A program made the position numbers and the translations under genes. A DNA stretch of 64,000 nucleotides from Gimesia algae (GTDB lineage Bacteria > Planctomycetota > Planctomycetia > Planctomycetales > Planctomycetaceae). The notes under the pieces are model-generated. The model did not search any database. It had not been told where the DNA came from and saw only the letters and a program-made list of their open reading frames with translations. This document shows positions 1 through 64,000 of the stretch, one piece after another. Where the stretch lies: contig NZ_CP036343.1 of NCBI RefSeq assembly GCF_007746795.1, positions 4,997,357 through 5,061,356 of the forward strand, given 5' to 3'. Numbering within the stretch: position 1 is the stretch's first letter; the number at the start of each line of letters is the position of its first letter.

Positions 1-628
1 GATCATTCTCCCGGTCGCCCACCAGCACACGGCCTTTCGCATCAACAATGATCGAATGCGGCAGATTGAATTCACCAGGTCCCTTGCCGGGGGTCCCCCA
101 CTGGCCCAAATATTTTCCGTTCGCCGCAAACTTCAGCACGCGACTGTTGCCGTAGCCGTCTGAAATGAAAATGTTCCCCTGCGGTCCGAATGCGATATCG
201 GTCGGCTTGTTGAACCGGTCCCGGCTGTCACCCGGCTTGCCTGCCTGCCCCAGCGCCAGCAGCAGTTTTCCTTCCGGGTTGAACTGAAACACCATGTGAT
301 TGCCGATATCAGTCACCCAGATAGTGTCATCCGGGGCAACACGCAGGCCATGCGCCTGACCGATCAGTTTGTCCCCCCATGAGCGCACAAACTTGCCACT
401 CTGGTCAAAACAGAGAATCGGCTGTGCCCCCCGGTGAAACAGATACATGCGCCCTTTGCTGTCGAAATCCACAGCCGAACAGGGTCCCAGTGCAAGGCCT
501 TCCGGCAGCTCAATATTGATTGCCGCGGGTTCAAAGTTGATTTTGTCCGCTGCAAAAGTAAACTCGGCCGTCAGTATCAGACAGATTATTGGGAAACTCA
601 AAAGACAGAAACGGCGAGGCAGATTCAT
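1..628 (-). CDS. NHL-repeat beta-propeller secreted protein (3' part outside window)
   Basis: The gene runs off the left edge; 209 codons are visible. It starts at an ATG read leftward from 628, with GGAG about 8 bases upstream. The N-terminus is a signal peptide (MNLPRRFCLLSFP, then a hydrophobic run ending ...FTFAA). The body shows repeated NHL/SMP-30-type blades: 'GLALGPCSAVDFDSKGRMYL', 'AHGLRVAPDDTIWVTDIGNH', 'FNKPTDIAFGPQGNIFISDG' and 'FNLPHSIIVDAKGRVLVGD'. Such proteins are extracytoplasmic six-bladed propellers, sometimes lactonase-like or peptidylglycine-lyase-like. No catalytic residues can be assigned from this part. The fold is clear; the function is not. Confidence 0.8.
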   Translation of the reverse strand, partial: MNLPRRFCLLSFPIICLILTAEFTFAADKINFEPAAINIELPEGLALGPCSAVDFDSKGRMYLFHRGAQPILCFDQSGKFVRSWGDKLIGQAHGLRVAPDDTIWVTDIGNHMVFQFNPEGKLLLALGQAGKPGDSRDRFNKPTDIAFGPQGNIFISDGYGNSRVLKFAANGKYLGQWGTPGKGPGEFNLPHSIIVDAKGRVLVGDREND

Positions 629-883
629 GCGGGTGACTCCAGAGAGTATTCAAATTGTTGACTGTTTCAGGAACAGTTCACTTCAGCTTTTCTTTTAATG
701 AGTGTACGCGGCTCAGACATCTGTGTCGAGTTTCAAACTACAAACAGGAAACCGCCTTGGATTGACAACTTCCCGGAAACCCTTTATTGATAAGTTTTTC
801 GGACGGGCACATCAGTGTACCGCTACCGCCCCACCACCTGATCCGTATGTATCAAGTCGTGTGTTGAATATCAGGTATCATCC

Positions 884-1477
884 ATGGACCCCCGTATCAA
901 GTTACTCTTCAGTGGCCTGGCGATCATAATCACCTTCACCGCTTTTATTCCCTATATACGGGGGATTCTGGCAGGACGAATCAGACCTCATCTGTTCTCC
1001 TGGCTGATCTGGGGCACGACCACACTGATTGTGTTTTTCGCCCAACTCGAAGCAAACGGGGGAATCGGCGCCTGGCCGATTGGCATTTCAGGAACAATCA
1101 CCGTCTACATCGCTTTTCTGTCTTATATTAAGCGCGGAGATATTTCCGTCACGCGACTGGATCGACTGTTTTTCAGCGCCGCCCTGCTCTCGATCCCCTG
1201 CTGGTATTTCACATCCAACCCGATGTGGGCCGTCATCCTGCTGACGGTCATTGATCTGCTGGGCTTCGGGCCGACCATCCGCAAAGCCTACGATCATCCG
1301 TTTGAAGAAAGCATTCTGTTTATTTTTTTATTCTTCATCAGAAACACCTTCGCGCTGCTGGCGCTGGAATCGTATTCCCTGACCACCGTGCTGTTTCCGC
1401 TGTCCATCAGCTGCGTCTGCCTGTTCTTAACTCTGCTGATCAGTTATCGACGCCGGGTTGTACTGGCAGACCGTTAG
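884..1477 (+). CDS. PQ-loop-like multi-pass inner membrane protein
   Basis: A 197-residue, very hydrophobic protein with about six to seven predicted membrane helices. The ATG at 884 has AGG 8 bases upstream. Two segments resemble the proline-containing PQ-loop repeats of SWEET/semiSWEET-type carriers: 'TAFIPYIRGILAGRIRPHLF' near residues 19-38 and 'GFGPTIRKAYDHPFEES' near residues 127-143. They are each followed by helical stretches, suggesting an internal duplication. That relation is inferred by eye. The gene converges on the kinase gene with only 24 bp between the stops and has no obvious operon partner. The substrate is unknown. Confidence 0.7.
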   Translation: MDPRIKLLFSGLAIIITFTAFIPYIRGILAGRIRPHLFSWLIWGTTTLIVFFAQLEANGGIGAWPIGISGTITVYIAFLSYIKRGDISVTRLDRLFFSAALLSIPCWYFTSNPMWAVILLTVIDLLGFGPTIRKAYDHPFEESILFIFLFFIRNTFALLALESYSLTTVLFPLSISCVCLFLTLLISYRRRVVLADR

Positions 1478-1501
1478 CACGTTAATGCTACACACGGGCT
1501 T

Positions 1502-4500
1502 TTATTCCAACGTTTCGCTGGCCGCGTCCATCTCTTTCCCTGGTTCTGCTATTGAAAATTGAATCTCTCCCGTCTTAAATGGGGGCGCATTCTTATCAGC
1601 GTAATTTGGTAAGGTAAAGCGGACACGCACCGACTGCCCGGGTTTCGACTGAATCACAGTTTCTGCCTGCCCCCGCTCCACTTCTCCCAGGCGAATCGGC
1701 AGACCTCGGATTTCATGCTGAGCACCAAAACCAAAGGGCAGTAACCACCAGCCTACCGGTCCTGCCGGTTTTCTGTCCTGATCAATGCTGATCGATTTGC
1801 CAGTTTCATCCAGGGCAGAGAGTTTCGTGTAGTAATTGTGAGTCAATAAACGGGGAAGCATAATTTCGACGAATTGATTCCCTGTGTTACGATAATAAAA
1901 TCGAGGCAGTACCTGCTGCCCGATCGCGTATTGTTCATTATCGGGCTCGAAACGGACTCCTGCCTGTAATCCGTTTTTGGCAACTGGCCCCCATGCAATC
2001 TTCCCGTTATCGATCGCCTGTGAGCGAATAAACTGTTTTCTGAGAATGATTGTATAACGGGGATAGGGAACATTATTCTCAATGCGAGGTAATGTCAGCC
2101 GAATCGACCAGATCAGATACTCATAACCATCACCTGGTTGAAACAGTGTCAGAAGTTCAAAGCCGACATCTTCCGGTAGCTGACGCTGATCGGCAATTTT
2201 CTGCAACATCGAGAATTCCGCATTGGTTACGTCCAGCTCATTGCGTCTGATTTTCATTCGGCGGATCGCTGCGACAACTTCCTCTTCCGTTAAAGGCGGT
2301 TGATCCATTCCTCCCAGGCTCCGATGTGCGGAATTGAAACCATGGATTGCCGCAGCCAGTGGCGTGTCATCTGGCATTTTGGGTCCCGGTTCGTTGAGTT
2401 TGACAGCCTGTCCTGCCGCATCCAGTTGATTGAACAGTCGCGTCCGCACCTCGTGTCTGAACGGTGCCCCCTGGGATTGATCAAGAACCAGTTGAACCTG
2501 CCAGCCCTGAAAACGTTCCTCGTCCGCGCCGTCGACTTCAGATACGAATTCCAATCGCCAGTCAGCAGCGAGTCTACGCAGCTCTGCGATTTCACGAAAT
2601 TGTTGTAGCTGTTCCGCGGAAAGTCCGGGAATCTTCTTGTCCAGCAAAGCCCAGCGAACCGACGCCACCACTTCGTCATCGGTCAGAAGCGGCTGCCCTT
2701 TGTCGACGGGATCCAACTGCTGTTGCTGGTTAAATTCCTGGACGACATCGGAAAGTTGCCTGCTGCCTGCCGGAACGATTTTCAAATCGCGACAGAACGC
2801 CGCTATCTTCTCTACCGGAACCATATACGATTTATTCGCATTCTCTCCCAGAAAGCGGGTCCCCAGTAATGTCAGTCCCGCCAGTTGCCCCTCCTTGAAC
2901 AGAGGAGTTCCTTCGGGAAGACTGCGATCCAGTTGAATGAGGCCTTCATACCGATGTTCTTTCTTTAAAGGAGGCAACGCCAGTTCCGCTTGATTGTCAA
3001 AGGACACGATGCGTGCTGCCTGCGGAGTTAAAGTCAAGTGCGGGGAACTCCCGGGATACATGGCCGCGAGTTCATCGTCTACCGCCAGTAAAACATAATC
3101 TGACGGCTGATAGTCGGTCAACTTCTGCTGTGTCCGATACACGAACAGTTCTTTCGTACTCTGCGGCAGATAGACCGCATCGATGGGTGGACGATTCGGA
3201 ATTTCAAGAAACGTCCGATCAACGGCATGGGGAGCCCCCTCGGGAATAATCCCTGCTGTCCCCGCGGTGACCACGCATGTTTCAGAACCGGCATCGACCA
3301 GAATTCCAGGTATCGCACGGCGGGACTGATCCCGAAAGTAGACCAGCACCAGTCTGGCTATTGCCTTTTCAGAGACTGTTTTCGGTGGTAACCCCTTCGA
3401 AGCGATACTTACCGATTGTTTGATCGCTGGTTTGATTGAAGTAGACCTGGATTCAGGAGAGAGTTTCAACTGGTCGCATAATTCGACCATTTTTCCCACT
3501 GGGACAACAAAGGTCCCCTGGGGATTATCATTCATATATCGGGGTCGGCTCCGAGTGATTCCCACAAGTTTTCCCTCTTTGAAGAGGGGAACTCCCGAAG
3601 GCAGCTGACGATCGATTCCGAATTCCACCAGCCGCGAAGTCTCTTTTTTCTTTCCGGTCGCGTCAGTTTTCGTTTTATGTTTCAGAGTGGTAATGCGCGT
3701 GGCATGAGGAGTCACATATAATTCGCTGGTCCCCCCCAACAGAATCGCCGATAACTGATCTCCGACAGCCAGCTGAATCTCATCCACCGGTCGATAGTCG
3801 GTTAGCTTTCGCTCCGTACGGTAAAGGAATAAATCTTTCGTACTCTCTTTCTGATATTCGAGCCCAATCTTTCCCCGTCCCGGGATGTCGAGGTACATTT
3901 GCGCGGCAATCGGCGGTTTCCCCTCGGGGCCCAGGCCGGCTGTGATCACATAGGTTTCAGCGCCGGCGTTCACCATGACGCCACGCACGGCCCGATGCGT
4001 TCGATTCTGAAACGAAATCAGAGTCAGTTGGGCAATCGCTTTTTCCGCAGCCGTTTTTGGTCGGACCTTGATCGATTCTTCCGTACTTCCAAAAAATTCG
4101 GGGTGGAGCTGACGGATTGCATTACCTGCACTCTCTGAAGGTGGAGCAGGACGACTTTTCAAATAGGAATTCAGCGCAGTCAGAGTGCCCGGCTTCAGAC
4201 TTTCGACCAGGTTACCGACCTCGGCCGGCGTGTCATGCGGATTCTCATGAATTCGTCCGATCGATTGATTCTCTTCTACTTTGATGATGTCAATCTTACC
4301 TCTCACAAGCCCCTGATCCAGGGCAATCAGTTTCATCCCGACTTTGATTCCGTCTTTCTTTCCTATCGAAAGGACCGCTTTCCCACCAGCGACAGAGATC
4401 ACCTGTCCCTTTATGGATATGTTGTCTGTAGGGACATTTGCTTCAGGCGAACGAACCCATAACAGATCGGCCAATTCCGGTGTCCCCGGATTCACACGCG

Positions 4501-6034
4501 ACTGGCGACTGGTGGTCCAGGCACCGCGAATTTCATCATCGGCGAGTCGAATGGAAAGTTTACCGAAACGTGCCTCACCCTCACGCCAGGTTCCGTTAAA
4601 GCGACGTTCGATGCGCGACCATTTTAAATCGACCGTGCCCGAGGCAACATTGTCCGGCTGTTTGTAGGTCCCTGCATAAAGTCCTGCTTCCTCGCGGTTC
4701 AATATGACTGTCCCCCAGCCTTCACTCTTCCATTCACCGGCAATGTCAGGCGGTTCGGTGGCCTGCCAGAAACACATTCCCAGTACCACAGCGGACAGAG
4801 CAGCGAGCATGAGAAGCACTCCCGTTTTACGACCTGAGTTCGAAAAGAACCCACCGGGTTCTGTCTGACTTTCGAGAGAAGAAGGTAAAGGAACTTCCGT
4901 CGGTTGCTGCACGTGGGCCAGACATTCTTCCAGTACCCCTGAGACTTCACTGGCGGTCGCGAAACGAGCGGCGGGTTCTTTTTCTATCAGTCGGTTGACG
5001 ATCTGACAGAGCCATTCCGGAATCTCGGGATTGATTTCACGAATGGGTCGCGGCTCTTCATCCGTGATCCGTCGCAGTACGCCATAACTGGTTTCCGAAC
5101 GGAACGGAGGCCGACCGGTACACATCGTGTAGAGCACGCTGCCCAGGCTGAACAGGTCACTAGCCTGATCGACCGTCTCGCCGCGTGCCTGTTCGGGTGA
5201 CATGTATTGAGGCGTTCCTGCGATGATGCCGGTCCGCGTCAGACTGGCATCATCTGCGGCGCGGGCCAGACCAAAGTCCGTCAGCTTGACCCGTTCGACC
5301 CCATCCGCCAGCAGAATGTTCGCCGGTTTAACATCGCGGTGTACCAGTCCCTGCGCGTGAGCTGCCGCCAGTCCGTTGGCAGCCTGCATACCAATCCGCA
5401 GAATCTCCACCAGAGCCAGTGGTCCGGTATCATCCAGTCGACGCTGTAAAGAGGGTCCTCGTACATAAGACATCACCAGATAAGGTAGCCCCTCGGTTTC
5501 CGCCACGCCATGAATTTCAATCACACTGTCATGCACGACCGCAGCGGCAGCTTGCGCTTCTCGTGAAAACCGTTTACGCGCGGCTCCACTGCTGCCCAGA
5601 TGCGGTGCCAGAATTTTGATAGCGACATATCGATTTAATGCGGGGTCGAAGGCTTTCAAGACTACGCCCATCCCTCCCGCGCCGATGACCCCCACAATCT
5701 CATACGTTCCCAGGCGGCCCAGCATCCGCTCATCATCCGAGGGGGCCAGCAGGTTCATGACGGAACTGTGAGAGAATGATGCTTCATTTACTCTAACCGC
5801 ATCCAGAGCAGAATCCTTCCCACCCGGATATTCCAGCGTGAGCGTCTCGTCCTGAAGCGAATCCCGGAGTGACACCCAGATATCGTCGCTGGCTGCGCCC
5901 GCTTCCAGTTGCTGGCGGCAATCGCTGCATTCATCCAGATGGAGTTCAAAATCAGCCTGTTCCCCTGCGCTCATTTTCTGCTGCAGGAACAGTTCGATCG
6001 ATTCGGGATGACATGTCGTTGATTTGTTTTTCAT
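1502..6034 (-). CDS. Giant Ser/Thr protein kinase with zinc-finger N-terminus and tandem protease-like C-terminal domains
   Basis: A 1510-residue protein. The ATG at 6034 is chosen because AGGAG lies 8 bases upstream; a longer frame opens at 6061. Residues 32-39 give HxxxCxxC, an anti-sigma-type zinc finger. Residues about 108-366 are a Hanks-type kinase: GAGGMG loop, AIK lysine (K140), HRDVKPAN (D234), DFG (D253) and GTPQYMSPE. A membrane helix lies at about 404-424, so the rest should be extracytoplasmic. The outside part has a small beta domain (430-510), a module (541-615) shared with the M56 protein at 22398, two related trypsin-fold-like domains (660-860 and 880-1086), and two copies of a region beginning 'DDEVVASVRW' / 'EEEVVAAIRR'. 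It lies 56 bp downstream of an ECF sigma gene, a common planctomycete pairing. It probably transduces an outside signal to the sigma factor. Confidence 0.9.
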   Translation of the reverse strand: MKNKSTTCHPESIELFLQQKMSAGEQADFELHLDECSDCRQQLEAGAASDDIWVSLRDSLQDETLTLEYPGGKDSALDAVRVNEASFSHSSVMNLLAPSDDERMLGRLGTYEIVGVIGAGGMGVVLKAFDPALNRYVAIKILAPHLGSSGAARKRFSREAQAAAAVVHDSVIEIHGVAETEGLPYLVMSYVRGPSLQRRLDDTGPLALVEILRIGMQAANGLAAAHAQGLVHRDVKPANILLADGVERVKLTDFGLARAADDASLTRTGIIAGTPQYMSPEQARGETVDQASDLFSLGSVLYTMCTGRPPFRSETSYGVLRRITDEEPRPIREINPEIPEWLCQIVNRLIEKEPAARFATASEVSGVLEECLAHVQQPTEVPLPSSLESQTEPGGFFSNSGRKTGVLLMLAALSAVVLGMCFWQATEPPDIAGEWKSEGWGTVILNREEAGLYAGTYKQPDNVASGTVDLKWSRIERRFNGTWREGEARFGKLSIRLADDEIRGAWTTSRQSRVNPGTPELADLLWVRSPEANVPTDNISIKGQVISVAGGKAVLSIGKKDGIKVGMKLIALDQGLVRGKIDIIKVEENQSIGRIHENPHDTPAEVGNLVESLKPGTLTALNSYLKSRPAPPSESAGNAIRQLHPEFFGSTEESIKVRPKTAAEKAIAQLTLISFQNRTHRAVRGVMVNAGAETYVITAGLGPEGKPPIAAQMYLDIPGRGKIGLEYQKESTKDLFLYRTERKLTDYRPVDEIQLAVGDQLSAILLGGTSELYVTPHATRITTLKHKTKTDATGKKKETSRLVEFGIDRQLPSGVPLFKEGKLVGITRSRPRYMNDNPQGTFVVPVGKMVELCDQLKLSPESRSTSIKPAIKQSVSIASKGLPPKTVSEKAIARLVLVYFRDQSRRAIPGILVDAGSETCVVTAGTAGIIPEGAPHAVDRTFLEIPNRPPIDAVYLPQSTKELFVYRTQQKLTDYQPSDYVLLAVDDELAAMYPGSSPHLTLTPQAARIVSFDNQAELALPPLKKEHRYEGLIQLDRSLPEGTPLFKEGQLAGLTLLGTRFLGENANKSYMVPVEKIAAFCRDLKIVPAGSRQLSDVVQEFNQQQQLDPVDKGQPLLTDDEVVASVRWALLDKKIPGLSAEQLQQFREIAELRRLAADWRLEFVSEVDGADEERFQGWQVQLVLDQSQGAPFRHEVRTRLFNQLDAAGQAVKLNEPGPKMPDDTPLAAAIHGFNSAHRSLGGMDQPPLTEEEVVAAIRRMKIRRNELDVTNAEFSMLQKIADQRQLPEDVGFELLTLFQPGDGYEYLIWSIRLTLPRIENNVPYPRYTIILRKQFIRSQAIDNGKIAWGPVAKNGLQAGVRFEPDNEQYAIGQQVLPRFYYRNTGNQFVEIMLPRLLTHNYYTKLSALDETGKSISIDQDRKPAGPVGWWLLPFGFGAQHEIRGLPIRLGEVERGQAETVIQSKPGQSVRVRFTLPNYADKNAPPFKTGEIQFSIAEPGKEMDAASETLE

Positions 6035-6090
6035 TCTGTTATCTCCTGACAACTGATACACACAGCCCTCTCGCTTCTAACAGGTGTGTG

Positions 6091-6687
6091 TTACATTTCC
6101 CGTTCATACTCCGCCGCCTTCTCCTGGATTCTGCGCACCACGCGACTGCGGGCAGCATAAATGGCACCTCGATTTTTGCCATACTCTTGCGCGACAACTT
6201 CGATCTCGCGTCCCTCAACTGCGGTCAACCAGAACAGATTCCAGGTATCCTCATGAAATTCCTGACGCACGTGCCGGGCAGCCCAGCGAAAGACTTCCCG
6301 CCGATACTCTAACCGCAACAGGCTCGAATCGGGTCCGTTATGCGAAGCGTGTTCATTCAGTAATGCCTGCAATTCCGATTTGCCTGAACCCCGATCAGGC
6401 TTGCCGCGCATCAGCGCATTGAGAATGGCGTTATGCGCCACACGATGCAGCCACGTGCGGAATTTTGCCCGCTCTGGATCATGGGGACGCTGCTCGACCG
6501 CTTTGGAAATGGCTACCAGAACCAGTTGCGCCACATCATCGGCATCCGCTTCCTGCATTCCTTTTTGACGCGCCATTCTCAAAATCACCGGCCGATAGAT
6601 TTCCACGAACTCATGCCACGCCGCCTGATCCGCAGGATCGCGGACGCGAATCAGCAAACTGGCTCGTGTATCAGGAGTTGCGTTCAT
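6091..6687 (-). CDS. ECF-type RNA polymerase sigma factor
   Basis: 198 residues, the usual size for an ECF sigma factor. Region 2 is visible in the first half ('WHEFVEIYRPVILRMARQKG', 'ADADDVAQLVLVAISK', 'RFRTWLH'-type core reading KFRTWLHRVAHNAILN). Region 4 is at the end ('WLTAVEGREIEVVAQEYG' followed by a helix 'NRGAIYAARSRVVRRIQEK'). It precedes the kinase gene in the same direction with a 56-bp gap, so the two are likely co-transcribed. Planctomycete sigma factors of this kind usually lack a classical anti-sigma gene and are thought to be controlled by the neighbouring kinase. That coupling is inferred here. Confidence 0.92.
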   Translation of the reverse strand: MNATPDTRASLLIRVRDPADQAAWHEFVEIYRPVILRMARQKGMQEADADDVAQLVLVAISKAVEQRPHDPERAKFRTWLHRVAHNAILNALMRGKPDRGSGKSELQALLNEHASHNGPDSSLLRLEYRREVFRWAARHVRQEFHEDTWNLFWLTAVEGREIEVVAQEYGKNRGAIYAARSRVVRRIQEKAAEYEREM

Positions 6688-6845
6688 AATTGTGTACTTT
6701 CTTTATCCTGTTATACACAGTACGATCCCGCATCTGACAGCCAAATCAGTATTCTTCAGAATTCTTTCGAAAGTCAACTTAAGTGGTGTCACGTCGCCAG
6801 GTTTCGGGAGCCAGTGCAGAATTCCAGTCTGATTCAACGACAAAC

Positions 6846-7431
6846 TTAAGAAACGCTCGATATATCTGATACCGGAGAAATCCATTGCCCAATCATATAA
6901 CCGGCGATACTAGCCAGTAAACCGGTCAGTTCCGGAGGAACGACTGTCAGAGCCGTCGCCAGTGTCCCGGTAGGAAGTGATTCTGCAGAAAGCAGCGAGA
7001 CTGCGACCTGCTGGCACATCCAGAACAGATAGCCCAGCGCCTGCACCACGCTGGAAACCAGTTCGGTTTTACACCCGTATTTCTGCGCGAACAGATCCCC
7101 CACCGTCAATAGTTACATCTCCCACACACGTCGGGCAAAGAAGAGTCCAGCGACAATCAGCGCCAGCCCGGACGCGAACGGATCAAGAATCGTTCCCCGC
7201 ACGCCCTCTTCGCGTGCCGCTTCACTGGAACCCAATACCGTCGCCGCCCCAAACCAGGTCGCCAGCAGCGTCCCCCACGCCAGCTATAAAGGCAGACGTC
7301 GCCCAGCCACGAGATAATCTTCTTCATTATTGACTTTGCTGCCGGCGTACATCCCCAGCCACCATTATCAGGATATACAAACCAAGTAGAATGCCAAGCC
7401 AGAACGTCATCATCAGTCTCATTGCTATCAT
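6846..7431 (-). pseudogene. Decayed sodium/solute symporter (SSS family) fragment
   Basis: Read leftward from 7431, the sequence gives symporter-like protein broken by one frameshift and two in-frame stops. The first piece is 'MIAMRLMMTFWLGILLGLY...' in one frame. A frame change near the words 'NNEEDYLVAGRRLPL' is followed by a TAG stop. Then come 'WGTLLATWFGAATVLGSS', 'GTILDPFASGLALIVAG' and 'LFFARRVWEM', then a TAA stop. The same frame continues as 'LTVGDLFAQKYG', 'SSVVQALGYLFW' and further helices before stopping at 6846. 'DYLVAGR' and 'TWFGAATV' are typical of the N-terminal part of SSS transporters. Only about 190 codons remain, so both truncation and point decay have occurred. Confidence 0.75.
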
Positions 7432-7750
7432 AATATAATCATTTTGAACTATATAATCATCTCGATTTTCGGGCACTGCTCCTCACAAACACAGCGCGGC
7501 CTCAACCAGAACAGCAATCGAATGGTACCGAGATCGTTTACTTTCTGCCCACGTTGATCAACGGCAACATGGAATTTTCTGAAAAATCCGTCTATCCGGC
7601 TGAATCTTTTTCCTCTTTTCAGAACCCCTCTGCCCTGGCCTCACATTTCCTGGAGCTCTTGATCTGATGTGATAAGTTTGTGAAGCAAAAGAAACCGTTC
7701 TGAATCCGTCTTAATCTAATGTCACTGAAACCTGCCTGTCGGGAAGAAAC
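7432..7750. other. Intergenic, no gene seen
   Basis: 319 bases between the symporter relic and the beta-lactamase-like gene. The left end is AT-rich and repeats TATAATCAT twice about 20 bases apart. No convincing frame, hairpin or consensus promoter was found, although the promoter of the downstream gene must lie here. Confidence 0.4.
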
Positions 7751-8896
7751 ATGAAGACCTCCACCAATCCTACACGTCCTGTCACTCTTTGTTCCTGTTT
7801 TCTGGCAGGGAGCTTTGCATTATTTTTCACCGTTCTCCCATTGGCTGCTGCGAACCCAACAGACTATCAGCAGAAACTTCCCGCTATTCGCAAGCTGGTC
7901 ACCGAGACCATGACAAAAGAAAAGTTGAAGGCAGTTCTGCTCGGGGTGACTGTTAAAGGAAAAGAACTCCTGATCCTGGCGGAAGGAGAAACGATGACGG
8001 GAATCCCCGCGACGGCTGACATGCATTTTCGCAATGGTAACGTCGCAGTAGCTTATATGGGCAATCTGTTCTATCAGCTCGTGGATGCCGGCATCGTGAA
8101 AGCCGACGATCCGGTAGGGAAATGGCTGCCCGACCTGCCTGAGTCGCAGACGGTCACACTCGAAATGCTTGTTAACGGCACTGCCGGCTACCCCGATTTC
8201 ATGCCCATGGATCTGTTTCAGAAAAAACTCTACGCCAACCCCTTCCATCAGTGGACGCCGCAGGAACTGAGCAGACTGGCTTTCACCAAGCAGCCTCTAT
8301 TCAACGCGGGCAGCGATTGGAACTACGCCCACACCAACTTCGTCATTCTGGGTCTCGCGCTGGAAAAGGCAGCTGGCAAACCTTTCGGCGAACTGATGCA
8401 GGAGCGCGTCCTTACTCCTTTTAGCATGCAGGAGACAGCCGCGCCAGGCACCCCTTACATTCCAGAGCCCGTCCTGCATTCCTATACTGATGAACGCGGC
8501 TTCTATGAAGACGCGACCTTCTGGAATCCTTCCTGGACGCTGGCACGCGGTGCGGTTCAATATTCGACCATCGGCGACACCCTCGCCGGCTTCCGCGCTG
8601 TCGGACAGGGAGAGCGACTGAAACCGGAAACCTTCCAGGCCATGCTCGCTCCCCAGACGCCCGGCATGAAGTTCTGGACGAAAGACATGTACTATGCCCA
8701 GGGGATCGTGGTCAATAAAGGCTGGCTCACCCAGGCCCCCAGTTTCGCCGGTCTCTTCGGCACAGCCGGCTATCACCCGGCCAAAGACATTACCATCGCC
8801 CTCTGGTGCACCCGCTCCATCGACGCGAGTTCAGAAGGCAACCCGATTTCCGGACTGTATCAACGGCTCACCAAAATCCTGACGTCGGAAAATTGA
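7751..8896 (+). CDS. Exported beta-lactamase-fold (serine hydrolase family) protein with altered active site
   Basis: 381 residues; signal peptide at about 12-34 ending 'LPLAAANP'. The architecture follows the beta-lactamase/class C serine hydrolase family: 'LVDAGIVKADDPVGKWLPDL', 'VTLEMLVNGTAGYPDF', 'NFVILGLALEKAAGKPFGEL', and a late 'GLFGTAGYHP'. The nucleophile motif is different. Where relatives read FRxGSxxK, this protein reads FRNGNVAV, so Ser becomes N97 and Lys becomes V100. The Y-x-N motif reads Y192-A-H194. It probably does not work by the usual acyl-enzyme mechanism. It may be a binding protein or use another mechanism; this is inference. It sits just upstream of a BlaI/M56 operon but has its own gap of 373 bp before it. 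Confidence 0.8.
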   Translation: MKTSTNPTRPVTLCSCFLAGSFALFFTVLPLAAANPTDYQQKLPAIRKLVTETMTKEKLKAVLLGVTVKGKELLILAEGETMTGIPATADMHFRNGNVAVAYMGNLFYQLVDAGIVKADDPVGKWLPDLPESQTVTLEMLVNGTAGYPDFMPMDLFQKKLYANPFHQWTPQELSRLAFTKQPLFNAGSDWNYAHTNFVILGLALEKAAGKPFGELMQERVLTPFSMQETAAPGTPYIPEPVLHSYTDERGFYEDATFWNPSWTLARGAVQYSTIGDTLAGFRAVGQGERLKPETFQAMLAPQTPGMKFWTKDMYYAQGIVVNKGWLTQAPSFAGLFGTAGYHPAKDITIALWCTRSIDASSEGNPISGLYQRLTKILTSEN

Positions 8897-9173
8897 ACCG
8901 GTTGAGTATCAGTGAGAGGTTTTTTCAGCCGACATCTAAAAAGTGTTGTTGCCCTGTAGCCATCTCCTGATTAACAGTTTAGAACGCTGTCGCCTGTCAC
9001 ACCATTTTCCAAACGCTTTTGTATCCTGAAGTCCTGCTCCCAACATCATCAGCGGGAAATCGGGTTTGTGATTTCGCATTCGATCTCTGTTCGTAATTCT
9101 CATCACATCACAACCCGAGAGAATTACTATCCAGTAACGATTCCCCGTCTTTTGAAAATACTTCGATATCGCC
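8897..9173. other. Intergenic upstream of the first BlaI promoter
   Basis: About 280 bases between the beta-lactamase-like gene and the BlaI promoter at 9174. No frame, strong hairpin or repeat was recognised. Confidence 0.4.
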
Positions 9174-9224
9174 TTGACAGTAGCACGCCACAGTGTTACA
9201 TTTTGTAGCGTTACACATTGTAAC
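9174..9224 (+). promoter_or_regulatory. Promoter and twin BlaI-type operators of BlaI/M56 pair 1
   Basis: TTGACA (9174-9179) and TACATT (9197-9202) are separated by 17 bases, a good sigma-70-type promoter. The -10 overlaps a dyad TACA-TTT-TGTA (9197-9207). A second, longer dyad GTTACA-CAT-TGTAAC (9210-9224) is centred 15 bases further on. TACA/TGTA half-sites are the classical BlaI/MecI recognition form. Binding would block this promoter, giving autorepression of the operon. Confidence 0.75.
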
Positions 9225-9269
9225 ACTTCTCGTTTATCAATGTCATCGTGACGTAATGGAATCTCTGTC

Positions 9270-9698
9270 ATGGCAAAGTCAAACAGCAAACGGCCGGCAC
9301 TGAGCCCTCTTGAACATGCTGTCATGCAGATTGTCTGGAGCGATCAGCCTTTGACGGGCGAAGATGTCCGCGAGCGCATGGATGAAACTCATGGCCTGAA
9401 AACGTCGACCGTGCGCACTTTGCTGCGGCGACTCGAAGCAAAAGGCTATGTCACACACGACATCGAAGGACGAACTTTCATTTACCGAGCGACGGTGGAA
9501 CAAACCAATGTTGCGGCTTCCGCCGTCCGGTCTATTGTCGACAAGTTCTGTTCAGGATCTGTCGAAAACCTGCTGGTCGGACTGGTGGATGACAAGTTAA
9601 TCTCTTCAGAACGCCTGCAGGAACTGGCACAGCAGATTGCGTCGGCGGAAGAAGAACAGGCAAAACACAACAAACCCAAACGCACGAAGCGTTCTTAA
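9270..9698 (+). CDS. BlaI/MecI-family transcriptional repressor (pair 1)
   Basis: 142 residues, near the family norm. It has the winged-helix signature 'LSPLEHAVMQIVW', then 'LKTSTVRTLLRRLEAKGYVTHDIEGRTFIYRA', followed by a C-terminal dimerisation helix region. BlaI-type repressors bind operators as dimers and are inactivated by proteolysis triggered by a partner M56 membrane protease. That partner starts 66 bp downstream. The ATG at 9270 gives the expected N-terminus. Two dyads overlap the promoter just upstream. The last residues are lysine/arginine-rich. Confidence 0.95.
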   Translation: MAKSNSKRPALSPLEHAVMQIVWSDQPLTGEDVRERMDETHGLKTSTVRTLLRRLEAKGYVTHDIEGRTFIYRATVEQTNVAASAVRSIVDKFCSGSVENLLVGLVDDKLISSERLQELAQQIASAEEEQAKHNKPKRTKRS

Positions 9699-9764
9699 GA
9701 TATGAATGAACCAACGAATTCTTTCGTTAGCAGAGTTTGATCCCCGTCTGACCGGAGATACCCG

Positions 9765-12700
9765 ATGTATCAGATCTCAAACCAATGGATACTGTTCCTG
9801 CTGGATGTATCTACCAAAGCCCTGCTTCTGGCAGCGATTGCCGGGATTGCTTTGAAATTGTTCAAACTGCAGGACTCCAACCTGCGGCATCGCATCTGGT
9901 CTGGCGTCCTGGCGGGTATGTTGCTCCTGCCTTTGCTGACGCTGGCACTTCCTACCATTTCACTCTCGTTGCCTGCCAGTTGGACGAACTTCCAATCAAA
10001 CGTGAAGCGTACACCTGCCCACCCCACACCGGTTGTCAGTAACAATATGAATCCCAGCGGTCCTGTAGTTATTGATAGCGTTCCACTTGAAAATCGTGAA
10101 ATGCAAGTCAGTCAGACTGAAAACGTGCCGCATCCGAAATCTCAGTATCTGGAAGCCACAGACGCATCAACGCCTGTTGCAGACTGGTCCTTCCCACAAT
10201 TGACACAGCTGATTCCCGGCGCACTCCTGATCTTCTGGAGCGCCGTGAGCCTGCTGTTTGCATCCAGACTGATTGCAGGACTCTGGTCGTCCTCACGTAT
10301 CTTACGCCGCGCAACGATGATAGACGGACCACAACTCCTGAACTGTCTCGTTGAACTGCCGCCCGCGATCTTAAAACATATCCCTGCCATCCGCGAAAGC
10401 CAGGAAGTGCTCGTACCCGTTACCGTCGGATGGGTACGCCCCACAGTACTGCTGCCGGAAGAATGGCAAACATGGTCGGACGAAAAACTGACCGCCATCG
10501 TAGCGCATGAATTCACACATGTGGCCCGACGTGACTTCTTTGTGACACTGGCCGCTGAACTGAATCGCTGCCTGTACTGGTTTCATCCGGTCTCCTGGTG
10601 GTTACGCACGCGTTTATCAGATCTGGCTGAGGAAGCCTGCGATGACGCCGCTATCAGCCACACGGGAGATCGTACCGGATATGCGCGACACCTGTTGGAA
10701 GTAGCAACATCGCTGAGAACGGGCAGTGGTCAGCGCGTGACTCCAGGAGTTTCCATGGCGCGCACCTCCAATGTGGAATCGCGTATTACCACCATTCTTG
10801 ACTTCAAAAGACCCCTTTCACAGCACCTGACCTGGCGGAGTACCACAGCCATCGCGGTCATCGCCACCTTCGTCATCATCGTCGCTGCAGCAATTCACCC
10901 CACCTCTGTAGCCGCCACGCCCGCAGAACAACCAGTGGCAACCGAGAGTACCACTGATTCGACCGACACAGAAACAGTCCACATTCAGGGACAGGTCACT
11001 GACACCAGCGACAATCCGATTCCGGGTACAAGAGTTCGTCTCTATCGAATGCAACGACCGAAGTGGCACTCCGGAAGTAATACCGCAACGTTACTCACCG
11101 AATTAAAAGTGGACAGAGAAGGTCGCTTCGATCAAACCGTTGCCAAAAATATAATCATACAGGAAAGGAAAAACCATGAGAGTGGGCAGCATCTTTCTGT
11201 CCGTCATATGTGGTGGACGGTCCTTGTTGTCTCAGCACCGAATTACGCCTACTCAACCTTCCGAGCCGAACAGTCGGGTCCCATCATCAATGGTAAGAGT
11301 TACCTTTCGCCTGGTTTTCTAAATCAACCGTTTACTGTCCAACTTCGTCCCGCTGTGACTATTCACGGGAGATTACTCTCCATCGAAGGCCAGCCTGTTG
11401 AGGGCGTAAATGTATCCGTTTTCCAGCTCAGGCGCCCGCATGCATCAAGGTTTGACGCATGGCTTCAGCAGACATCCAAAGCTCCACTCCCCAAGTCAGA
11501 TAACCGTGCCATAATGCTGGGAGGCTCTGCTTCTCAATACACTGCCTTCCCGTGCAGCGAATTTCATCTGCCTCTCCAATGTGTTCCGCCTGTCGTGACA
11601 AACAGTTCAGGCAGTTTCGAACTGTCGGGTTTGGCCGCGAAAGACGATCTTGTGATCCTGAGAATCAATGGTCAGGGTATTACAGACACAGTCATTCACG
11701 TACTTGCCTGCGATATGAAACCGGTTTATGGACGTCCTTATGCAATAAGAAGTGAATCGGGGGCCTACTATGGTCGAACGTTCGATTTTATCACCCAGCC
11801 CAGTGTGCCCGTCTATGGCGTCGTCCGGGATATCGAAACCAGACAACCTCTTGCCGGCATCCCGGTTGCTGTGTCGGTGATGTATGGATCAACAATATAC
11901 CAGAAAGGCTATATCTCAACAAAGACAGACCAACAGGGGCGTTATCGTATTGAGGGGCTTCCCATTCCCCCCGTAGGAACGGGAAGATATGATCGCAACA
12001 GACTTGCGGTTCGCCCGGGTAAGCTGCCTTACATTGAAACCGATTCACTCTCCGTACCCCGTGGAGATGGAGTCAACCCGGTCGAGTTTAATATTGAATT
12101 TCGACGAGCCGTGATCGCCAGAGGCAGAATCACTGACAAAACTACCGGCGAACCAATTGCAGCAGCAGAAATCTACTACTCGCCGTATGCTAAAAACGAG
12201 AATTGCGATCAATATCTTCGCTATTCCGATGGTTCTCGCAGGTTGCTGGGCAATCACGATACCAGATACCTGAGCGACGCACATGGCTACTTTGAGATCC
12301 CGGTGATTCCCGGTCGCGGCGTGATAGGCGCGACAATTAATGAGGGAGAATATATTCCGGGTTTTGGCGCCCAAAAGATTGAGGCATACCGGGGAAAAGA
12401 CCCGAGTCAACTGCCAAATATGCTTTCGGATTCCCTGGTACCTTCCCTGTTCCACTCGCTCAAAGAAATTGATGCACCGGTTGACAAACCTGAGTTTGAA
12501 CTATCGATGTATGTTGATCCCGGTATAACATTGACTATCAACTTCGTGGATCCACAGGGAAAACCCGTCAAAGGAGTCTGGGGAAATGGACTCAACGGCT
12601 CTTCCCAGGGGAAGGCAATTCAGGATGACCATGCCCAGGCAACAGGTCTGGCAATTGGTAAGATTCGCGCTATGGACTTCACAGACAATACCAACAATCT

Positions 12701-13142
12701 CACCCGTCTCCTGCGTCTGATTCCTGAAAAAGGACAGACGCATTTCACTTTTAAATTATTCCCCCCCAGTCGGCTCACAGGGCGGCTCATCGCCCCCGAA
12801 GGCCGGCCCCTGACAAATACCTTCCTGGAAACGCGCCACCAGAATGACCCGTATATGATTGGATCACTGCCTGAGACTCAGACCGACAACGAGGGTCGAT
12901 TCGATTACACTTTGCCTACAGGCACAAACTTTAAAATTCTTGCTCGCACGGACAACAACTACTTTATCATCGTGAAAGACCTCGAAAACCCAATGCCCAA
13001 AAACATTGATTTGGGTGACCTGATCATTGATCCGGAAGCGAAATCCTGGTCGCAAGCGAAAGCCAAAAGAGAACCGATCATCACAGAACTGATTTCCAAA
13101 GTCGTTGACGATCAAGCACCGGAATCAGGTACGCAAGAGTAA
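9765..13142 (+). CDS. M56 (BlaR1-like) membrane metalloprotease fused to carboxypeptidase-regulatory-like repeats (pair 1)
   Basis: 1125 residues; GGAG precedes the ATG. Membrane helices lie near 15-35, 45-65 and 150-172. The protease motif is HEFTH at 248-252 with the later acidic zinc-ligand region 'EEACDDA' near 289. A final helix at about 360-377 puts the rest outside the cytoplasm. From residue 405 on, there are several carboxypeptidase-regulatory/Ig-like beta-sandwich repeats, seen as 'IQGQVTDTSDNPIPG', 'IHGRLLSIEGQPVEG', 'VYGVVRDIETRQPLAG', 'ARGRITDKTTGEPIAA' and 'LTGRLIAPEGRPL'. No penicillin-binding domain is present, so the signal is unlikely to be sensed as BlaR1 senses beta-lactams. 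It should cleave or trigger loss of the adjacent BlaI. It is closely related to the protein at 59769. Confidence 0.92.
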   Translation: MYQISNQWILFLLDVSTKALLLAAIAGIALKLFKLQDSNLRHRIWSGVLAGMLLLPLLTLALPTISLSLPASWTNFQSNVKRTPAHPTPVVSNNMNPSGPVVIDSVPLENREMQVSQTENVPHPKSQYLEATDASTPVADWSFPQLTQLIPGALLIFWSAVSLLFASRLIAGLWSSSRILRRATMIDGPQLLNCLVELPPAILKHIPAIRESQEVLVPVTVGWVRPTVLLPEEWQTWSDEKLTAIVAHEFTHVARRDFFVTLAAELNRCLYWFHPVSWWLRTRLSDLAEEACDDAAISHTGDRTGYARHLLEVATSLRTGSGQRVTPGVSMARTSNVESRITTILDFKRPLSQHLTWRSTTAIAVIATFVIIVAAAIHPTSVAATPAEQPVATESTTDSTDTETVHIQGQVTDTSDNPIPGTRVRLYRMQRPKWHSGSNTATLLTELKVDREGRFDQTVAKNIIIQERKNHESGQHLSVRHMWWTVLVVSAPNYAYSTFRAEQSGPIINGKSYLSPGFLNQPFTVQLRPAVTIHGRLLSIEGQPVEGVNVSVFQLRRPHASRFDAWLQQTSKAPLPKSDNRAIMLGGSASQYTAFPCSEFHLPLQCVPPVVTNSSGSFELSGLAAKDDLVILRINGQGITDTVIHVLACDMKPVYGRPYAIRSESGAYYGRTFDFITQPSVPVYGVVRDIETRQPLAGIPVAVSVMYGSTIYQKGYISTKTDQQGRYRIEGLPIPPVGTGRYDRNRLAVRPGKLPYIETDSLSVPRGDGVNPVEFNIEFRRAVIARGRITDKTTGEPIAAAEIYYSPYAKNENCDQYLRYSDGSRRLLGNHDTRYLSDAHGYFEIPVIPGRGVIGATINEGEYIPGFGAQKIEAYRGKDPSQLPNMLSDSLVPSLFHSLKEIDAPVDKPEFELSMYVDPGITLTINFVDPQGKPVKGVWGNGLNGSSQGKAIQDDHAQATGLAIGKIRAMDFTDNTNNLTRLLRLIPEKGQTHFTFKLFPPSRLTGRLIAPEGRPLTNTFLETRHQNDPYMIGSLPETQTDNEGRFDYTLPTGTNFKILARTDNNYFIIVKDLENPMPKNIDLGDLIIDPEAKSWSQAKAKREPIITELISKVVDDQAPESGTQE

Positions 13143-13200
13143 GTTCCCCTGGAGTCATACCGGCAAGAACAGAAAACCGACATTTCAGCAGAAGACGAAT

Positions 13201-14541
13201 ATGAGTGCCTGGCATCGCTATCAACCGACCGCGCAGCAACCCTGGAACCCGGGCCGTGTCGTCCACCTTTATCGCCGCTGCATTTTTGGGGCAACATGGA
13301 ATGAACTGCAGCGTGATGTCAGCGGTAAGCCACAGGATGCAGTTTCTCGGGTGCTCTCTGACGAAGCTCGCGTCGACGGTATTCCGGCTGACTTCACGCG
13401 TCTCGCTGACCTCATCGGCAATGCCGCGACACAGCAGCCCAATCCGGAGCGACTCAAAGCCTGGTGGATTTATCGCGTCCTCTTTAGCCCTGCCCCGTTA
13501 CAGGAACGACTGACATTCATGTGGCATAACCACTTCGCCACCAGCAATTTAAAAGTCAAAAGTCTGCCGTATATGCAACGGCAAAACGAAACATTACGAA
13601 AACATGCGACCGCCCCCTTTGGTGACCTGCTGCACGCCATGCTGCAAGATCCGGCTCTCCTGATCTGGTTGGATGCACCAGCAAACCGTCGCGGACATGC
13701 GAATGAAAATCTGAGCCGCGAGCTGCTGGAACTGTTCACACTCGGTATCGGCAACTACTCCGAAGCTGATGTGAAGCACATAGCCCGCGCGCTCACCGGC
13801 ATGACCGTAAAGGAAGGACACTTCCATTTTAATCCCCGTCGACATGATGACGGCGAGCAGACGATTCTCGGTAAGACTGGACACTTCGATGCGGATCAAC
13901 TGACGGAGATTCTGCTGCACCAGCCTGCCATCGCCAGACGCCTGTCTGATCGACTGATTACCGAATTCTGCGGCGAAGGCGTCGTCAACGACACAGCACG
14001 CAACGAACTGGCTTTACAACTTCGCACAACAAATCTCGACATTGGAAAAGCAGTTGAGACTATCCTGCGTTCTGAGTTGTTCTTCTCCGACGCGAATATC
14101 AACTCGCGGATTTGTGATCCACTCTCGTTCCTGATCACACCGCTCCGCGCACTCGAATTATTTGATCCGCCACCCAGTACACTTGCGTTGAGTGAATGGT
14201 TAGGACGCATGGGGCTGGATCTGTTCTACCCACCCAATGTCGCCGGCTGGCCAGGTGGTCGCTCGTGGCTGACGACACGCACCGTCGTCGCCCGCGCGAA
14301 TTATGCAACTGCGATGATTTCAGGAGACGTCTATCGACCGGCCGATGCTCCCGATCTGCACGCATTGGCAAAAAAACACTCCGCCACTAATAGTGACGAA
14401 TTCGAGAAGATGATGAACACCCTGTTGCTCGGTGACGTAAATACAAAACAGACAACTGAATCAATTACTCCAGCCGGGTATTCGCCTGAAATGAATAGCG
14501 TATTGGCGCTGCTCACCGGATTCCATGCCCATCTGAACTGA
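13201..14541 (+). CDS. DUF1800 family protein
   Basis: 446 residues from the ATG at 13201; the frame is open back to 13105 inside the preceding gene. Alignment with the paralogue at 63098 ('W..YRPT...PWN..RVVHL.RR') supports the shorter start. Family features are 'GATWNELQRDVSG', 'LTFMWHNHFATSN', 'NENLSRELLELFTLG' and 'DVKHIARALTGM'. DUF1800 proteins are exported or surface-associated proteins of unknown activity, almost always beside a DUF1501 gene, as here with 19 bp between. No clear signal peptide is seen. Co-transcription with the upstream BlaI-M56 pair is likely. Confidence 0.9.
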   Translation: MSAWHRYQPTAQQPWNPGRVVHLYRRCIFGATWNELQRDVSGKPQDAVSRVLSDEARVDGIPADFTRLADLIGNAATQQPNPERLKAWWIYRVLFSPAPLQERLTFMWHNHFATSNLKVKSLPYMQRQNETLRKHATAPFGDLLHAMLQDPALLIWLDAPANRRGHANENLSRELLELFTLGIGNYSEADVKHIARALTGMTVKEGHFHFNPRRHDDGEQTILGKTGHFDADQLTEILLHQPAIARRLSDRLITEFCGEGVVNDTARNELALQLRTTNLDIGKAVETILRSELFFSDANINSRICDPLSFLITPLRALELFDPPPSTLALSEWLGRMGLDLFYPPNVAGWPGGRSWLTTRTVVARANYATAMISGDVYRPADAPDLHALAKKHSATNSDEFEKMMNTLLLGDVNTKQTTESITPAGYSPEMNSVLALLTGFHAHLN

Positions 14542-14560
14542 AAACAAAATGGAGACTGCC

Positions 14561-15748
14561 ATGTTAAATCGACGAAGCTTCCTGAACCAGTCGTCATTAT
14601 TGTCTCTGTCTCCTTTCATCCCCGCGTTCCTGACGCAGACGGCACAAGCATCTGCAGCGCGCAAGGGTGATCGTATTCTGGTAGTCATTCAACTGGATGG
14701 CGGCAACGACGGCTTAAATACCGTCATCCCTTTTGCCGATGAGAATTACAGTAAATACCGTGACAAGTTACGGATTGACAAAAAAGACATCATCACACTC
14801 AACGATTCACTGGGTCTCCCTCCTTCCATGAAGGCCGCCGGAGAATTATTCGACGACAATCAACTGGCCATTATCCCCGGTGTGGGTTACCCCAACCCGA
14901 ACCGATCACATTTTCGCAGTATGGCGATCTGGCATTCTGCCCGTTTGCAATCCGCCGATCACACTGGGCAGGGCTGGCTCGGTCGCGCCTCTGATCAGCT
15001 GAAGCAACCCGGTAGCACGGCACCTGACGCTGTTTTCGTAGGTGATAGCGCCATTCCTGCCGCCATCATCGGACGCCGAACCAACGCCATCGCGTTAAAC
15101 AATGAAAAGGAACTCATGTTAGCCTCAAAATTAGTGGCACCTGATAATCCGATGTCTGGCGACGATCTGCAGAACTTCGTACAAAGCACCGTCAGTTCTT
15201 CCTACGTAGCCGCAAAACAATTCGCAGCATCAGTAAAGAACCCGTCGATCGATAATAGTCGCTTTCCAAACTACCGACTGGCGCGCAAGCTGCAACTGAT
15301 TGCCCGCATGATTCGCCTGGATGGTGGCACGCGCATCTTTTATGTCTCACAACCTGGCTACGACACACACTCTACACAGAAGAATTCTCACGAACGTCTG
15401 CTGACCGAATTCAGTCGCTCGCTGAAAGCATTTCTGGTTGATATCAGGCAAGCGGGCCTCAGCGATCGCATCCTGGTGATGGCATTCAGCGAATTCGGTC
15501 GTTGTGTTCAGGAAAACGCTTCTGCAGGAACCGACCATGGCACCTCCGGCCCGGTTTTCGTCGCCGGTGAATCGGTCAGATCCGGAATACTGAGCAATTA
15601 CCCTTCGCTTGTCGACCTCGATGACGGCGACCTGAAATCAACGATCGACTTCCGCAGCATATACTCATCACTGCTGACCAACTGGCTCAACATCGATGCC
15701 ACTGCCCCCCTGGGCGGGAATTTCAAACCTCTGAAAGTGGTCGCCTGA
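14561..15748 (+). CDS. DUF1501 family protein with Tat-type leader
   Basis: 395 residues from the ATG at 14561, chosen for GGAG 6 bases upstream; a longer frame begins at 14549. The N-terminus MLNRRSFLNQSS carries twin arginines followed by a hydrophobic stretch, a Tat-like signal. Conserved features are 'VVIQLDGGNDGLNTVIP', 'PNPNRSHFRSMAIWHS', 'SQPGYDTHSTQ' and 'GTDHGTSGPVFVAG'. The family belongs to the alkaline-phosphatase/sulfatase-like superfamily, but no reaction is established. It forms a pair with the DUF1800 gene 19 bp upstream and closes the first BlaI operon. Confidence 0.92.
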   Translation: MLNRRSFLNQSSLLSLSPFIPAFLTQTAQASAARKGDRILVVIQLDGGNDGLNTVIPFADENYSKYRDKLRIDKKDIITLNDSLGLPPSMKAAGELFDDNQLAIIPGVGYPNPNRSHFRSMAIWHSARLQSADHTGQGWLGRASDQLKQPGSTAPDAVFVGDSAIPAAIIGRRTNAIALNNEKELMLASKLVAPDNPMSGDDLQNFVQSTVSSSYVAAKQFAASVKNPSIDNSRFPNYRLARKLQLIARMIRLDGGTRIFYVSQPGYDTHSTQKNSHERLLTEFSRSLKAFLVDIRQAGLSDRILVMAFSEFGRCVQENASAGTDHGTSGPVFVAGESVRSGILSNYPSLVDLDDGDLKSTIDFRSIYSSLLTNWLNIDATAPLGGNFKPLKVVA

Positions 15749-15753
15749 TTACA

Positions 15754-15775
15754 GAAACCAGTTGATCTGGGTTTC
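15754..15775 (+). terminator. Hairpin after the DUF1501 gene
   Basis: GAAACCAG and CTGGGTTTC form a stem with a five-base loop and one bulge, starting 6 bases after the DUF1501 stop. There is no long T tract, so it is a weak intrinsic terminator or an mRNA 3'-end structure. Confidence 0.4.
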
Positions 15776-16177
15776 CGCTCTGAATCAACAGGAAACATCA
15801 ATTCTGACGCGCACTGTAGACGATGATTCACAAGCATCTCGGCAAACCCTCTTATCAACGCCATTAATTAACGGGAGATCGAGATTATGATATCGCATAT
15901 GCCAAGCCTCTATCCACGCCGACCACTTGAGAATGAGCGTTGAGTCATTGAATAGAAATTGGAGAAATCAAATCTGAACGAGATCATTGCAGGCGACCGC
16001 CAAGACCATATATGACCGCGAACCCATACTTGATTTGAAAATCCTGTCTGGAAGGGTTTTAGTGTGAACGATTTCATCAGCGTACGCTTGCACGGACTTG
16101 TAAAGTACTCTTTCTCGGTTTTATAATCGTGATGGGAACGGTTCTTGTTGACGCAAGGTGTAGGAAAAGGTGAAGAG
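15776..16177. other. Intergenic, no gene seen
   Basis: About 400 bases between the DUF1501 gene and the deacetylase gene. The minus-strand open frame across it lacks family features and runs into the next gene antisense; it is not called. Confidence 0.4.
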
Positions 16178-17548
16178 TTGAAGCCTCTCTCATTGGTACG
16201 TAGTTCATTAGGACTTTTATTCGCATCATTGTTGTTCAGCCCCGTCAATGCCGCTGATGTAGCTGGTACTAAAGTCAACTTTGTTGATTATTCGGGGGTA
16301 GCGACACTCTCTGTCAGTTCAATCGATCAGTTTAAGTTACAAATCAATGTTGAACCCCAATCAGAACGAAATCCATTGACGCTCCTGGTCGAGCTTCCGA
16401 CGACGGGCTCCAATGCCTGGCCATTCATTGATGTCCAGGTGCTTGATTCAAAGGAACTCCCCGTATCTGTAAGGCGTAGTGGTATCGAATGGCACAAGCT
16501 GCTGATCTCAGTGCCGCCTGAGCAAATCTCGTTTGTGGTTCAAGTCGTCGACTCAGCGGACAATAGGCCACCATTTCCATTAGAGAAAGAACGTTATGCC
16601 ACGGACCCCAAAACGCGTATGAGTGCAAAGATCTGCAGTTGGTACGATGGGCGGCGTGCTGCGTTCAGCATTCGCTTCGATGATTCACATCCCACTCATT
16701 TGAGTAAGGCCATCCCCCTACTGAATGAATACGGATTCCGCGGAACATTCATGGTGAATCCGGGCGGGCATCCGCCTGATCGTCGGCAGCGATCAGCTTT
16801 TGAGGACCACCGCGCCGAGTGGGAAGCTGTTGCAAAACGCGGAAATCACGAATTTGCAAACCATACAATGAACCATCGAGGTGCAGCCGATGATGAGTCA
16901 ATGGAACATGAAATTGGCGACGCAGCGAAAGCCATCTGGAAGCTGTTCCCTGAGAAAAGCAAGTTGTCAGCATTGAATCTGGGCGGCGGAACGCAGTGGG
17001 TCACAACGCGACCATTGCAGTACTATCTCGATAAATACCATCACTTTGATGCATCGTCAAATTCAACAGGCATGGATGACTCGTACGGAAATCGGATTGC
17101 GACGTTTCGAAGATTGCTTGATGCTCATATTGAACGCGGGCTGTGGTACAAGGTGCACTATCACTACATCGGAGATGGACTCAGTACAAGCGAGGCCAAC
17201 TTCCGGGCTGCTTTGGACATCGCGAAGAATCATCAGAGTCAACTGTGGATCGCCGGCATGGCGGACATCTATAAGTACCAGACCGAACGCCGGGGAGCCA
17301 GGCTGAGCATAAAGAACAATATTCTTAAGCTTTCATGCGCGACGGACCCAGAACTTTACGACCAATTGTTGACGATCGATGTTATGCCCCCCAAGTCCTG
17401 GATGACGGAGCCTGTCATGGTCACGAATCTCAAGGGTCAGAAAATCGACGTTCGAAAAGTGACTACGTCTGACGGAGTCGTCCTGCGGTTCGACGTACCG
17501 CCAACCGATTCCATGTATAAAATCGAAAAAACGCCTCATCCGAATTAA
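16178..17548 (+). CDS. Exported polysaccharide deacetylase-like (NodB-fold) protein
   Basis: 456 residues from a TTG at 16178, selected because AGGAAAAGG lies 7 bases upstream and a signal peptide begins directly after it ('SLVRSSLGLLFASLLFSP'). Another TTG start is possible at 16145. An N-terminal beta domain (about 30-145) precedes the catalytic region. NodB-type motifs are 'AFSIRFDDSHP' (D168, D169) and 'FANHTMNH' (H229, H233), matching the metal-binding Asp and HxxxH. The likely role is removal of acetyl groups from an envelope or external polysaccharide. The gene ends in the gap carrying repeat copy 1, facing a convergent metalloprotease gene. Confidence 0.82.
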   Translation: MKPLSLVRSSLGLLFASLLFSPVNAADVAGTKVNFVDYSGVATLSVSSIDQFKLQINVEPQSERNPLTLLVELPTTGSNAWPFIDVQVLDSKELPVSVRRSGIEWHKLLISVPPEQISFVVQVVDSADNRPPFPLEKERYATDPKTRMSAKICSWYDGRRAAFSIRFDDSHPTHLSKAIPLLNEYGFRGTFMVNPGGHPPDRRQRSAFEDHRAEWEAVAKRGNHEFANHTMNHRGAADDESMEHEIGDAAKAIWKLFPEKSKLSALNLGGGTQWVTTRPLQYYLDKYHHFDASSNSTGMDDSYGNRIATFRRLLDAHIERGLWYKVHYHYIGDGLSTSEANFRAALDIAKNHQSQLWIAGMADIYKYQTERRGARLSIKNNILKLSCATDPELYDQLLTIDVMPPKSWMTEPVMVTNLKGQKIDVRKVTTSDGVVLRFDVPPTDSMYKIEKTPHPN

Positions 17549-17555
17549 CTTGGAT

Positions 17556-17649
17556 TAGACTGTGTCCAGTTTTACTGTAGCGTCTCGAGGGCCATTTGGA
17601 CCGAGTATACTAGATTGAGAGACGCTATGGTTAAATGAGATGCGCTCTA
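17556..17649 (+). repeat. Dispersed hairpin repeat, copy 1
   Basis: A 94-bp element beginning TAGACTGTGTCCAG and ending GATGCGCTCTA. The inner perfect inverted repeat is TAGCGTCTC / GAGACGCTA. Together the two 31-base arms give 21 Watson-Crick pairs, 6 G-U pairs and 4 mismatches. TA borders both ends. It lies in a convergent intergenic gap. Five other copies are in this window. Confidence 0.9.
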
Positions 17650-17921
17650 GATGTCTAGAAAAACCACCGTTAAAGGGTTCACTTCACATTGATCTGAAAT
17701 TGATCCATCTCAGTCCGACCGTGTAAGTTTGTCCGCGATATTCTTCGTTTGCGGTATAGCAATCTTTAACATAGGTTTTTTGCCACCATGCCCGCCCGGT
17801 TAACTTGGTTGTCCTGCCGCTAAACTCGGCAAGAGCAAGTCGCACAAGATTATTGCCAACTGGACTGTAAGCAGGAACCAATCTGTCCGATAGAAACACC
17901 TCAAATATCAGTCGCCGTATT
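17650..17921. other. Intergenic between convergent genes
   Basis: About 270 bases after repeat copy 1. A 71-codon minus-strand frame (17684-17899) is open here but has no recognised family or ribosome-binding site, so it is not called. Nothing else was seen. Confidence 0.35.
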
Positions 17922-19037
17922 TCATTTGATTAACTGATACCCCGTGCGCGAAGTCCGGTACTTAATCTCATGCGCGCTCTTAAGTCCGCGGCCTTTTCCG
18001 TCACCAGTCATCGTGCCGTTGTCGCAACAAGCGACGACTTTCAACACCCCTTTCGCCTGCACGCTCACCGGCTCGCTAATCGTGATATCGAAAGTCCCGT
18101 CTTGATCTACACGGGCCACGTATGGTTTTTGGAAATATTGGGTATGTACGTCAGGTGCCGTGTCGTAAACAATAATGCTATGCGCCGGGACATTCGAAGT
18201 AATACGTCCGGTCAGATGTGCCACCCGTTTCTGGCGATCATTCTTAACGACGATGTCATGCCATACAACCTTGGGAATAAGATAGCGGCGATCTGCTGTC
18301 CCCATAAATAACGGATGCTTCCACAAAATCGCTGCCGAGGCTTCCGTAACATAACCCCGCTCTTCCTGATTTTTCATGACTCTGCGATAGTTGGCAATCG
18401 TTGCTCCCATCAAAGGCATCCCTAGATCTCGTTTTATGAGGGGGCCATTGTGCGGAAGCCCGAGTGCATGACCGAATTCGTGGATAGTGCCCTTCAAAGT
18501 CAATTCTTTCAGAAATGGTTTCGCCAACTTGTCCTCCGGGAATATTTCACCCGGCAGATTCGTATAGTTGACCTGTGACAACCCTCCCGCTGCCGCGCTA
18601 CCTGAACCCAGATAACTGCTGTACTTCAGCGGAGGATCGCCCACGTAAACCCAAACCCACCAGACATCTAAAGTTTTGGGAATCTTAAATTTCTGCATTG
18701 CCAACAGCTTACCCTTACGCGACAGGTTTCCGTCCTTCAACGGAAATTTTCCACTCGCAAGAGTCTCAGGCGATTTGACGAATAAAATCTTCACACTACC
18801 ATCGGCGTTTCGCTGGAAGATTTGTTCGCGAATTGGCGGGTAGTCCCACACTTTCATCCACTTCACCAGCATCGCTTCCGTGTAATCCGCCACTTGTGTC
18901 AGTCGCCTGGAGACACCAGTCGGAGCATCGACGTCAGCCGGGGTCAGGAAGACAATCTGAACCTTGGGCATTTTTGCCTGGCCAAAGACCGAAATGGGGA
19001 AAGAAAGTAATAGAACAGATAATAAAAGCGCGCGCAT
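17922..19037 (-). CDS. Secreted zincin metalloprotease (matrixin-like motif)
   Basis: 371 residues with a signal peptide ('MRALLLSVLLLSFPISVFGQA'). The zinc site reads HEFGHALGLPH, the full HExxHxxGxxH of metzincins, followed by 'GMPLMGA' as a possible Met-turn. Upstream lie 'QIVFLTPADVDAP' and a 'WWVWVYVGDPP' segment. The C-terminal part ('SNVPAHSIIVYDTAP', 'VDQDGTFDITIS') looks like a beta domain. It probably cleaves extracellular or envelope protein. The gene converges with the deacetylase gene and is divergent from the small membrane protein gene at 19568. No inhibitor gene is visible. Confidence 0.85.
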   Translation of the reverse strand: MRALLLSVLLLSFPISVFGQAKMPKVQIVFLTPADVDAPTGVSRRLTQVADYTEAMLVKWMKVWDYPPIREQIFQRNADGSVKILFVKSPETLASGKFPLKDGNLSRKGKLLAMQKFKIPKTLDVWWVWVYVGDPPLKYSSYLGSGSAAAGGLSQVNYTNLPGEIFPEDKLAKPFLKELTLKGTIHEFGHALGLPHNGPLIKRDLGMPLMGATIANYRRVMKNQEERGYVTEASAAILWKHPLFMGTADRRYLIPKVVWHDIVVKNDRQKRVAHLTGRITSNVPAHSIIVYDTAPDVHTQYFQKPYVARVDQDGTFDITISEPVSVQAKGVLKVVACCDNGTMTGDGKGRGLKSAHEIKYRTSRTGYQLIK

Positions 19038-19450
19038 CGTTCTTTACCTTTGGAACAGAACGAGGTTTACATCTGCCAAGGGAACTGTCTATTAATATTA
19101 CCCAGTAAAAACAAGGTATCAAGCACAAAAACTCGTATGGAGACCTTTTCAGGCATGTCGAAAACGACCCGCTTCGCGGATTCCCCACGCGCAAACTGAA
19201 CCCATACCTTTTCGCGAACTCAGGCAGGTGCACCAGGCATTCTGTATCGTTCTCATTTGCTGTGACATAGATTTAATGAGTTTCTATCGTCATTCATAAT
19301 ACCATTTTCCTCAATGCATGGCATTTAATCTGAATACTTTGATTATTTCATCTACCTCAATATTTTCTTGACAATCACACTGCGATAATACAAAGTCACT
19401 CTAACTCTTCCGTGAATAGCTCACACCATATTTATCAGTCTGAATCATCT
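19038..19450. other. Intergenic, divergent gap
   Basis: About 410 AT-rich bases between the metalloprotease start and repeat copy 2. Promoters for both flanking genes must lie here, but none is convincing by eye. No coding frame is supported. Confidence 0.35.
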
Positions 19451-19544
19451 TAGACTGTGTCCAGTTTTACTGTAGCGTCTCCAAGGCCATTTAGATCGAG
19501 TATAATTGATCGGGAGACGCTATGGTTAAATGAGATGCGCTCTA
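19451..19544 (+). repeat. Dispersed hairpin repeat, copy 2
   Basis: Same 94-bp length and ends as copy 1, with the inner stem TAGCGTCTC / GAGACGCTA kept and several loop changes. TA borders both ends. It lies just upstream of the GTG start at 19568, so it may sit in the leader of that transcript. Confidence 0.9.
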
Positions 19545-19567
19545 GTTGCTGATAAGGATCATCTACC

Positions 19568-19864
19568 GTGACCGAACCAGTTCAGCTGTCAGAACCTGAG
19601 AAGGCATCACTCCAGCGGATTCTATCCATCGATAACCTGGAATCACAAAAGCGAATTGCGTATCCGTTTTGGGCACTCGCTGGCTTCACGTTTGTGATAT
19701 CCCAGGTTGCACTTTTATGGAATCCGCTCTTCTGCATTACATTACTTCCGATAGCATTTGCGATGCTAATGATCGGGATGGCACGAATCGGCTACTATCG
19801 ACTTTACCGACTGATTCACTATCAAAACGCAGTGACTGATAAATCAGTGAATAAATTGAGTTAA
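19568..19864 (+). CDS. Small two-helix membrane protein, unknown
   Basis: 98 residues from a GTG at 19568 with AAGGA about 9 bases upstream. The N-terminus is a polar helix ('LSEPEKASLQRILSIDNLES'), followed by two membrane segments near residues 38-56 and 58-78 and a short polar tail. It is not recognised. It lies upstream of an ABC exporter in the same direction and may be part of that operon. Repeat copy 2 lies directly upstream. Confidence 0.6.
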   Translation: MTEPVQLSEPEKASLQRILSIDNLESQKRIAYPFWALAGFTFVISQVALLWNPLFCITLLPIAFAMLMIGMARIGYYRLYRLIHYQNAVTDKSVNKLS

Positions 19865-20013
19865 GACAACCAATGGATGAAAGCAGATTACCGCATACGC
19901 TTTATCATTTTAATAGTCACTCACAGCACTTGGGTTGGCCAAATCGTTCTGCTCATTTGTCGAATCAATACAGTACAAGTTCGAAAGAAGTAACATCCGA
20001 AAAACGAATACTC

Positions 20014-20724
20014 ATGCCACACAATAAGAACAATATTCTCGTAGAACTTACCGACGTTTCGAAATACTACGGGAATTTACAGCCGGCTGTAAATGCAGTC
20101 CGTAATGTTTCATTTGTAGTCCGCCGTGGCGAACGCGTGGCTCTGCTGGGAAAATCCGGATCAGGTAAATCGACGCTGCTGAATATGATTGCCGGGCTGG
20201 ATCGACCGACCAGTGGAAGCATTTGTGTCGCCGGAAAGATTCTTTCAGAACTTTCGCCGGCGGCCATTGCCGACTATCGGCGAGTGAGTGTAGGTATGAT
20301 CTATCAGGCCTATAATCTCGTCCCCTGGCGGACGGCATTACAGAATGTGGAGTTACCGATGGTATTCGCCCGTCGTGGCAAGGCAGAACGGATGGCAGCC
20401 TCGAAGGAGGCATTGGCGGCTGTGGGGTTAACAGGTCGAATGGAACATCGACCCAGCGAACTCTCGGGCGGCGAACAGCAGCGGGTCGCTATTGCGCGGG
20501 CTCTGATCAACAGTCCCGAACTGCTGCTCGCAGATGAACCGACGGGCAATCTCGATTCATCCACAGCCGCGGAAATCCTGGAATCTCTCAGACAATTCAC
20601 CGATAATTCCCAAACAGCAACACTCCTTGTCACACACGACGAAGAACTGGCCTATCGCTTTTCTACCCGTGTACTGCATATGCTGGATGGCCGACTGGAT
20701 CACGATTCAGGAGCGGACAACTAA
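20014..20724 (+). CDS. ABC transporter ATPase, MacB/LolD type
   Basis: 236 residues from the ATG at 20014; the frame is open back to an ATG at 19873, but that stretch is AT-rich and unlike the family. Neither start has a strong ribosome-binding site. Motifs: Walker [11 protein letters not shown]-loop '[19 protein letters not shown]', signature LSGGEQQR, Walker [13 protein letters not shown] and the switch histidine in 'LLVTHDEE'. It powers the FtsX-fold permease whose start overlaps its stop by one base. Exporters of this class move lipoproteins, peptides or drugs, or work on the envelope mechanically; the substrate here is unknown. Confidence 0.93.
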
Positions 20725-22295
20725 TGAAGTTTACTGACATCGTCTCCATGTCATTTCTTGCCATTCGGCGACAGAAATCCCGCACGGTCCTCTCGCTGAT
20801 TGGAGTGGTCATCGGTTCCTTGATGTTACTCTTCGCGCTGGCCTCGCGCAGCGGCGTTCAGGATGCGATCACGCGGGTCTTCAGCATGAGCAAACAGTTG
20901 CGGCAGATCCACGTCTCTCCGAATTGGAGTGTCGACGAAAGTGAGATACCTGAAGCGGAACTGGAAGTGGATCGCGATTTAGACGAATCACTGCGAGCGC
21001 GTCTTCGTAAAATGCTCATACGCCACTGGCGATTTGAACATGGCAGCGAGAGAGTCGGACTGACGCGCGAACGGATTGAAATAATCGAAGCACTCGAGCA
21101 TGTGCAAAATATCCACCCTCAAATGTCCGCCTACGTCACACTCATCCAGGGTGATAAGGAACTGCAGGGAATGGGAGCCTCGGTCGCAGCCGGTGATGAA
21201 GTGTTGCGTGCACGTATTCTGGTGGGTAAAGCATTTGAGACGGACAGTGAACCGGTGATTCTGCTCAACGAGTTTGTCGCCTGGAAGTGGGGTTATATTA
21301 CTCCTTCCCAGATGCAAAAACTGATCGGCACCAAAGTCAGAATTGAATACTGCGTTGAAGAGGATAGCGTGGCGTATTCTCTCTCGCGTCGCAATGGAGG
21401 CGATGTGGAGTTCAGCAAGGAAGAATTATCCGCCTTAAATAGTGCACTGGATCGTATACCGACGCTAATCGATGATTTGAATTTTCCTGAACCAGAGCGT
21501 GCCGCTTTGCAGAAAGCGTTTCAGCCAACACCCGCTGATCCATCCCAGTTGGCTGAATCTTTTGAACGAATTATCGCCCAGGAATTTACGGTGGCCGGAA
21601 TTTATCGCTGCCCTACCGAGAGTGAAACGAACGACCATGTGCGGATCGCTCAAGCCGATGATTTTGCTGATTTCCTGCTGCCTGTCAAAACGGCCACCCA
21701 ATTTGCGCTGCGTATCCCGAACATTAAGAAATCAGGTTTCTATCAAGCGACAGTATTAGTTGATCATGAATCGAACCTCAAAGCCGTCTCGGAACAGATT
21801 CGCAAAATGGGTCTGCAAGAATACTCGTTGATCTCGATGGTCGAGTTCATTCAGGAACAGGTACGCCAGGTCACTCTTATCGTCTCTCTGGTTGCCATTT
21901 TCGCGTTAGTCATCTCCGCCGTGGGCATCGCCAATACAATGGTCATGAGCGTCGTCGAACGCACGCGGGAAATAGGTATTATGAAAGCGTTGGGCGCACG
22001 TGAGGGACAAATTCAAATGCTGTTTCTGATTGAAGGGGCGTTGATTGGTTTGATCGGCGGACTCTGCGCGCTGGCAATCGGTCTGGCGATCAAAATACCG
22101 ATCGAATCATACACCATTTCCCTACTGGAAAAACAATTGAATAAAACATTCGAGCAGCAGCACGTAATTGAGTTCCCGCTGTGGCTGCTGGCGCTGGTAC
22201 TGGCCTTCAGCATGTTCGTCACCACCCTGGCAACGATCCTGCCCGCGCGCAGGGCCGCCCGCATTGATCCGATCACCGCCTTGCGACACGACTAA
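20724..22295 (+). CDS. MacB/FtsX-type ABC transporter permease
   Basis: 523 residues, larger than the roughly 400 typical of the family. The first helix is at about 16-38 ('SRTVLSLIGVVIGSLMLLFA'). A long extracytoplasmic region follows, with an added helical segment around 215-285 ('FSKEELSALNSALDRIPTL'). Three helices are at the C-terminus, with the FtsX signature 'TREIGIMKALGAREGQIQMLFLIEGALIGLIGG' split across the second and third, and a final 'ILPARRAARIDPITALR'. It is translationally coupled to the ATPase. No membrane-fusion or outer membrane partner is nearby. Confidence 0.92.
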   Translation: MKFTDIVSMSFLAIRRQKSRTVLSLIGVVIGSLMLLFALASRSGVQDAITRVFSMSKQLRQIHVSPNWSVDESEIPEAELEVDRDLDESLRARLRKMLIRHWRFEHGSERVGLTRERIEIIEALEHVQNIHPQMSAYVTLIQGDKELQGMGASVAAGDEVLRARILVGKAFETDSEPVILLNEFVAWKWGYITPSQMQKLIGTKVRIEYCVEEDSVAYSLSRRNGGDVEFSKEELSALNSALDRIPTLIDDLNFPEPERAALQKAFQPTPADPSQLAESFERIIAQEFTVAGIYRCPTESETNDHVRIAQADDFADFLLPVKTATQFALRIPNIKKSGFYQATVLVDHESNLKAVSEQIRKMGLQEYSLISMVEFIQEQVRQVTLIVSLVAIFALVISAVGIANTMVMSVVERTREIGIMKALGAREGQIQMLFLIEGALIGLIGGLCALAIGLAIKIPIESYTISLLEKQLNKTFEQQHVIEFPLWLLALVLAFSMFVTTLATILPARRAARIDPITALRHD

Positions 22296-22397
22296 GAAAG
22301 GCTCCACAAGGCCACGAAATGAATAACATGTCGAGAAATGCGTATTCGCGCCGATCTGCTCGGTCCCTGCAAATTTGTGTAATGGTGTGAAATACGC

Positions 22398-25300
22398 TTA
22401 TTCTAGCGACGGCAGCACCTCATCACCCTGTTTGATTTTGGCTTTATCATTCTCGTCCATGATCTGACCGACCGAATGATTCTTCTGTACAAAGACGATT
22501 CGGAACTGTACTCGGCGTTCATCTCGTATTGCATTGAATAATTGTCCTTTCTGTACGCCATCCGCCTCGCCCAGCGAAACCGCAACAAGACCTTGTTTTG
22601 ACTGAGTCCCTAATACAACGCCCCTTGTATTAGTCGGGAGTTGAACCTTTGATACGACCTCAGTATCTGCGCCGAAAATCTCGTGCAGTGTTCCGTGCCT
22701 GGCAACATTACCCTCTTCGTCGACCTCAACACAGTACGGAAAAAGCTTCACGGGATATCCGAAGATATCCTTCGATCCGGGAGGAGCGACGACCGTGGAA
22801 TAGGACATCTTAGTATCTTTGATTGTCTTGCGAATCTGTTCCATCTCGGTGCCGCTGGGATGAAGGCCGATCACAGTTCTGTTCTTCGTGAGGGAGTTAA
22901 GCAGCGGTACATCGTTCTTGCACGGTGCACACCACGCGGCCCAGAAATGTATCAGATATCGCTTGCCCTTCAGATCGGGTTGCGTTCCGATCCACCGGTC
23001 CGCAGAAAGGGCTGGCGCTGGTTTGCCGATCATCTTGCTGATGGGGCCTGTCCGCTCTGTAATCAACATAGCCGAACGAGCATATTTAAAAAGTTGCTCA
23101 TTCACCAGACGCTGTAGTTCGTCAGCGGTTCGATCCGCTTGATACTCATAATCCACAGGCACTCCATAGCGCTGATCCTGAACGTTCTCACCCTTATTCG
23201 GTAATACGGCAGCCCAGTATTTTTTGAGATCGTCGCGGTCAACTGCAATTTCGGTTACAACGCTCTCGGAGCTGTAGAAATCGTAATGCCCCTGGTTCTG
23301 TTTGTTGTGATGCCAACCAGCGTTCTGCACGCGGAAGGAGAACCAGCGGCCCGGTGTAATCTCGCGATAGTCACTGAATACGTGTAACCGGCCGGGGATT
23401 GCGTGGTGAAAATGGTACTCTGCCCAGGCTATGCTCAACTGGTGTTGCTTTTCTGTGGGCAAGGCTTCTTCGCCATCTCCCACCAGAGTGCGGTATTCGT
23501 CGAGTGAGGTGATAGTGCGCCCCGCGATTTTCGTAACGATATCCTGCTGATAGAATGGGATAAAGTAACCCTGATGAATATAACTCAGACTACCACGTAA
23601 GCGGCCTGTTTTTTTACTGATCCACAATCGTTCGCTGCGTCCCGCCGATTCAAGAACTCGACAAGTTTCACCGGCAAATTCCACAGAAGGAAGCTCATTG
23701 TAGGTGGCTTGCTGTGGTGGGACCGAGCTCGTCGCGATGTTGTGATGAGTCCCCACACCCCACCAGTAAGTCTGCTGCGAGACCTGAAGTTGAGCTGGAA
23801 TGTAGAAAAGTGAGTCCGCAAATTCTGCAATACCATTCCGGATGACATGTCTGGGCAGTTCTTCGGGGCTCCCTTCGCGCGACCAGGCGACTTTCGCGTC
23901 CCCATATTTGATTTGCTCCCAAATCAATTTACCATTTTCGGAAGTCTGATTAACAGTGTAAAACTGATGCGGAGACCATGCCATGATTGTATCCTGGGAA
24001 TACGGCCGCCGGACATGATTCTCTGTCAGTGTCTTCTTCAATCGATGAACAGTCCGAATGGGTTCTGCTTTCATCGAAGGTACTTCACTGGAATATGTGA
24101 GCCGACGAACCCAGAAGGCTGGATAATGTTTCGCTACGTTGAGATCGTCATGCACCTGTCTTGCCAGCCTGGTCGCTTCATTGACAGGCGACGAAGTTCG
24201 TGTGAGCAGGTCTGTTCCAGCCTGACGCGTTTGATCAACAACCTCAATTCCCGCTTCCGCAAGAGCGGCCTGCACATCCCCCTGTGTTTCGTCCCGAAAA
24301 TCGCAGTTGTCGAGTATCAGCCTGTTCAATTGAGTCAGCTGTTTGAATGATCGAGATGCTTCAACTCCTCCACAACGCCGAAGAGTCAGTTGCTTCAGCG
24401 ATTTGATTTCCTTTAAGGCAATCAGACGAGTGTATGCAGTCGAGTCGATTTCCAGTTCCTCAAGCGAGCTGAGCTTTCCAATCGCAGCCATTCGTTGATC
24501 TGCACCGTCCCGGCTTGAACCAGCAGGATGCCGACGCAGCACGAGACTCTTCAATTGTGAACATGCCTGGAGGTGTTTCAAGCCTGCGACTTCAATCGGC
24601 GTTGCGTCCAATACCAACTTGCTTAATGAAGGTATTTTCTCAATATCTGCGAATCCATCATCAGTAATCAGTTCTTCCTCGACCAGCTCCAGGTCAGTCA
24701 GCGAGGAGCTGCGCAGCGACTGTAGCCCGCTACTGGTGAGTCCGGTGTGCTGGAATGTCACTGATTTGATTTTCGGGAGCTTTGTGAGTTGGGCTGCCGC
24801 CATGTCGGCCAGCTTTGACTCCAAAGAAAAGTCTTCCGCCCGGAATGAGGTCAGCTGCTTCAATTCACTGAACTGGATGGACTGAAGATTCTCTCGGGTA
24901 GGCTGGCGGATCGTCAGCTTCTGCACATTCGGCATTGATTTGAGGCGGTCAGACCAGTCCGCTGCCGCGTCACCCGTCAGCGTCAGTTCTATCGCTGAAA
25001 TATCAGACTTTGATTCAGGTGAAGTGTTCCCCAGCGTCGTCGCAATCGACGGAGCCCCGATCGCCAGTAAGACAAGAAATACACTTGCCAATGCAATCAG
25101 CGAAGACGAGGTACGCTTCGATACCGAACGACGATCTAAGTTATGCTGGAAGAGGTGTCGGACACGGGTTTGCAGATTCGTACGTGTTGCCATAGCTGAA
25201 GCAGTATGCGGCACTTGCCAGCGATCCATGATAGCAGCAGCGATTTCAACCAGATGATCGGCATAGTTGCTGGCATTTTCACCCGAACAAAGTACGGCAT

Positions 25301-26231
25301 CGTCGCAGGCCAGTTCGCGTTCCAGTCGCATACGCCGAGCGGCCAGCCAAATGAGTGGATTGAACCAGTAAAAAATGCAGGCGAATTGAGCGATTGACTG
25401 TGCAAAAACATCGCATCGCTCGATGTGAGCCTGCTCGTGTAACAACACAATACGCAGACGATCCTCCGACCACTTTCCATAGCCAGTCGGCAACACGATC
25501 GCTGGTCGAAGGATGCCAACGGCAACAGGCACCGGTGTCGAATCGCTGCATAGCAGTGTTACAAACCTGTTTGATCGATTGACTGAGTCCAGTATAGCAA
25601 GTGTTTTCACATCCTTGACCGGTATCGCGGTTCGTACAATCTTCCCGATTAACAGTTGCTGCGTGACGAGTCGAAACACCAACAAGAATGCCACGATCCC
25701 CCAGACTGTAAAGAGCAGAATCTCGATGCTGATATTCGTACTGCCTGGCGAAGCCGTTTTTCGAAAGCCTGTTGTCGGATCAGTTGCACTCTCATTTGAA
25801 CCGATCGTCTGACTTGGTTCACGAGAATCAAGCGATACCGACGTCTCTTCAAATATCTCAGCCTGCGGCACCAGATAATCCGAGGGCAACAACCCGTTTT
25901 GTGACCGGCGATCAATGAACGGACTTATCTCGTGTTCAACGAATGATTCGACCGGCGCTGGCGGAATCAGTTCTTTCTCCGACTCAGAAAGGAGTCGGAT
26001 CGTCGGGTTCCACCCCTGTGTTAATGGAATCACCACAGGCAGGAACAACACTCCTGCTAATCCCAGCAGCAGAATCCGATGCCTGAGCGCGGCAGAACTT
26101 CGATGCTGACAACAGACAGCGAGCCATATTCCGATGAGCAAAATAAAACTGCACAGGCAACAACGCACCGCGATTGACTCGATACTGTCTGCCCCAGTCA
26201 GCCCTGTAAGAATTCGACTTGTGATGTTCAT
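22398..26231 (-). CDS. M56 (BlaR1-like) protease fused to leucine-rich repeats and a thioredoxin-like domain (pair 2)
   Basis: 1277 residues. Membrane helices lie near 22-40, 52-70, 170-192 and 376-397. The protease site is HEQAH at 265-269 with the later ligand region 'ERELACDDA' (E306). After the last helix come leucine-rich-type repeats (about 410-660; e.g. 'LQSLRSSSLTDLELVEEEL', 'IPSLSKLVLDATPIEVAG', 'LKQLTLRRC'). A long unassigned region (670-1060) is followed by a TlpA-like thioredoxin domain with WCAPC at 1100-1104. The end (1196-1277) is a small module also found in the kinase at 1502. Its start overlaps the BlaI stop by 4 bases (ATGA). By topology, everything after residue 397 should be periplasmic. 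Confidence 0.92.
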   Translation of the reverse strand: MNITSRILTGLTGADSIESIAVRCCLCSFILLIGIWLAVCCQHRSSAALRHRILLLGLAGVLFLPVVIPLTQGWNPTIRLLSESEKELIPPAPVESFVEHEISPFIDRRSQNGLLPSDYLVPQAEIFEETSVSLDSREPSQTIGSNESATDPTTGFRKTASPGSTNISIEILLFTVWGIVAFLLVFRLVTQQLLIGKIVRTAIPVKDVKTLAILDSVNRSNRFVTLLCSDSTPVPVAVGILRPAIVLPTGYGKWSEDRLRIVLLHEQAHIERCDVFAQSIAQFACIFYWFNPLIWLAARRMRLERELACDDAVLCSGENASNYADHLVEIAAAIMDRWQVPHTASAMATRTNLQTRVRHLFQHNLDRRSVSKRTSSSLIALASVFLVLLAIGAPSIATTLGNTSPESKSDISAIELTLTGDAAADWSDRLKSMPNVQKLTIRQPTRENLQSIQFSELKQLTSFRAEDFSLESKLADMAAAQLTKLPKIKSVTFQHTGLTSSGLQSLRSSSLTDLELVEEELITDDGFADIEKIPSLSKLVLDATPIEVAGLKHLQACSQLKSLVLRRHPAGSSRDGADQRMAAIGKLSSLEELEIDSTAYTRLIALKEIKSLKQLTLRRCGGVEASRSFKQLTQLNRLILDNCDFRDETQGDVQAALAEAGIEVVDQTRQAGTDLLTRTSSPVNEATRLARQVHDDLNVAKHYPAFWVRRLTYSSEVPSMKAEPIRTVHRLKKTLTENHVRRPYSQDTIMAWSPHQFYTVNQTSENGKLIWEQIKYGDAKVAWSREGSPEELPRHVIRNGIAEFADSLFYIPAQLQVSQQTYWWGVGTHHNIATSSVPPQQATYNELPSVEFAGETCRVLESAGRSERLWISKKTGRLRGSLSYIHQGYFIPFYQQDIVTKIAGRTITSLDEYRTLVGDGEEALPTEKQHQLSIAWAEYHFHHAIPGRLHVFSDYREITPGRWFSFRVQNAGWHHNKQNQGHYDFYSSESVVTEIAVDRDDLKKYWAAVLPNKGENVQDQRYGVPVDYEYQADRTADELQRLVNEQLFKYARSAMLITERTGPISKMIGKPAPALSADRWIGTQPDLKGKRYLIHFWAAWCAPCKNDVPLLNSLTKNRTVIGLHPSGTEMEQIRKTIKDTKMSYSTVVAPPGSKDIFGYPVKLFPYCVEVDEEGNVARHGTLHEIFGADTEVVSKVQLPTNTRGVVLGTQSKQGLVAVSLGEADGVQKGQLFNAIRDERRVQFRIVFVQKNHSVGQIMDENDKAKIKQGDEVLPSLE

Positions 26232-26629
26232 AACGAGTCTCCTTCACGAATCTGGCGACGTCGTTCGTCAACCAGCTGTTTGATTTCACGAAGTTCTTCA
26301 TCAGAAAGCTCATTACCTGAAACATCAAGCAACGCAGCAAAGGCATCCGAAGTTCGGCCTGCGAAAAATGTTGCAAGCACATTTTCCAAAGCAGACTTCC
26401 GGGCTAATTCCGCAGCGACCGCCGGTCGATAGAGATACCTTTTTCCATCTCTCCGGAACCGTAGCACCTTCTTATCGACTAATGAGCCGAGCATGGCACG
26501 TACCGTCGAATAGCTTGGGGGCTCTGGCAGTTCGTTTAATACTTCACTCACCGAAGCTTCACCAAGACGATAGACCGCTTCCACGATCTGTCGTTCACGA
26601 TGCCCTAACGCGGGTCTTTTCTTCGCCAT
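26228..26629 (-). CDS. BlaI/MecI-family transcriptional repressor (pair 2)
   Basis: 133 residues. Winged-helix features are 'LGHREREIVEAVYRL'-type N-terminus (GHRERQIVEAVYRLGEASVS), 'PSYSTVRAMLGSLVDKKVL' and 'RRDGKRYLYRPAV'. The C-terminal helix ends 'LVDERRRQIREGDSL'. It overlaps the M56 gene by 4 bases, so the two are translationally coupled. A perfect 16-bp palindrome and a related dyad lie between its promoter and start codon. Confidence 0.95.
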   Translation of the reverse strand: MAKKRPALGHRERQIVEAVYRLGEASVSEVLNELPEPPSYSTVRAMLGSLVDKKVLRFRRDGKRYLYRPAVAAELARKSALENVLATFFAGRTSDAFAALLDVSGNELSDEELREIKQLVDERRRQIREGDSL

Positions 26630-26660
26630 CGTTATTTCGCCTCCGAAACAAGTGAGATAA

Positions 26661-26714
26661 TGCTACTGCAGTAGCACATGCGACTACAGTAGCAGTTGGG
26701 AGACGGTGAGTCAA
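26661..26714 (-). promoter_or_regulatory. Promoter and operators of BlaI/M56 pair 2
   Basis: Read leftward: TTGACT (26709-26714), a 17-base spacer, then TACTGT (26686-26691). The -10 is inside the dyad CTAC-A-GTAG (26684-26692). Further downstream is a perfect 16-bp palindrome TGCTACTGCAGTAGCA (26661-26676). Both share the half-site CTAC / GTAG. This differs from the TTACA half-sites of pairs 1 and 3. Confidence 0.75.
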
Positions 26715-26815
26715 CCAATTAATGACGAATAGCGCCACATGATAATCCTCTCTGAAGGAATTCTGATTCACCGTGAATGACGATACTGCTCCAAAGTCTC
26801 TGACACTGTTGTTCT

Positions 26816-26906
26816 TAGACTGTGTTCAGTTTTATTGTCGCGTCTCCACGGCCATTGGGACCGAATATCATAGATTGAGACGCGATGGTTAAATGTGATA
26901 GCTCTG
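26816..26906 (+). repeat. Dispersed hairpin repeat, copy 3 (divergent copy)
   Basis: About 91 bases, the most diverged copy. The inner stem is TCGCGTCTC / GAGACGCGA: relative to the other copies, A to C on the left is matched by T to G on the right, so pairing is kept. The right border reads CTG instead of CTA. It lies in the divergent gap between BlaI pair 2 and the large zincin gene. Confidence 0.88.
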
Positions 26907-27134
26907 GAATTCGGTTGACCACCGATCTCCTTGCAGCTGATCGAGGGCGAAGATCCCAATTGCTGAAAACCACTTACCTCCATAAAACGAAACCTTGCAA
27001 AGCCAGTCATACCTGATAGCATAATTACACTACGTTCTCCCATTCAGAATCCAGATGGGAGTTGAAGCCATTGTGTCATGAGAGATGACCAATGGCGTGG
27101 AACCGTATCGGAATTACATGAGAAAGAATATGAC
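26907..27134. other. Leader region of the large zincin gene
   Basis: About 230 bases. An in-frame ATG at 27078 could extend the downstream gene by 19 codons, but it lacks a well-placed ribosome-binding site. No other feature was seen. Confidence 0.35.
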
Positions 27135-30074
27135 ATGTCTCACATCGTCACTCCAGCCGGTATTTCTTCTTCTCGCGTTGACGACTCGCGAATCCGTAGA
27201 TTACCTCTGCTCTTGATATTCTTTCTGTCTCTTTGGAGTCAAATGGCGTCCCCGTTGTCGGGCGAGTTAATTGATCAGAGCGGAACGAGCTTGCGTATTC
27301 TGGCCAATATTGACGGGACAGATCAATTACATATTTCGCACCGCGCTGCCCGCTGGGTACACGGCTCATGGGGCTGGCCTGCTCATGTAGAGATCAATGG
27401 GCAGTCCTGGACTCCTCGACAACAACCTGCCTTACAGGTTGGTCCTGACTCGCCATTTCTGCGAAGTCATATCAGACTTGCGGGTGCCACCATACGCAAG
27501 CTTCGAGGTCGTGGTCAGGTCAACCTGGCTTACGGTGCCAACGGCTTGATCGTCCGTTTCGATGACGAGGGTCACAATGGATCCGCAACATACGAAGTGC
27601 TAATCACGTTTGCTGATCAGATTTGCGAGCAATCACGACGCGAGATCGAGAGCCTCAAATCCGAGTCTGGTCAACCGCTGCAGCCAATCGAATTAAACAT
27701 CCAGACAAAAATCGACGGCGCCGACGCCATTCAGATTGATTCAGACAAAGTCAAATGGGCACACTATGAATCAAGTTGGCCACGAAAGGTGTCGTTGAAC
27801 GATCGAAATTGGGACCCCTATACGGAACGGGAATTCAAACCCGAATCGAAAGGCTTTTTTATCCCTGCCGGGCTGAATTTGTCGGGCGCCGAGTTGGTGG
27901 AGAAAAAAGGGAGAGGAGCGGTACAGTTGCTTAAGTCTGACGATCGCTTAACAATTCGTTTTGACGACCGACACGCCCCAGGGGCCGACAACTACGCTGC
28001 ACGAATTCGTATCCCGATCTCTCAGCTTTGGCCTGTTGTGATTCAATGTGATCTGCCCGAACATGTTGTCAACGCCCCACTGACAATCCTGCGTTATGAA
28101 AAAAATGAGAAACGTCCCACGATCGTTACAGAACAGCATGTGTTTGATCATCTCGGTCGCACGATTGTTGCGTTACCTGCAGGCTCATATCAGTTTGAAG
28201 TGCAGCATCAACCTCGCCCCGATGTTCTCGTGGCGTTAAAGAGCAGTCGCGTGGAAGTAGGATCTGCTACGACCGTCAGGCTACAGTCGATTCAAATTCC
28301 CACACCAAAGCTGGTCGTGAGCGGCCACCGGGGACTGGATTTGACGCAGCTGGGAATTCGATCCATCCTGCCAACCGGTGCAGTGGCATGGAAACGAAAC
28401 TCGCGGGCCAATCATGTCTCATTAGTGCTTTCACAAGACCAGACCTATCGCATACGAGTCTTCGGCAGCAATAATTATGCGCAAGTCGCCTTATGGAAAG
28501 AGCTGAAAACGAATGAAATTCGTCGGATCAGGGAAACAGAAGAGAACATGGTCCGGTGCTCTTTTGGCTGGCAATCAGAATCATTACCACCCCTCGCAGC
28601 TGGAGTGGAGCTGGATTTCCCCGACTCTCACTGCGAGTTCCGCGTCACGAATAACACATTGTTTTTGACGAATCGTCGTTTTCTTGAGCTTGGGTACTGG
28701 TTCCAACTTAAGAATGGTCGCAAAGTGGTTTTTCACCCTCGAGGTTATGCGCTCCCGAAGGGCGAGTCCGATCATCAATTCGAACTGGGCGGCCCACTTA
28801 CAGGTCGCGCCAGCGCAGCAATCTTGACCAACGAAAATTTAGGGAGCCCTCACGCACGGCAATTATGGACCGATATTTGCCTCGTTGATCCCCATGGTCA
28901 TATTCTGGATCATCAGAAGTCAACCATCGACTGGAAATGGGAAGTGCAAATGCGCGACGGCGCCGCACCGCCAAAGCCCCCCCTGACACCAGAGGCCGTT
29001 ATGAGATTGGGAAATGTCGCTGAGACAGTTGTCCTTAAGGCCCGTTATCAATTAGATCAGCCCGTGGAACTGACGCTGCCTCCGGAACGTTTTGTATCCC
29101 GAAGATCAAAACGCGTATCGACAACTTCGCCTCCGTATATGAACTGGCGAACGGCTGCCTACCTGGCTAAGGCCGAGCGAAGTCTGAGTGAAATTGCCTC
29201 AGAACGAGAAATACCGCTCAACCCCTCGTATCGCGTCAAGTTGACCTGGTGGTTAAATGGAGGCGCCGTTGGTGGTCACGGCGGAACGACGATGCCTCTC
29301 AGAGGAATGACAGGAGACTTTAACTGGTTTAAGCATCCGTGGGCGATCTCGCACGAATTACTGCACGGGTTCGGGTATGGGCACGATGACGACATGAATC
29401 GGACTGATAGAGTAGTGCAAAGACGATTCCTGGAGCACAAATGGTTCGTTGCGGATCATCCGGATCATGCCCCGGAATTGTTGATTGAGCCGAAAGCAAT
29501 GCCCACAAAATTTGTTTACGGGGAGCCGGTCGACTTGCTTAAGTTGATCGATCTAGAACGCGATACATTGCTCGGGGAGTGGAAGTGGGAAGACGACGTG
29601 TTGCTCACACCTGTATCGAGTGGCGGTCGTCTCAAGCTGCCAGTCGAGGCCCCCTCATCCTATGAGTTATTAATGGTCGTCACACGTCTTAAAGGTCGTG
29701 ATACACTGGGCATCGATATCATCGTAGGCGAAGACGATATCGGCACGATGCTGGCACTCGATGGTTGGCTGGGACAGGCGTGTGGATTGCATTATCTCGA
29801 TGGACGCGGTGGCGACCAGAATGAAAGCACTTATAAAAGAGGTGTCTTTCCCGATCAGAAGGAGCATACCATCCTGTGCCGCGTCACTCCTGAGAGCGTT
29901 TTCGTCGAAGTCGATGACAATCGGATCATAGACTGGCACGGTGATCCGAAACGGTTCCGGATTTCTTCTGATTCGGCAGCGACCAGAGGGCGAGAATTGT
30001 TCCTTGCTGAAACAAAGAATGTATCGTACCGGATCTCCAAAATTCAGCTGCGAACGATCAAATCACCAGAGTGA
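27135..30074 (+). CDS. Large exported zincin-motif protein with two N-terminal repeat domains
   Basis: 979 residues from the ATG at 27135; the frame is open to 27078. A hydrophobic leader follows ('RRLPLLLIFFLSLWSQMASP'). Two related domains come next (about 57-159 and 191-293). Each begins 'IDGTDQLHIS' / 'IDGADAIQID', carries a 'HGSWGWP' / 'YESSWPR' element and ends in 'LIVRFDDEGHNG' / 'LTIRFDDRHAPG'. After an unassigned beta-rich middle, a metalloprotease-type zinc site HELLHGFGYGH lies at about 740-750. The last 120 residues resemble a LamG/concanavalin-like sandwich. It probably binds and cleaves an external substrate. No family name could be fixed. Confidence 0.8.
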   Translation: MSHIVTPAGISSSRVDDSRIRRLPLLLIFFLSLWSQMASPLSGELIDQSGTSLRILANIDGTDQLHISHRAARWVHGSWGWPAHVEINGQSWTPRQQPALQVGPDSPFLRSHIRLAGATIRKLRGRGQVNLAYGANGLIVRFDDEGHNGSATYEVLITFADQICEQSRREIESLKSESGQPLQPIELNIQTKIDGADAIQIDSDKVKWAHYESSWPRKVSLNDRNWDPYTEREFKPESKGFFIPAGLNLSGAELVEKKGRGAVQLLKSDDRLTIRFDDRHAPGADNYAARIRIPISQLWPVVIQCDLPEHVVNAPLTILRYEKNEKRPTIVTEQHVFDHLGRTIVALPAGSYQFEVQHQPRPDVLVALKSSRVEVGSATTVRLQSIQIPTPKLVVSGHRGLDLTQLGIRSILPTGAVAWKRNSRANHVSLVLSQDQTYRIRVFGSNNYAQVALWKELKTNEIRRIRETEENMVRCSFGWQSESLPPLAAGVELDFPDSHCEFRVTNNTLFLTNRRFLELGYWFQLKNGRKVVFHPRGYALPKGESDHQFELGGPLTGRASAAILTNENLGSPHARQLWTDICLVDPHGHILDHQKSTIDWKWEVQMRDGAAPPKPPLTPEAVMRLGNVAETVVLKARYQLDQPVELTLPPERFVSRRSKRVSTTSPPYMNWRTAAYLAKAERSLSEIASEREIPLNPSYRVKLTWWLNGGAVGGHGGTTMPLRGMTGDFNWFKHPWAISHELLHGFGYGHDDDMNRTDRVVQRRFLEHKWFVADHPDHAPELLIEPKAMPTKFVYGEPVDLLKLIDLERDTLLGEWKWEDDVLLTPVSSGGRLKLPVEAPSSYELLMVVTRLKGRDTLGIDIIVGEDDIGTMLALDGWLGQACGLHYLDGRGGDQNESTYKRGVFPDQKEHTILCRVTPESVFVEVDDNRIIDWHGDPKRFRISSDSAATRGRELFLAETKNVSYRISKIQLRTIKSPE

Positions 30075-30136
30075 GTTGCATTCGATTTTGACCCCAATAC
30101 ACTGCATTCACCTTGCTTCGGTGCTAAAGGAGAATG

Positions 30137-31957
30137 TCAATTTCCCAATTCATCCAGGAAGAGCAGGCGGACTTCGCGATTCTCCTCGTGGAACGTCAAG
30201 CCGGTTTGTTCGGATACGTGCTTGAGGACCAGTTGAGGGTTCTTGGCAAATTGTCTGGGAAAATCTTTCCATGTGGTGCGTTCGGACTGATCGAAATAGG
30301 TTCGCCAGCCAATGGACCCTTGGGGCGGATTTTTGATGTCACTCAGGACAGGGCGGCCGACACGGGAGCCGATGGCTTTGAGGAAGTCTGGGAACTTCCC
30401 GGCATTCTCTTCGCCATGTTGTTTATCAGGACCGGGACCTTCCTTGCCGTAGATCAAATAGGATTTATCCTCGGGTCGTCTCCATGCAGGGCCTGGAGGG
30501 GCCGCCTGAAATGTTCCTCGTGCCACGTAGACTTCTCGGTCGACTTTTTTGAATTCGAGGGAGGCCTGCAGCTTCAGATCCTGGTTCAGCACAGAGCCGA
30601 GGCCCTCAATGATGTCTTCTCTTGATGTCCCCTTGCGGATGATAAAATCTCCGCCCAGTTTCGTGTTCACCCAGAGCTGGGAATTCCCCCCCAGGTCGAC
30701 ATTCTGGAGGTCTGTGAGAATCCTGACCACGCTGAAGAGAGAAGAAGATTCATCGCCAAACCCTTGTGATTTCAGCTTCAGATTTCCTGCGTCCCAGATA
30801 TAAACATTCAAACCTGTTCCGGAGATATACTTGAAGCGTTCCTCTTTTGAGAGCGTGTGTGTTTTTTCCCGTGGTTGATTTGTCACGGGAGGAGCGAATG
30901 CGACCTTTCGGGGGATGGATTCAGGCTGAGTTGTTTTTTCTTCAGCCACAAGCTGGAAATCAAGAAGATTGATTGCAAGTAGCAGCATGGGGACGACAAG
31001 CAGCAAAGTGCGTTTCATCATGGACCTTTCCGGGGGGGCAGGAGAGAGGATTCGTCGAATGCGGTGATACAATTTTCCTCCCCGGGCGGCGGATGAGGGG
31101 GAGTGAATCTGACGGGGATCACTGCCGATGCGAAACAACGCACGTGCATAATCGGCGACGGCATCCGGATTGTTGTAGAGGACTTCATCATCGCAGAGCA
31201 ACTCGGCACACTCATCGAGCTTGTTGAGAGTCCACCATGCCAGAGGATTGAACCAGTGCAGGCAAACCACAAGCCGTGCGAGGAATCCTTTCCAGATATC
31301 CCCATGTCGGAGATGGGCCAGTTCATGATGCAAAATAGCCATGCGCTCTTTTTCGGTCAGGCTGGACCAGAGTTGTTGGGGAACGAAAACGCGAAATCCC
31401 CGCAGCAACAAACCGAGCATGGGACCAGCATCATGTGTGATGTGCAGTGGAATTGATTTTCGGATACCGTACTGTTTTAAGACGGCCTGCCACTCCATGG
31501 CCCATGTTTCGGTGGCTGGTACACTGTTGCGAAGACGTTTTGCCGAGACGATGCAGGCAGTGATCCACCAGAGCAAAACCAGCCCGCATCCTGTTATCCA
31601 GATCGAGGCGGCAAAAGAGAACCAGTTGAAGCTGGTTAAAAGATCACGATCCGAATTGGTAAGCATCACTGGTAATGGATTTGCAGTGGGATTGACGACT
31701 GTAGCATCCAGCTTCCCGGGAGGTACGGATTCGAAAGAAATGCTTTTATTAATTTCACTAGGATACCAGGGAATAGCCACCGAATATTGCAGAAAAATGA
31801 TGCCCTGTAGCATAACCAGTGCCCATGCTGCCTGATGCCAGCGAGGCGAGGACGGTTTGAGCCAGAGAAGCAGTCCTCTGACGATCAAAGCGGTAATGCC
31901 GAGAGCCAGGGTCGCTCTCAATACCGCATCGAATAAATAATGGAACGCTGAATGCAT
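30137..31957 (-). CDS. M56 (BlaR1-like) membrane protease with unassigned C-terminal domain (pair 3)
   Basis: 606 residues. Helices lie near 12-32, 42-62 and 113-135. The protease site is HELAH at 211-215, followed by 'HWFNPLAWW' and the ligand region 'CAELLCDDE'. A last helix is at 315-333. The C-terminal 270 residues contain 'GLNVYIWDAGNLKLKSQGF', 'FIIRKGTSREDIIEGLGSVL' and an ending 'VLKHVSEQTGLTFHEENR'. That ending resembles the DUF3738/STN-type domains sometimes fused to M56, but the match is weak. GGGA lies before the ATG, and only 3 bases separate it from the BlaI stop. It faces the large zincin gene with a 62-bp gap. Confidence 0.9.
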   Translation of the reverse strand: MHSAFHYLFDAVLRATLALGITALIVRGLLLWLKPSSPRWHQAAWALVMLQGIIFLQYSVAIPWYPSEINKSISFESVPPGKLDATVVNPTANPLPVMLTNSDRDLLTSFNWFSFAASIWITGCGLVLLWWITACIVSAKRLRNSVPATETWAMEWQAVLKQYGIRKSIPLHITHDAGPMLGLLLRGFRVFVPQQLWSSLTEKERMAILHHELAHLRHGDIWKGFLARLVVCLHWFNPLAWWTLNKLDECAELLCDDEVLYNNPDAVADYARALFRIGSDPRQIHSPSSAARGGKLYHRIRRILSPAPPERSMMKRTLLLVVPMLLLAINLLDFQLVAEEKTTQPESIPRKVAFAPPVTNQPREKTHTLSKEERFKYISGTGLNVYIWDAGNLKLKSQGFGDESSSLFSVVRILTDLQNVDLGGNSQLWVNTKLGGDFIIRKGTSREDIIEGLGSVLNQDLKLQASLEFKKVDREVYVARGTFQAAPPGPAWRRPEDKSYLIYGKEGPGPDKQHGEENAGKFPDFLKAIGSRVGRPVLSDIKNPPQGSIGWRTYFDQSERTTWKDFPRQFAKNPQLVLKHVSEQTGLTFHEENREVRLLFLDELGN

Positions 31958-31960
31958 CCG

Positions 31961-32362
31961 TTAATTCCCTTTTCGGCTATTCTGTTCTGCAACGTCTAAA
32001 AGTTTTTTGAGTTCCTGGACTTCATCGTTTGTCAGCGATCGTTCTGTGATCAAGTGCTTCATGAGCGGAACCACTTTTCCGGATGTGAGCTTTTCGAGAA
32101 CCTGCCCGAGGTATCCTTTGGTGGCCTGGCTCTGTGTTGCGACCGCCTGGTAGAGAGCCGGTCGCTGCTCGCTTTTTGTTACCAGCCCCTTAGCGGCTAA
32201 CCGATTCAGACGGGTTTGCATCGTGGGATAGGCAATGGGCTTTCCGAATTCACGGAAGGCCTGGTGTGCTTCAGCGAGAGTAAGCGGACCTTTATCCCAG
32301 AACATACTCATCAATTCCATTTCTCCCGGGGATAAACGGACAGCTTTTTTGCTTTTAGTCAT
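31961..32362 (-). CDS. BlaI/MecI-family transcriptional repressor (pair 3)
   Basis: 133 residues from the ATG at 32362, preferred because GGAG sits 6 bases upstream; an earlier in-frame ATG at 32374 would add four residues. Features: 'LSPGEMELMSMFWDKGPLTLAEAHQAF', 'AYPTMQTRLNRLAAKGLVTKSEQRP' and 'LYQAVATQSQATKGYLGQVLEKL'. This is the standard winged helix plus dimerisation helix. It is followed after 3 bases by its M56 partner. Two TTACA-type dyads overlap its promoter. Confidence 0.95.
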   Translation of the reverse strand: MTKSKKAVRLSPGEMELMSMFWDKGPLTLAEAHQAFREFGKPIAYPTMQTRLNRLAAKGLVTKSEQRPALYQAVATQSQATKGYLGQVLEKLTSGKVVPLMKHLITERSLTNDEVQELKKLLDVAEQNSRKGN

Positions 32363-32377
32363 CGGGAACTCCATTTT

Positions 32378-32426
32378 ATTACATGTGTAATATTCAAGAT
32401 TATATTACCTGTGTAATAAAACACAA
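32378..32426 (-). promoter_or_regulatory. Promoter and operators of BlaI/M56 pair 3
   Basis: Read leftward: a weak -35 TTGTGT (32421-32426), a 16-base spacer and a perfect -10 TATAAT (32399-32404). One dyad (32404-32417, ATTACC-TG-TGTAAT on the plus strand) lies between -35 and -10. The second (32378-32391, ATTACA-TG-TGTAAT) lies just downstream of -10. The TACA-NN-TGTA core matches the classical BlaI/MecI operator. Confidence 0.75.
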
Positions 32427-32680
32427 GAGCAAGCCGGATTTTTATTGTTCAGAGCAACTCTATCGTTTTTCAACCTCGTCAGTGCCAAGAACAGCAGACC
32501 CCTGTCTGCATGGTGATTTGGCACTTGCGCCTCGTTCGATTATCTCATCCTGGCTGTGATGTTGACCTTCCCTCAATCCCTTGACTGCGGCAAAGGTCTA
32601 GATGTTTTTAATTGATAATCGATAGTAATTCTGATAGGTTAAAACAGAATTTAATTCTGTGTTTTTTTAGTTATCTGCCA
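32427..32680. other. Intergenic, divergent gap
   Basis: About 250 AT-rich bases between the pair 3 promoter and the DUF2251-like gene. The open frame extends upstream to 32612, but the lipoprotein start at 32681 is a better fit. Nothing else was seen. Confidence 0.35.
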
Positions 32681-33217
32681 ATGAAACAGTACCTCACGAC
32701 ATTCGCTCTACTCTTCGCCATTGGTTGCAACGGCGAGCCCCCTACGAAGTCGCGACAGACATCAGATAACGCCTTCACCGCCCGGACCGAAGCCATGCCA
32801 CCGCGACTCGCTGCCAGTGTTGTAACTAAGGAAACGCTTACCGTCGGCGTCGAAACAGTCGTCCAATCCGACTCTTTAATGGGGCGGTATCAGGTAGTTT
32901 TTGAAGATGATGGCGACACGGGCTACTTTTACGCCCTCGACACAGACAAACCAGAAAATCCAATCATCGACGCGTTGCACATCTACAACGTTCAGTCTGT
33001 GACCGATAGAGACAAACCCTCCGAGATGCATATCATCTGGTCAGGCGATGGAATGAAAGCAGCACTCTTCATTAACTCCTATCCGCATGCTGTTTACAAT
33101 TTCTCTGAAGGGCTGGGGTGTTGTCGCACTGGATTCCCACCACCAGCCGACGCATCCGCGACGCACGATTGGGATGAATCACAGCTGGCACATTTTTTCG
33201 CTGACGAAGACAAATAA
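32681..33217 (+). CDS. DUF2251-like lipoprotein
   Basis: 178 residues from the ATG at 32681, which gives a clean lipoprotein leader MKQYLTTFALLFAIGC with the lipidated cysteine at 16. The body carries 'RYQVVFEDDGDTGYFYALD', 'IIDALHIYNVQSVTDRD', 'IWSGDGMKAALFINSYPHAV' and 'CCRTGFPP', which I recognise as DUF2251-like. The function is unknown. Extending upstream to 32612 would bury the lipoprotein signal. It stands alone and converges on the secretin-domain gene. Confidence 0.75.
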   Translation: MKQYLTTFALLFAIGCNGEPPTKSRQTSDNAFTARTEAMPPRLAASVVTKETLTVGVETVVQSDSLMGRYQVVFEDDGDTGYFYALDTDKPENPIIDALHIYNVQSVTDRDKPSEMHIIWSGDGMKAALFINSYPHAVYNFSEGLGCCRTGFPPPADASATHDWDESQLAHFFADEDK

Positions 33218-33282
33218 CCAGCCAATGCACTGGGGTCGCAGGCCGTGGGGTTCTGAAAATCAACTTCGTTTACTGCGGTCAG

Positions 33283-34215
33283 CTAATCAATGGCAACCGG
33301 TGTGACCATAAACAGCGTGACGGTATCTTCCGAAGAGGTGGTATCTGATTTCGCATTCACCACCTGACTTTGGCCACCCGCAGGCGAAACGGTTCTGACC
33401 ACAAGCGTTTCCCCGAGGTTCATTTCCGCCTGTGTGTAGATGCGCCGCACCGTCAGACCGGGAACTGTAAGACCATTCACTTTGACCGCGTTCGCGTAGT
33501 CGCGGTGCGAGATCTCCGGGTTAAATTCGAGCTGGATTCTTCCATTGTCAAGCAAACGCGGCTCCACCTTACAGAACACGCCGAACCGCTTCCACTCGAC
33601 CGAAGTTTGATTGTCCCCTGCAGGAATCAAGATAGGATATTTACCGCCGCTCACTGACGTTGCCGATTGGCCAGAAACAGTGACAATTTGCGGACTTCCA
33701 TGCACCACCGTCACTCTGCCCGCTTTCTTCAGTTGCTCGATGGCTTCTTCTGCATTCTTAAAAATCGAGACGGTGGGATCAGGATGACTTCGCCGGCCGT
33801 TTGTAAATTTCACTGGCTCTGCTGACGCTGCAAATTCTGCTGCTGCTTTGCTGGATAACTCGAGAAAGCTACAGCGACAGAGAATTTTGTCCGGCCTTCC
33901 CGTCAGCCGTCGCAGTTGTTCCGATTGCTTCTGAAGCTCTGTAATCTGTTTCGATAACTCAGCGCGCTCTCGGCGGATGCGCTGGTTGAGCTGGTCTGTT
34001 TGTTCGCGCAGCTGCTCTGCTTCTTCACTCAGACCCGCAGCTTTCAATTGCTCCGTCGCGACGCGGAGATGATCCAGGGCCGACAGACTGTGGCTCTTGC
34101 CTGTCGCTGATGGGGAGAGTCTCTGAGGTTCAGGGCACTTTTCCGGTTCGGCACCGAGACTGATTGTCACAAGAGATAACAATAAAGCGAAAAAACTGAT
34201 ATAGCGTGCTAACAT
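33283..34215 (-). CDS. Exported coiled-coil protein with a secretin C-terminal-type domain
   Basis: 310 residues. Signal peptide 'MLARYISFFALLLSLVTISLGAE'. A heptad-rich coiled coil spans about 45-105 ('LREQTDQLNQRIRRERAELS'). Residues about 165-305 resemble the C-terminal beta domain of type II/III secretion secretins: 'SGGKYPILIPAGDN', 'VEPRLLDNGRIQLEFNPEIS', 'VRRIYTQAEMNLGETLVV' and 'TVTLFMVTPV'. No N-terminal N0/N1 secretin repeats and no secretion genes are nearby. Such stand-alone secretin-fold proteins occur in planctomycetes; the role is unknown. Confidence 0.75.
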   Translation of the reverse strand: MLARYISFFALLLSLVTISLGAEPEKCPEPQRLSPSATGKSHSLSALDHLRVATEQLKAAGLSEEAEQLREQTDQLNQRIRRERAELSKQITELQKQSEQLRRLTGRPDKILCRCSFLELSSKAAAEFAASAEPVKFTNGRRSHPDPTVSIFKNAEEAIEQLKKAGRVTVVHGSPQIVTVSGQSATSVSGGKYPILIPAGDNQTSVEWKRFGVFCKVEPRLLDNGRIQLEFNPEISHRDYANAVKVNGLTVPGLTVRRIYTQAEMNLGETLVVRTVSPAGGQSQVVNAKSDTTSSEDTVTLFMVTPVAID

Positions 34216-34382
34216 GCTTAGGCTCCTTTGACGCGAATTCTATTGGAACTGGTCAAATTGAGTCAATCTGAGTAAATTGAGGCTATCGGATCAGCGTCTG
34301 CCTGCGTTCCGTGTTGTTTTTGTTACACTATGACACGATTTACGTTACTTGAATTAGATGTTGCTATAAGAATGGGAAGCTG

Positions 34383-34913
34383 ATGAATAGTAAAGATATA
34401 AAAAAAGGGTTTCCCCCCAATATCCCTTTCCCCAGAGAACTCGAACAATTAATTGACTGGACCAATCAAAATGGTTATCCAATCAGCGGTTTCTTTGAAC
34501 TGCGTGCAGGTGACAAAGATACGATGTTCTACTGGTTTGGATTCAGGCATGTCGATGAGAAACTCGCTCAATTTGGCGCGGGCGCGGATGGCTCTCTGTA
34601 TTGCATCTGGGATGCCGGCGATCAGAGTTTCCCCGTTGTGCATTTAGGTTCGGAAGGGGACGGCATCAAAGTTCTTGCTGCTAATTTTACCGATTTTCTG
34701 CGACTGCTTGCCATTGGATATGGCGAACTCGGTTTTGAAGATTTATCCAAACCACCTGAAGAAAATGAACCGAATTCCAAATTTCAAGAATGGGTAAAGG
34801 TTCAATTCAATACAAATATTCCCACGAATGGTTCCGAATTCATTGCACTTGAAGAAAATGGAAAATGTCGATTTGCGAACTGGGTAGATCACGTATGCGT
34901 GAAATATAACTAA
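34383..34913 (+). CDS. SUKH/SMI1-KNR4-like protein
   Basis: 176 residues without signal peptide. It starts with 'PFPRELEQLIDWTNQNGYPISGFFEL' and has 'FGFRHVDEKLAQFGAGADGSLYCIWD', 'PVVHLGSEGDGIKVLAANFTDFLRLLAIGYGEL', typical of the SUKH superfamily. SUKH proteins are often immunity partners of contact-dependent toxins, but no toxin gene is adjacent, so this may be an orphan. The upstream gap is AT-rich. The family assignment is by recognition, not search. Confidence 0.65.
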   Translation: MNSKDIKKGFPPNIPFPRELEQLIDWTNQNGYPISGFFELRAGDKDTMFYWFGFRHVDEKLAQFGAGADGSLYCIWDAGDQSFPVVHLGSEGDGIKVLAANFTDFLRLLAIGYGELGFEDLSKPPEENEPNSKFQEWVKVQFNTNIPTNGSEFIALEENGKCRFANWVDHVCVKYN

Positions 34914-35040
34914 TCCAGATAACGGCAAGCAAGAATGACTATCATCAGGTCAGTCATGTAATCAGACGCCGTTGCTGCCCCTTTCGCCTCGGTCTCCTTA
35001 TCGGTTGTTTTTTTCTGGTACTTTCTGCTAAAACTACGCG

Positions 35041-36837
35041 ATGAAACATATACGAAACTTCTGCATTATCGCCCATATTGACCATGGCAAGTCCACGCTC
35101 GCCGACCGGCTCATTCAAACCTGTGGTGGCGTGACACTCCGTGAACTGCATGAACAAATGCTCGACTCGATGGATATCGAGCGTGAACGGGGCATCACGA
35201 TCAAGAGCAATTCGATTACGCTCAATTTCCGGGCTCAGGATGGTGAAGACTATTTATTGAATCTGATCGATACGCCGGGCCACGTCGATTTTTCGCATGA
35301 AGTCAGGCGTTCATTGATGGCCTGTGAAGGCGCCCTGATCATTGTCGATGCCTCTCAGGGAGTCGAAGCTCAGACGGTCGCGAACCTCTATCTGGCTCTG
35401 GAACATAATCTGACCCTGCTGCCTGTGATCAACAAGATCGACCTTCCGGCCGCGGACATCGAACGGGCGCAAGAGTCGATTGATGAAGAACTGGGGCTCG
35501 ATCCGTTCGAGGCAATCCCGATTTCCGCCAAAAATGGCATTGGCATTGAGGACGTGCTGCAGGGCATCGTCGAGAAGTTGCCGCCTCCCCAGGGCGATGC
35601 GGAGGCGCCGCTGAAGGCACTTGTGTTTGACGCGAACTACGATAAGTTTCGCGGCGTGATTCTGCAATGCCGCATCATGGAAGGTACGCTCAAGCCGCGC
35701 GATACGATCCACTTCATGCACGCCGGTCGCGACTTCACAGTGGATGAAGTGGGCTATAATCAGATGAAACTTATTCCCAAAACTCAGCTCAGCGCCGGGG
35801 AAGTGGGTTATGTTGTCGCGGGTGTCAAGAGTGTGCAGGACATTGAGATCGGCGATACGATTACCCTGCTGAATCGACAGGCTGCAGAGCCGATTCCCGG
35901 TTATCAGCCAGCCAGGCAGGTCGTCTTTTCTTCCATCTACCCCATGGATACCGGCGACTACGTGGAACTCACCAAGGCTTTGGAGAAGTTGGCGATCAAC
36001 GACGCGGCACTAACGTTTGAAAAAGACAGTTCCGCGGCACTCGGCTTTGGCTTTCGCTGTGGATTTCTGGGACTGCTGCATCTGGATGTGATTCAGGAGC
36101 GTATCCAGCGCGAATTTGACATCGGCCTGGTGATCTCTGCCCCGTCTGTGAAATATAATTTAACCTTAAAAGACGGTTCCACGCTCGAAGTCGACAACCC
36201 CTCTTACTGGCCCGACCCCACGATGATCGAGTCGGCCAGCGAGCCCTACATTAAAGCCTCGATTCTGACTCCCGAGACGTACGTCGGCCCTGTCATGGAA
36301 CTCTGCCGGGAACATCGCTCGGAAAGCCAGACGATGAATTACCTGTCCGCCAGTCGGATCGAAGTCACCAGCGTGATGCCACTGGGAGAGGTCCTGTTCG
36401 ACTTCTACGGCAAACTGAAGATGATTACGCGCGGTTACGGATCGTTTGATTATGAACCAATTGAATATCGAGTCACCGATATCGTGAAGGTCGATATTCT
36501 CGTCAACAAGGAACCGGTCGACACGCTGTCCTACCTCGTGCATCGAGAAAAAGCCCGCACGCGGGCGCTGCACTACTGTGAACAACTCGCCAAAGAAATC
36601 CCCCGGCATCAGTTCAAGATCCCCATCCAGGGAGCCATCGGAGGCGAAGTCATCGCCCGCACCACGATCGCACCGTTCCGCAAAGACGTCACCGAGAAAC
36701 TGTACGGCGGCGATGTCACGCGCAAGAAAAAACTGCTCGAAAAGCAGAAAAAAGGCAAAGCCAAAATGAAGCAGTTCGGCAGCGTCAATATTCCCCAGAA
36801 AGCGTTTGTCTCAGTCCTGCGCACCGATAAGGATTAG
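35041..36837 (+). CDS. lepA: Elongation factor 4 (back-translocase LepA)
   Basis: 598 residues, the full family length. GTPase motifs are AHIDHGKSTLADRL near the N-terminus, switch II 'DTPGHVDFSHEV', and 'NKIDLPAADIERA'. These are followed by the EF-G-like domains and the LepA-specific C-terminus ending 'KGKAKMKQFGSVNIPQKAF'. LepA binds the ribosome and acts during stalled or slow translation. It is a single gene, not followed by lepB. It is the most secure taxonomic marker in the window. Confidence 0.98.
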   Translation: MKHIRNFCIIAHIDHGKSTLADRLIQTCGGVTLRELHEQMLDSMDIERERGITIKSNSITLNFRAQDGEDYLLNLIDTPGHVDFSHEVRRSLMACEGALIIVDASQGVEAQTVANLYLALEHNLTLLPVINKIDLPAADIERAQESIDEELGLDPFEAIPISAKNGIGIEDVLQGIVEKLPPPQGDAEAPLKALVFDANYDKFRGVILQCRIMEGTLKPRDTIHFMHAGRDFTVDEVGYNQMKLIPKTQLSAGEVGYVVAGVKSVQDIEIGDTITLLNRQAAEPIPGYQPARQVVFSSIYPMDTGDYVELTKALEKLAINDAALTFEKDSSAALGFGFRCGFLGLLHLDVIQERIQREFDIGLVISAPSVKYNLTLKDGSTLEVDNPSYWPDPTMIESASEPYIKASILTPETYVGPVMELCREHRSESQTMNYLSASRIEVTSVMPLGEVLFDFYGKLKMITRGYGSFDYEPIEYRVTDIVKVDILVNKEPVDTLSYLVHREKARTRALHYCEQLAKEIPRHQFKIPIQGAIGGEVIARTTIAPFRKDVTEKLYGGDVTRKKKLLEKQKKGKAKMKQFGSVNIPQKAFVSVLRTDKD

Positions 36838-37064
36838 GGAGGCAAGCGTGGCCGGTTCAATGTTTCGTCCAGAATACTGCCTTTTCCAATTCGAATCATG
36901 CAACATAACTTCTTATTCATTGAACCTTCATCACTACCATATTGACAATCGATTTTAGTTCATACAAAATCCCTCTATGATCGACGTTAATGGGTTTTAC
37001 CGGAATACTTCATTTGAATTCAAGTTATGCATCAAAACTGCCACCGCAGTGAAATAGAGGCTTC

Positions 37065-37625
37065 ATGGGATTATTCTCTGGCATAAAAAGTCGCCTTTTT
37101 CCGCCTGAACTAAGTCGTGTTGCAAAGACTGATGACGCTTCAACAATAGCAGAGCGTATTTCAAGGACATCGATTGTAGTTATTGCCGCGGATTTAGGAG
37201 ATTCGATTTCGTTCGACACTGATCAACAATCCGTTATCGCACTGGTTGAAGCCGCCACACAGAAAAAAACATTTGACGGCAGCGTTCACAAATATGAGAT
37301 AGATGGTGCTACTTTTCTACCGATCTTCACTGACGTTCCAACTGCCGAGGCTTTCTGCGGTGCATATTGCGGATTGCTAAACCACATTCATGCATTCCGA
37401 CTATTTACCGCTCCCGGTGCATACCTTCGTGACTGGATAGCTGAGCAAGATTTCATCGTCGTAAATCCTCAAAGCCACAACGAAGTGGAAATTGATCGCA
37501 GTAATTCACTCATGATTCGTGAACAGCTTCCCAATCCTGATCAAATAAACGAAATACAATTCACATCATTGGTCATCCCCATGATCGGTATTTCACAGAC
37601 TGTTGAATTCGCACCTGATACGTAA
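37065..37625 (+). CDS. SseB-like domain protein
   Basis: 186 residues, no signal peptide. The middle carries 'YEIDGATFLPIFTDVPTAEAF' and 'FRLFTAPGAYLRDWIAEQDFIVVNPQSHNEVEI'. This pattern, with the external-value comparison 'LPIFTD' and the 'NPxS' turn, resembles the SseB N-terminal domain. Function is unknown in this family outside a few enhancers of sulfur-starvation phenotypes. It stands alone, with AT-rich flanks. The assignment is tentative. Confidence 0.6.
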   Translation: MGLFSGIKSRLFPPELSRVAKTDDASTIAERISRTSIVVIAADLGDSISFDTDQQSVIALVEAATQKKTFDGSVHKYEIDGATFLPIFTDVPTAEAFCGAYCGLLNHIHAFRLFTAPGAYLRDWIAEQDFIVVNPQSHNEVEIDRSNSLMIREQLPNPDQINEIQFTSLVIPMIGISQTVEFAPDT

Positions 37626-37767
37626 CGGTATCACAAGGAATTATGCTACTCCGATCGACAACACCAAGATAGAAACATCTACTCGTGCCTTCAGAAAAGA
37701 CAGAAGGATAATAAAACACTTCACGGCACAGTCGATCCTGCACCGCAAAGCGTCTGTGTTATCGATT

Positions 37768-38688
<921 letters not shown>

Positions 38689-39157
38689 GTCAACTCCTTG
38701 ATGTCTGGACGTGTGGCGGACAATTTCCGTTTGGTTATTTCAATTCAATAAGTCACAAGTATCCATCTTGACGATATTGTAACATTCTTTACTAAAACAT
38801 GGCACTCAGAATGCAGCCGGTTTTCACGCCGGAGCCTAAAATTCCTGAGGGGAGATTTTGCCTGTTGGATATCCCAATGCTGCCTTCTCCGGCCTCAATC
38901 ATATTCACAATGAAAGCGTAAGATTCTCTCGATCGATATTACGTAAACCTGCTCGGTTTTCCCAGACAATCTGAACGTCATAAATGATTTACAGGGTACC
39001 CATTGATAATCTATAGTTACACTGATCGCTTTAGATTGCATTATTGTCTGTCTCTCAATAGTTCGTCAGAGCAGTATTGACGACGCATTTGCTGGAGAGA
39101 CTTTTTCGCGAAGCAGATGCGACACTGAAATACAACCAGTAGCAGGAATATGGCAGG
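38689..39157. other. Intergenic, no gene seen
   Basis: 469 AT-leaning bases between two divergent genes. No coding frame, repeat or strong hairpin was found. Confidence 0.4.
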
Positions 39158-39523
39158 ATGAACACCAAACCCGACCACGATGAACGCATGGCAAAACTGA
39201 CGTTTGCTGAAGTGTATCCACACTATGTGACAAAGGTCGAAAAGAAAGACCGGACCAAAGCGGAATTGCATCAGGTCATCACCTGGCTGACGGGCTTCAA
39301 TGAAAAGACGATGCAGAAACACATCAAAGACAAAACCACGTTTCAACAATTTTTTCAGAAAGCGAAATTAAATCCCAATGCACACCTGATTACAGGGGTG
39401 ATTTGCGGCTATCGGATAGAAGAGATTGAGAATCCACTCACGCAGCAGGTCAGGTACCTCGATAAGCTGGTCGACGAACTGGCAAAAGGGCGGAAGATGG
39501 AAAAAATATTGAGAACAGAATAA
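39158..39523 (+). CDS. DUF2200 family protein
   Basis: 121 residues. It reads 'RMAKLTFAEVYPHYVTKVEKK', 'VITWLTGFNEKTMQKHI', 'NPNAHLITGVICGYRIEEIENPL' and ends 'LVDELAKGRKMEKILR', the conserved core of DUF2200. These are small cytoplasmic proteins without known function, common in many bacteria. The truncated VOC gene follows after 35 bases in the same direction. Confidence 0.9.
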   Translation: MNTKPDHDERMAKLTFAEVYPHYVTKVEKKDRTKAELHQVITWLTGFNEKTMQKHIKDKTTFQQFFQKAKLNPNAHLITGVICGYRIEEIENPLTQQVRYLDKLVDELAKGRKMEKILRTE

Positions 39524-39558
39524 CAATCAACGGGAAGCCCTGTTAGCCAGGAGAGATT

Positions 39559-39852
39559 ATGACAGTCAAACGCATGGACAACGTCGGCATCGTGGTGGAA
39601 GACCTCGACGCCGCGATTGAATTCTTCGCCGAACTGGGTCTCGAACTTGAGGGACGTGCCCCCATCGAAGGAGACTGGGCAGATGGCGTCACGGGATTGC
39701 GTAACATGCGCGTTGAGATCGCCATGCTGCGTACCCCGGACGGCCACAGCCGTCTCGAGCTCTCCCGCTTCCTTGCCCCGCCTGTGGTCGTCGATCACCG
39801 CAGCGCTCCGGTGAACGCAAGCATGTCAGTCAGAATGTCTGCTGTTTTCTGA
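39559..39852 (+). pseudogene. Truncated VOC-family (glyoxalase-like) gene
   Basis: 97 codons. The first half is a clean VOC domain: 'VGIVVEDLDAAIEFFAELGLELEGRAPIEG', 'DGHSRLELSRFLAPPVV' and 'DHRSAPVNA'. Family members continue for another 40-50 residues with the second beta-alpha-beta-beta-beta unit and a metal-binding glutamate. Here the frame changes to 'SMSVRMSAVF' and stops. The missing half is not recognisable downstream. It is therefore a deletion or frameshift product that cannot form a complete active site. Confidence 0.7.
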
Positions 39853-40047
39853 CTGTTGTTTTGAATGGGATTGATGAGTCACGAGACAAAGATGAAGACT
39901 TCCCTACTTCAATTCACCCAGACATTCTTATTATAAAATCAATATTTAACAGACAAATCCTCCCGTATGTCTGATCAGATTCAGTACTTCAGTGCACTTT
40001 AACAGTTGTATCTAAAACTTGACCAGCAAAATCACAGTGAGTCTCTC

Positions 40048-41322
40048 ATGTTAAGATGTATCGCATCTGTGGTCGTTTTCGCAGCCCTGGGTTCAGGGTC
40101 CAGCTCCCAGGCAGATGACTTTCACCCCCGCAAACTGGAACCGGTAGAAACGGAACTGGTGGATCTCATCCAGAAGATGTATGCAGAATACGACAACTAC
40201 TATACTCAGGCTGAGAAAATCAAAGACAAACAGCAGCGAGACAAATATTTTGCAGACCATGATCCGGCCACGAAATATGTTCCTCTGCTTACCGAATTTG
40301 AACGTACTCATCACGGCACACACGCCGGCCTGATGGCAGTGCGTAAATTAATTCATCTAGGTGGTGGAGGGGGGGAATTCGAGAACGCCCGCGATGTCGG
40401 TCGGCGACAAACTTTGCAAGTTCTCAAAGACTACGGCCAGACCCGTGAGTTTCCTGAAATCATTCGCTCTCTTGATACCGGAAACTTCGAACCGCAAGTC
40501 GAAGTCACCTTGAATCAGATCATCAAAGATCCGCAGGTATCAGAGGATAATCGCCTGTATGCCAGTTTTGTGTTAGCGCGCCTGTCTTTGAAGTTAAGAA
40601 ACTGGCAGCAGAGCTGGGAACGTCGACTCAAGGAACTGCAGAATGGAAGCGATGTATCTTATCCTAGAGAAAAAGAATCTCTTTTGAGCTGGAAGGCATT
40701 GGCCAAGTCAGAAAATAAGCTGGACGAGGTCGAACAGGAAGCAATCCAGATTCTCGAAACGCTGAGTTCCAGTAATTCGGAAGTGCGCCAACCAGGTGTT
40801 ACCAACATCGATGACAATTGGCATATCATTGAATTCGATTCTGAAAAGACGAAATCAAAGCCGACGCTGAAAGAAATGGCAGCGGGCCTGCTGTTTAAAG
40901 AACGTCACTTAAAGGAAGGCCAACCAGCTCCCGATTTGAAACTTAAACTCGTATCCGGCGAAAACTGGTCGCTCGCAGACCAGTTGGGAAAAACGGTGAT
41001 CATCCAGTTTTCATTCAAAGGCTGTGGTCCCTGTGAAGCAATGTACCCCGACCTTCGGGAACTTGCGGCAAAACACAATGAGAAGCTGACCATTCTCAGC
41101 ATCATGGCAGATGAAAAGCAAGAGGACACCACTGATGCCGTTAAATCGGGAAAGATAACATGGAACGTGTATTGGGACGACTTCGGAGGTCCCGTCGCCA
41201 CCCAATGGGCCGTAACGGGTTTTCCAACAGTTTACGTGATAGGGCCGGATGGGAAGATTGTGACCTATCGTCTCCGAGGTGAGAAACTGAAAGCAAAAAT
41301 CGCCGAATTGACACGATGCTAA
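40048..41322 (+). CDS. Exported TlpA-like thioredoxin-fold protein
   Basis: 424 residues from the ATG at 40048 with GTGAG upstream; the frame is open to 40006. Signal peptide 'MLRCIASVVVFAALGSGSSS'. The first 280 residues are helical and unassigned ('LIQKMYAEYDNYYTQAEKIK'). The C-terminal 140 residues are a TlpA/AhpC-type domain: 'GQPAPDLKLKLVSGENWSLA', 'FSFKGCGPCEAMYPDL' with CGPC, and 'WAVTGFPTVYVIGPDGKI' with the cis-proline. It likely acts as a periplasmic thiol-disulfide reductase. It stands alone. Confidence 0.88.
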   Translation: MLRCIASVVVFAALGSGSSSQADDFHPRKLEPVETELVDLIQKMYAEYDNYYTQAEKIKDKQQRDKYFADHDPATKYVPLLTEFERTHHGTHAGLMAVRKLIHLGGGGGEFENARDVGRRQTLQVLKDYGQTREFPEIIRSLDTGNFEPQVEVTLNQIIKDPQVSEDNRLYASFVLARLSLKLRNWQQSWERRLKELQNGSDVSYPREKESLLSWKALAKSENKLDEVEQEAIQILETLSSSNSEVRQPGVTNIDDNWHIIEFDSEKTKSKPTLKEMAAGLLFKERHLKEGQPAPDLKLKLVSGENWSLADQLGKTVIIQFSFKGCGPCEAMYPDLRELAAKHNEKLTILSIMADEKQEDTTDAVKSGKITWNVYWDDFGGPVATQWAVTGFPTVYVIGPDGKIVTYRLRGEKLKAKIAELTRC

Positions 41323-41528
41323 TTGGGTGATCCAGATGTCAGCAAAAAAACGACTCGGCATTGTATTGGTCGCCGCTGGTCTCTGCGTGATCTGGAGATC
41401 CTCGATTGCAGTACCGTTTGAAGCGGAACCCCTTCATTGTTCAAGACGTTGCAATGTGGCCCCATTTGTGACATAGTCGGCGCAGGAATACTTTCTTACC
41501 AGATTCTTCTTGCGTGGGATGTGAGTTC

Positions 41529-42506
41529 ATGGTTTGGCTTTTCGTTTCAATCATCGTGTTTATCGCCTTGTCCGGTTTGATGGCCGCGGTTGATGCAGCT
41601 GTTCTGAGCGTTTCGCATCCGGAGATTGATGAACTGATTCAACGTGGCAAATACGGTGCGAGACGACTGCGGAAAGTAAAGCAGAAACTGACTCATTCCC
41701 TGGCCGTGATCGTGATTCTCACTAATCTGATCAATGTACTCGGGCCGATTCTCGTCAGCCAGCAGGCATTCAGACTTTACGGAGCACAGGTCCTGGTTCC
41801 CATCACGATTGTGCTTATGCTCGGAACGATCGTGTTCTCGGAAGTCATTCCCAAAGCTCTGGGATCACATTATGCACCGCAATTGGCACGGTGGTCAGCC
41901 CCCGTAATTCGCACACTGGGAATCGTCATCTATCCACTCAGTGTTACGCTTGCCTGGTTTTCAGACAAGGTGAAACGGGGACAAAGGAGAATCGGAACAG
42001 AAACACAGATCCGCGCGCTCGTCAAACTGGGTCAAAAAGGGGGCCACATCGAACCGACCGAAGGCCACATGATCTTCCGGACCTTTCGCCTCAATGATCG
42101 AACGGCTCAAGACATCATGACACCGCTAGGAAAGGTCGCTTCCATTCCTGCATCAGCCACGGTCAACGAAGCGGCAGAGATCATTCGCACGAATGCGTTT
42201 TCGCGCTACCCGGTATTCCGAAAATCCCCTGACGATATTCAGGGCATGCTGATCGCCCGCGATGTATTGAGGTCGCTTGCCGATGGTGAGGGAGAGACAT
42301 CCGTCACCGCGATCATGCTCGCGCCGTTTGTCGTTAACGCCGAAACGCACGCTGACGAACTGTTGCTGGAGTTCCGCACACGCCACCAGCATCTGGCCGT
42401 CGTTCAGCAAAGGGCTCAAACAATCGGCATTGTGACATTGGAAGACGTCCTGGAAGAAATCGTAGGTGAAATTGAAGATGAGAAGGATGTGGTAGCGAGA
42501 CAGTAA
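41529..42506 (+). CDS. DUF21 (CNNM)/CBS-domain membrane protein, possible magnesium/divalent cation transporter
   Basis: 325 residues from the ATG at 41529 with GTGAG upstream; a GTG at 41514 would add five residues. The N-terminal 150 residues form the DUF21 membrane domain ('LMAAVDAAVLSVSHPEIDEL', 'LGTIVFSEVIPKALG'). A CBS pair follows: 'QDIMTPLGKVASIPASATV', 'FSRYPVFRKSPDDIQGML' and 'TIGIVTLEDVLEEIVGEIEDE'. The C-terminal CorC_HlyC domain of longer relatives is absent. Relatives act in cation efflux or homeostasis. Confidence 0.88.
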   Translation: MVWLFVSIIVFIALSGLMAAVDAAVLSVSHPEIDELIQRGKYGARRLRKVKQKLTHSLAVIVILTNLINVLGPILVSQQAFRLYGAQVLVPITIVLMLGTIVFSEVIPKALGSHYAPQLARWSAPVIRTLGIVIYPLSVTLAWFSDKVKRGQRRIGTETQIRALVKLGQKGGHIEPTEGHMIFRTFRLNDRTAQDIMTPLGKVASIPASATVNEAAEIIRTNAFSRYPVFRKSPDDIQGMLIARDVLRSLADGEGETSVTAIMLAPFVVNAETHADELLLEFRTRHQHLAVVQQRAQTIGIVTLEDVLEEIVGEIEDEKDVVARQ

Positions 42507-42809
42507 TGCCGAAAGGGTCTGTTTTGAATTGAAGCTGCTACATCTTAGTCGACCGCCAAATAGATCAGAGATTACTCGATATTCGTTCTTTCCATCTGAT
42601 GGGGATACATCGACTGGCACCGATTACTTACACGACGAATATTACATATATCTATCGATTGACACACTTAAGACTGCTCGGTCGTCTCTGAATCATTCTG
42701 TTGTGAACTCAAATCCAGATAGCTTACTATTGATTAGAGACAAAAATCCTGATAGCATGCGATAGAAGCAAATTCTGTCTATCAATGATTATACGCCCCA
42801 GTCGATCAT
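42507..42809. other. Intergenic, no gene seen
   Basis: 303 bases. A 78-codon plus-strand frame exists but lacks a ribosome-binding site and family features. No promoter or repeat is obvious. Confidence 0.35.
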
Positions 42810-43790
42810 ATGAATCTCCCTGCAAAGTCCATAGTACTTGGAACGCTCCTTGGTGGTGCCGTCGGCGACGCGATTGGGGCGCCTTTCGAGGGACTGTGGA
42901 CCGACTCAATTCCATCGGCTGACTCTTTGGCTGCCTCTTTCCATGAGTATCACGGTTATCCGAATGGACAATACACCGACGACACTCAACTGACGCTTGC
43001 GACGATTCAGTCTATCATTGAGCAAGATGACATCATTGTTGCTGATGTTGCCCGTCATATCGCGGAGCTATGGCGGCATCATTCTGTCATCGGTCCCGGC
43101 GGTGCCTGTACCCAGGCCGCCGAGCGGTACCTTGCCACCGGTGACCATCGCAACATGGGGGCCCCAGTTGGTCAAGCTGGCAATGGCACCGCAATGCGTA
43201 CCGCTGCACTGGGGCTATGGTTCGACAGTGACGAGTCACTGATTCCGGTGGTCGCTGAAGTCTCGCGTATCACACATCAGGATTCACGAAGCGTCGCCGG
43301 GGGTATCGTAATCGCTATGGCAGCAAATCTACTGTCTTCAGACAGCGACATCGTTCCACACTCTTTCTGCAGGAGACTTGCGGACTCTTGCCGTGACATC
43401 AATTCCGAGATGGCTGACCTGCTCCAACGATTGCCGAATTACCTCAATGATGAAGGTGTGATGGATTTCATCGCCCATGCCGGGCAACGCACACCGGAAT
43501 TCGATAAACCGATCATCACGCCATTCATCATTCCAACGGTATTGGCCTCAATCTATAGCATCCTTGCTCAACCGGATTCATGGGTCGGAGCTGTCACTTT
43601 CGCCGTACGCCTAGGCGGCGATGTCGATACGCTGGGTGCCATCGTGGGCGCACTGGCTGGTGCACGGCACGGCATTGATACGATACCGCAGAATCTGATT
43701 GACTGCTTGCAGGATGCAAGAGACATTCAAGTGCTGGCAACCCGATACCATTTGGCAATTCACGCTCAAGCAGGAGAATCCGGCAGATAA
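42810..43790 (+). CDS. ADP-ribosylglycohydrolase family protein
   Basis: 326 residues, close to the family size. Signature stretches are 'GTLLGGAVGDAIGAPFEGL', 'YTDDTQLTLATIQSII', 'GPGGACTQAAERYL', 'GNGTAMRTAALGLWF' and the C-terminal 'RLGGDVDTLGAIVGALAGARHG'. The aspartates in YTDDT and GGDVDT bind two magnesium ions in relatives that remove ADP-ribose from arginine or related adducts. It is cytosolic. A long inverted repeat follows the stop. No ADP-ribosyltransferase is nearby. Confidence 0.93.
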   Translation: MNLPAKSIVLGTLLGGAVGDAIGAPFEGLWTDSIPSADSLAASFHEYHGYPNGQYTDDTQLTLATIQSIIEQDDIIVADVARHIAELWRHHSVIGPGGACTQAAERYLATGDHRNMGAPVGQAGNGTAMRTAALGLWFDSDESLIPVVAEVSRITHQDSRSVAGGIVIAMAANLLSSDSDIVPHSFCRRLADSCRDINSEMADLLQRLPNYLNDEGVMDFIAHAGQRTPEFDKPIITPFIIPTVLASIYSILAQPDSWVGAVTFAVRLGGDVDTLGAIVGALAGARHGIDTIPQNLIDCLQDARDIQVLATRYHLAIHAQAGESGR

Positions 43791-43811
43791 CCATTGCGTA
43801 AACCCGAGTTG

Positions 43812-43870
43812 CAGCATACCCATTCCCTGAACCCTGACTCTCTCATCAAAACGGGTTATGGGTTATGCTG
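43812..43870. terminator. Inverted repeat between convergent genes (bidirectional terminator candidate)
   Basis: CAGCATA-CCCAT (43812-43823) pairs with ATGGGTTATGCTG (43858-43870) across a 34-base loop. It lies between the stops of the ADP-ribosylglycohydrolase and carbonic anhydrase genes. The long loop and lack of a T tract make it a weak terminator call. Confidence 0.4.
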
Positions 43871-43961
43871 ATTGTCTTACTCGTCCGGTCGCCAAAACCG
43901 ACTGCAATTGGCATCCACTCCAACGTCGCTATTAAGTTTGAAATTTACAACAGCACACCTG

Positions 43962-44744
43962 CTACTGCTCGAGAAAACTGACTTTACCGGAGTCCATGTT
44001 ATAAATGCCGCCGATGATTTTGATCTCGCCCTTGGCTTCCATTTCTTTCAACACCGGGCTGTTCATACGGATGCGGTCGATGGTACCTAAGACGTTCTGC
44101 TTGGTGACCATTTCGACGAATTTCACATTCTGGCTCGTTTTGTCGCCATCGTAGTCTTTAAAATGGTCGATGGCTGGCTTGATGTTGGTCAGCATCGCTG
44201 TGATGTTACCCAGTTTGGCCCCGTCGATGGCTCCTCGGATAGCGCCACAATGTTCGTGCCCCAGAACAAAGACCAGCTTCGCTCCAGATAAATTACAGGC
44301 GAACTCCATGCTGCCCAGGATATCGGTATTTTCAAAGTTGCCGGCGACCCGCGCGACGAAGATGTCGCCGATGCCACGATCAAAAACATCCTCAACCGGA
44401 ATTCGTGAATCCACGCAGGAAAGAATGATCGCTTTGGGATACTGGCCGAGAGACGACTCACGAACCTGTTTGGAATGATCGCGTTCTGTCAGTGTTCCTG
44501 CGACAAAACGTTGATTTCCTTCTTTGAGCAGCGTAATGACCTGATCCGGAGTCAGCGCGTCTTGCTCTGCTTGTGTTAAAACACGATTTACCAGCGGTTT
44601 GACATCGGCTTCCGTTTCGGAACCTTCAGTGTCCCCTTTCTTGTCCACAGCGACCGTAGCCGCCGGTTGATTCTGTGCGCATCCCGCCACAATCATCACA
44701 AACAGACAACAGGTCAGCAGCAGATTTGAATTCATTTTGATCAT
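43962..44744 (-). CDS. Lipoprotein beta-class carbonic anhydrase
   Basis: 260 residues; AAGGA sits 8 bases before the ATG. The leader ends in a lipobox (VMIVAGC, cysteine 22), followed by a flexible linker. Beta-class zinc ligands are C110-x-D112-x-R114 ('SCVDSR') and H163/C166 ('GHEHCG'). The body includes 'AKAIILSC'-type strand PKAIILSC and 'VARVAGNFENTDILGSMEF'. It interconverts CO2 and bicarbonate, here predicted at the membrane outside the cytoplasm. The stop is in a convergent gap; its 5' side shares a divergent gap with repeat copy 4. Confidence 0.93.
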   Translation of the reverse strand: MIKMNSNLLLTCCLFVMIVAGCAQNQPAATVAVDKKGDTEGSETEADVKPLVNRVLTQAEQDALTPDQVITLLKEGNQRFVAGTLTERDHSKQVRESSLGQYPKAIILSCVDSRIPVEDVFDRGIGDIFVARVAGNFENTDILGSMEFACNLSGAKLVFVLGHEHCGAIRGAIDGAKLGNITAMLTNIKPAIDHFKDYDGDKTSQNVKFVEMVTKQNVLGTIDRIRMNSPVLKEMEAKGEIKIIGGIYNMDSGKVSFLEQ

Positions 44745-44792
44745 CTTGGTTTTTCCTTATGGCATCTCATTTATCGTGGCGGTCAGTCTATC

Positions 44793-44886
44793 TAGAGCGC
44801 ATCAAATTTAACCATAGCGTCTCTCAATCTAGTATACTCGGTCCAAATGGCCCTGGAGACGCTACAGTAAAACTGGACACAGTCTA
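44793..44886 (-). repeat. Dispersed hairpin repeat, copy 4
   Basis: 94 bases in reverse orientation. The inner stem TAGCGTCTC / GAGACGCTA is intact, and TA borders both ends. It lies in the divergent gap between the carbonic anhydrase and UPF0261 genes, about 50 bp upstream of the carbonic anhydrase start. Confidence 0.9.
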
Positions 44887-45122
44887 TCTGTTGGGAACTC
44901 TACCTCACAACAGGAAGTCGCGTAGTAAACAGACACTGAATATGAGTAAATATCTTTAATCCGATCCCGAACGAAGAGCACAGGCACTACAGATGGACCC
45001 GATCTGCTTCCCTCAGTAAACTTCTACCTAGCTTGACAAATTCAGACATGCATACCCACTATGAACCATTGTTTGAGCAGAAAACCAGTTGAGAGATCGA
45101 AATGGAACAGGAAGGAACCCGC
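44887..45122. other. Intergenic upstream of the UPF0261 operon
   Basis: About 235 bases between repeat copy 4 and the operon start. No consensus promoter stands out. The plus-strand frame crossing repeat copy 4 is not a gene. Confidence 0.35.
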
Positions 45123-46343
45123 ATGCGAAAGACCATCTATGCGCTCGCCACGATGGATACCAAAGCTGATGAACTCTGCTTTGTAGCGGATTCCATTCGT
45201 AATGCAGGGCTCGACGTCGTGCTGGTTGACTTGAGTACCCGCGGCCATTCGGACCAGACCGACATTTCTGCGCAGTCGATTCTCGCGTCACATCCCGACG
45301 GTCCCGATCTGTTGCTCAAACATACCGACAGGGGACAGGCGGTAACTGCGATGGCAGCAGCGCTGCGAGCCTGGCTGCCCGATCAGATCAATAAAAAACA
45401 GGTGGCTGGTGTGATCGCGATTGGCGGGAGCGGGGGTACTGCAATTGTCGCGTCCGCGTTTCAGGCACTGCCCATCGGCTTTCCCAAGTTGATTGTCTCA
45501 ACGGTCGCCAGCGGAAACACACAGCCTTATGTGGGACACAGTGACATCACAATGATGTATTCGGTCGTCGATGTCGCGGGGCTCAACTCGGTATCGCGGC
45601 GGGTACTGAGTAACTCAGCCCATGCAATCGCAGGGATGGCGATTCACTCACAAGAAATCACAGAAGAACGGCCTGCCCTTGGCATGACAATGTTTGGCGT
45701 CACGACTCCCTGTGTCGACATGGTACGCGAGAACCTGGAAAAAAAAGGCTTCGATCCCCTGGTCTTTCACGCGACCGGCACGGGAGGTCAGGCGATGGAG
45801 AAACTGGTCGCCGATGGTCTGATTCGCGGCGTACTGGATATCACAACGACCGAAGTGGCCGACGAAGTCGTGGGAGGTATCATGCCCGGCGGTCCCCAGC
45901 GGTTCGATACGATCATCAAATGCGGCATCCCCTACGTGTTGAGTCTGGGAGCCCTCGATATGGTCAACTTCGGTGCCCCTGAGACTGTTCCGGAACGGTT
46001 TGCCGACCGCCAGTTTCTCGTACACAATCCACAAGTCACGCTGATGCGGACGACTGCGGAAGAGAATCGACAGTTTGCAAAATGGATTGCTGCTAAAATC
46101 AACCGATCAATCGCTCCCGTCGAAATGCTGATTCCCGAACAGGGAGTTTCCATGCTGGATAAACAGGGAGAACCCTTCTATGATCCGGAGGCTGACCAGT
46201 GTCTGTTCGAGACTCTGGAACAGGAAATCCAGCAGACCGACGAACGACGCATTACCCGTCATGCTAGCCACATCAACGACGCTGCGTTTGCAGCAGCACT
46301 GGTCGCAGCATTCGAACGGGTGAGCGGAAATCAATTCCAATAG
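45123..46343 (+). CDS. UPF0261 / Tm-1-like ATP-binding protein
   Basis: 406 residues from the ATG at 45123, with GGAAGG upstream; a start at 45102 would add seven residues. Features: '[20 protein letters not shown]', '[35 protein letters not shown]', '[21 protein letters not shown]', '[12 protein letters not shown]' and '[19 protein letters not shown]'. This is the UPF0261 family, whose domain forms the N-terminal half of tomato Tm-1. The next gene encodes the matching C-terminal half, 26 bp away. Confidence 0.92.
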
Positions 46344-46369
46344 AGATACGAAACACGAGGAAACAGCTC

Positions 46370-47206
46370 ATGCCGGAATCCAGACAGGCCATTCTCAAGC
46401 GACTGCGTATGAAAATCGCGGCGGGGAAACCAATCATCGGCGGCGGCGCGGGCACCGGTCTGAGTGCCAAATGCGAAGAGGCAGGTGGCATCGACCTGAT
46501 AGTGATCTACAATTCAGGCCGTTATCGTATGGCTGGTCGCGGATCACTCGCGGGACTGATGCCCTACGGCAACGCGAATGAAATTGTCAAAGAGCTGGGA
46601 CGTGAAGTCCTGCCCGTCGTGGAAAAAACTCCCGTACTGGCAGGTGTCTGTGGCACCGACCCGTTCCTGCTGCGTGATCTGTTCCTGCAGGAATTGCAGG
46701 CGATGGGCTTTGCCGGCATACAAAACTTCCCCACTGTAGGGTTAATTGACGGGCAGTTCCGGGCCAATCTGGAAGAGACCGGCATGGGCTTCGATCTGGA
46801 AATTGACTGCATCCGCGCAGCACACGATCTCGATCTAATCACCACTCCTTACGCCTTCGACGCAGAACAGGCACGCCTGCTGACGGCCGCCGGTGCAGAT
46901 ATCATCGTTGCTCACATGGGACTGACGACCGGCGGATCCATCGGCGCCGCAACTGGCAAAACGCTGGATGATTCGGTGGACGCGATTCGACAGATGATTG
47001 ACGCCGCGAAAAACGAGCGGGACGATGTGCTGCTGCTCTGTCATGGCGGCCCGATTGCGATGCCCGACGATGCTCAGTATATTTTCGACCGTGTGCCAGG
47101 CATTGACGGATTCTACGGCGCCAGTTCCATGGAACGTCTTCCCACCGAAATCGCTGTGACCGCACAGGTTCGTCAGTTCGGAGAACTTTCCCTGTCAAAG
47201 ACGTAA
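46370..47206 (+). CDS. TIM-barrel protein of the PEP hydrolase-like family (Tm-1 C-terminal-type)
   Basis: 278 residues with ACGAGGA-type ribosome-binding site upstream. Features: '[37 protein letters not shown]', '[12 protein letters not shown]', '[19 protein letters not shown]', '[20 protein letters not shown]' and 'LLLCHGGPI'. These define the TIM-barrel family annotated as phosphoenolpyruvate hydrolase-like. It is regularly adjacent to, or fused with, UPF0261. It is in an operon with the genes on either side. The substrate is not known. Confidence 0.92.
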
Positions 47207-47250
47207 CCGCGTCTCCTCGATCCTTAACTACCTGACCACAGGAATTCAAA

Positions 47251-47583
47251 ATGTATCGCTTAACCGTACTGTATGGACATCCGGATGACCCCGCTGAATT
47301 TGATCGCTATTATCACGAAGTTCACGTTCCGCTGGCGAAACAAATGAAAGGCTTAACCGGCTGGACCATCGGAAAATGCATCTCTGCCGAAGCAGGCAGT
47401 CCTCCGCCATATTACCTGATTGCCAGTCTGTATGCGGAATCGGCAGCCGGGATGCAGGCGGTTCTGGAAAGCCCGGAAGGCCAGGCCACCATCGCGGATG
47501 TCTCGAACTTTGCCACCGGCGGAGTGATGTTTATGTATGATGAGGAAGAGGTTTTGATTCCCCTTCATTTGCAGGGATCTTGA
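47251..47583 (+). CDS. EthD-family (dimeric alpha-beta barrel) protein
   Basis: 110 residues with CAGGA upstream. It reads 'YRLTVLYGHPDDPAEFDRYYHEVHVPLAKQM', then 'PPPYYLIASLYAESAAGMQAVLESPEGQATIADVSNFATGG', the EthD reductase-like ferredoxin-fold core. Members are linked to oxidative or catabolic steps but seldom characterised. It lies 44 bp after the TIM-barrel gene and is likely the third gene of that operon. Confidence 0.92.
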   Translation: MYRLTVLYGHPDDPAEFDRYYHEVHVPLAKQMKGLTGWTIGKCISAEAGSPPPYYLIASLYAESAAGMQAVLESPEGQATIADVSNFATGGVMFMYDEEEVLIPLHLQGS

Positions 47584-47682
47584 GACCGAATATTCCTGCC
47601 CCTGTTGCATTCTCACTTTAATTGTCCTTATAGTGAATTGATCTCATTTGATCATTCATCCCCTCAACAAGGTCACTACAAG

Positions 47683-49251
47683 ATGAAGTCATTCGTGAAA
47701 CACACTCGTCCGATTATGATGCCCCCCTGCCTGCTTTTCATACTGTTTCTGCAAACAGCTGCATTTGCCGGCGAGCGACCGAATATCGTTTATATACTTG
47801 CCGATGATCTCGGCTATGGGGATGTGAGTTGCTATAACGCAGAATCGAAAATCAAAACGCCGCACATCGATCGTCTGGCATCGGAAGGGATGAAGTTTAC
47901 CGACGCCCATACGCCCTCGGCTGTCTGTACGCCGACCCGATACGGGATTCTGACAGGACGTTACTGCTGGCGAACCCGTTTGAAATATCGCGTGCTGGAC
48001 GGCTTCGATCCGCCACTCATCGAGCAGGATCAGGTCACCGTACCTTCGCTGCTGAAAAAAGCGGGTTACGATACGGCCTGCGTGGGTAAATGGCACCTGG
48101 GGATGCAGTGGACCGACAAAAACGGACAGCCTGTCCCTGCGGTTCCCATTGATCGTCGACAGCGTCCTCGTGTGGGTGATGATGTTGATTATACCAAGAC
48201 GGTCACAGGTGGACCATTGGCGAACGGCTTTGACTTTTATTTCGGCATCTCGGCCTCATTAAATATGTCCCCGTTTTGTTTTATCAAAAATGATCGGCCC
48301 GTCGTACTGCCCACGATTCCCAGTGAGCGGATTCAGACCGAGTTCCTGTCGGTTGATCAGGGAATGCGTTCACCCGATTTTACGATCCGAAGTGTAATGC
48401 CCACTCTGACGGGAGAAGCCGTCAAATACATTGAACGGCACGGGAAAGAGACTCCTGAGCGCCCCTTCTTTCTGTATTTCCCGCTGACCGCTCCCCATCT
48501 ACCACTGGTGCCCAACGACGAATTCAAAGGCAAAAGCCCCGCCGGAGAGTATGGCGATTTTGTCCTCGAAGTTGATGCGACCGTCGGAGCGATCATGGAA
48601 GCCCTGCAGCGATCCGGCGTCGCAGAGAACACACTGTTCATCTTCACTTCTGACAACGGCGGTCTGTATCACTGGTGGACGCCTCAGGAAACCGATGACC
48701 TCAAACATTACAAACCCAATCACCGCGGGCAATATGTCAAAGATCGTGGCCATCAGGGCAACGCTCATCTGCGTGGCACGAAAGCCGACATCTGGGAAGG
48801 CGGGCATCGCGTGCCTTTCATCGTCCGCTGGCCCGAGCATACTCCCACGGATTCTACCAGCGATGAACTGGTAGAACTCACCGATCTACTGGCGACCTGC
48901 GCCGCAATCACAGATACAAAGCTGCCTGCCGGAGCCGGACCAGACAGCGTCAATATTCTGCCCGCGCTGCTTGGTGAGAAAAGCGATAAGCCACTCCGTG
49001 ATTATGCCATTCACCATTCATTATGGGGTCATTTCTCCGTGCGACAGGGACCGTGGAAAATGGTTCCCAAACGGGGTTCTGGTGGTTTTACCCGCGCACG
49101 CGAAGTCAAGCCGGCGGAAGGTGAACCAACGGGACAGCTTTACAACCTGGAACAGGATCCCTCAGAAATGAAGAACGTCTGGAACGACCACCCCGAGATC
49201 GTGCAGCGACTTTCAGCCATATTGGAAAAAGTTCAAAAACAGGATCAGTAA
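47683..49251 (+). CDS. Secreted FGly-type sulfatase (arylsulfatase-like)
   Basis: 522 residues from the ATG at 47683; the frame is open to 47605. Signal peptide 'PPCLLFILFLQTAAFAG'. Metal aspartates D41-D42 in 'YILADDLGYGDVSCY'. The formylglycine site is C82-T-P-T-R in 'CTPTRYGILTGR'. Further motifs are 'GKWHLGM', 'DNGGLYHWW' and 'WEGGHRVPFIVRWPE'. It hydrolyses sulfate esters outside the cytoplasm, probably from polysaccharides. Maturation needs a formylglycine-generating enzyme, not seen here. Confidence 0.95.
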   Translation: MKSFVKHTRPIMMPPCLLFILFLQTAAFAGERPNIVYILADDLGYGDVSCYNAESKIKTPHIDRLASEGMKFTDAHTPSAVCTPTRYGILTGRYCWRTRLKYRVLDGFDPPLIEQDQVTVPSLLKKAGYDTACVGKWHLGMQWTDKNGQPVPAVPIDRRQRPRVGDDVDYTKTVTGGPLANGFDFYFGISASLNMSPFCFIKNDRPVVLPTIPSERIQTEFLSVDQGMRSPDFTIRSVMPTLTGEAVKYIERHGKETPERPFFLYFPLTAPHLPLVPNDEFKGKSPAGEYGDFVLEVDATVGAIMEALQRSGVAENTLFIFTSDNGGLYHWWTPQETDDLKHYKPNHRGQYVKDRGHQGNAHLRGTKADIWEGGHRVPFIVRWPEHTPTDSTSDELVELTDLLATCAAITDTKLPAGAGPDSVNILPALLGEKSDKPLRDYAIHHSLWGHFSVRQGPWKMVPKRGSGGFTRAREVKPAEGEPTGQLYNLEQDPSEMKNVWNDHPEIVQRLSAILEKVQKQDQ

Positions 49252-49627
49252 GATAACCAGAATCTATTACTGAATCGCTCCATTGAATAAGGGATACAGG
49301 ACATTCTTAGTTCATATGGATTTTCAATACTAAAGCCCTTATCTATGGTTTTGCCGGGTTTATCGTTTTTTTGTTGCTGCCAAATTCAGTGACAGTCGAG
49401 AGTTGTTGGCAATCATCTTCGCAACTCTGTCTGCAAGGCTGTTTGATCTGTTTCTGTGTTTCACCAACGATGAACTAGACAGTGTCCAGTTTAGAGATCC
49501 AGATTAACTGGGATACCAGATTATATACTGGAACGGACACCATGATTCTGGCAGAATAGGTTGAGAGCAGGTGACCACAGCGATCTTCAGTAAACTCACT
49601 TTCAGCTATCAGTCAGGTACCACCGCG
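49252..49627. other. Intergenic, contains relic of a repeat
   Basis: About 376 bases between two sulfatase genes. The middle (49476-49545) holds a short relic with the start of the dispersed element (TAGAC-AGTGTCCAGTTT) and a later ACTGGAACGGACAC that partly inverts it. The remainder is AT-rich without a gene. Confidence 0.4.
49476..49545 (+). repeat. Possible relic or relative of the dispersed repeat
   Basis: TAGACAGTGTCCAGTTT at 49476 matches the first 17 bases of the 94-bp element with one change, but the diagnostic inner stem is absent. The right end GGACAC inverts GTGTCC. It may be a deleted copy or a related element with different insides. Confidence 0.35.
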
Positions 49628-51148
49628 ATGCAGCAACTATCTTTGAGATTCATTTGGCTTCCCTGGTTCCCGATATTGCTCATCGGATTATTTTATTCAC
49701 CCGCAGTTACTGCGAAGCCGCCCAATATTTTGTTGATTGTTTCTGAAGATAATGGTCCGGAACTGGGCTGTTATGGCGATCCCTATGCCCGGACGCCGCA
49801 CCTGGATCAACTGGCTGAAAAAGGAGTCCGATTCGAAAATGCGTTTGTGCCTTATTCGGTCTGCTCGCCTTCACGAGCCTGTTTTCTGACCGGGAAGTAT
49901 CCTCATCAGAACGGGCAGATCGGTCTGGCGACACATAAATTTGCCTTGTATTCAAAGGAGACTCCCAATTTTGTCACGCTGCTCAAGAAACAGGGTTATC
50001 ACACGGGCCTGATCGGAAAACTGCATGTGAACCCCGAAACAGCGTTTCCCTTTGACTATCGTGCTATCCGTGCGGCGAATTTTAATCGCCGGGAACCGGT
50101 GACCGCCTATGCGAGCCACGCCGCGAAATTCTTTACACAGGCGAAAGACCAGCCTTGGTTCTTATCCGTCAACTTTCCCGATGCGCATCTGCCTTTCATT
50201 AAAAAAGTTAATGGACGACCAGCACAACCGCTGTCTGCCGACGATGTGAAACCGTTGCCCTGGGTCGGGGTAAGTACACCGCGCCTGCGGGAACAGGTAG
50301 CCAACTATTACAACTGTCTGGCTCGACTTGATACCGGAGTTGGTTTACTGCTGAATGAACTCGATCAAGCGGGAGAAACCGAGAACACACTCATATTCTA
50401 TATCGGCGATCATGGAGCCCAGTTTCCGCGTGGCAAAGGAAGCGTGTATGAAGGAGGACTTCGCGTCCCGTTGATCGTCTCCTGGCGGGGCAATACACAA
50501 CCGGGACTGGTGCGAAAGGAACTGACTTCGACCCTGGACTTGCTGCCGACAGCCCTCGCGGCTGCGGGAATGCAGATTCCAGAAGATCTGCCAGGGCGAG
50601 ATTTGAAACCATTGTTCACAGACGAACGTGTGACGAACTGGCGCGAGTACATTTTCGGATTCACCACCGGCTCTTTTCCGCGGAACTGTTACATTCAACA
50701 TTCACTCCGCGATACGCGCTTTAAACTGATTTCTAATCCACGGCCGGGAACCGACAATCTGATCGCCGACAGCTACCTCGATCAATCGCATCCCCATTTC
50801 GTCATCTCCGGTGCGACCGCTGCCGACCAGAAAACGATTTCACCACAAGTCAAACAGGCATTTACACGCTGGTCACAACCACCACGCTATGAACTATATG
50901 ACCTGCAGCAGGATCCCTATGAATGGAATAACCTGGCAGATGATCCCATGTTCGCTGCGACAAAATCGCGACTGATCAACACATTGACCGATTGGCAGCA
51001 GCAGACCCGCGACCCGTTTCTCGACCCGGTGAATCTCGAAGCATTCGTCAAGGAACAACTTGACCACCGCGATATGAAATACCGTAAGCAGAAGGATTTT
51101 CGCTGGTCCTATCTCGATTCTTTTGCCAACTGGCGGGCGGAGGAGTAA
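49628..51148 (+). CDS. Secreted FGly-type sulfatase (sulfamidase-like)
   Basis: 506 residues from the ATG at 49628; the frame is open to a GTG at 49571. Signal peptide near residues 9-29 ending 'SPAVTA'. The first metal motif reads 'LIVSEDNGPELGCYGD', with SED rather than the usual DD, typical of N-sulfoglucosamine sulfohydrolase-like proteins. The FGly site is C79-S-P-S-R. 'IGKLHVNPE', 'FYIGDHGAQFPRGKGSVYEGGLRVPLIV' follow. The likely substrate is an N- or O-sulfated glycan; inference only. Confidence 0.93.
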   Translation: MQQLSLRFIWLPWFPILLIGLFYSPAVTAKPPNILLIVSEDNGPELGCYGDPYARTPHLDQLAEKGVRFENAFVPYSVCSPSRACFLTGKYPHQNGQIGLATHKFALYSKETPNFVTLLKKQGYHTGLIGKLHVNPETAFPFDYRAIRAANFNRREPVTAYASHAAKFFTQAKDQPWFLSVNFPDAHLPFIKKVNGRPAQPLSADDVKPLPWVGVSTPRLREQVANYYNCLARLDTGVGLLLNELDQAGETENTLIFYIGDHGAQFPRGKGSVYEGGLRVPLIVSWRGNTQPGLVRKELTSTLDLLPTALAAAGMQIPEDLPGRDLKPLFTDERVTNWREYIFGFTTGSFPRNCYIQHSLRDTRFKLISNPRPGTDNLIADSYLDQSHPHFVISGATAADQKTISPQVKQAFTRWSQPPRYELYDLQQDPYEWNNLADDPMFAATKSRLINTLTDWQQQTRDPFLDPVNLEAFVKEQLDHRDMKYRKQKDFRWSYLDSFANWRAEE

Positions 51149-51204
51149 TTCTGGTACCCGGATATTAAAACCAATTCAAGACCGTTCGGTTGATGACTAG
51201 ACTC

Positions 51205-51298
51205 TAGACTGTGTCCAGCTTTACTGTAGCGTCTCCAGGGCTATTTGGACTGAGTATAATAGATTGTGAGACGCTATGGTTAAATGTGATGCGCTCTA
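51205..51298 (+). repeat. Dispersed hairpin repeat, copy 5
   Basis: 94 bases, forward orientation, TA at both ends, inner stem TAGCGTCTC / GAGACGCTA intact. It lies 56 bp after the sulfatase stop and 108 bp before the SDR start. Confidence 0.9.
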
Positions 51299-51406
51299 GA
51301 CACGTAATTCAACGCGGAATCTGATATCCTTTATTCGCTGCGATTAGGTATCAACGCGTGGTCTTCAAATAATTCAACATTAAGCAATAAGTAAAAGGCG
51401 TTTCAG

Positions 51407-52108
51407 ATGTCAGATAAAGTTGCAGTCATAACAGCGGCGGGAAGCGGAATGGGGGCTGCGATTGCTCGAAAACTCGCTGAACGGGAATTTAAAGTTGTGA
51501 TCCTCTCTTCCTCAGGTCGCGGTGAAGCGCTGGCTGAAGAACTGGGCGGTATTGGTGTTACAGGCTCAAATCAAAACCCGAATGATCTAAAACGACTCAT
51601 AGAGACTGCCGTAGATTCCTTTGGCGGAATTGATGTGGTCGTTAACAGCGCTGGACATGGTCCTAAAGGACAGATTCTCGAAATCAGTGATGACGACTGG
51701 CATCAGGCGCTGGATGTGTATTTTCTCAATGTCGTGCGCATCGCGCGGCTGGTCACTCCGATCCTGCAGTCCCGTGGAGGGGGGCCGATCGTCAATATAT
51801 CCACATTTGCAGCATTCGAACCGGATCCACTGTTCCCCACCTCAGGCGCGTTTCGTGCCAGTCTCGCCGCGTTTACCAAGCTGTTTGCTGATCAATACGC
51901 GTCTGACAATATTCGCATGAATAATATTCTTCCTGGATTTATTGACAGCCTGCCCGAAACGGAAGACCGGCGGCGGCGCATCCCGATGGGACGCTATGGA
52001 ACGATGGACGAAATCTCGGAAACCGTGGCCTTTCTGGTTTCAGACGGTGCCAAATACATCACCGGCCAAAATCTCCGCATTGATGGCGGCTTGACTCGGT
52101 CGGTATGA
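51407..52108 (+). CDS. SDR-family protein with atypical active site
   Basis: 233 residues. The Rossmann motif reads TAAGSGMG near residues 9-16, with 'VVNSAGHG' (NAG-type) near 79-86 and the catalytic-type serine in 'VNISTFAAF' (S132). Where SDRs have YxxxK, this reads S146-G-A-F-R150, so Tyr and Lys are replaced by Ser and Arg. 'NNILPGFIDSLPE' and 'YITGQNLRIDGG' are otherwise standard. It may bind nucleotide without normal redox catalysis. The stop overlaps the GNAT start by 4 bases. Confidence 0.88.
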   Translation: MSDKVAVITAAGSGMGAAIARKLAEREFKVVILSSSGRGEALAEELGGIGVTGSNQNPNDLKRLIETAVDSFGGIDVVVNSAGHGPKGQILEISDDDWHQALDVYFLNVVRIARLVTPILQSRGGGPIVNISTFAAFEPDPLFPTSGAFRASLAAFTKLFADQYASDNIRMNNILPGFIDSLPETEDRRRRIPMGRYGTMDEISETVAFLVSDGAKYITGQNLRIDGGLTRSV

Positions 52109-52584
52109 CAGTTCGAACTGTCTCATTCAGGATCTGTTTCAAGTTGATCTCATTGCAAAATTTGAAAAATCCCACACAGTTAGATTTACTGGCAGTCGGA
52201 GCCAGAGCGGAGGGATTTCGCATGGTCGATCGTCTGCAACAGGAATGGCGTGAGGGAACAAATCGTTTTGAGCAGGCTGGCGAAATGTTATTGCTGGCAG
52301 TGCAGAACCAGCGCGTTGTGGGTGTATGTGGTCTGAACCGTGATCCGTACAGTGACAACGACCGCGTGGGTCGAGTCAGACGATTATATGTCTCAGTAGA
52401 CAGTCGACGCAGAGGAATCGGACGCCTGCTTGTCACAGAAATTCAGAACCACTGCCAGGGTGTGTTCGATCAACTGCGCCTGCGTGCTGACACTCCGGAA
52501 GCCGATGCCTTTTATCATTCCCTGGGTTTCCATCGTATTAAAGGCGATCCTGAATGTACCCATTTGCGAGAAATTTGTCTGTGA
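52105..52584 (+). CDS. GNAT-family N-acetyltransferase
   Basis: 159 residues, translationally coupled to the SDR gene by ATGA. The acetyl-CoA-binding motif is 'RRLYVSVDSRRRGIGRLLVTEI' (R-R-G-I-G), after 'LLAVQNQRVVGVCGL', and before 'LRLRADTPEADAFYHSLGF'. It probably acetylates a small molecule or protein amine. The first 30 residues are less conserved, so the true start could be internal; the coupling favours the one given. Confidence 0.88.
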   Translation: MTVRTVSFRICFKLISLQNLKNPTQLDLLAVGARAEGFRMVDRLQQEWREGTNRFEQAGEMLLLAVQNQRVVGVCGLNRDPYSDNDRVGRVRRLYVSVDSRRRGIGRLLVTEIQNHCQGVFDQLRLRADTPEADAFYHSLGFHRIKGDPECTHLREICL

Positions 52585-52714
52585 TCGTTTTTGTAGAGCC
52601 ACAAGACACTTTAGAATGATAAGCAATGCATATTGAAGAAAAAATAGAACACGATATCGATCCTCAACTTTACCTGGAATCATCAAAGACTGTATCAGTA
52701 GAAAGCAGCAACAC

Positions 52715-53014
52715 ATGTCGTTGTTTAACTTCAATACCCTGATCTGCGGCATAGGCGGACTCGCGGGGCTGTTTATCGCTCTTAAATGGAGTGACAGTTG
52801 CGAAGTGGCGCTGACTGCCGCAATCGGGTCAGCAATGCTGATTGACCTCATCATGCGTCTCACCAACGATGAAGTCACCGACCAGATGCTCAACCCCGAG
52901 GCGGGAGGATTTATCAGAATCCCGGTCGGCGGACCACTGAAATTCATTCCCGTCTGGGTGATCTGCATCAGTCTCCTGATTCTGGTCGGGCTGGTTTACT
53001 TTCAGATTATTTAG
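52715..53014 (+). CDS. Small three-helix membrane protein, unknown
   Basis: 99 residues with membrane segments near 7-24, 31-48 and 78-97 and a polar loop ('LTNDEVTDQMLNPEAGGF') between. No family recognised. It lies alone between the GNAT gene and an ECF sigma gene. The clear helices and a plausible start support it as real. Confidence 0.55.
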   Translation: MSLFNFNTLICGIGGLAGLFIALKWSDSCEVALTAAIGSAMLIDLIMRLTNDEVTDQMLNPEAGGFIRIPVGGPLKFIPVWVICISLLILVGLVYFQII

Positions 53015-53174
53015 CTTTTGTTGCAGTGATTCGAATTCTATCGATCTCAAAAAGGGTCTCTTCACAGTCCCACACTATAATTTCGCCACATCTCTGAAAA
53101 AACGTTAAATTCTCATCTTTTTTTGTGTGATTCCATTCAGGTCCGGATACTACATTGATAGAGAAAGGATCAGC

Positions 53175-53711
53175 ATGGACCTGACACAACTTATTGAACT
53201 CTATCGTGGACCGCTGGTAGGCCTGATCGCTGCCTGGGGGGCTCCCTGGAACGACGCTGCGGAAATTGCCCAGGACAGCTTTGCCGAGGCGTACCTGAGT
53301 CGAGAATCCTGTCGCGGACTCTGGTCGGAGCCTGAGGTTTTTGGGCCCTGGCTGAGTGGTGTGGCCCGCAACCGCTATCGCAACTGGGCCCGCAGTCGCA
53401 AACGACGTCGAAACCATGTTGTGTCTGTGGAAGCCACGACCCTCGAATCGGTCGCCGCTCCTGCTGATCCGGAACCAGCGCCCCAACTGGAAAAACTACG
53501 CAGCGCCATTGATCAACTGCCTCTCAAACAGCGTCAGGTGGTGCTGATGCATTATCTGGAAGAGACCAGCATCAAAGAAGTTGCAGTGTTGCTGTCGCTC
53601 AGAGAAAAGACGGTAGAAGGCCGCCTCTATCAGGCACGCAAGGCTTTGCGTCGGATGCTCGACGGGAAAGTTTCCACGACTCAAATTGGAAGGATGTTGC
53701 TATGTCTGTAG
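53175..53711 (+). CDS. ECF-type RNA polymerase sigma factor
   Basis: 178 residues from the ATG at 53175 with AAAGGA upstream; a GTG at 53127 would add 16 residues. Region 2: 'WNDAAEIAQDSFAEAYLSRES', 'GPWLSGVARNRYRNWARSRKRR'. Region 4: 'IDQLPLKQRQVVLMHYLEETSIKEVAVLLSLREKTVEGRLYQARKALRRML'. The stop overlaps the next gene by 10 bases, so that gene's membrane protein is the likely regulator. This differs from the sigma-kinase pair at 6091. Confidence 0.93.
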   Translation: MDLTQLIELYRGPLVGLIAAWGAPWNDAAEIAQDSFAEAYLSRESCRGLWSEPEVFGPWLSGVARNRYRNWARSRKRRRNHVVSVEATTLESVAAPADPEPAPQLEKLRSAIDQLPLKQRQVVLMHYLEETSIKEVAVLLSLREKTVEGRLYQARKALRRMLDGKVSTTQIGRMLLCL

Positions 53712-55705
53712 AACTTGTTTCCGAAACCGATTTGAGAGCAGCACTTCGTCCCCATCAAGTTGACGCAGCCGAATTCAAAGCCGGCATCCGCGCCCGAATC
53801 GAAGCGGGTGTGGTACCACTCCAGCATGAATCTCAGAAATTAGATGACCCACTACTGACAGTCGCCGCCACATTCATTCCCTGGCCATTGATCACCAGCG
53901 GTAAGATTGCCGGCGGAGGGGTCAAGCTCTCGTCACTAACGCTGGCGCAGAAGCTGCTGGGTTATGCGGCGCTCCCCGCGATCAGCTTATTTCTATTAGT
54001 CGGGGCAACTTTTTTCAGTACCAGAAAAATTCACAAAGTACAGCAAGAGAATCAATCTGACATCAGCGATGCCAGGGAAATCCAGGCAGCCGTTCGGCAA
54101 TGGTGGAGATCCCACAGGTTCGCTGCGATCATGGTATTTGCAGCCGTCCTCATCCTGCCGATGATCGGAGCGACGTGGCTTCTCTTCCTGATTCTGCTGG
54201 CTTCCTTCGGCTTATTGCTGTATTTCCTCTCCAGCTTTGCCCGACACGGGATCGGTAATCGACTGCTGATCGCACAGTCCTGTCTGTCAGGCTTAATCTT
54301 ACTTAGTATGACAATGCAGAATACTTATGGAGCCCTAAGCGGGATTCATTTCGTCGATCAAAAACTGATCGCCGCAGTCCTTCTTTCAGGCACCTTGATC
54401 CTGCTACCGATTGTGATCACCAGTATGGCACGCATGGGAGGGAGAACGGCATTCGAGTCTAAACAGAAATCCCCTCATTGGCTCGTTATTCTCTGTACGT
54501 TTCTTATCCCTAATGTCCTCTTACTGATTGTTCTTTCCCCGTTTCGCAAACCGGTCTATAACCAGCCTGCTATTTTTGGCGGCTATGGCTGGTTGATTTT
54601 TGCGATCATGATTGCCGTTCAAGTTTCTGCTGTGATTTGGGCGATTCTTCGTCGTTTCAGAAAAGCACCTGTTGCGCAACACGTGGCACGTCCTGAATGG
54701 ATACCGGGAGTACTCTATGTCTGCATCACCGTTCCGTTACTGCTGTGGCTCACCAATCAGATCTGGTGGCCCGCCACACCAGCACGAATTTTGCACTACG
54801 TGGAAGCATTTGAGCAAGGACCTTACCCCTCGATTACTTTTCGTAACTGGGAGATCCCGGCGCGCTGGACGATCGAACAAGGACTTCATCCAGATTTGTC
54901 CCGCGCCCGCAAAGTATTAGACTACGAAATCGCCACTGATCAAGATCTTTTAGCCTTTATTCTGGGCAGTGCGTTCCGGGTAGGACTCGTGCGCCCCGAC
55001 CAGATTGATACACTTCCCGATCTGGAAGAAGAACGACGATCACTACTGCCTGAAGCCAACTCACGAAAACCACGTAGAATCTATGGCCTGAATCAGAACG
55101 CCTGGGTCTTCTATGCCCTGGCTAATAGTAATCAACTCTCATCTGAGCATCGGGACTTTCTAGAGCAGCGGTTACTGGTCACTCTTGAAAACCCTGTCGT
55201 CAAAACGTCCGATATGCTGGAGACTGCCCTCCGCGTGACACAGTTATTAGAGGTGATCGACCGCCCCATCGACCGTGAGAAATACCGCAAGCAAGTCCAT
55301 CAGTGGCTACGCGAGTTTCACAGCACACAGACCCACTCTTTCCAGATCGCTGGAGGATTCGAAAAGAATCAAGGCGTGTCAGCATCAATGCTGGCAACTT
55401 CAGATGCGGTCGAACTGATGCAGATCTATGGTATTCCCGAGGGGCTCGATTTAAACTGGGTCCGATCTTACCTGCGTCCGCTCAATTTCCGACCTTCCAG
55501 CGATAAATGGATCGCCGCGGTGACGCTCGATCGCCTGAATCGTCTGCCCGGAGTGACTCAACCGACGTTATTCGAATGGCTCTACTACGAACGCAGCCTG
55601 CTCGCGGCAATGCTGCTGGTCGCTTTGTGTCTCTATGCGACTCTGTCGTCCCCCCTGCCTCGTAAAGATAATTCTGGTACCAGGGAAGATTCTGCGTTAG
55701 GATGA
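53702..55705 (+). CDS. Large polytopic membrane protein, candidate anti-sigma factor
   Basis: 667 residues. A short cytosolic N-terminus ('ETDLRAALRPHQVDAAEFKAGI') leads to about nine or ten membrane helices between residues 75 and 350. The remaining 300 residues are mainly helical and probably extracytoplasmic, with repeated helix pairs such as 'DLLAFILGSAFRVGLVRPDQ' and 'RDFLEQRLLVTLENPVV'. They suggest an alpha-toroid of the terpenoid-cyclase/prenyltransferase type. A last helix lies near the end. The 10-base overlap with the sigma gene suggests functional coupling, as in anti-sigma pairs. No zinc-binding anti-sigma motif is visible. Confidence 0.7.
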   Translation: MSVELVSETDLRAALRPHQVDAAEFKAGIRARIEAGVVPLQHESQKLDDPLLTVAATFIPWPLITSGKIAGGGVKLSSLTLAQKLLGYAALPAISLFLLVGATFFSTRKIHKVQQENQSDISDAREIQAAVRQWWRSHRFAAIMVFAAVLILPMIGATWLLFLILLASFGLLLYFLSSFARHGIGNRLLIAQSCLSGLILLSMTMQNTYGALSGIHFVDQKLIAAVLLSGTLILLPIVITSMARMGGRTAFESKQKSPHWLVILCTFLIPNVLLLIVLSPFRKPVYNQPAIFGGYGWLIFAIMIAVQVSAVIWAILRRFRKAPVAQHVARPEWIPGVLYVCITVPLLLWLTNQIWWPATPARILHYVEAFEQGPYPSITFRNWEIPARWTIEQGLHPDLSRARKVLDYEIATDQDLLAFILGSAFRVGLVRPDQIDTLPDLEEERRSLLPEANSRKPRRIYGLNQNAWVFYALANSNQLSSEHRDFLEQRLLVTLENPVVKTSDMLETALRVTQLLEVIDRPIDREKYRKQVHQWLREFHSTQTHSFQIAGGFEKNQGVSASMLATSDAVELMQIYGIPEGLDLNWVRSYLRPLNFRPSSDKWIAAVTLDRLNRLPGVTQPTLFEWLYYERSLLAAMLLVALCLYATLSSPLPRKDNSGTREDSALG

Positions 55706-55741
55706 AGCTGCTGATCCTATATTCATTTCGGGGTTACCGTT

Positions 55742-57319
55742 ATGCTCGTACAATTCGCGCGATTCTTCTTACTCCTGGTCGTCGTCGGAATCCCTTCCAA
55801 CACCGCTTCGACTGTAGCGCAGACTGCTCCTGCAGTGGGTACCAGTCTCATCCAGCCATGCCAGTTTGGAGCACAACTACAAGGAGAAGAAGCCTTGATT
55901 GTGGTCCCCGAAAACCGGACCGCTACCAGCAGTCGTAACATCACTGTGCATTATTTTCGGTTCCCCGCCCGAAAGCCCACCGGGCAGCCACCGGTTTTCT
56001 TCCTGCCCGGCGGACCGGGAGAAGCAGTGACGGCCAAACAGATTACAGCAGGATTACAGCAGAAACATTATAACAAATATGCTGAGATGCTCGCCTTCAA
56101 CCAGACGCGTGATGTTGTCATTGTGAATCAGCGTGGGAACAGCCATGTGCCGGGAATTCACCAACTGCCTGAACTGTGTTTTGCGCAACCGGGTCAACGC
56201 CTGGAAGCATTGTCATTTGACAAGGCAGGCGCACGCTTGAAGGCAGGTTTACAAAATTCGATTCTCACTTGCCAGAAACTGCAGTTCGATCTCCGGGGAT
56301 ATGATATTCTGCATCTGGTTGAAGACGTCGATGCGATTCGGCGTTCCTGCGGTTACAAACAGATTGCCTTGCGTGGCAGCAGTTTTGGATCGCAGTGGGC
56401 ACTGGCCTACCTGAAGCAGCATCCCGAACAGGTCGAACGCATGATGCTGTCGGGGGTAGAACCGCTCAATCATACCTATGACAGTGCCAACGGGATCTGG
56501 AACGTCTTCCAGCGAGTCGAAAACGAACTCCGAGCCTCCGGAACGATCAAACTGCCAGAAGCAGGATTACTGGGCGCTTTAAAGACCGTGCTGACACGGC
56601 TGGAGAATCAGCCGGTACGCGTGCGCGGCAAACACCCGCGTCGAGGTGGAACAACTGAGGTTGTCATCGGCGTCGATGACGTTCGCTATTATCTGACGAA
56701 ACCGATACTGAATTCACGCGTCCATTCCCGCAGCATGCTCGAATTGTGGCCCAAAATGGTACTGGAACTTTATCACCAGGATTACCAGTACCTGGCAGCA
56801 AAGATTATCGATGATCGACCTGAAGTGATGCGTTACAACCTGCTACTGACATTGATCGATAACAGCCTGGGAATTACCGACAAACGATTACACGAGCTGA
56901 AACAGGAAGAAGCCCGCCGCTGGCTGGGAGATATCAACTGGTTCTATACAGCGACACGGAAAGTGACTCCCACACCTGTGGTAAATGATGCATTTCGTCA
57001 GTTTGAAACCTGTCAGACGCCAGTCCTGCTCATACATGGTACTCTGGATCTAGCGACGCCTGTGGAGAATGCGGAAGAGTTATTGAAGTACTTTCCGCGC
57101 GGACATCTGATTAAGGTCAAAGGGGGAACCCATGCAGCCAGTCAATACGCAGCAAGTGTCGATCCCCGGTTCCTGGAATACCTCACTGACTTCTTCAACG
57201 AAGCAAATCCGACAGACGCCTTTCAACATATCCCTGCTGAAATCACTTTACCGCCGCTTCAATTTCGAGAAACGGGAGATCCCACCCTGTTCACCCAACT
57301 GATTGAAAGCCCCCGGTAA
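55742..57319 (+). CDS. Exported alpha/beta hydrolase (S33/TAP-like)
   Basis: 525 residues. Signal peptide 'ARFFLLLVVVGIPSNTAST'. The oxyanion strand is 'FFLPGGPGEA', and the nucleophile elbow is G-S-S214-F-G in 'LRGSSFGSQWALAY'. The acid is in 'LIHGTLDLATP' and the histidine in 'VKGGTHAAS'. This is the layout of S33 prolyl-aminopeptidase/TAP-like hydrolases. It is probably a peptidase or esterase outside the cytoplasm. It follows the candidate anti-sigma gene by 36 bp and may share its transcript. Repeat copy 6 lies just after the stop. Confidence 0.9.
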   Translation: MLVQFARFFLLLVVVGIPSNTASTVAQTAPAVGTSLIQPCQFGAQLQGEEALIVVPENRTATSSRNITVHYFRFPARKPTGQPPVFFLPGGPGEAVTAKQITAGLQQKHYNKYAEMLAFNQTRDVVIVNQRGNSHVPGIHQLPELCFAQPGQRLEALSFDKAGARLKAGLQNSILTCQKLQFDLRGYDILHLVEDVDAIRRSCGYKQIALRGSSFGSQWALAYLKQHPEQVERMMLSGVEPLNHTYDSANGIWNVFQRVENELRASGTIKLPEAGLLGALKTVLTRLENQPVRVRGKHPRRGGTTEVVIGVDDVRYYLTKPILNSRVHSRSMLELWPKMVLELYHQDYQYLAAKIIDDRPEVMRYNLLLTLIDNSLGITDKRLHELKQEEARRWLGDINWFYTATRKVTPTPVVNDAFRQFETCQTPVLLIHGTLDLATPVENAEELLKYFPRGHLIKVKGGTHAASQYAASVDPRFLEYLTDFFNEANPTDAFQHIPAEITLPPLQFRETGDPTLFTQLIESPR

Positions 57320-57385
57320 AAACTTCATAAAATGGACCACTTGCTGTTGCAGAACAGCTCTTCCCCAGGAATTCTTCAAACATAC

Positions 57386-57479
57386 TTGAGCGCATCACAT
57401 TGAACCATAGCGTCTCTCAATCAATGAAACTCGGTCCAAATAACTCTGGAGACGCTACAGTTAAACTGGACACAGTCCA
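57386..57479 (-). repeat. Dispersed hairpin repeat, copy 6
   Basis: 94 bases in reverse orientation. The inner stem TAGCGTCTC / GAGACGCTA is intact, but the outer borders have decayed from TA to TG and AA. It lies between the convergent hydrolase and sulfatase genes. Confidence 0.88.
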
Positions 57480-57496
57480 GTTGCCGCAAACGACAA

Positions 57497-59062
57497 TCAG
57501 GGCATTCGTGGTTTCAAAGCTTTATTCGTCCCTTTTTCGACGGGATACTGAGCATCGTGTTGTTCCATACTGGCAATCAAAGCACGCATCAGCCGTTTGA
57601 GTTTCTTCGGTTCCGATTGTGCGAGGTTGTTCTGCTCAAACGGATCTTCAGCCAGATTATAGAGCTGGTAGTGTGAGTTTTCAGAATCTTTTGAAGGCAC
57701 ATAATGATAAATCACTTTCCAGTCACCGTTGCGATACGTGGTGAAGTAATTGCTGCGGTGTGGTGAATGAGGATAGTGCATCAGAAACTCTTCGGGCCGC
57801 GATTGGTCCGCCTGGCCTAGCAACAGTTTGTTGAGGCGTTTTCCGTCTACTTTGTATTTCGCAGGAGCTTTGACGTCGGTGATATCTAAAATGGTGGGAA
57901 ACAGATCCTGCACGGCAGCAACCTGCGGTTGAATCACATCGGCGGGAATCGGCAGCTGTTTCTGAAACCGATTGTTGGGATTCGGTTTGGCCCAGGCGGC
58001 GATGAAGGGCACACGCATGCCCCCTTCGTAGTGGGCCCCTTTTTTGCCGCGCAGTGGTGCAGCACAGGCTACATCGTGCTGATGTCCCAACGGTGCATCC
58101 GAGCCGTTATCTCCCAGGAAAAAGATCAGCGTATTTTCGGCGACACCCAACGCATCGAGCTGATTCATAATATCGCCCAGCGATTTGTCCATGCCTTCAA
58201 TTAACGTCGCGAAAGCTTGTGCATTTTTGGGCTTGCCCGAGTCCTTGTAATGCTCGGCGAAGCGGGGATCGGAATCAAAGGGGGCATGCACCGCGTACTG
58301 TGCCATATAAAGGTAAAACGGTTTGCCTGTTTTAACAGCAGACGCCAGAGCAGCATTGGCTTCAATTGTGATTGCTTCCGTTAGAAAGATATCAGTGCCA
58401 TGGTATTTTTCCAGATGAGGCACCGCATGATGGGCCCGCCTGGTACCCAGACCAAATTTCTGCATGCCATAGTAACTGCCCGGTGCCCCAAACGAGGCGC
58501 CTGCGATGTTGACGTCGAATCCAAGATTGAGCGGCTCCGCTCCTGGAAATCCGTCAGCACCAAAGTGCCCTTTCCCTACATGAATCGTGTGGTAGCCTGC
58601 TTTTTGCAACAGGCGCGCCAACGTGACATCGTCTTTCTTCAAGCCTTCCCAGTTCCAGTCGGGCGGCCCCTGCGGTCCTGCATTATTTTTTCTGGGATTG
58701 ATCCAGTTTGTCGCATGGTGCCGGGCGGCATTCTGACCGGTCATAATTGAAATGCGTGTCGGCGAGCAGACACTCATGGCATAGAAATGATTGAAGCGGA
58801 TTCCCTGCTGCGCCAGCCGTTCCATACTGGGTGTAATATAATGATCGTTCAACGGATAACGCTTTGGTTTTCCCGCGGCGTCGGTCAAAAAGGGAACCGA
58901 AGTATCCATGATGCCCATGTCATCCACCAGAAAGACCACGATATTCGGATGCGCCTGCGTTTCGTTTTGAAAATTCGCAGCTTGCACAGAGGCAGCCAAC
59001 AGAAACGGAATCAGACAGATAACAGCAACTCGTTGAAAAACGCGTGAGAAATGTTGACTCAT
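57497..59062 (-). CDS. Secreted FGly-type sulfatase
   Basis: 521 residues from the ATG at 59062; a GTG at 59074 would add four residues. AAGGA lies about 13 bases upstream of the ATG. Signal peptide 'VAVICLIPFLLAASVQA'. Metal site D47-D48 ('FLVDDMGIMDTSVPF'), FGly site C99-S-P-T-R ('CSPTRISIMTGQ'), 'GKGHFGADGFPG' and 'GDNGSDAPLGHQHDVACAAPLRGKKGAHYEGGMRVPFI'. It resembles the arylsulfatase/GalNAc-6-sulfatase group, but the substrate is unknown. It is the third secreted sulfatase in 12 kb. Confidence 0.94.
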   Translation of the reverse strand: MSQHFSRVFQRVAVICLIPFLLAASVQAANFQNETQAHPNIVVFLVDDMGIMDTSVPFLTDAAGKPKRYPLNDHYITPSMERLAQQGIRFNHFYAMSVCSPTRISIMTGQNAARHHATNWINPRKNNAGPQGPPDWNWEGLKKDDVTLARLLQKAGYHTIHVGKGHFGADGFPGAEPLNLGFDVNIAGASFGAPGSYYGMQKFGLGTRRAHHAVPHLEKYHGTDIFLTEAITIEANAALASAVKTGKPFYLYMAQYAVHAPFDSDPRFAEHYKDSGKPKNAQAFATLIEGMDKSLGDIMNQLDALGVAENTLIFFLGDNGSDAPLGHQHDVACAAPLRGKKGAHYEGGMRVPFIAAWAKPNPNNRFQKQLPIPADVIQPQVAAVQDLFPTILDITDVKAPAKYKVDGKRLNKLLLGQADQSRPEEFLMHYPHSPHRSNYFTTYRNGDWKVIYHYVPSKDSENSHYQLYNLAEDPFEQNNLAQSEPKKLKRLMRALIASMEQHDAQYPVEKGTNKALKPRMP

Positions 59063-59301
59063 GATGTGATGCACTTCCTTTAACCGAGATCGCTAAGTTA
59101 AAACAGGATTCAAACCGAAGCCGGTCTGCTTTCAATTGAATATAACAAGCCGAACATGGACATGTCTAATGCAGCCGGAAAAGTTCTCCCTTCCTTAAAG
59201 ATGTTAACCAAAGTCAAGACACTGCTTCTCTTTAATCAAATCCGCGGCACGGCTTTCGGACTCTGTTCCACGACGAATTTCATAAAATGTTTTTTTTGCA
59301 T

Positions 59302-59342
59302 TTGACAAAGATGTTTTACTCGAGTAAATTCACTCCAGTAAA
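59302..59342 (+). promoter_or_regulatory. Promoter and twin operators of BlaI/M56 pair 4
   Basis: TTGACA (59302-59307), 17 bases, TAAATT (59325-59330). A perfect 14-bp palindrome TTTACTCGAGTAAA (59315-59328) overlaps the -10. A second, directly adjacent site TTCACTCCAGTAAA (59329-59342) matches it at 12 of 14 positions. The half-site TTTACT differs from those of pairs 1-3. Confidence 0.75.
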
Positions 59343-59367
59343 CGACAAACACAATCAGGAGACACGG

Positions 59368-59736
59368 ATGAATTCGAAACAACTGGGGCGTGTGCAACTG
59401 CAGATCATGCAGGTCCTCTGGGATCGGGGCCGCGCTAATGCGCGTGAGATTACCGATGCGCTCAACGAAAAGAGTGAAATCGCACATAGCACCGTACAGA
59501 CACTGCTGCGACAACTGGAAGTCAAGCAAGCGATCGCACACGATGTCGAGGAACGCACGTTTGTGTTTTATCCTCTGATCAAAGAAAACAAAGTCACGCG
59601 GCAGGCCACGCGCGAACTGATTAATAAGATCTTCGACGGCTCCGCTGCCGGCCTGGTCGCGTATCTGATCGAAAATGAGAAAATCCCCAAGTCGGAATTA
59701 CAGCGGCTTCGCAAACTGATCAACGACGAGTCATAA
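59368..59736 (+). CDS. BlaI/MecI-family transcriptional repressor (pair 4)
   Basis: 122 residues from the ATG at 59368, chosen because AGGAGA lies upstream; the longer frame from 59287 would run through the operators. Winged-helix features: 'LGRVQLQIMQVLWDRGRANAREITDAL', 'IAHSTVQTLLRQLEVKQAIAHDVEERTFVFYPL', then the dimer helices. Its M56 partner starts 32 bp downstream. It is closer in sequence to BlaI pair 1 than to pairs 2 and 3 as judged by eye ('EERTFVF' / 'EGRTFIY'). Confidence 0.95.
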   Translation: MNSKQLGRVQLQIMQVLWDRGRANAREITDALNEKSEIAHSTVQTLLRQLEVKQAIAHDVEERTFVFYPLIKENKVTRQATRELINKIFDGSAAGLVAYLIENEKIPKSELQRLRKLINDES

Positions 59737-59768
59737 CGAGGTACTTCACCACGGCAGGAGATCTACTC

Positions 59769-62700
59769 ATGTTTGATACACTGATTGCTGATTTTGCTGT
59801 TCACATTCTGCTTCAATCTTTGGTTCTGATTACGATCGGCCTGCTCGCTGTGCGTGTCTGTGGACGACATAAACCGGCCGTCCAGTCGACCATCCTGCGA
59901 GTCACACTGATCGCCGTCCTGTTCTGCCCACTCGCCTCTCTGACATTGAGCAAAGTCGGCATCACCGGCTACGCTTTGCTGCCTGCCTGGGAATCAGATC
60001 AGATCGTGCAATCAGATAGTCCCACGATTCTCCAACTTACAAATTCGCTGCCGCCTGTTGCTGATGAAAATACAGTGAGACGGATCAAGGATCCAAACGG
60101 GATAGCTGATACGAATCGTCTTCCCGGAACGGACTTTGATTCGACGAGTCTACCCCACACCGGGAATCCGGAGACCGGACTGACTGCCCAAACCGTTCCA
60201 AAAGAGGAGTCATTTTCAGATCCAGTGACTTCAAATCGTTCTCTACCAGTCGTGGGTTGGATCGTCTCTTTGATCTGGGTCACCGGTGCTGGATTTTTTC
60301 TGACAAAACTCCTGCTGGCATGTCATCAGGTTTCCCAACTGTGTCGCAACAGTCAACCAGCAGAGGCTGCCGTTCAGGAACTCTGCCGGAAGACGTCAAA
60401 AACACTGAGTTTAAATCCGCCGCAGGTCAAAATCGCGGCCTCTGTCCATTCTCCCTGCCTCATTGGTATCTGGAATCCTGTGATTCTCCTGCCCGAACAG
60501 AAAACATTAACAGAGCCCGTCTTGCGCGATATCTTCCTGCACGAGTTGGCACATCTGGCCCGCCGTGATTGTCTGTTTCATCTGTTGGCCCGCATCGCGA
60601 CTGCGATTCTGTTCTTTCAACCGCTGGTCTGGCGGCTGTCACGTCGTCTGGAACTCATCGCCGATGATCTCTGCGATGATTATGTCATCCATTTTGGGTC
60701 CTGTCGCAAGAGTTATGCGAACACGCTCGTCGATTTTGCAGAACAACTTACAGCCCCAGCATTGGCTACGGACCCCAGTCTGGCGATGGTCTCGCTGCGA
60801 TCTTCATTGAGCCGCCGCATTCTACGGATTATGGATTCATCGCGTTCTCCGACGCTCCGGCTGCCTGCGAGATGGGTTGTTTTGATCGCGGTAATGGGAA
60901 TCACCGTCACGGCCAGTGCGGCTCTGATTGTGAATGCCAGAACCAGCGCTTCTGAAGAGAAAATAACTTCCAGATCACAAATAGACCAGGATCAACCAAC
61001 TGCGGTGACCCCGAAAGCAGCGGGATTACGGCTGCGAGGACGTGTCGTCAATCCGGATGGTCAGCCGGTCAAAGCTACCACGATCGGATTAGTAAGTACA
61101 GGCAGGGATCAACGCAAGCAGATTAAGCTTGCATCCACGAATGATCAGGGCAAGTTTGATTTCTCTATTCCCGCTTCGAGTGAGCTTTATGATTCGATGA
61201 ACAACGGAGGAATGTTGATCGCCCAGGCTGAGGGTTATGGCCCGGCGGTAGAAAGCGTCTATCAGTTTGAGACCTCTGGCGAAATGCGCAAAACCCTGCT
61301 GGATAAACTTGCGAATTCTCACACTCCTCCTGGATTTCTGAACCAGGCCCGGAAACGGATCCACAATGCTACGTCCACCTTCCAACTGGTCGCCGACGAC
61401 ACGCCCCTGACGGGCCGCGTTGTCAATATAGAAGGGCAGCCGGTGGCAGGGGCCAGTCTGCGGGTGACCCAGTTGAACTCTACAGAGACAGGATCGCTCG
61501 ACGAGTGGGAAAAAGCAGCAGAGAAGTCAGGAGCTGACTTTTATGAGATACGAATGCTACTGACCGAGAGTCTCGGCAATGATGTTGGCGGTGCGACGCT
61601 GGAATACATTCCCACTGTAATGACCGACCGGAATGGGCGGTTCACATTGAAAGGCCTGGGACGCGAACGTATCGTCAAACTCCTGATTTCCGGTCCGGGA
61701 ATCGCCACTAGCTACGTCTATACCCGAACCCGCAAAGGAAAAATCATTGAAGTCCCTATGCAGGCCAGCAATCCCTGGAGGGAGAAAATGGTCTATCATC
61801 CGAGTGAATTCACGCATGTGGCTGGACCGTCTCACCCTGTGTCCGGCGTGGTTCGGGATACGAAGACACACCAACCGGTACCTGGTGTCACACTGCAAAG
61901 CTATCGGCTGGCCGGGCATCGTACATCAGGCTGGTCTGAGGGGCTGGTCCAGACAGTCACCGATGACCAGGGTCGCTATCGCCTGGAAGGCTTACCGATC
62001 GGCAAAAATGAAGTTATCTGTCTAAATCCCAAGAATCAGCCTTATCTCCTCTCCAAGTTTGTCGCAGAGACCAGCGCAGGAATTCCAGTTCTGAAAAAAG
62101 ATGTGGACCTAACACGGGGAATCTGGGTAGAAGGTCGTGCCTATGACAAGGCCTCCGGTAAACCAGTACGAGGGGGGCGCGTCCACTACTTTGCATTCAA
62201 TGACAATCCTTTCCTGCAACCGGTTAAAAAGAGTTTAGCGCATCTCACAACCCACTACAAACTCCAATCCGACGGCACCTATCGCATTCCTGCTCTTCCG
62301 GGGCCTGGTATTGTGGCGGTGATGGCCGACGATCACGAGCAATACCAGCGAGGCAAGGGCGCGGAGAATATCAAAGGCAAAAAATATCAACAGATGAACG
62401 CCTTTTATACAGTGCCTTATCTGTTGATCGTTTCAAACTTTCACTTCATGGCGGAAGTCAATCCCGCGGAAGACGCGAAATCAGTTCAGCTCGACTTCCC
62501 GTTCGACTCGGGACGAACGTTGCAGATAAAAGTGATAACGCAGGACGGCAAAGCGGTTCAGAATGGAAATTACGTTGGACTGATGGAAGAATTTCCGAGT
62601 TGGCATGGCTTCAGCAATGGACAGCTGGAAATCAGGGGGTATCGCCCTGAACAACCACGGCGAGTGCAAGCCATCGATCCGGAACGCAAGCAGGTCGGCT

Positions 62701-63098
62701 ATCTATTAATCGATGAGAAAGATCCGTCTGATTTGAAAATCACCCTGGAACCCTGGGCTGAAATCACCGGTCGTCTCGTTGACGAATTCGGCATTCCCCA
62801 AGCCAATATCATGCTTTCCGACTCCTTCTCGGTGTTAAAAAACGATCCGAACGTCGCATTGTTGCCTCCCAATCCTGAACAAAAATCGGGGGGATCAACT
62901 AAATATGTCACAGATAAAAACGGAAGGTTCATGATCAGAGGCTTGATCCCCGGAATTAAATACAGTGCTTATGCCAGAGAACTACGTAAAAACGGCACCA
63001 GTTTCTCACTGGGCGATCTTGTGAACGGGGATCCTCTCCAACCGGGTGAAGTACGTGACCTCGGAGACATCCAATTCAATCCCGCGGGAGCCGAGTGA
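59769..63098 (+). CDS. M56 (BlaR1-like) protease fused to carboxypeptidase-regulatory-like repeats (pair 4)
   Basis: 1109 residues; GGAG precedes the ATG. Helices near 12-30, 40-60, 160-185 and 368-388. The zinc site is HELAH at 258-262 with 'RRLELIADDLCDD' (E295) later. From residue 420 there are carboxypeptidase-regulatory-like repeats: 'LRGRVVNPDGQPVKA', 'LTGRVVNIEGQPVAGASL', 'VSGVVRDTKTHQPVPGV', 'VEGRAYDKASGKPVRGG' and 'ITGRLVDEFGIPQAN'. It matches the protein at 9765 repeat by repeat. Its stop overlaps the DUF1800 start by one base. Confidence 0.93.
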   Translation: MFDTLIADFAVHILLQSLVLITIGLLAVRVCGRHKPAVQSTILRVTLIAVLFCPLASLTLSKVGITGYALLPAWESDQIVQSDSPTILQLTNSLPPVADENTVRRIKDPNGIADTNRLPGTDFDSTSLPHTGNPETGLTAQTVPKEESFSDPVTSNRSLPVVGWIVSLIWVTGAGFFLTKLLLACHQVSQLCRNSQPAEAAVQELCRKTSKTLSLNPPQVKIAASVHSPCLIGIWNPVILLPEQKTLTEPVLRDIFLHELAHLARRDCLFHLLARIATAILFFQPLVWRLSRRLELIADDLCDDYVIHFGSCRKSYANTLVDFAEQLTAPALATDPSLAMVSLRSSLSRRILRIMDSSRSPTLRLPARWVVLIAVMGITVTASAALIVNARTSASEEKITSRSQIDQDQPTAVTPKAAGLRLRGRVVNPDGQPVKATTIGLVSTGRDQRKQIKLASTNDQGKFDFSIPASSELYDSMNNGGMLIAQAEGYGPAVESVYQFETSGEMRKTLLDKLANSHTPPGFLNQARKRIHNATSTFQLVADDTPLTGRVVNIEGQPVAGASLRVTQLNSTETGSLDEWEKAAEKSGADFYEIRMLLTESLGNDVGGATLEYIPTVMTDRNGRFTLKGLGRERIVKLLISGPGIATSYVYTRTRKGKIIEVPMQASNPWREKMVYHPSEFTHVAGPSHPVSGVVRDTKTHQPVPGVTLQSYRLAGHRTSGWSEGLVQTVTDDQGRYRLEGLPIGKNEVICLNPKNQPYLLSKFVAETSAGIPVLKKDVDLTRGIWVEGRAYDKASGKPVRGGRVHYFAFNDNPFLQPVKKSLAHLTTHYKLQSDGTYRIPALPGPGIVAVMADDHEQYQRGKGAENIKGKKYQQMNAFYTVPYLLIVSNFHFMAEVNPAEDAKSVQLDFPFDSGRTLQIKVITQDGKAVQNGNYVGLMEEFPSWHGFSNGQLEIRGYRPEQPRRVQAIDPERKQVGYLLIDEKDPSDLKITLEPWAEITGRLVDEFGIPQANIMLSDSFSVLKNDPNVALLPPNPEQKSGGSTKYVTDKNGRFMIRGLIPGIKYSAYARELRKNGTSFSLGDLVNGDPLQPGEVRDLGDIQFNPAGAE

Positions 63099-64000
63099 TG
63101 GAACTTTTCATTCAGGCAGCGAAGCCTGATCATTCAATCCGCTGGCGTGAGTATCGACCGACTAAAAAAACGCCATGGAATCTGCGGCGTGTGGTCCACC
63201 TGCATCGGCGGGCCGGGTTTGCGGCAACGTGGAATGAGCTCCAACGTGATCTGCAGGAAGGCCCCCAGTCGAGCATTGACCGCATGTTAAACGGAACGAC
63301 GCGCGAGAAAACATATTTTGATGATTTCGAACGTATGTCTGCCAGCATCGCGAAGGCCGCCGTTCGATCAAATCAGCCTGATCGCCTGAAAGCGTGGTGG
63401 CTGTTTCGGATGCTGTTCACGACCGATCCATTAACGGAAAAACTGACGCTGCTCTGGCACAATCATTTTGCCACCAGTAATCAAAAATTGGAAGACCTGT
63501 CACTGATGAGACAGCAAAACGATCTGTTCCGCAGCCTGGCACGGGCGCCGTTTGGCAAACTGCTCACCGCGGTCCTGCACGACCCGGCGATGCTGCTCTG
63601 GCTGGATGCGCCCTCCAATCACAAAGGGCGCCCCAACGAAAACCTGGCACGCGAATTAATGGAACTGTTTACGCTGGGTATCGGCAACTACAACGAAACC
63701 GATGTCAAAGCAGCAGCCAGGGCGCTGACCGGCTGGACAGTGATCGATGACCGGTTCTCATTTCGTGCAGCACAACACGATGCCGGTCAAAAGACAATTC
63801 TTAATCAACGCCGTGCCTGGAAAGGTGACGAACTCGTTGAATTACTGTTGGACCAACGTGCCACCGCAGAGCGTCTGGCAGGACGCTTATGCCAACTTTT
63901 TCTCGGCGAAGGAGTCGCGCAGTCGGAAGACATCAAGGCTCTGGCCGAAGGGCTGCAGGCACACGATCTGGATATCGAGTGGGGAACAGAAACCATTCTG
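63098..64000 (+). CDS. DUF1800 family protein (3' part outside window)
   Basis: 301 residues visible, running off the right edge. The start overlaps the M56 stop (TGATG). Features match the copy at 13201: 'TPWNLRRVVHLHRRAGFAAT', 'LTLLWHNHFATSN', 'NENLARELMELFTLG' and 'DVKAAARALTGW'. A DUF1501 gene is predicted just beyond the window by analogy with the first operon. Confidence 0.92.
   Translation, partial: MELFIQAAKPDHSIRWREYRPTKKTPWNLRRVVHLHRRAGFAATWNELQRDLQEGPQSSIDRMLNGTTREKTYFDDFERMSASIAKAAVRSNQPDRLKAWWLFRMLFTTDPLTEKLTLLWHNHFATSNQKLEDLSLMRQQNDLFRSLARAPFGKLLTAVLHDPAMLLWLDAPSNHKGRPNENLARELMELFTLGIGNYNETDVKAAARALTGWTVIDDRFSFRAAQHDAGQKTILNQRRAWKGDELVELLLDQRATAERLAGRLCQLFLGEGVAQSEDIKALAEGLQAHDLDIEWGTETIL

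Follow-up and report, generated by a model that had tools for sequence, protein, structure and literature searches.

Many receptor kinases of planctomycetes are encoded next to sigma factor genes, and in Gimesia, several of the extracellular parts of these sigma-linked kinases match no Pfam family. One such kinase, encoded in a 64,000-nucleotide stretch of the Gimesia algae genome (here called the window, with position 1 as its first letter), carries two related extracellular domains, D1 and D2, that resemble trypsin-like proteases with catalytic residues missing. What might a pair of dead proteases do on the outside of a signaling protein? The initial annotation read them as noncatalytic binding domains used as an outside sensor. 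Our analysis assigns a fold with confidence to one of these unmatched extracellular parts and proposes a role for it that can be tested, and it describes a sigma-linked planctomycete receptor kinase whose outside sensor plausibly includes a dead HtrA-fold pair, unmatched in the family databases searched.

Architecture of the Kinase and Its Gene

The kinase gene has the limits first given for it (Table 1), since the ATG at 6034 is aligned across orthologues; an upstream GTG at 6061 opens the mechanical open reading frame. Residue numbers start from the ATG, and numbering from the GTG runs 9 higher. That the protein is a kinase is confirmed by its PF00069 match and by the VAIK lysine and HRD and DFG motifs of a Hanks-type enzyme. 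A single hydrophobic segment separates the kinase domain from D1 and D2, which places both outside the cell, as had been claimed; the runner-up hydrophobic stretch (hydropathy of 1.5) is the glycine-rich loop of the kinase domain. Neither the small extracellular domain nor the C-terminal extracellular region has a Pfam match, and the latter aligns with the C terminus of the G151 kinase at an E value of 2.8e-156.

Two elements extend the initial annotation, which had concerned D1 and D2, namely, an N-terminal zinc-finger motif and an adjacent ECF sigma factor gene. The isolated N terminus of the kinase scores 26.0 bits against zf-HC2 (cutoff, 22.2), and H32, C36, and C39 of the HxxxCxxC motif are invariant in 14/14 kinases. 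As judged from its sequence, the N terminus bears a ZAS-type (zf-HC2) motif, and a putative sigma-binding function is suggested by the adjacency of the two genes. The RsgI N-terminal anti-sigma domain has no family match in the kinase, whose N terminus fits zf-HC2 instead. The sigma gene product matches Pfam Sigma70_r2 (E = 6e-13) and scores above the cutoff for TIGR02937.

Table 1. Coordinates, within the window, of the kinase gene, its encoded parts, and the adjacent sigma factor gene
Feature	Position	Strand	Residues	Remarks
ECF-type sigma-70 factor gene	6091..6687	minus		directly upstream of the kinase gene, 56-base gap
Membrane Ser/Thr kinase gene	1502..6034	minus	1510 aa	zinc finger, kinase, transmembrane segment, ectodomain
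Zinc-finger anti-sigma-type motif	5900..6013	minus	C8/H9, H32xxxC36xxC39	zf-HC2; ligands invariant
Hanks-type protein kinase domain	4955..5704	minus	111-360	PF00069, E = 1e-45, 156.5 bits
Single transmembrane segment	4766..4825	minus	~404-423	hydropathy 2.3
First extracellular domain	4427..4714	minus	441-536	common to many planctomycete kinases without D1/D2
Small extracellular domain, 'GQVISV...IKVGM'	4172..4420	minus	539-621	duplicated in G008
D1, degenerate trypsin/S1C-like	3464..4072	minus	655-857	VITAGL, KDLFLY, SGVPLF
D2, degenerate trypsin/S1C-like	2777..3406	minus	877-1086	VVTAGT, KELFVY, EGTPLF
C-terminal extracellular region	1517..2734	minus		also in kinases without D1/D2

Predicted Fold of D1 and D2

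The motif SGxPLF..GKLVGI is not specific to proteases, as evidenced by the CBS domain of IMPDH, which also fits it ('GGVPITKNGKLVGI', L060). Motif matching alone was therefore dropped as proof of protease kinship, and evidence from the fold was needed. An AlphaFold2 model of D2, built from eight sequences, was confident (pLDDT of 81.9, pTM of 0.82), and a Foldseek search of the PDB returned Deg9 as its best match (E = 2.5e-8), with M. tuberculosis HtrA, DegP, DegS, the S1C domain of RsgI9, and MamO also among the matches. VIA-align Z scores lay between 15 and 17 across all 50 matches listed; those for Deg9 (Z of 16.7, 3.5 Å, 179 residues), MamO (Z of 16.3, 3.0 to 3.1 Å, 175 to 178 residues), and RsgI9 (Z of 15.9, 3.2 Å, 178 residues) fall within 1 unit and count as ties. 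The D1 model, from the same eight-sequence alignment, was poor (pLDDT of 49), and its best matches were the same HtrA-type families (E = 6.3e-6, Z of ~10.5). Because D1 is 43% identical to D2 over 198 amino acids (E = 2e-56), its fold rests on homology more than on its own model; this identity also confirms the proposed relationship between residues 660 to 860 and 880 to 1086. The structural comparison with DegP and S1C domains, which had been named as a check on the trypsin-like fold, thus came out in its favor, with confidence for D2 and weakly for D1, both matching HtrA-type domains best; neither model pointed to a fold unlike chymotrypsin-like barrels, the outcome that would have spoken against the initial reading.

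The other suggested check, a profile search, gave a divided answer. Each domain alone had no relevant match in Pfam or NCBIfam, and neither the D1-D2 tandem nor the D family profile had one among PDB sequences; a Cupin_2 match (E = 0.24) and a GTPase match (E = 0.1) were judged to be chance. On the positive side, the D family profile aligned with a profile of nine S1C domains from the same genome (E = 1.1e-4, probability of 56%) with a score of 35.5, against 25.4 for the best of 100 column shuffles and ~12 for two reversed controls, and this alignment lines up 'ELF' with 'DVA/DLA.' The best bridge to HtrA at the level of single sequences is an HtrA-like protein from another planctomycete (L059; E = 0.016). 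The models support a PA clan S1C two-barrel fold, well for D2 and weakly for D1, and we regard the two domains as structural relatives of S1C and not as an HtrA protease. Like the HtrA/Deg proteins (MEROPS S1C, PA clan), they have a double beta-barrel fold and a C-terminal helix, and their 'DLxxxR,' 'SGxPLF.xGxLxGI,' and 'VVPV' motifs are the counterparts of 'DLAVLKI,' 'SGGPLLN.xGEVIGI,' and 'FAIPV' in HtrA/Deg.

Loss of the Catalytic Residues

Unlike HtrA/Deg proteins, D1 and D2 have an incomplete His-Asp-Ser triad. The protease-like motifs first quoted are exact in the sequence (VITAGL at 3932 to 3949, VVTAGT at 3257 to 3274, SGVPLF at 3581 to 3598, and EGTPLF at 2897 to 2914), and the substitutions first described are also present: the TAxHC position has no histidine in either domain, nor in any other copy, and the serine is kept only in D1, as S813, with glutamate in its place in D2. 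Glutamate likewise replaces serine in 6/6 aligned single-domain relatives (PEGTPLF or PEGTVLF). The Asp position, which had not been raised, is occupied by D in D1 (KDLF) and by E in D2 (KELF). In place of the PGNSGG oxyanion loop of HtrA, the domains have LP-(S/E)-G, and the profile alignment shows this loop to be shorter by three residues ('LP---EGTPLF' versus 'NPGNSGGPLL'). No PDZ domain was matched in the whole protein at an E value of ≤1 or in its parts at an E value of ≤10. Because the triad is incomplete and the oxyanion loop is apparently shortened by three residues, the sequences make catalysis by D1 or D2 very unlikely.

Conservation and History of the Domains

D1 and D2 are under purifying selection. 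Among orthologues, dN/dS is 0.10 to 0.14 for D1 and 0.13 to 0.25 for D2, values that rule against decay of the domains, though the kinase domain is held more tightly (0.02 to 0.04). Within the D family, conservation in 12-residue windows peaks (0.85 to 0.89, against a mean of 0.61) on the pseudo-active-site loop and the next strand. This conserved loop and strand could be a retained binding site; alternatively, they could be retained for folding. In the tree, D1 has a long stem and groups next to the D2 copies of close relatives, consistent with a tandem duplication after which D1 diverged. In L049, one of the two D repeats has apparently been lost by recombination, and the kinase is intact.

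The small extracellular 'GQVISV...' domain is itself duplicated in L092, the orthologue in G008; tandem duplication therefore affects more than one ectodomain of such kinases.

Distribution, Linkage to Sigma Factors, and Exchange of Modules

The D family is rare, with members in a few Planctomycetaceae. A scan of ~85,000 species genomes, in which one exact peptide pattern was demanded, found it at six loci, and in a 392-genome sample across the phylum, it occurs only in close relatives. The Gimesia algae genome has no copies beyond D1 and D2, and the plasmids searched gave no match.

Within this narrow distribution, the gene order is informative. A sigma factor gene followed by a kinase with fused D domains is found in L049, L050, G008, and G009, and a sigma gene also lies just upstream of the more distant kinases L087, L088, L090, L094, and L095. 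At L053, the order is sigma factor, zinc-finger kinase, and then a separate protein ending in a D domain, and at L051, a kinase is followed by a separate D protein at the contig edge. Because the linkage is kept across fusion and separation, sigma factor, kinase, and D domains appear to form one system. In G151, the sigma gene is retained, as are the zinc finger, kinase domain, first ectodomain, and C terminus of the kinase, but other domains stand in place of D1 and D2, which indicates that the middle of the ectodomain is exchangeable. The L049/G010 kinase stops right after its D domain and has no C-terminal region, so a D domain can be the outermost part.

At L054 (5699-7558), a reading frame with a D domain is preceded by fragments of a sigma factor and of a kinase, as though decay of the system were under way there. 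The L051 and L054 records are titled 'Candidatus Kuenenia stuttgartiensis'; a genome search puts what are apparently the same contigs in the family of Gimesia algae, and the titles may be wrong.

A Proposed Sensory Mechanism and Its Alternatives

Given an HtrA/trypsin fold without its catalytic parts, D1 and D2 most likely bind a signal and do not cut proteins. We consider it rather probable that the protein serves as the receptor kinase of the adjacent ECF sigma factor, with the dead HtrA/S1C-fold domains as its exchangeable extracellular sensor. Of the initial reading, the fold and the loss of catalysis are supported; binding and sensing we infer, as roles made plausible by linkage, exchange, and purifying selection. 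Under this proposal, the zinc-finger segment and the kinase domain lie in the cytoplasm, joined to the ectodomain by a single membrane helix. The groove that survives in D1 and D2 (pseudocatalytic loop and next strand) would bind a ligand, perhaps a peptide, a cell wall fragment, or a polysaccharide. Ligand binding would alter receptor assembly and switch the kinase, which would phosphorylate either the zinc-finger segment or the sigma factor; the sigma factor would then be freed to redirect transcription. Precedents are RsgI9, an anti-sigma factor with a cellulose-binding S1C protease-like domain (PMC12203970), and the kinases PknS and PknT, which phosphorylate the neighboring ECF sigma factors EcfK and EcfP, respectively (PMC13147305, PMC8999054). 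The kinase probably controls the adjacent sigma factor in this or a similar way. More tentatively, we put forward a wider claim, that tandem dead HtrA-fold domains form a new family and serve as the exchangeable ligand sensor of a receptor that is anti-sigma factor and kinase in a single protein. Such a receptor would link its ECF sigma factor to a signal from outside by both sequestration and phosphorylation. A scheme joining zinc-finger sequestration to kinase phosphorylation was not described in the literature searched.

D1 and D2 might instead have a passive role, as spacers or as parts of the assembly, and keep the C-terminal region, which would then be the true sensor, at a distance from the membrane. 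That region is conserved also where other modules occupy the middle of the kinase, which is consistent with this idea, as is the intact kinase of L049 despite its apparent loss of a D repeat. However, the L049/G010 kinase has a D domain outermost and no C-terminal region to hold out; a spacer role makes little sense where a D domain ends a separate protein beside the kinase, as in L053 and L051; and the most conserved D stretch is the pseudo-active-site loop. We therefore think a spacer role unlikely.

A second alternative concerns the output of the system. The sigma factor could be activated directly, in the manner of EcfP/PknT, by phosphorylation of its region 2.2, leaving the zinc finger as a relic. 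The planctomycete groups ECF59, ECF61, ECF62, and ECF217 are listed as phosphorylation regulated, and groups under kinase control, ECF43 and ECF59 among them, have a kinase gene nearby (PMC8999054, PMC8103513). Published ECF sigma factors activated by kinases lack the acidic DAED motif, which phosphorylation replaces (PMC8999054, PMC8103513), but the Gimesia algae sigma factor retains DADD in region 2.2, and most of its relatives have DAED, unlike the ECF43 type. Direct activation of the EcfP kind is thus not indicated, and the invariance of the zinc ligands in all 14 kinases also speaks against a relic, so this route seems improbable. We favor zinc-finger sequestration that would be relieved by signal and kinase. 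Because the zinc-finger anti-sigma motif and the kinase share one chain, the question of whether the receptor sequesters or phosphorylates is directly testable.

That D1 and D2 bind metal ions, making the system a metal sensor, is a much weaker prospect. The idea comes from MamO, a metal-binding pseudoprotease (PMC4794232) that is among the best fold matches of D2; a fold match by itself carries no information on function, however, and the D family has no invariant His or Cys and no visible counterpart to the di-histidine motif of MamO. Least credible of all is a D1 that remains an active or self-cleaving protease: the D1 domains of G000 (Gimesia algae), G008, and G009 retain the serine and have an acidic residue at the Asp position (E in G008, D in the other two), but D1 has no histidine and a shortened oxyanion loop, and glutamate stands for serine in all other aligned family members.

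Relation to Known Systems

In the logic of its design, the protein comes closest to RsgI9 from Clostridium thermocellum (PDB 7sjy), an anti-sigma factor that binds cellulose through an S1C protease-like domain (PMC12203970). Both are sigma-control membrane proteins with an S1C-like outside part. RsgI9 differs in being an RsgI anti-sigma-I factor without a kinase and with a single S1C domain joined to an NTF2 domain, whereas the Gimesia algae protein combines a zinc finger with a kinase, is encoded next to an ECF sigma factor, and has two tandem S1C-like domains; it is thereby a second case in which a protein linked to sigma control has an HtrA-type fold on its outer side. MamO of magnetotactic bacteria (PDB 5hma) is the closest known example of a trypsin-like domain that is no longer a protease and serves another function; it shares its fold with D2, and metal binding has taken the place of proteolysis (PMC4794232). 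MamO is neither a kinase nor a sigma regulator, and its metal-binding di-histidine is not seen in the D family. Tandem domains of the D1/D2 kind are found in neither protein.

With the ECF-linked Hanks kinases (PknS-EcfK, PknT-EcfP, and those of planctomycete ECF59, ECF61, ECF62, and ECF217), the protein shares the position of its gene next to that of an ECF sigma factor and the design of a receptor that crosses the membrane once and varies in its outside part, and it differs in its extra zinc-finger anti-sigma-type segment and in the acidic region 2.2 of its sigma factor. Work on PknS-EcfK suggests that the outside part can keep such a kinase inactive without a signal (PMC13147305).

Other Loci in the Genome and the Window

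Other degenerate trypsin-like domains occur in Gimesia algae. L086 (G000:C1:5427093-5427419, plus strand) encodes a membrane protein that seems to combine an FHA domain on the inside with a degenerate domain of trypsin-like type on the outside ('ITSGSV' for TxxHC and 'YNWNGSPLL' for GNSGGPL), a second layout in this genome with signaling inside and a pseudoprotease outside. L081 to L083 (G000:C1:5392427-5394037, plus strand) form one 837-residue frame with three tandem Trypsin_2 matches, mostly without catalytic residues, and at L085 and L076 (G000:C1:4926732-4928056, minus strand), an intact HtrA-like gene adjoins one for a protein of degenerate Trypsin_2 type that has a PDZ-like part ('WILTKAS,' 'EDCGGVIV'). 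Within the window, positions 9270 to 13142 (plus strand) encode a BlaI-type repressor and then a membrane protein of the BlaR1/M56 peptidase type that contains carboxypeptidase-regulatory domains; a beta-lactamase-fold protein is encoded near this pair, at 7751 to 8896.
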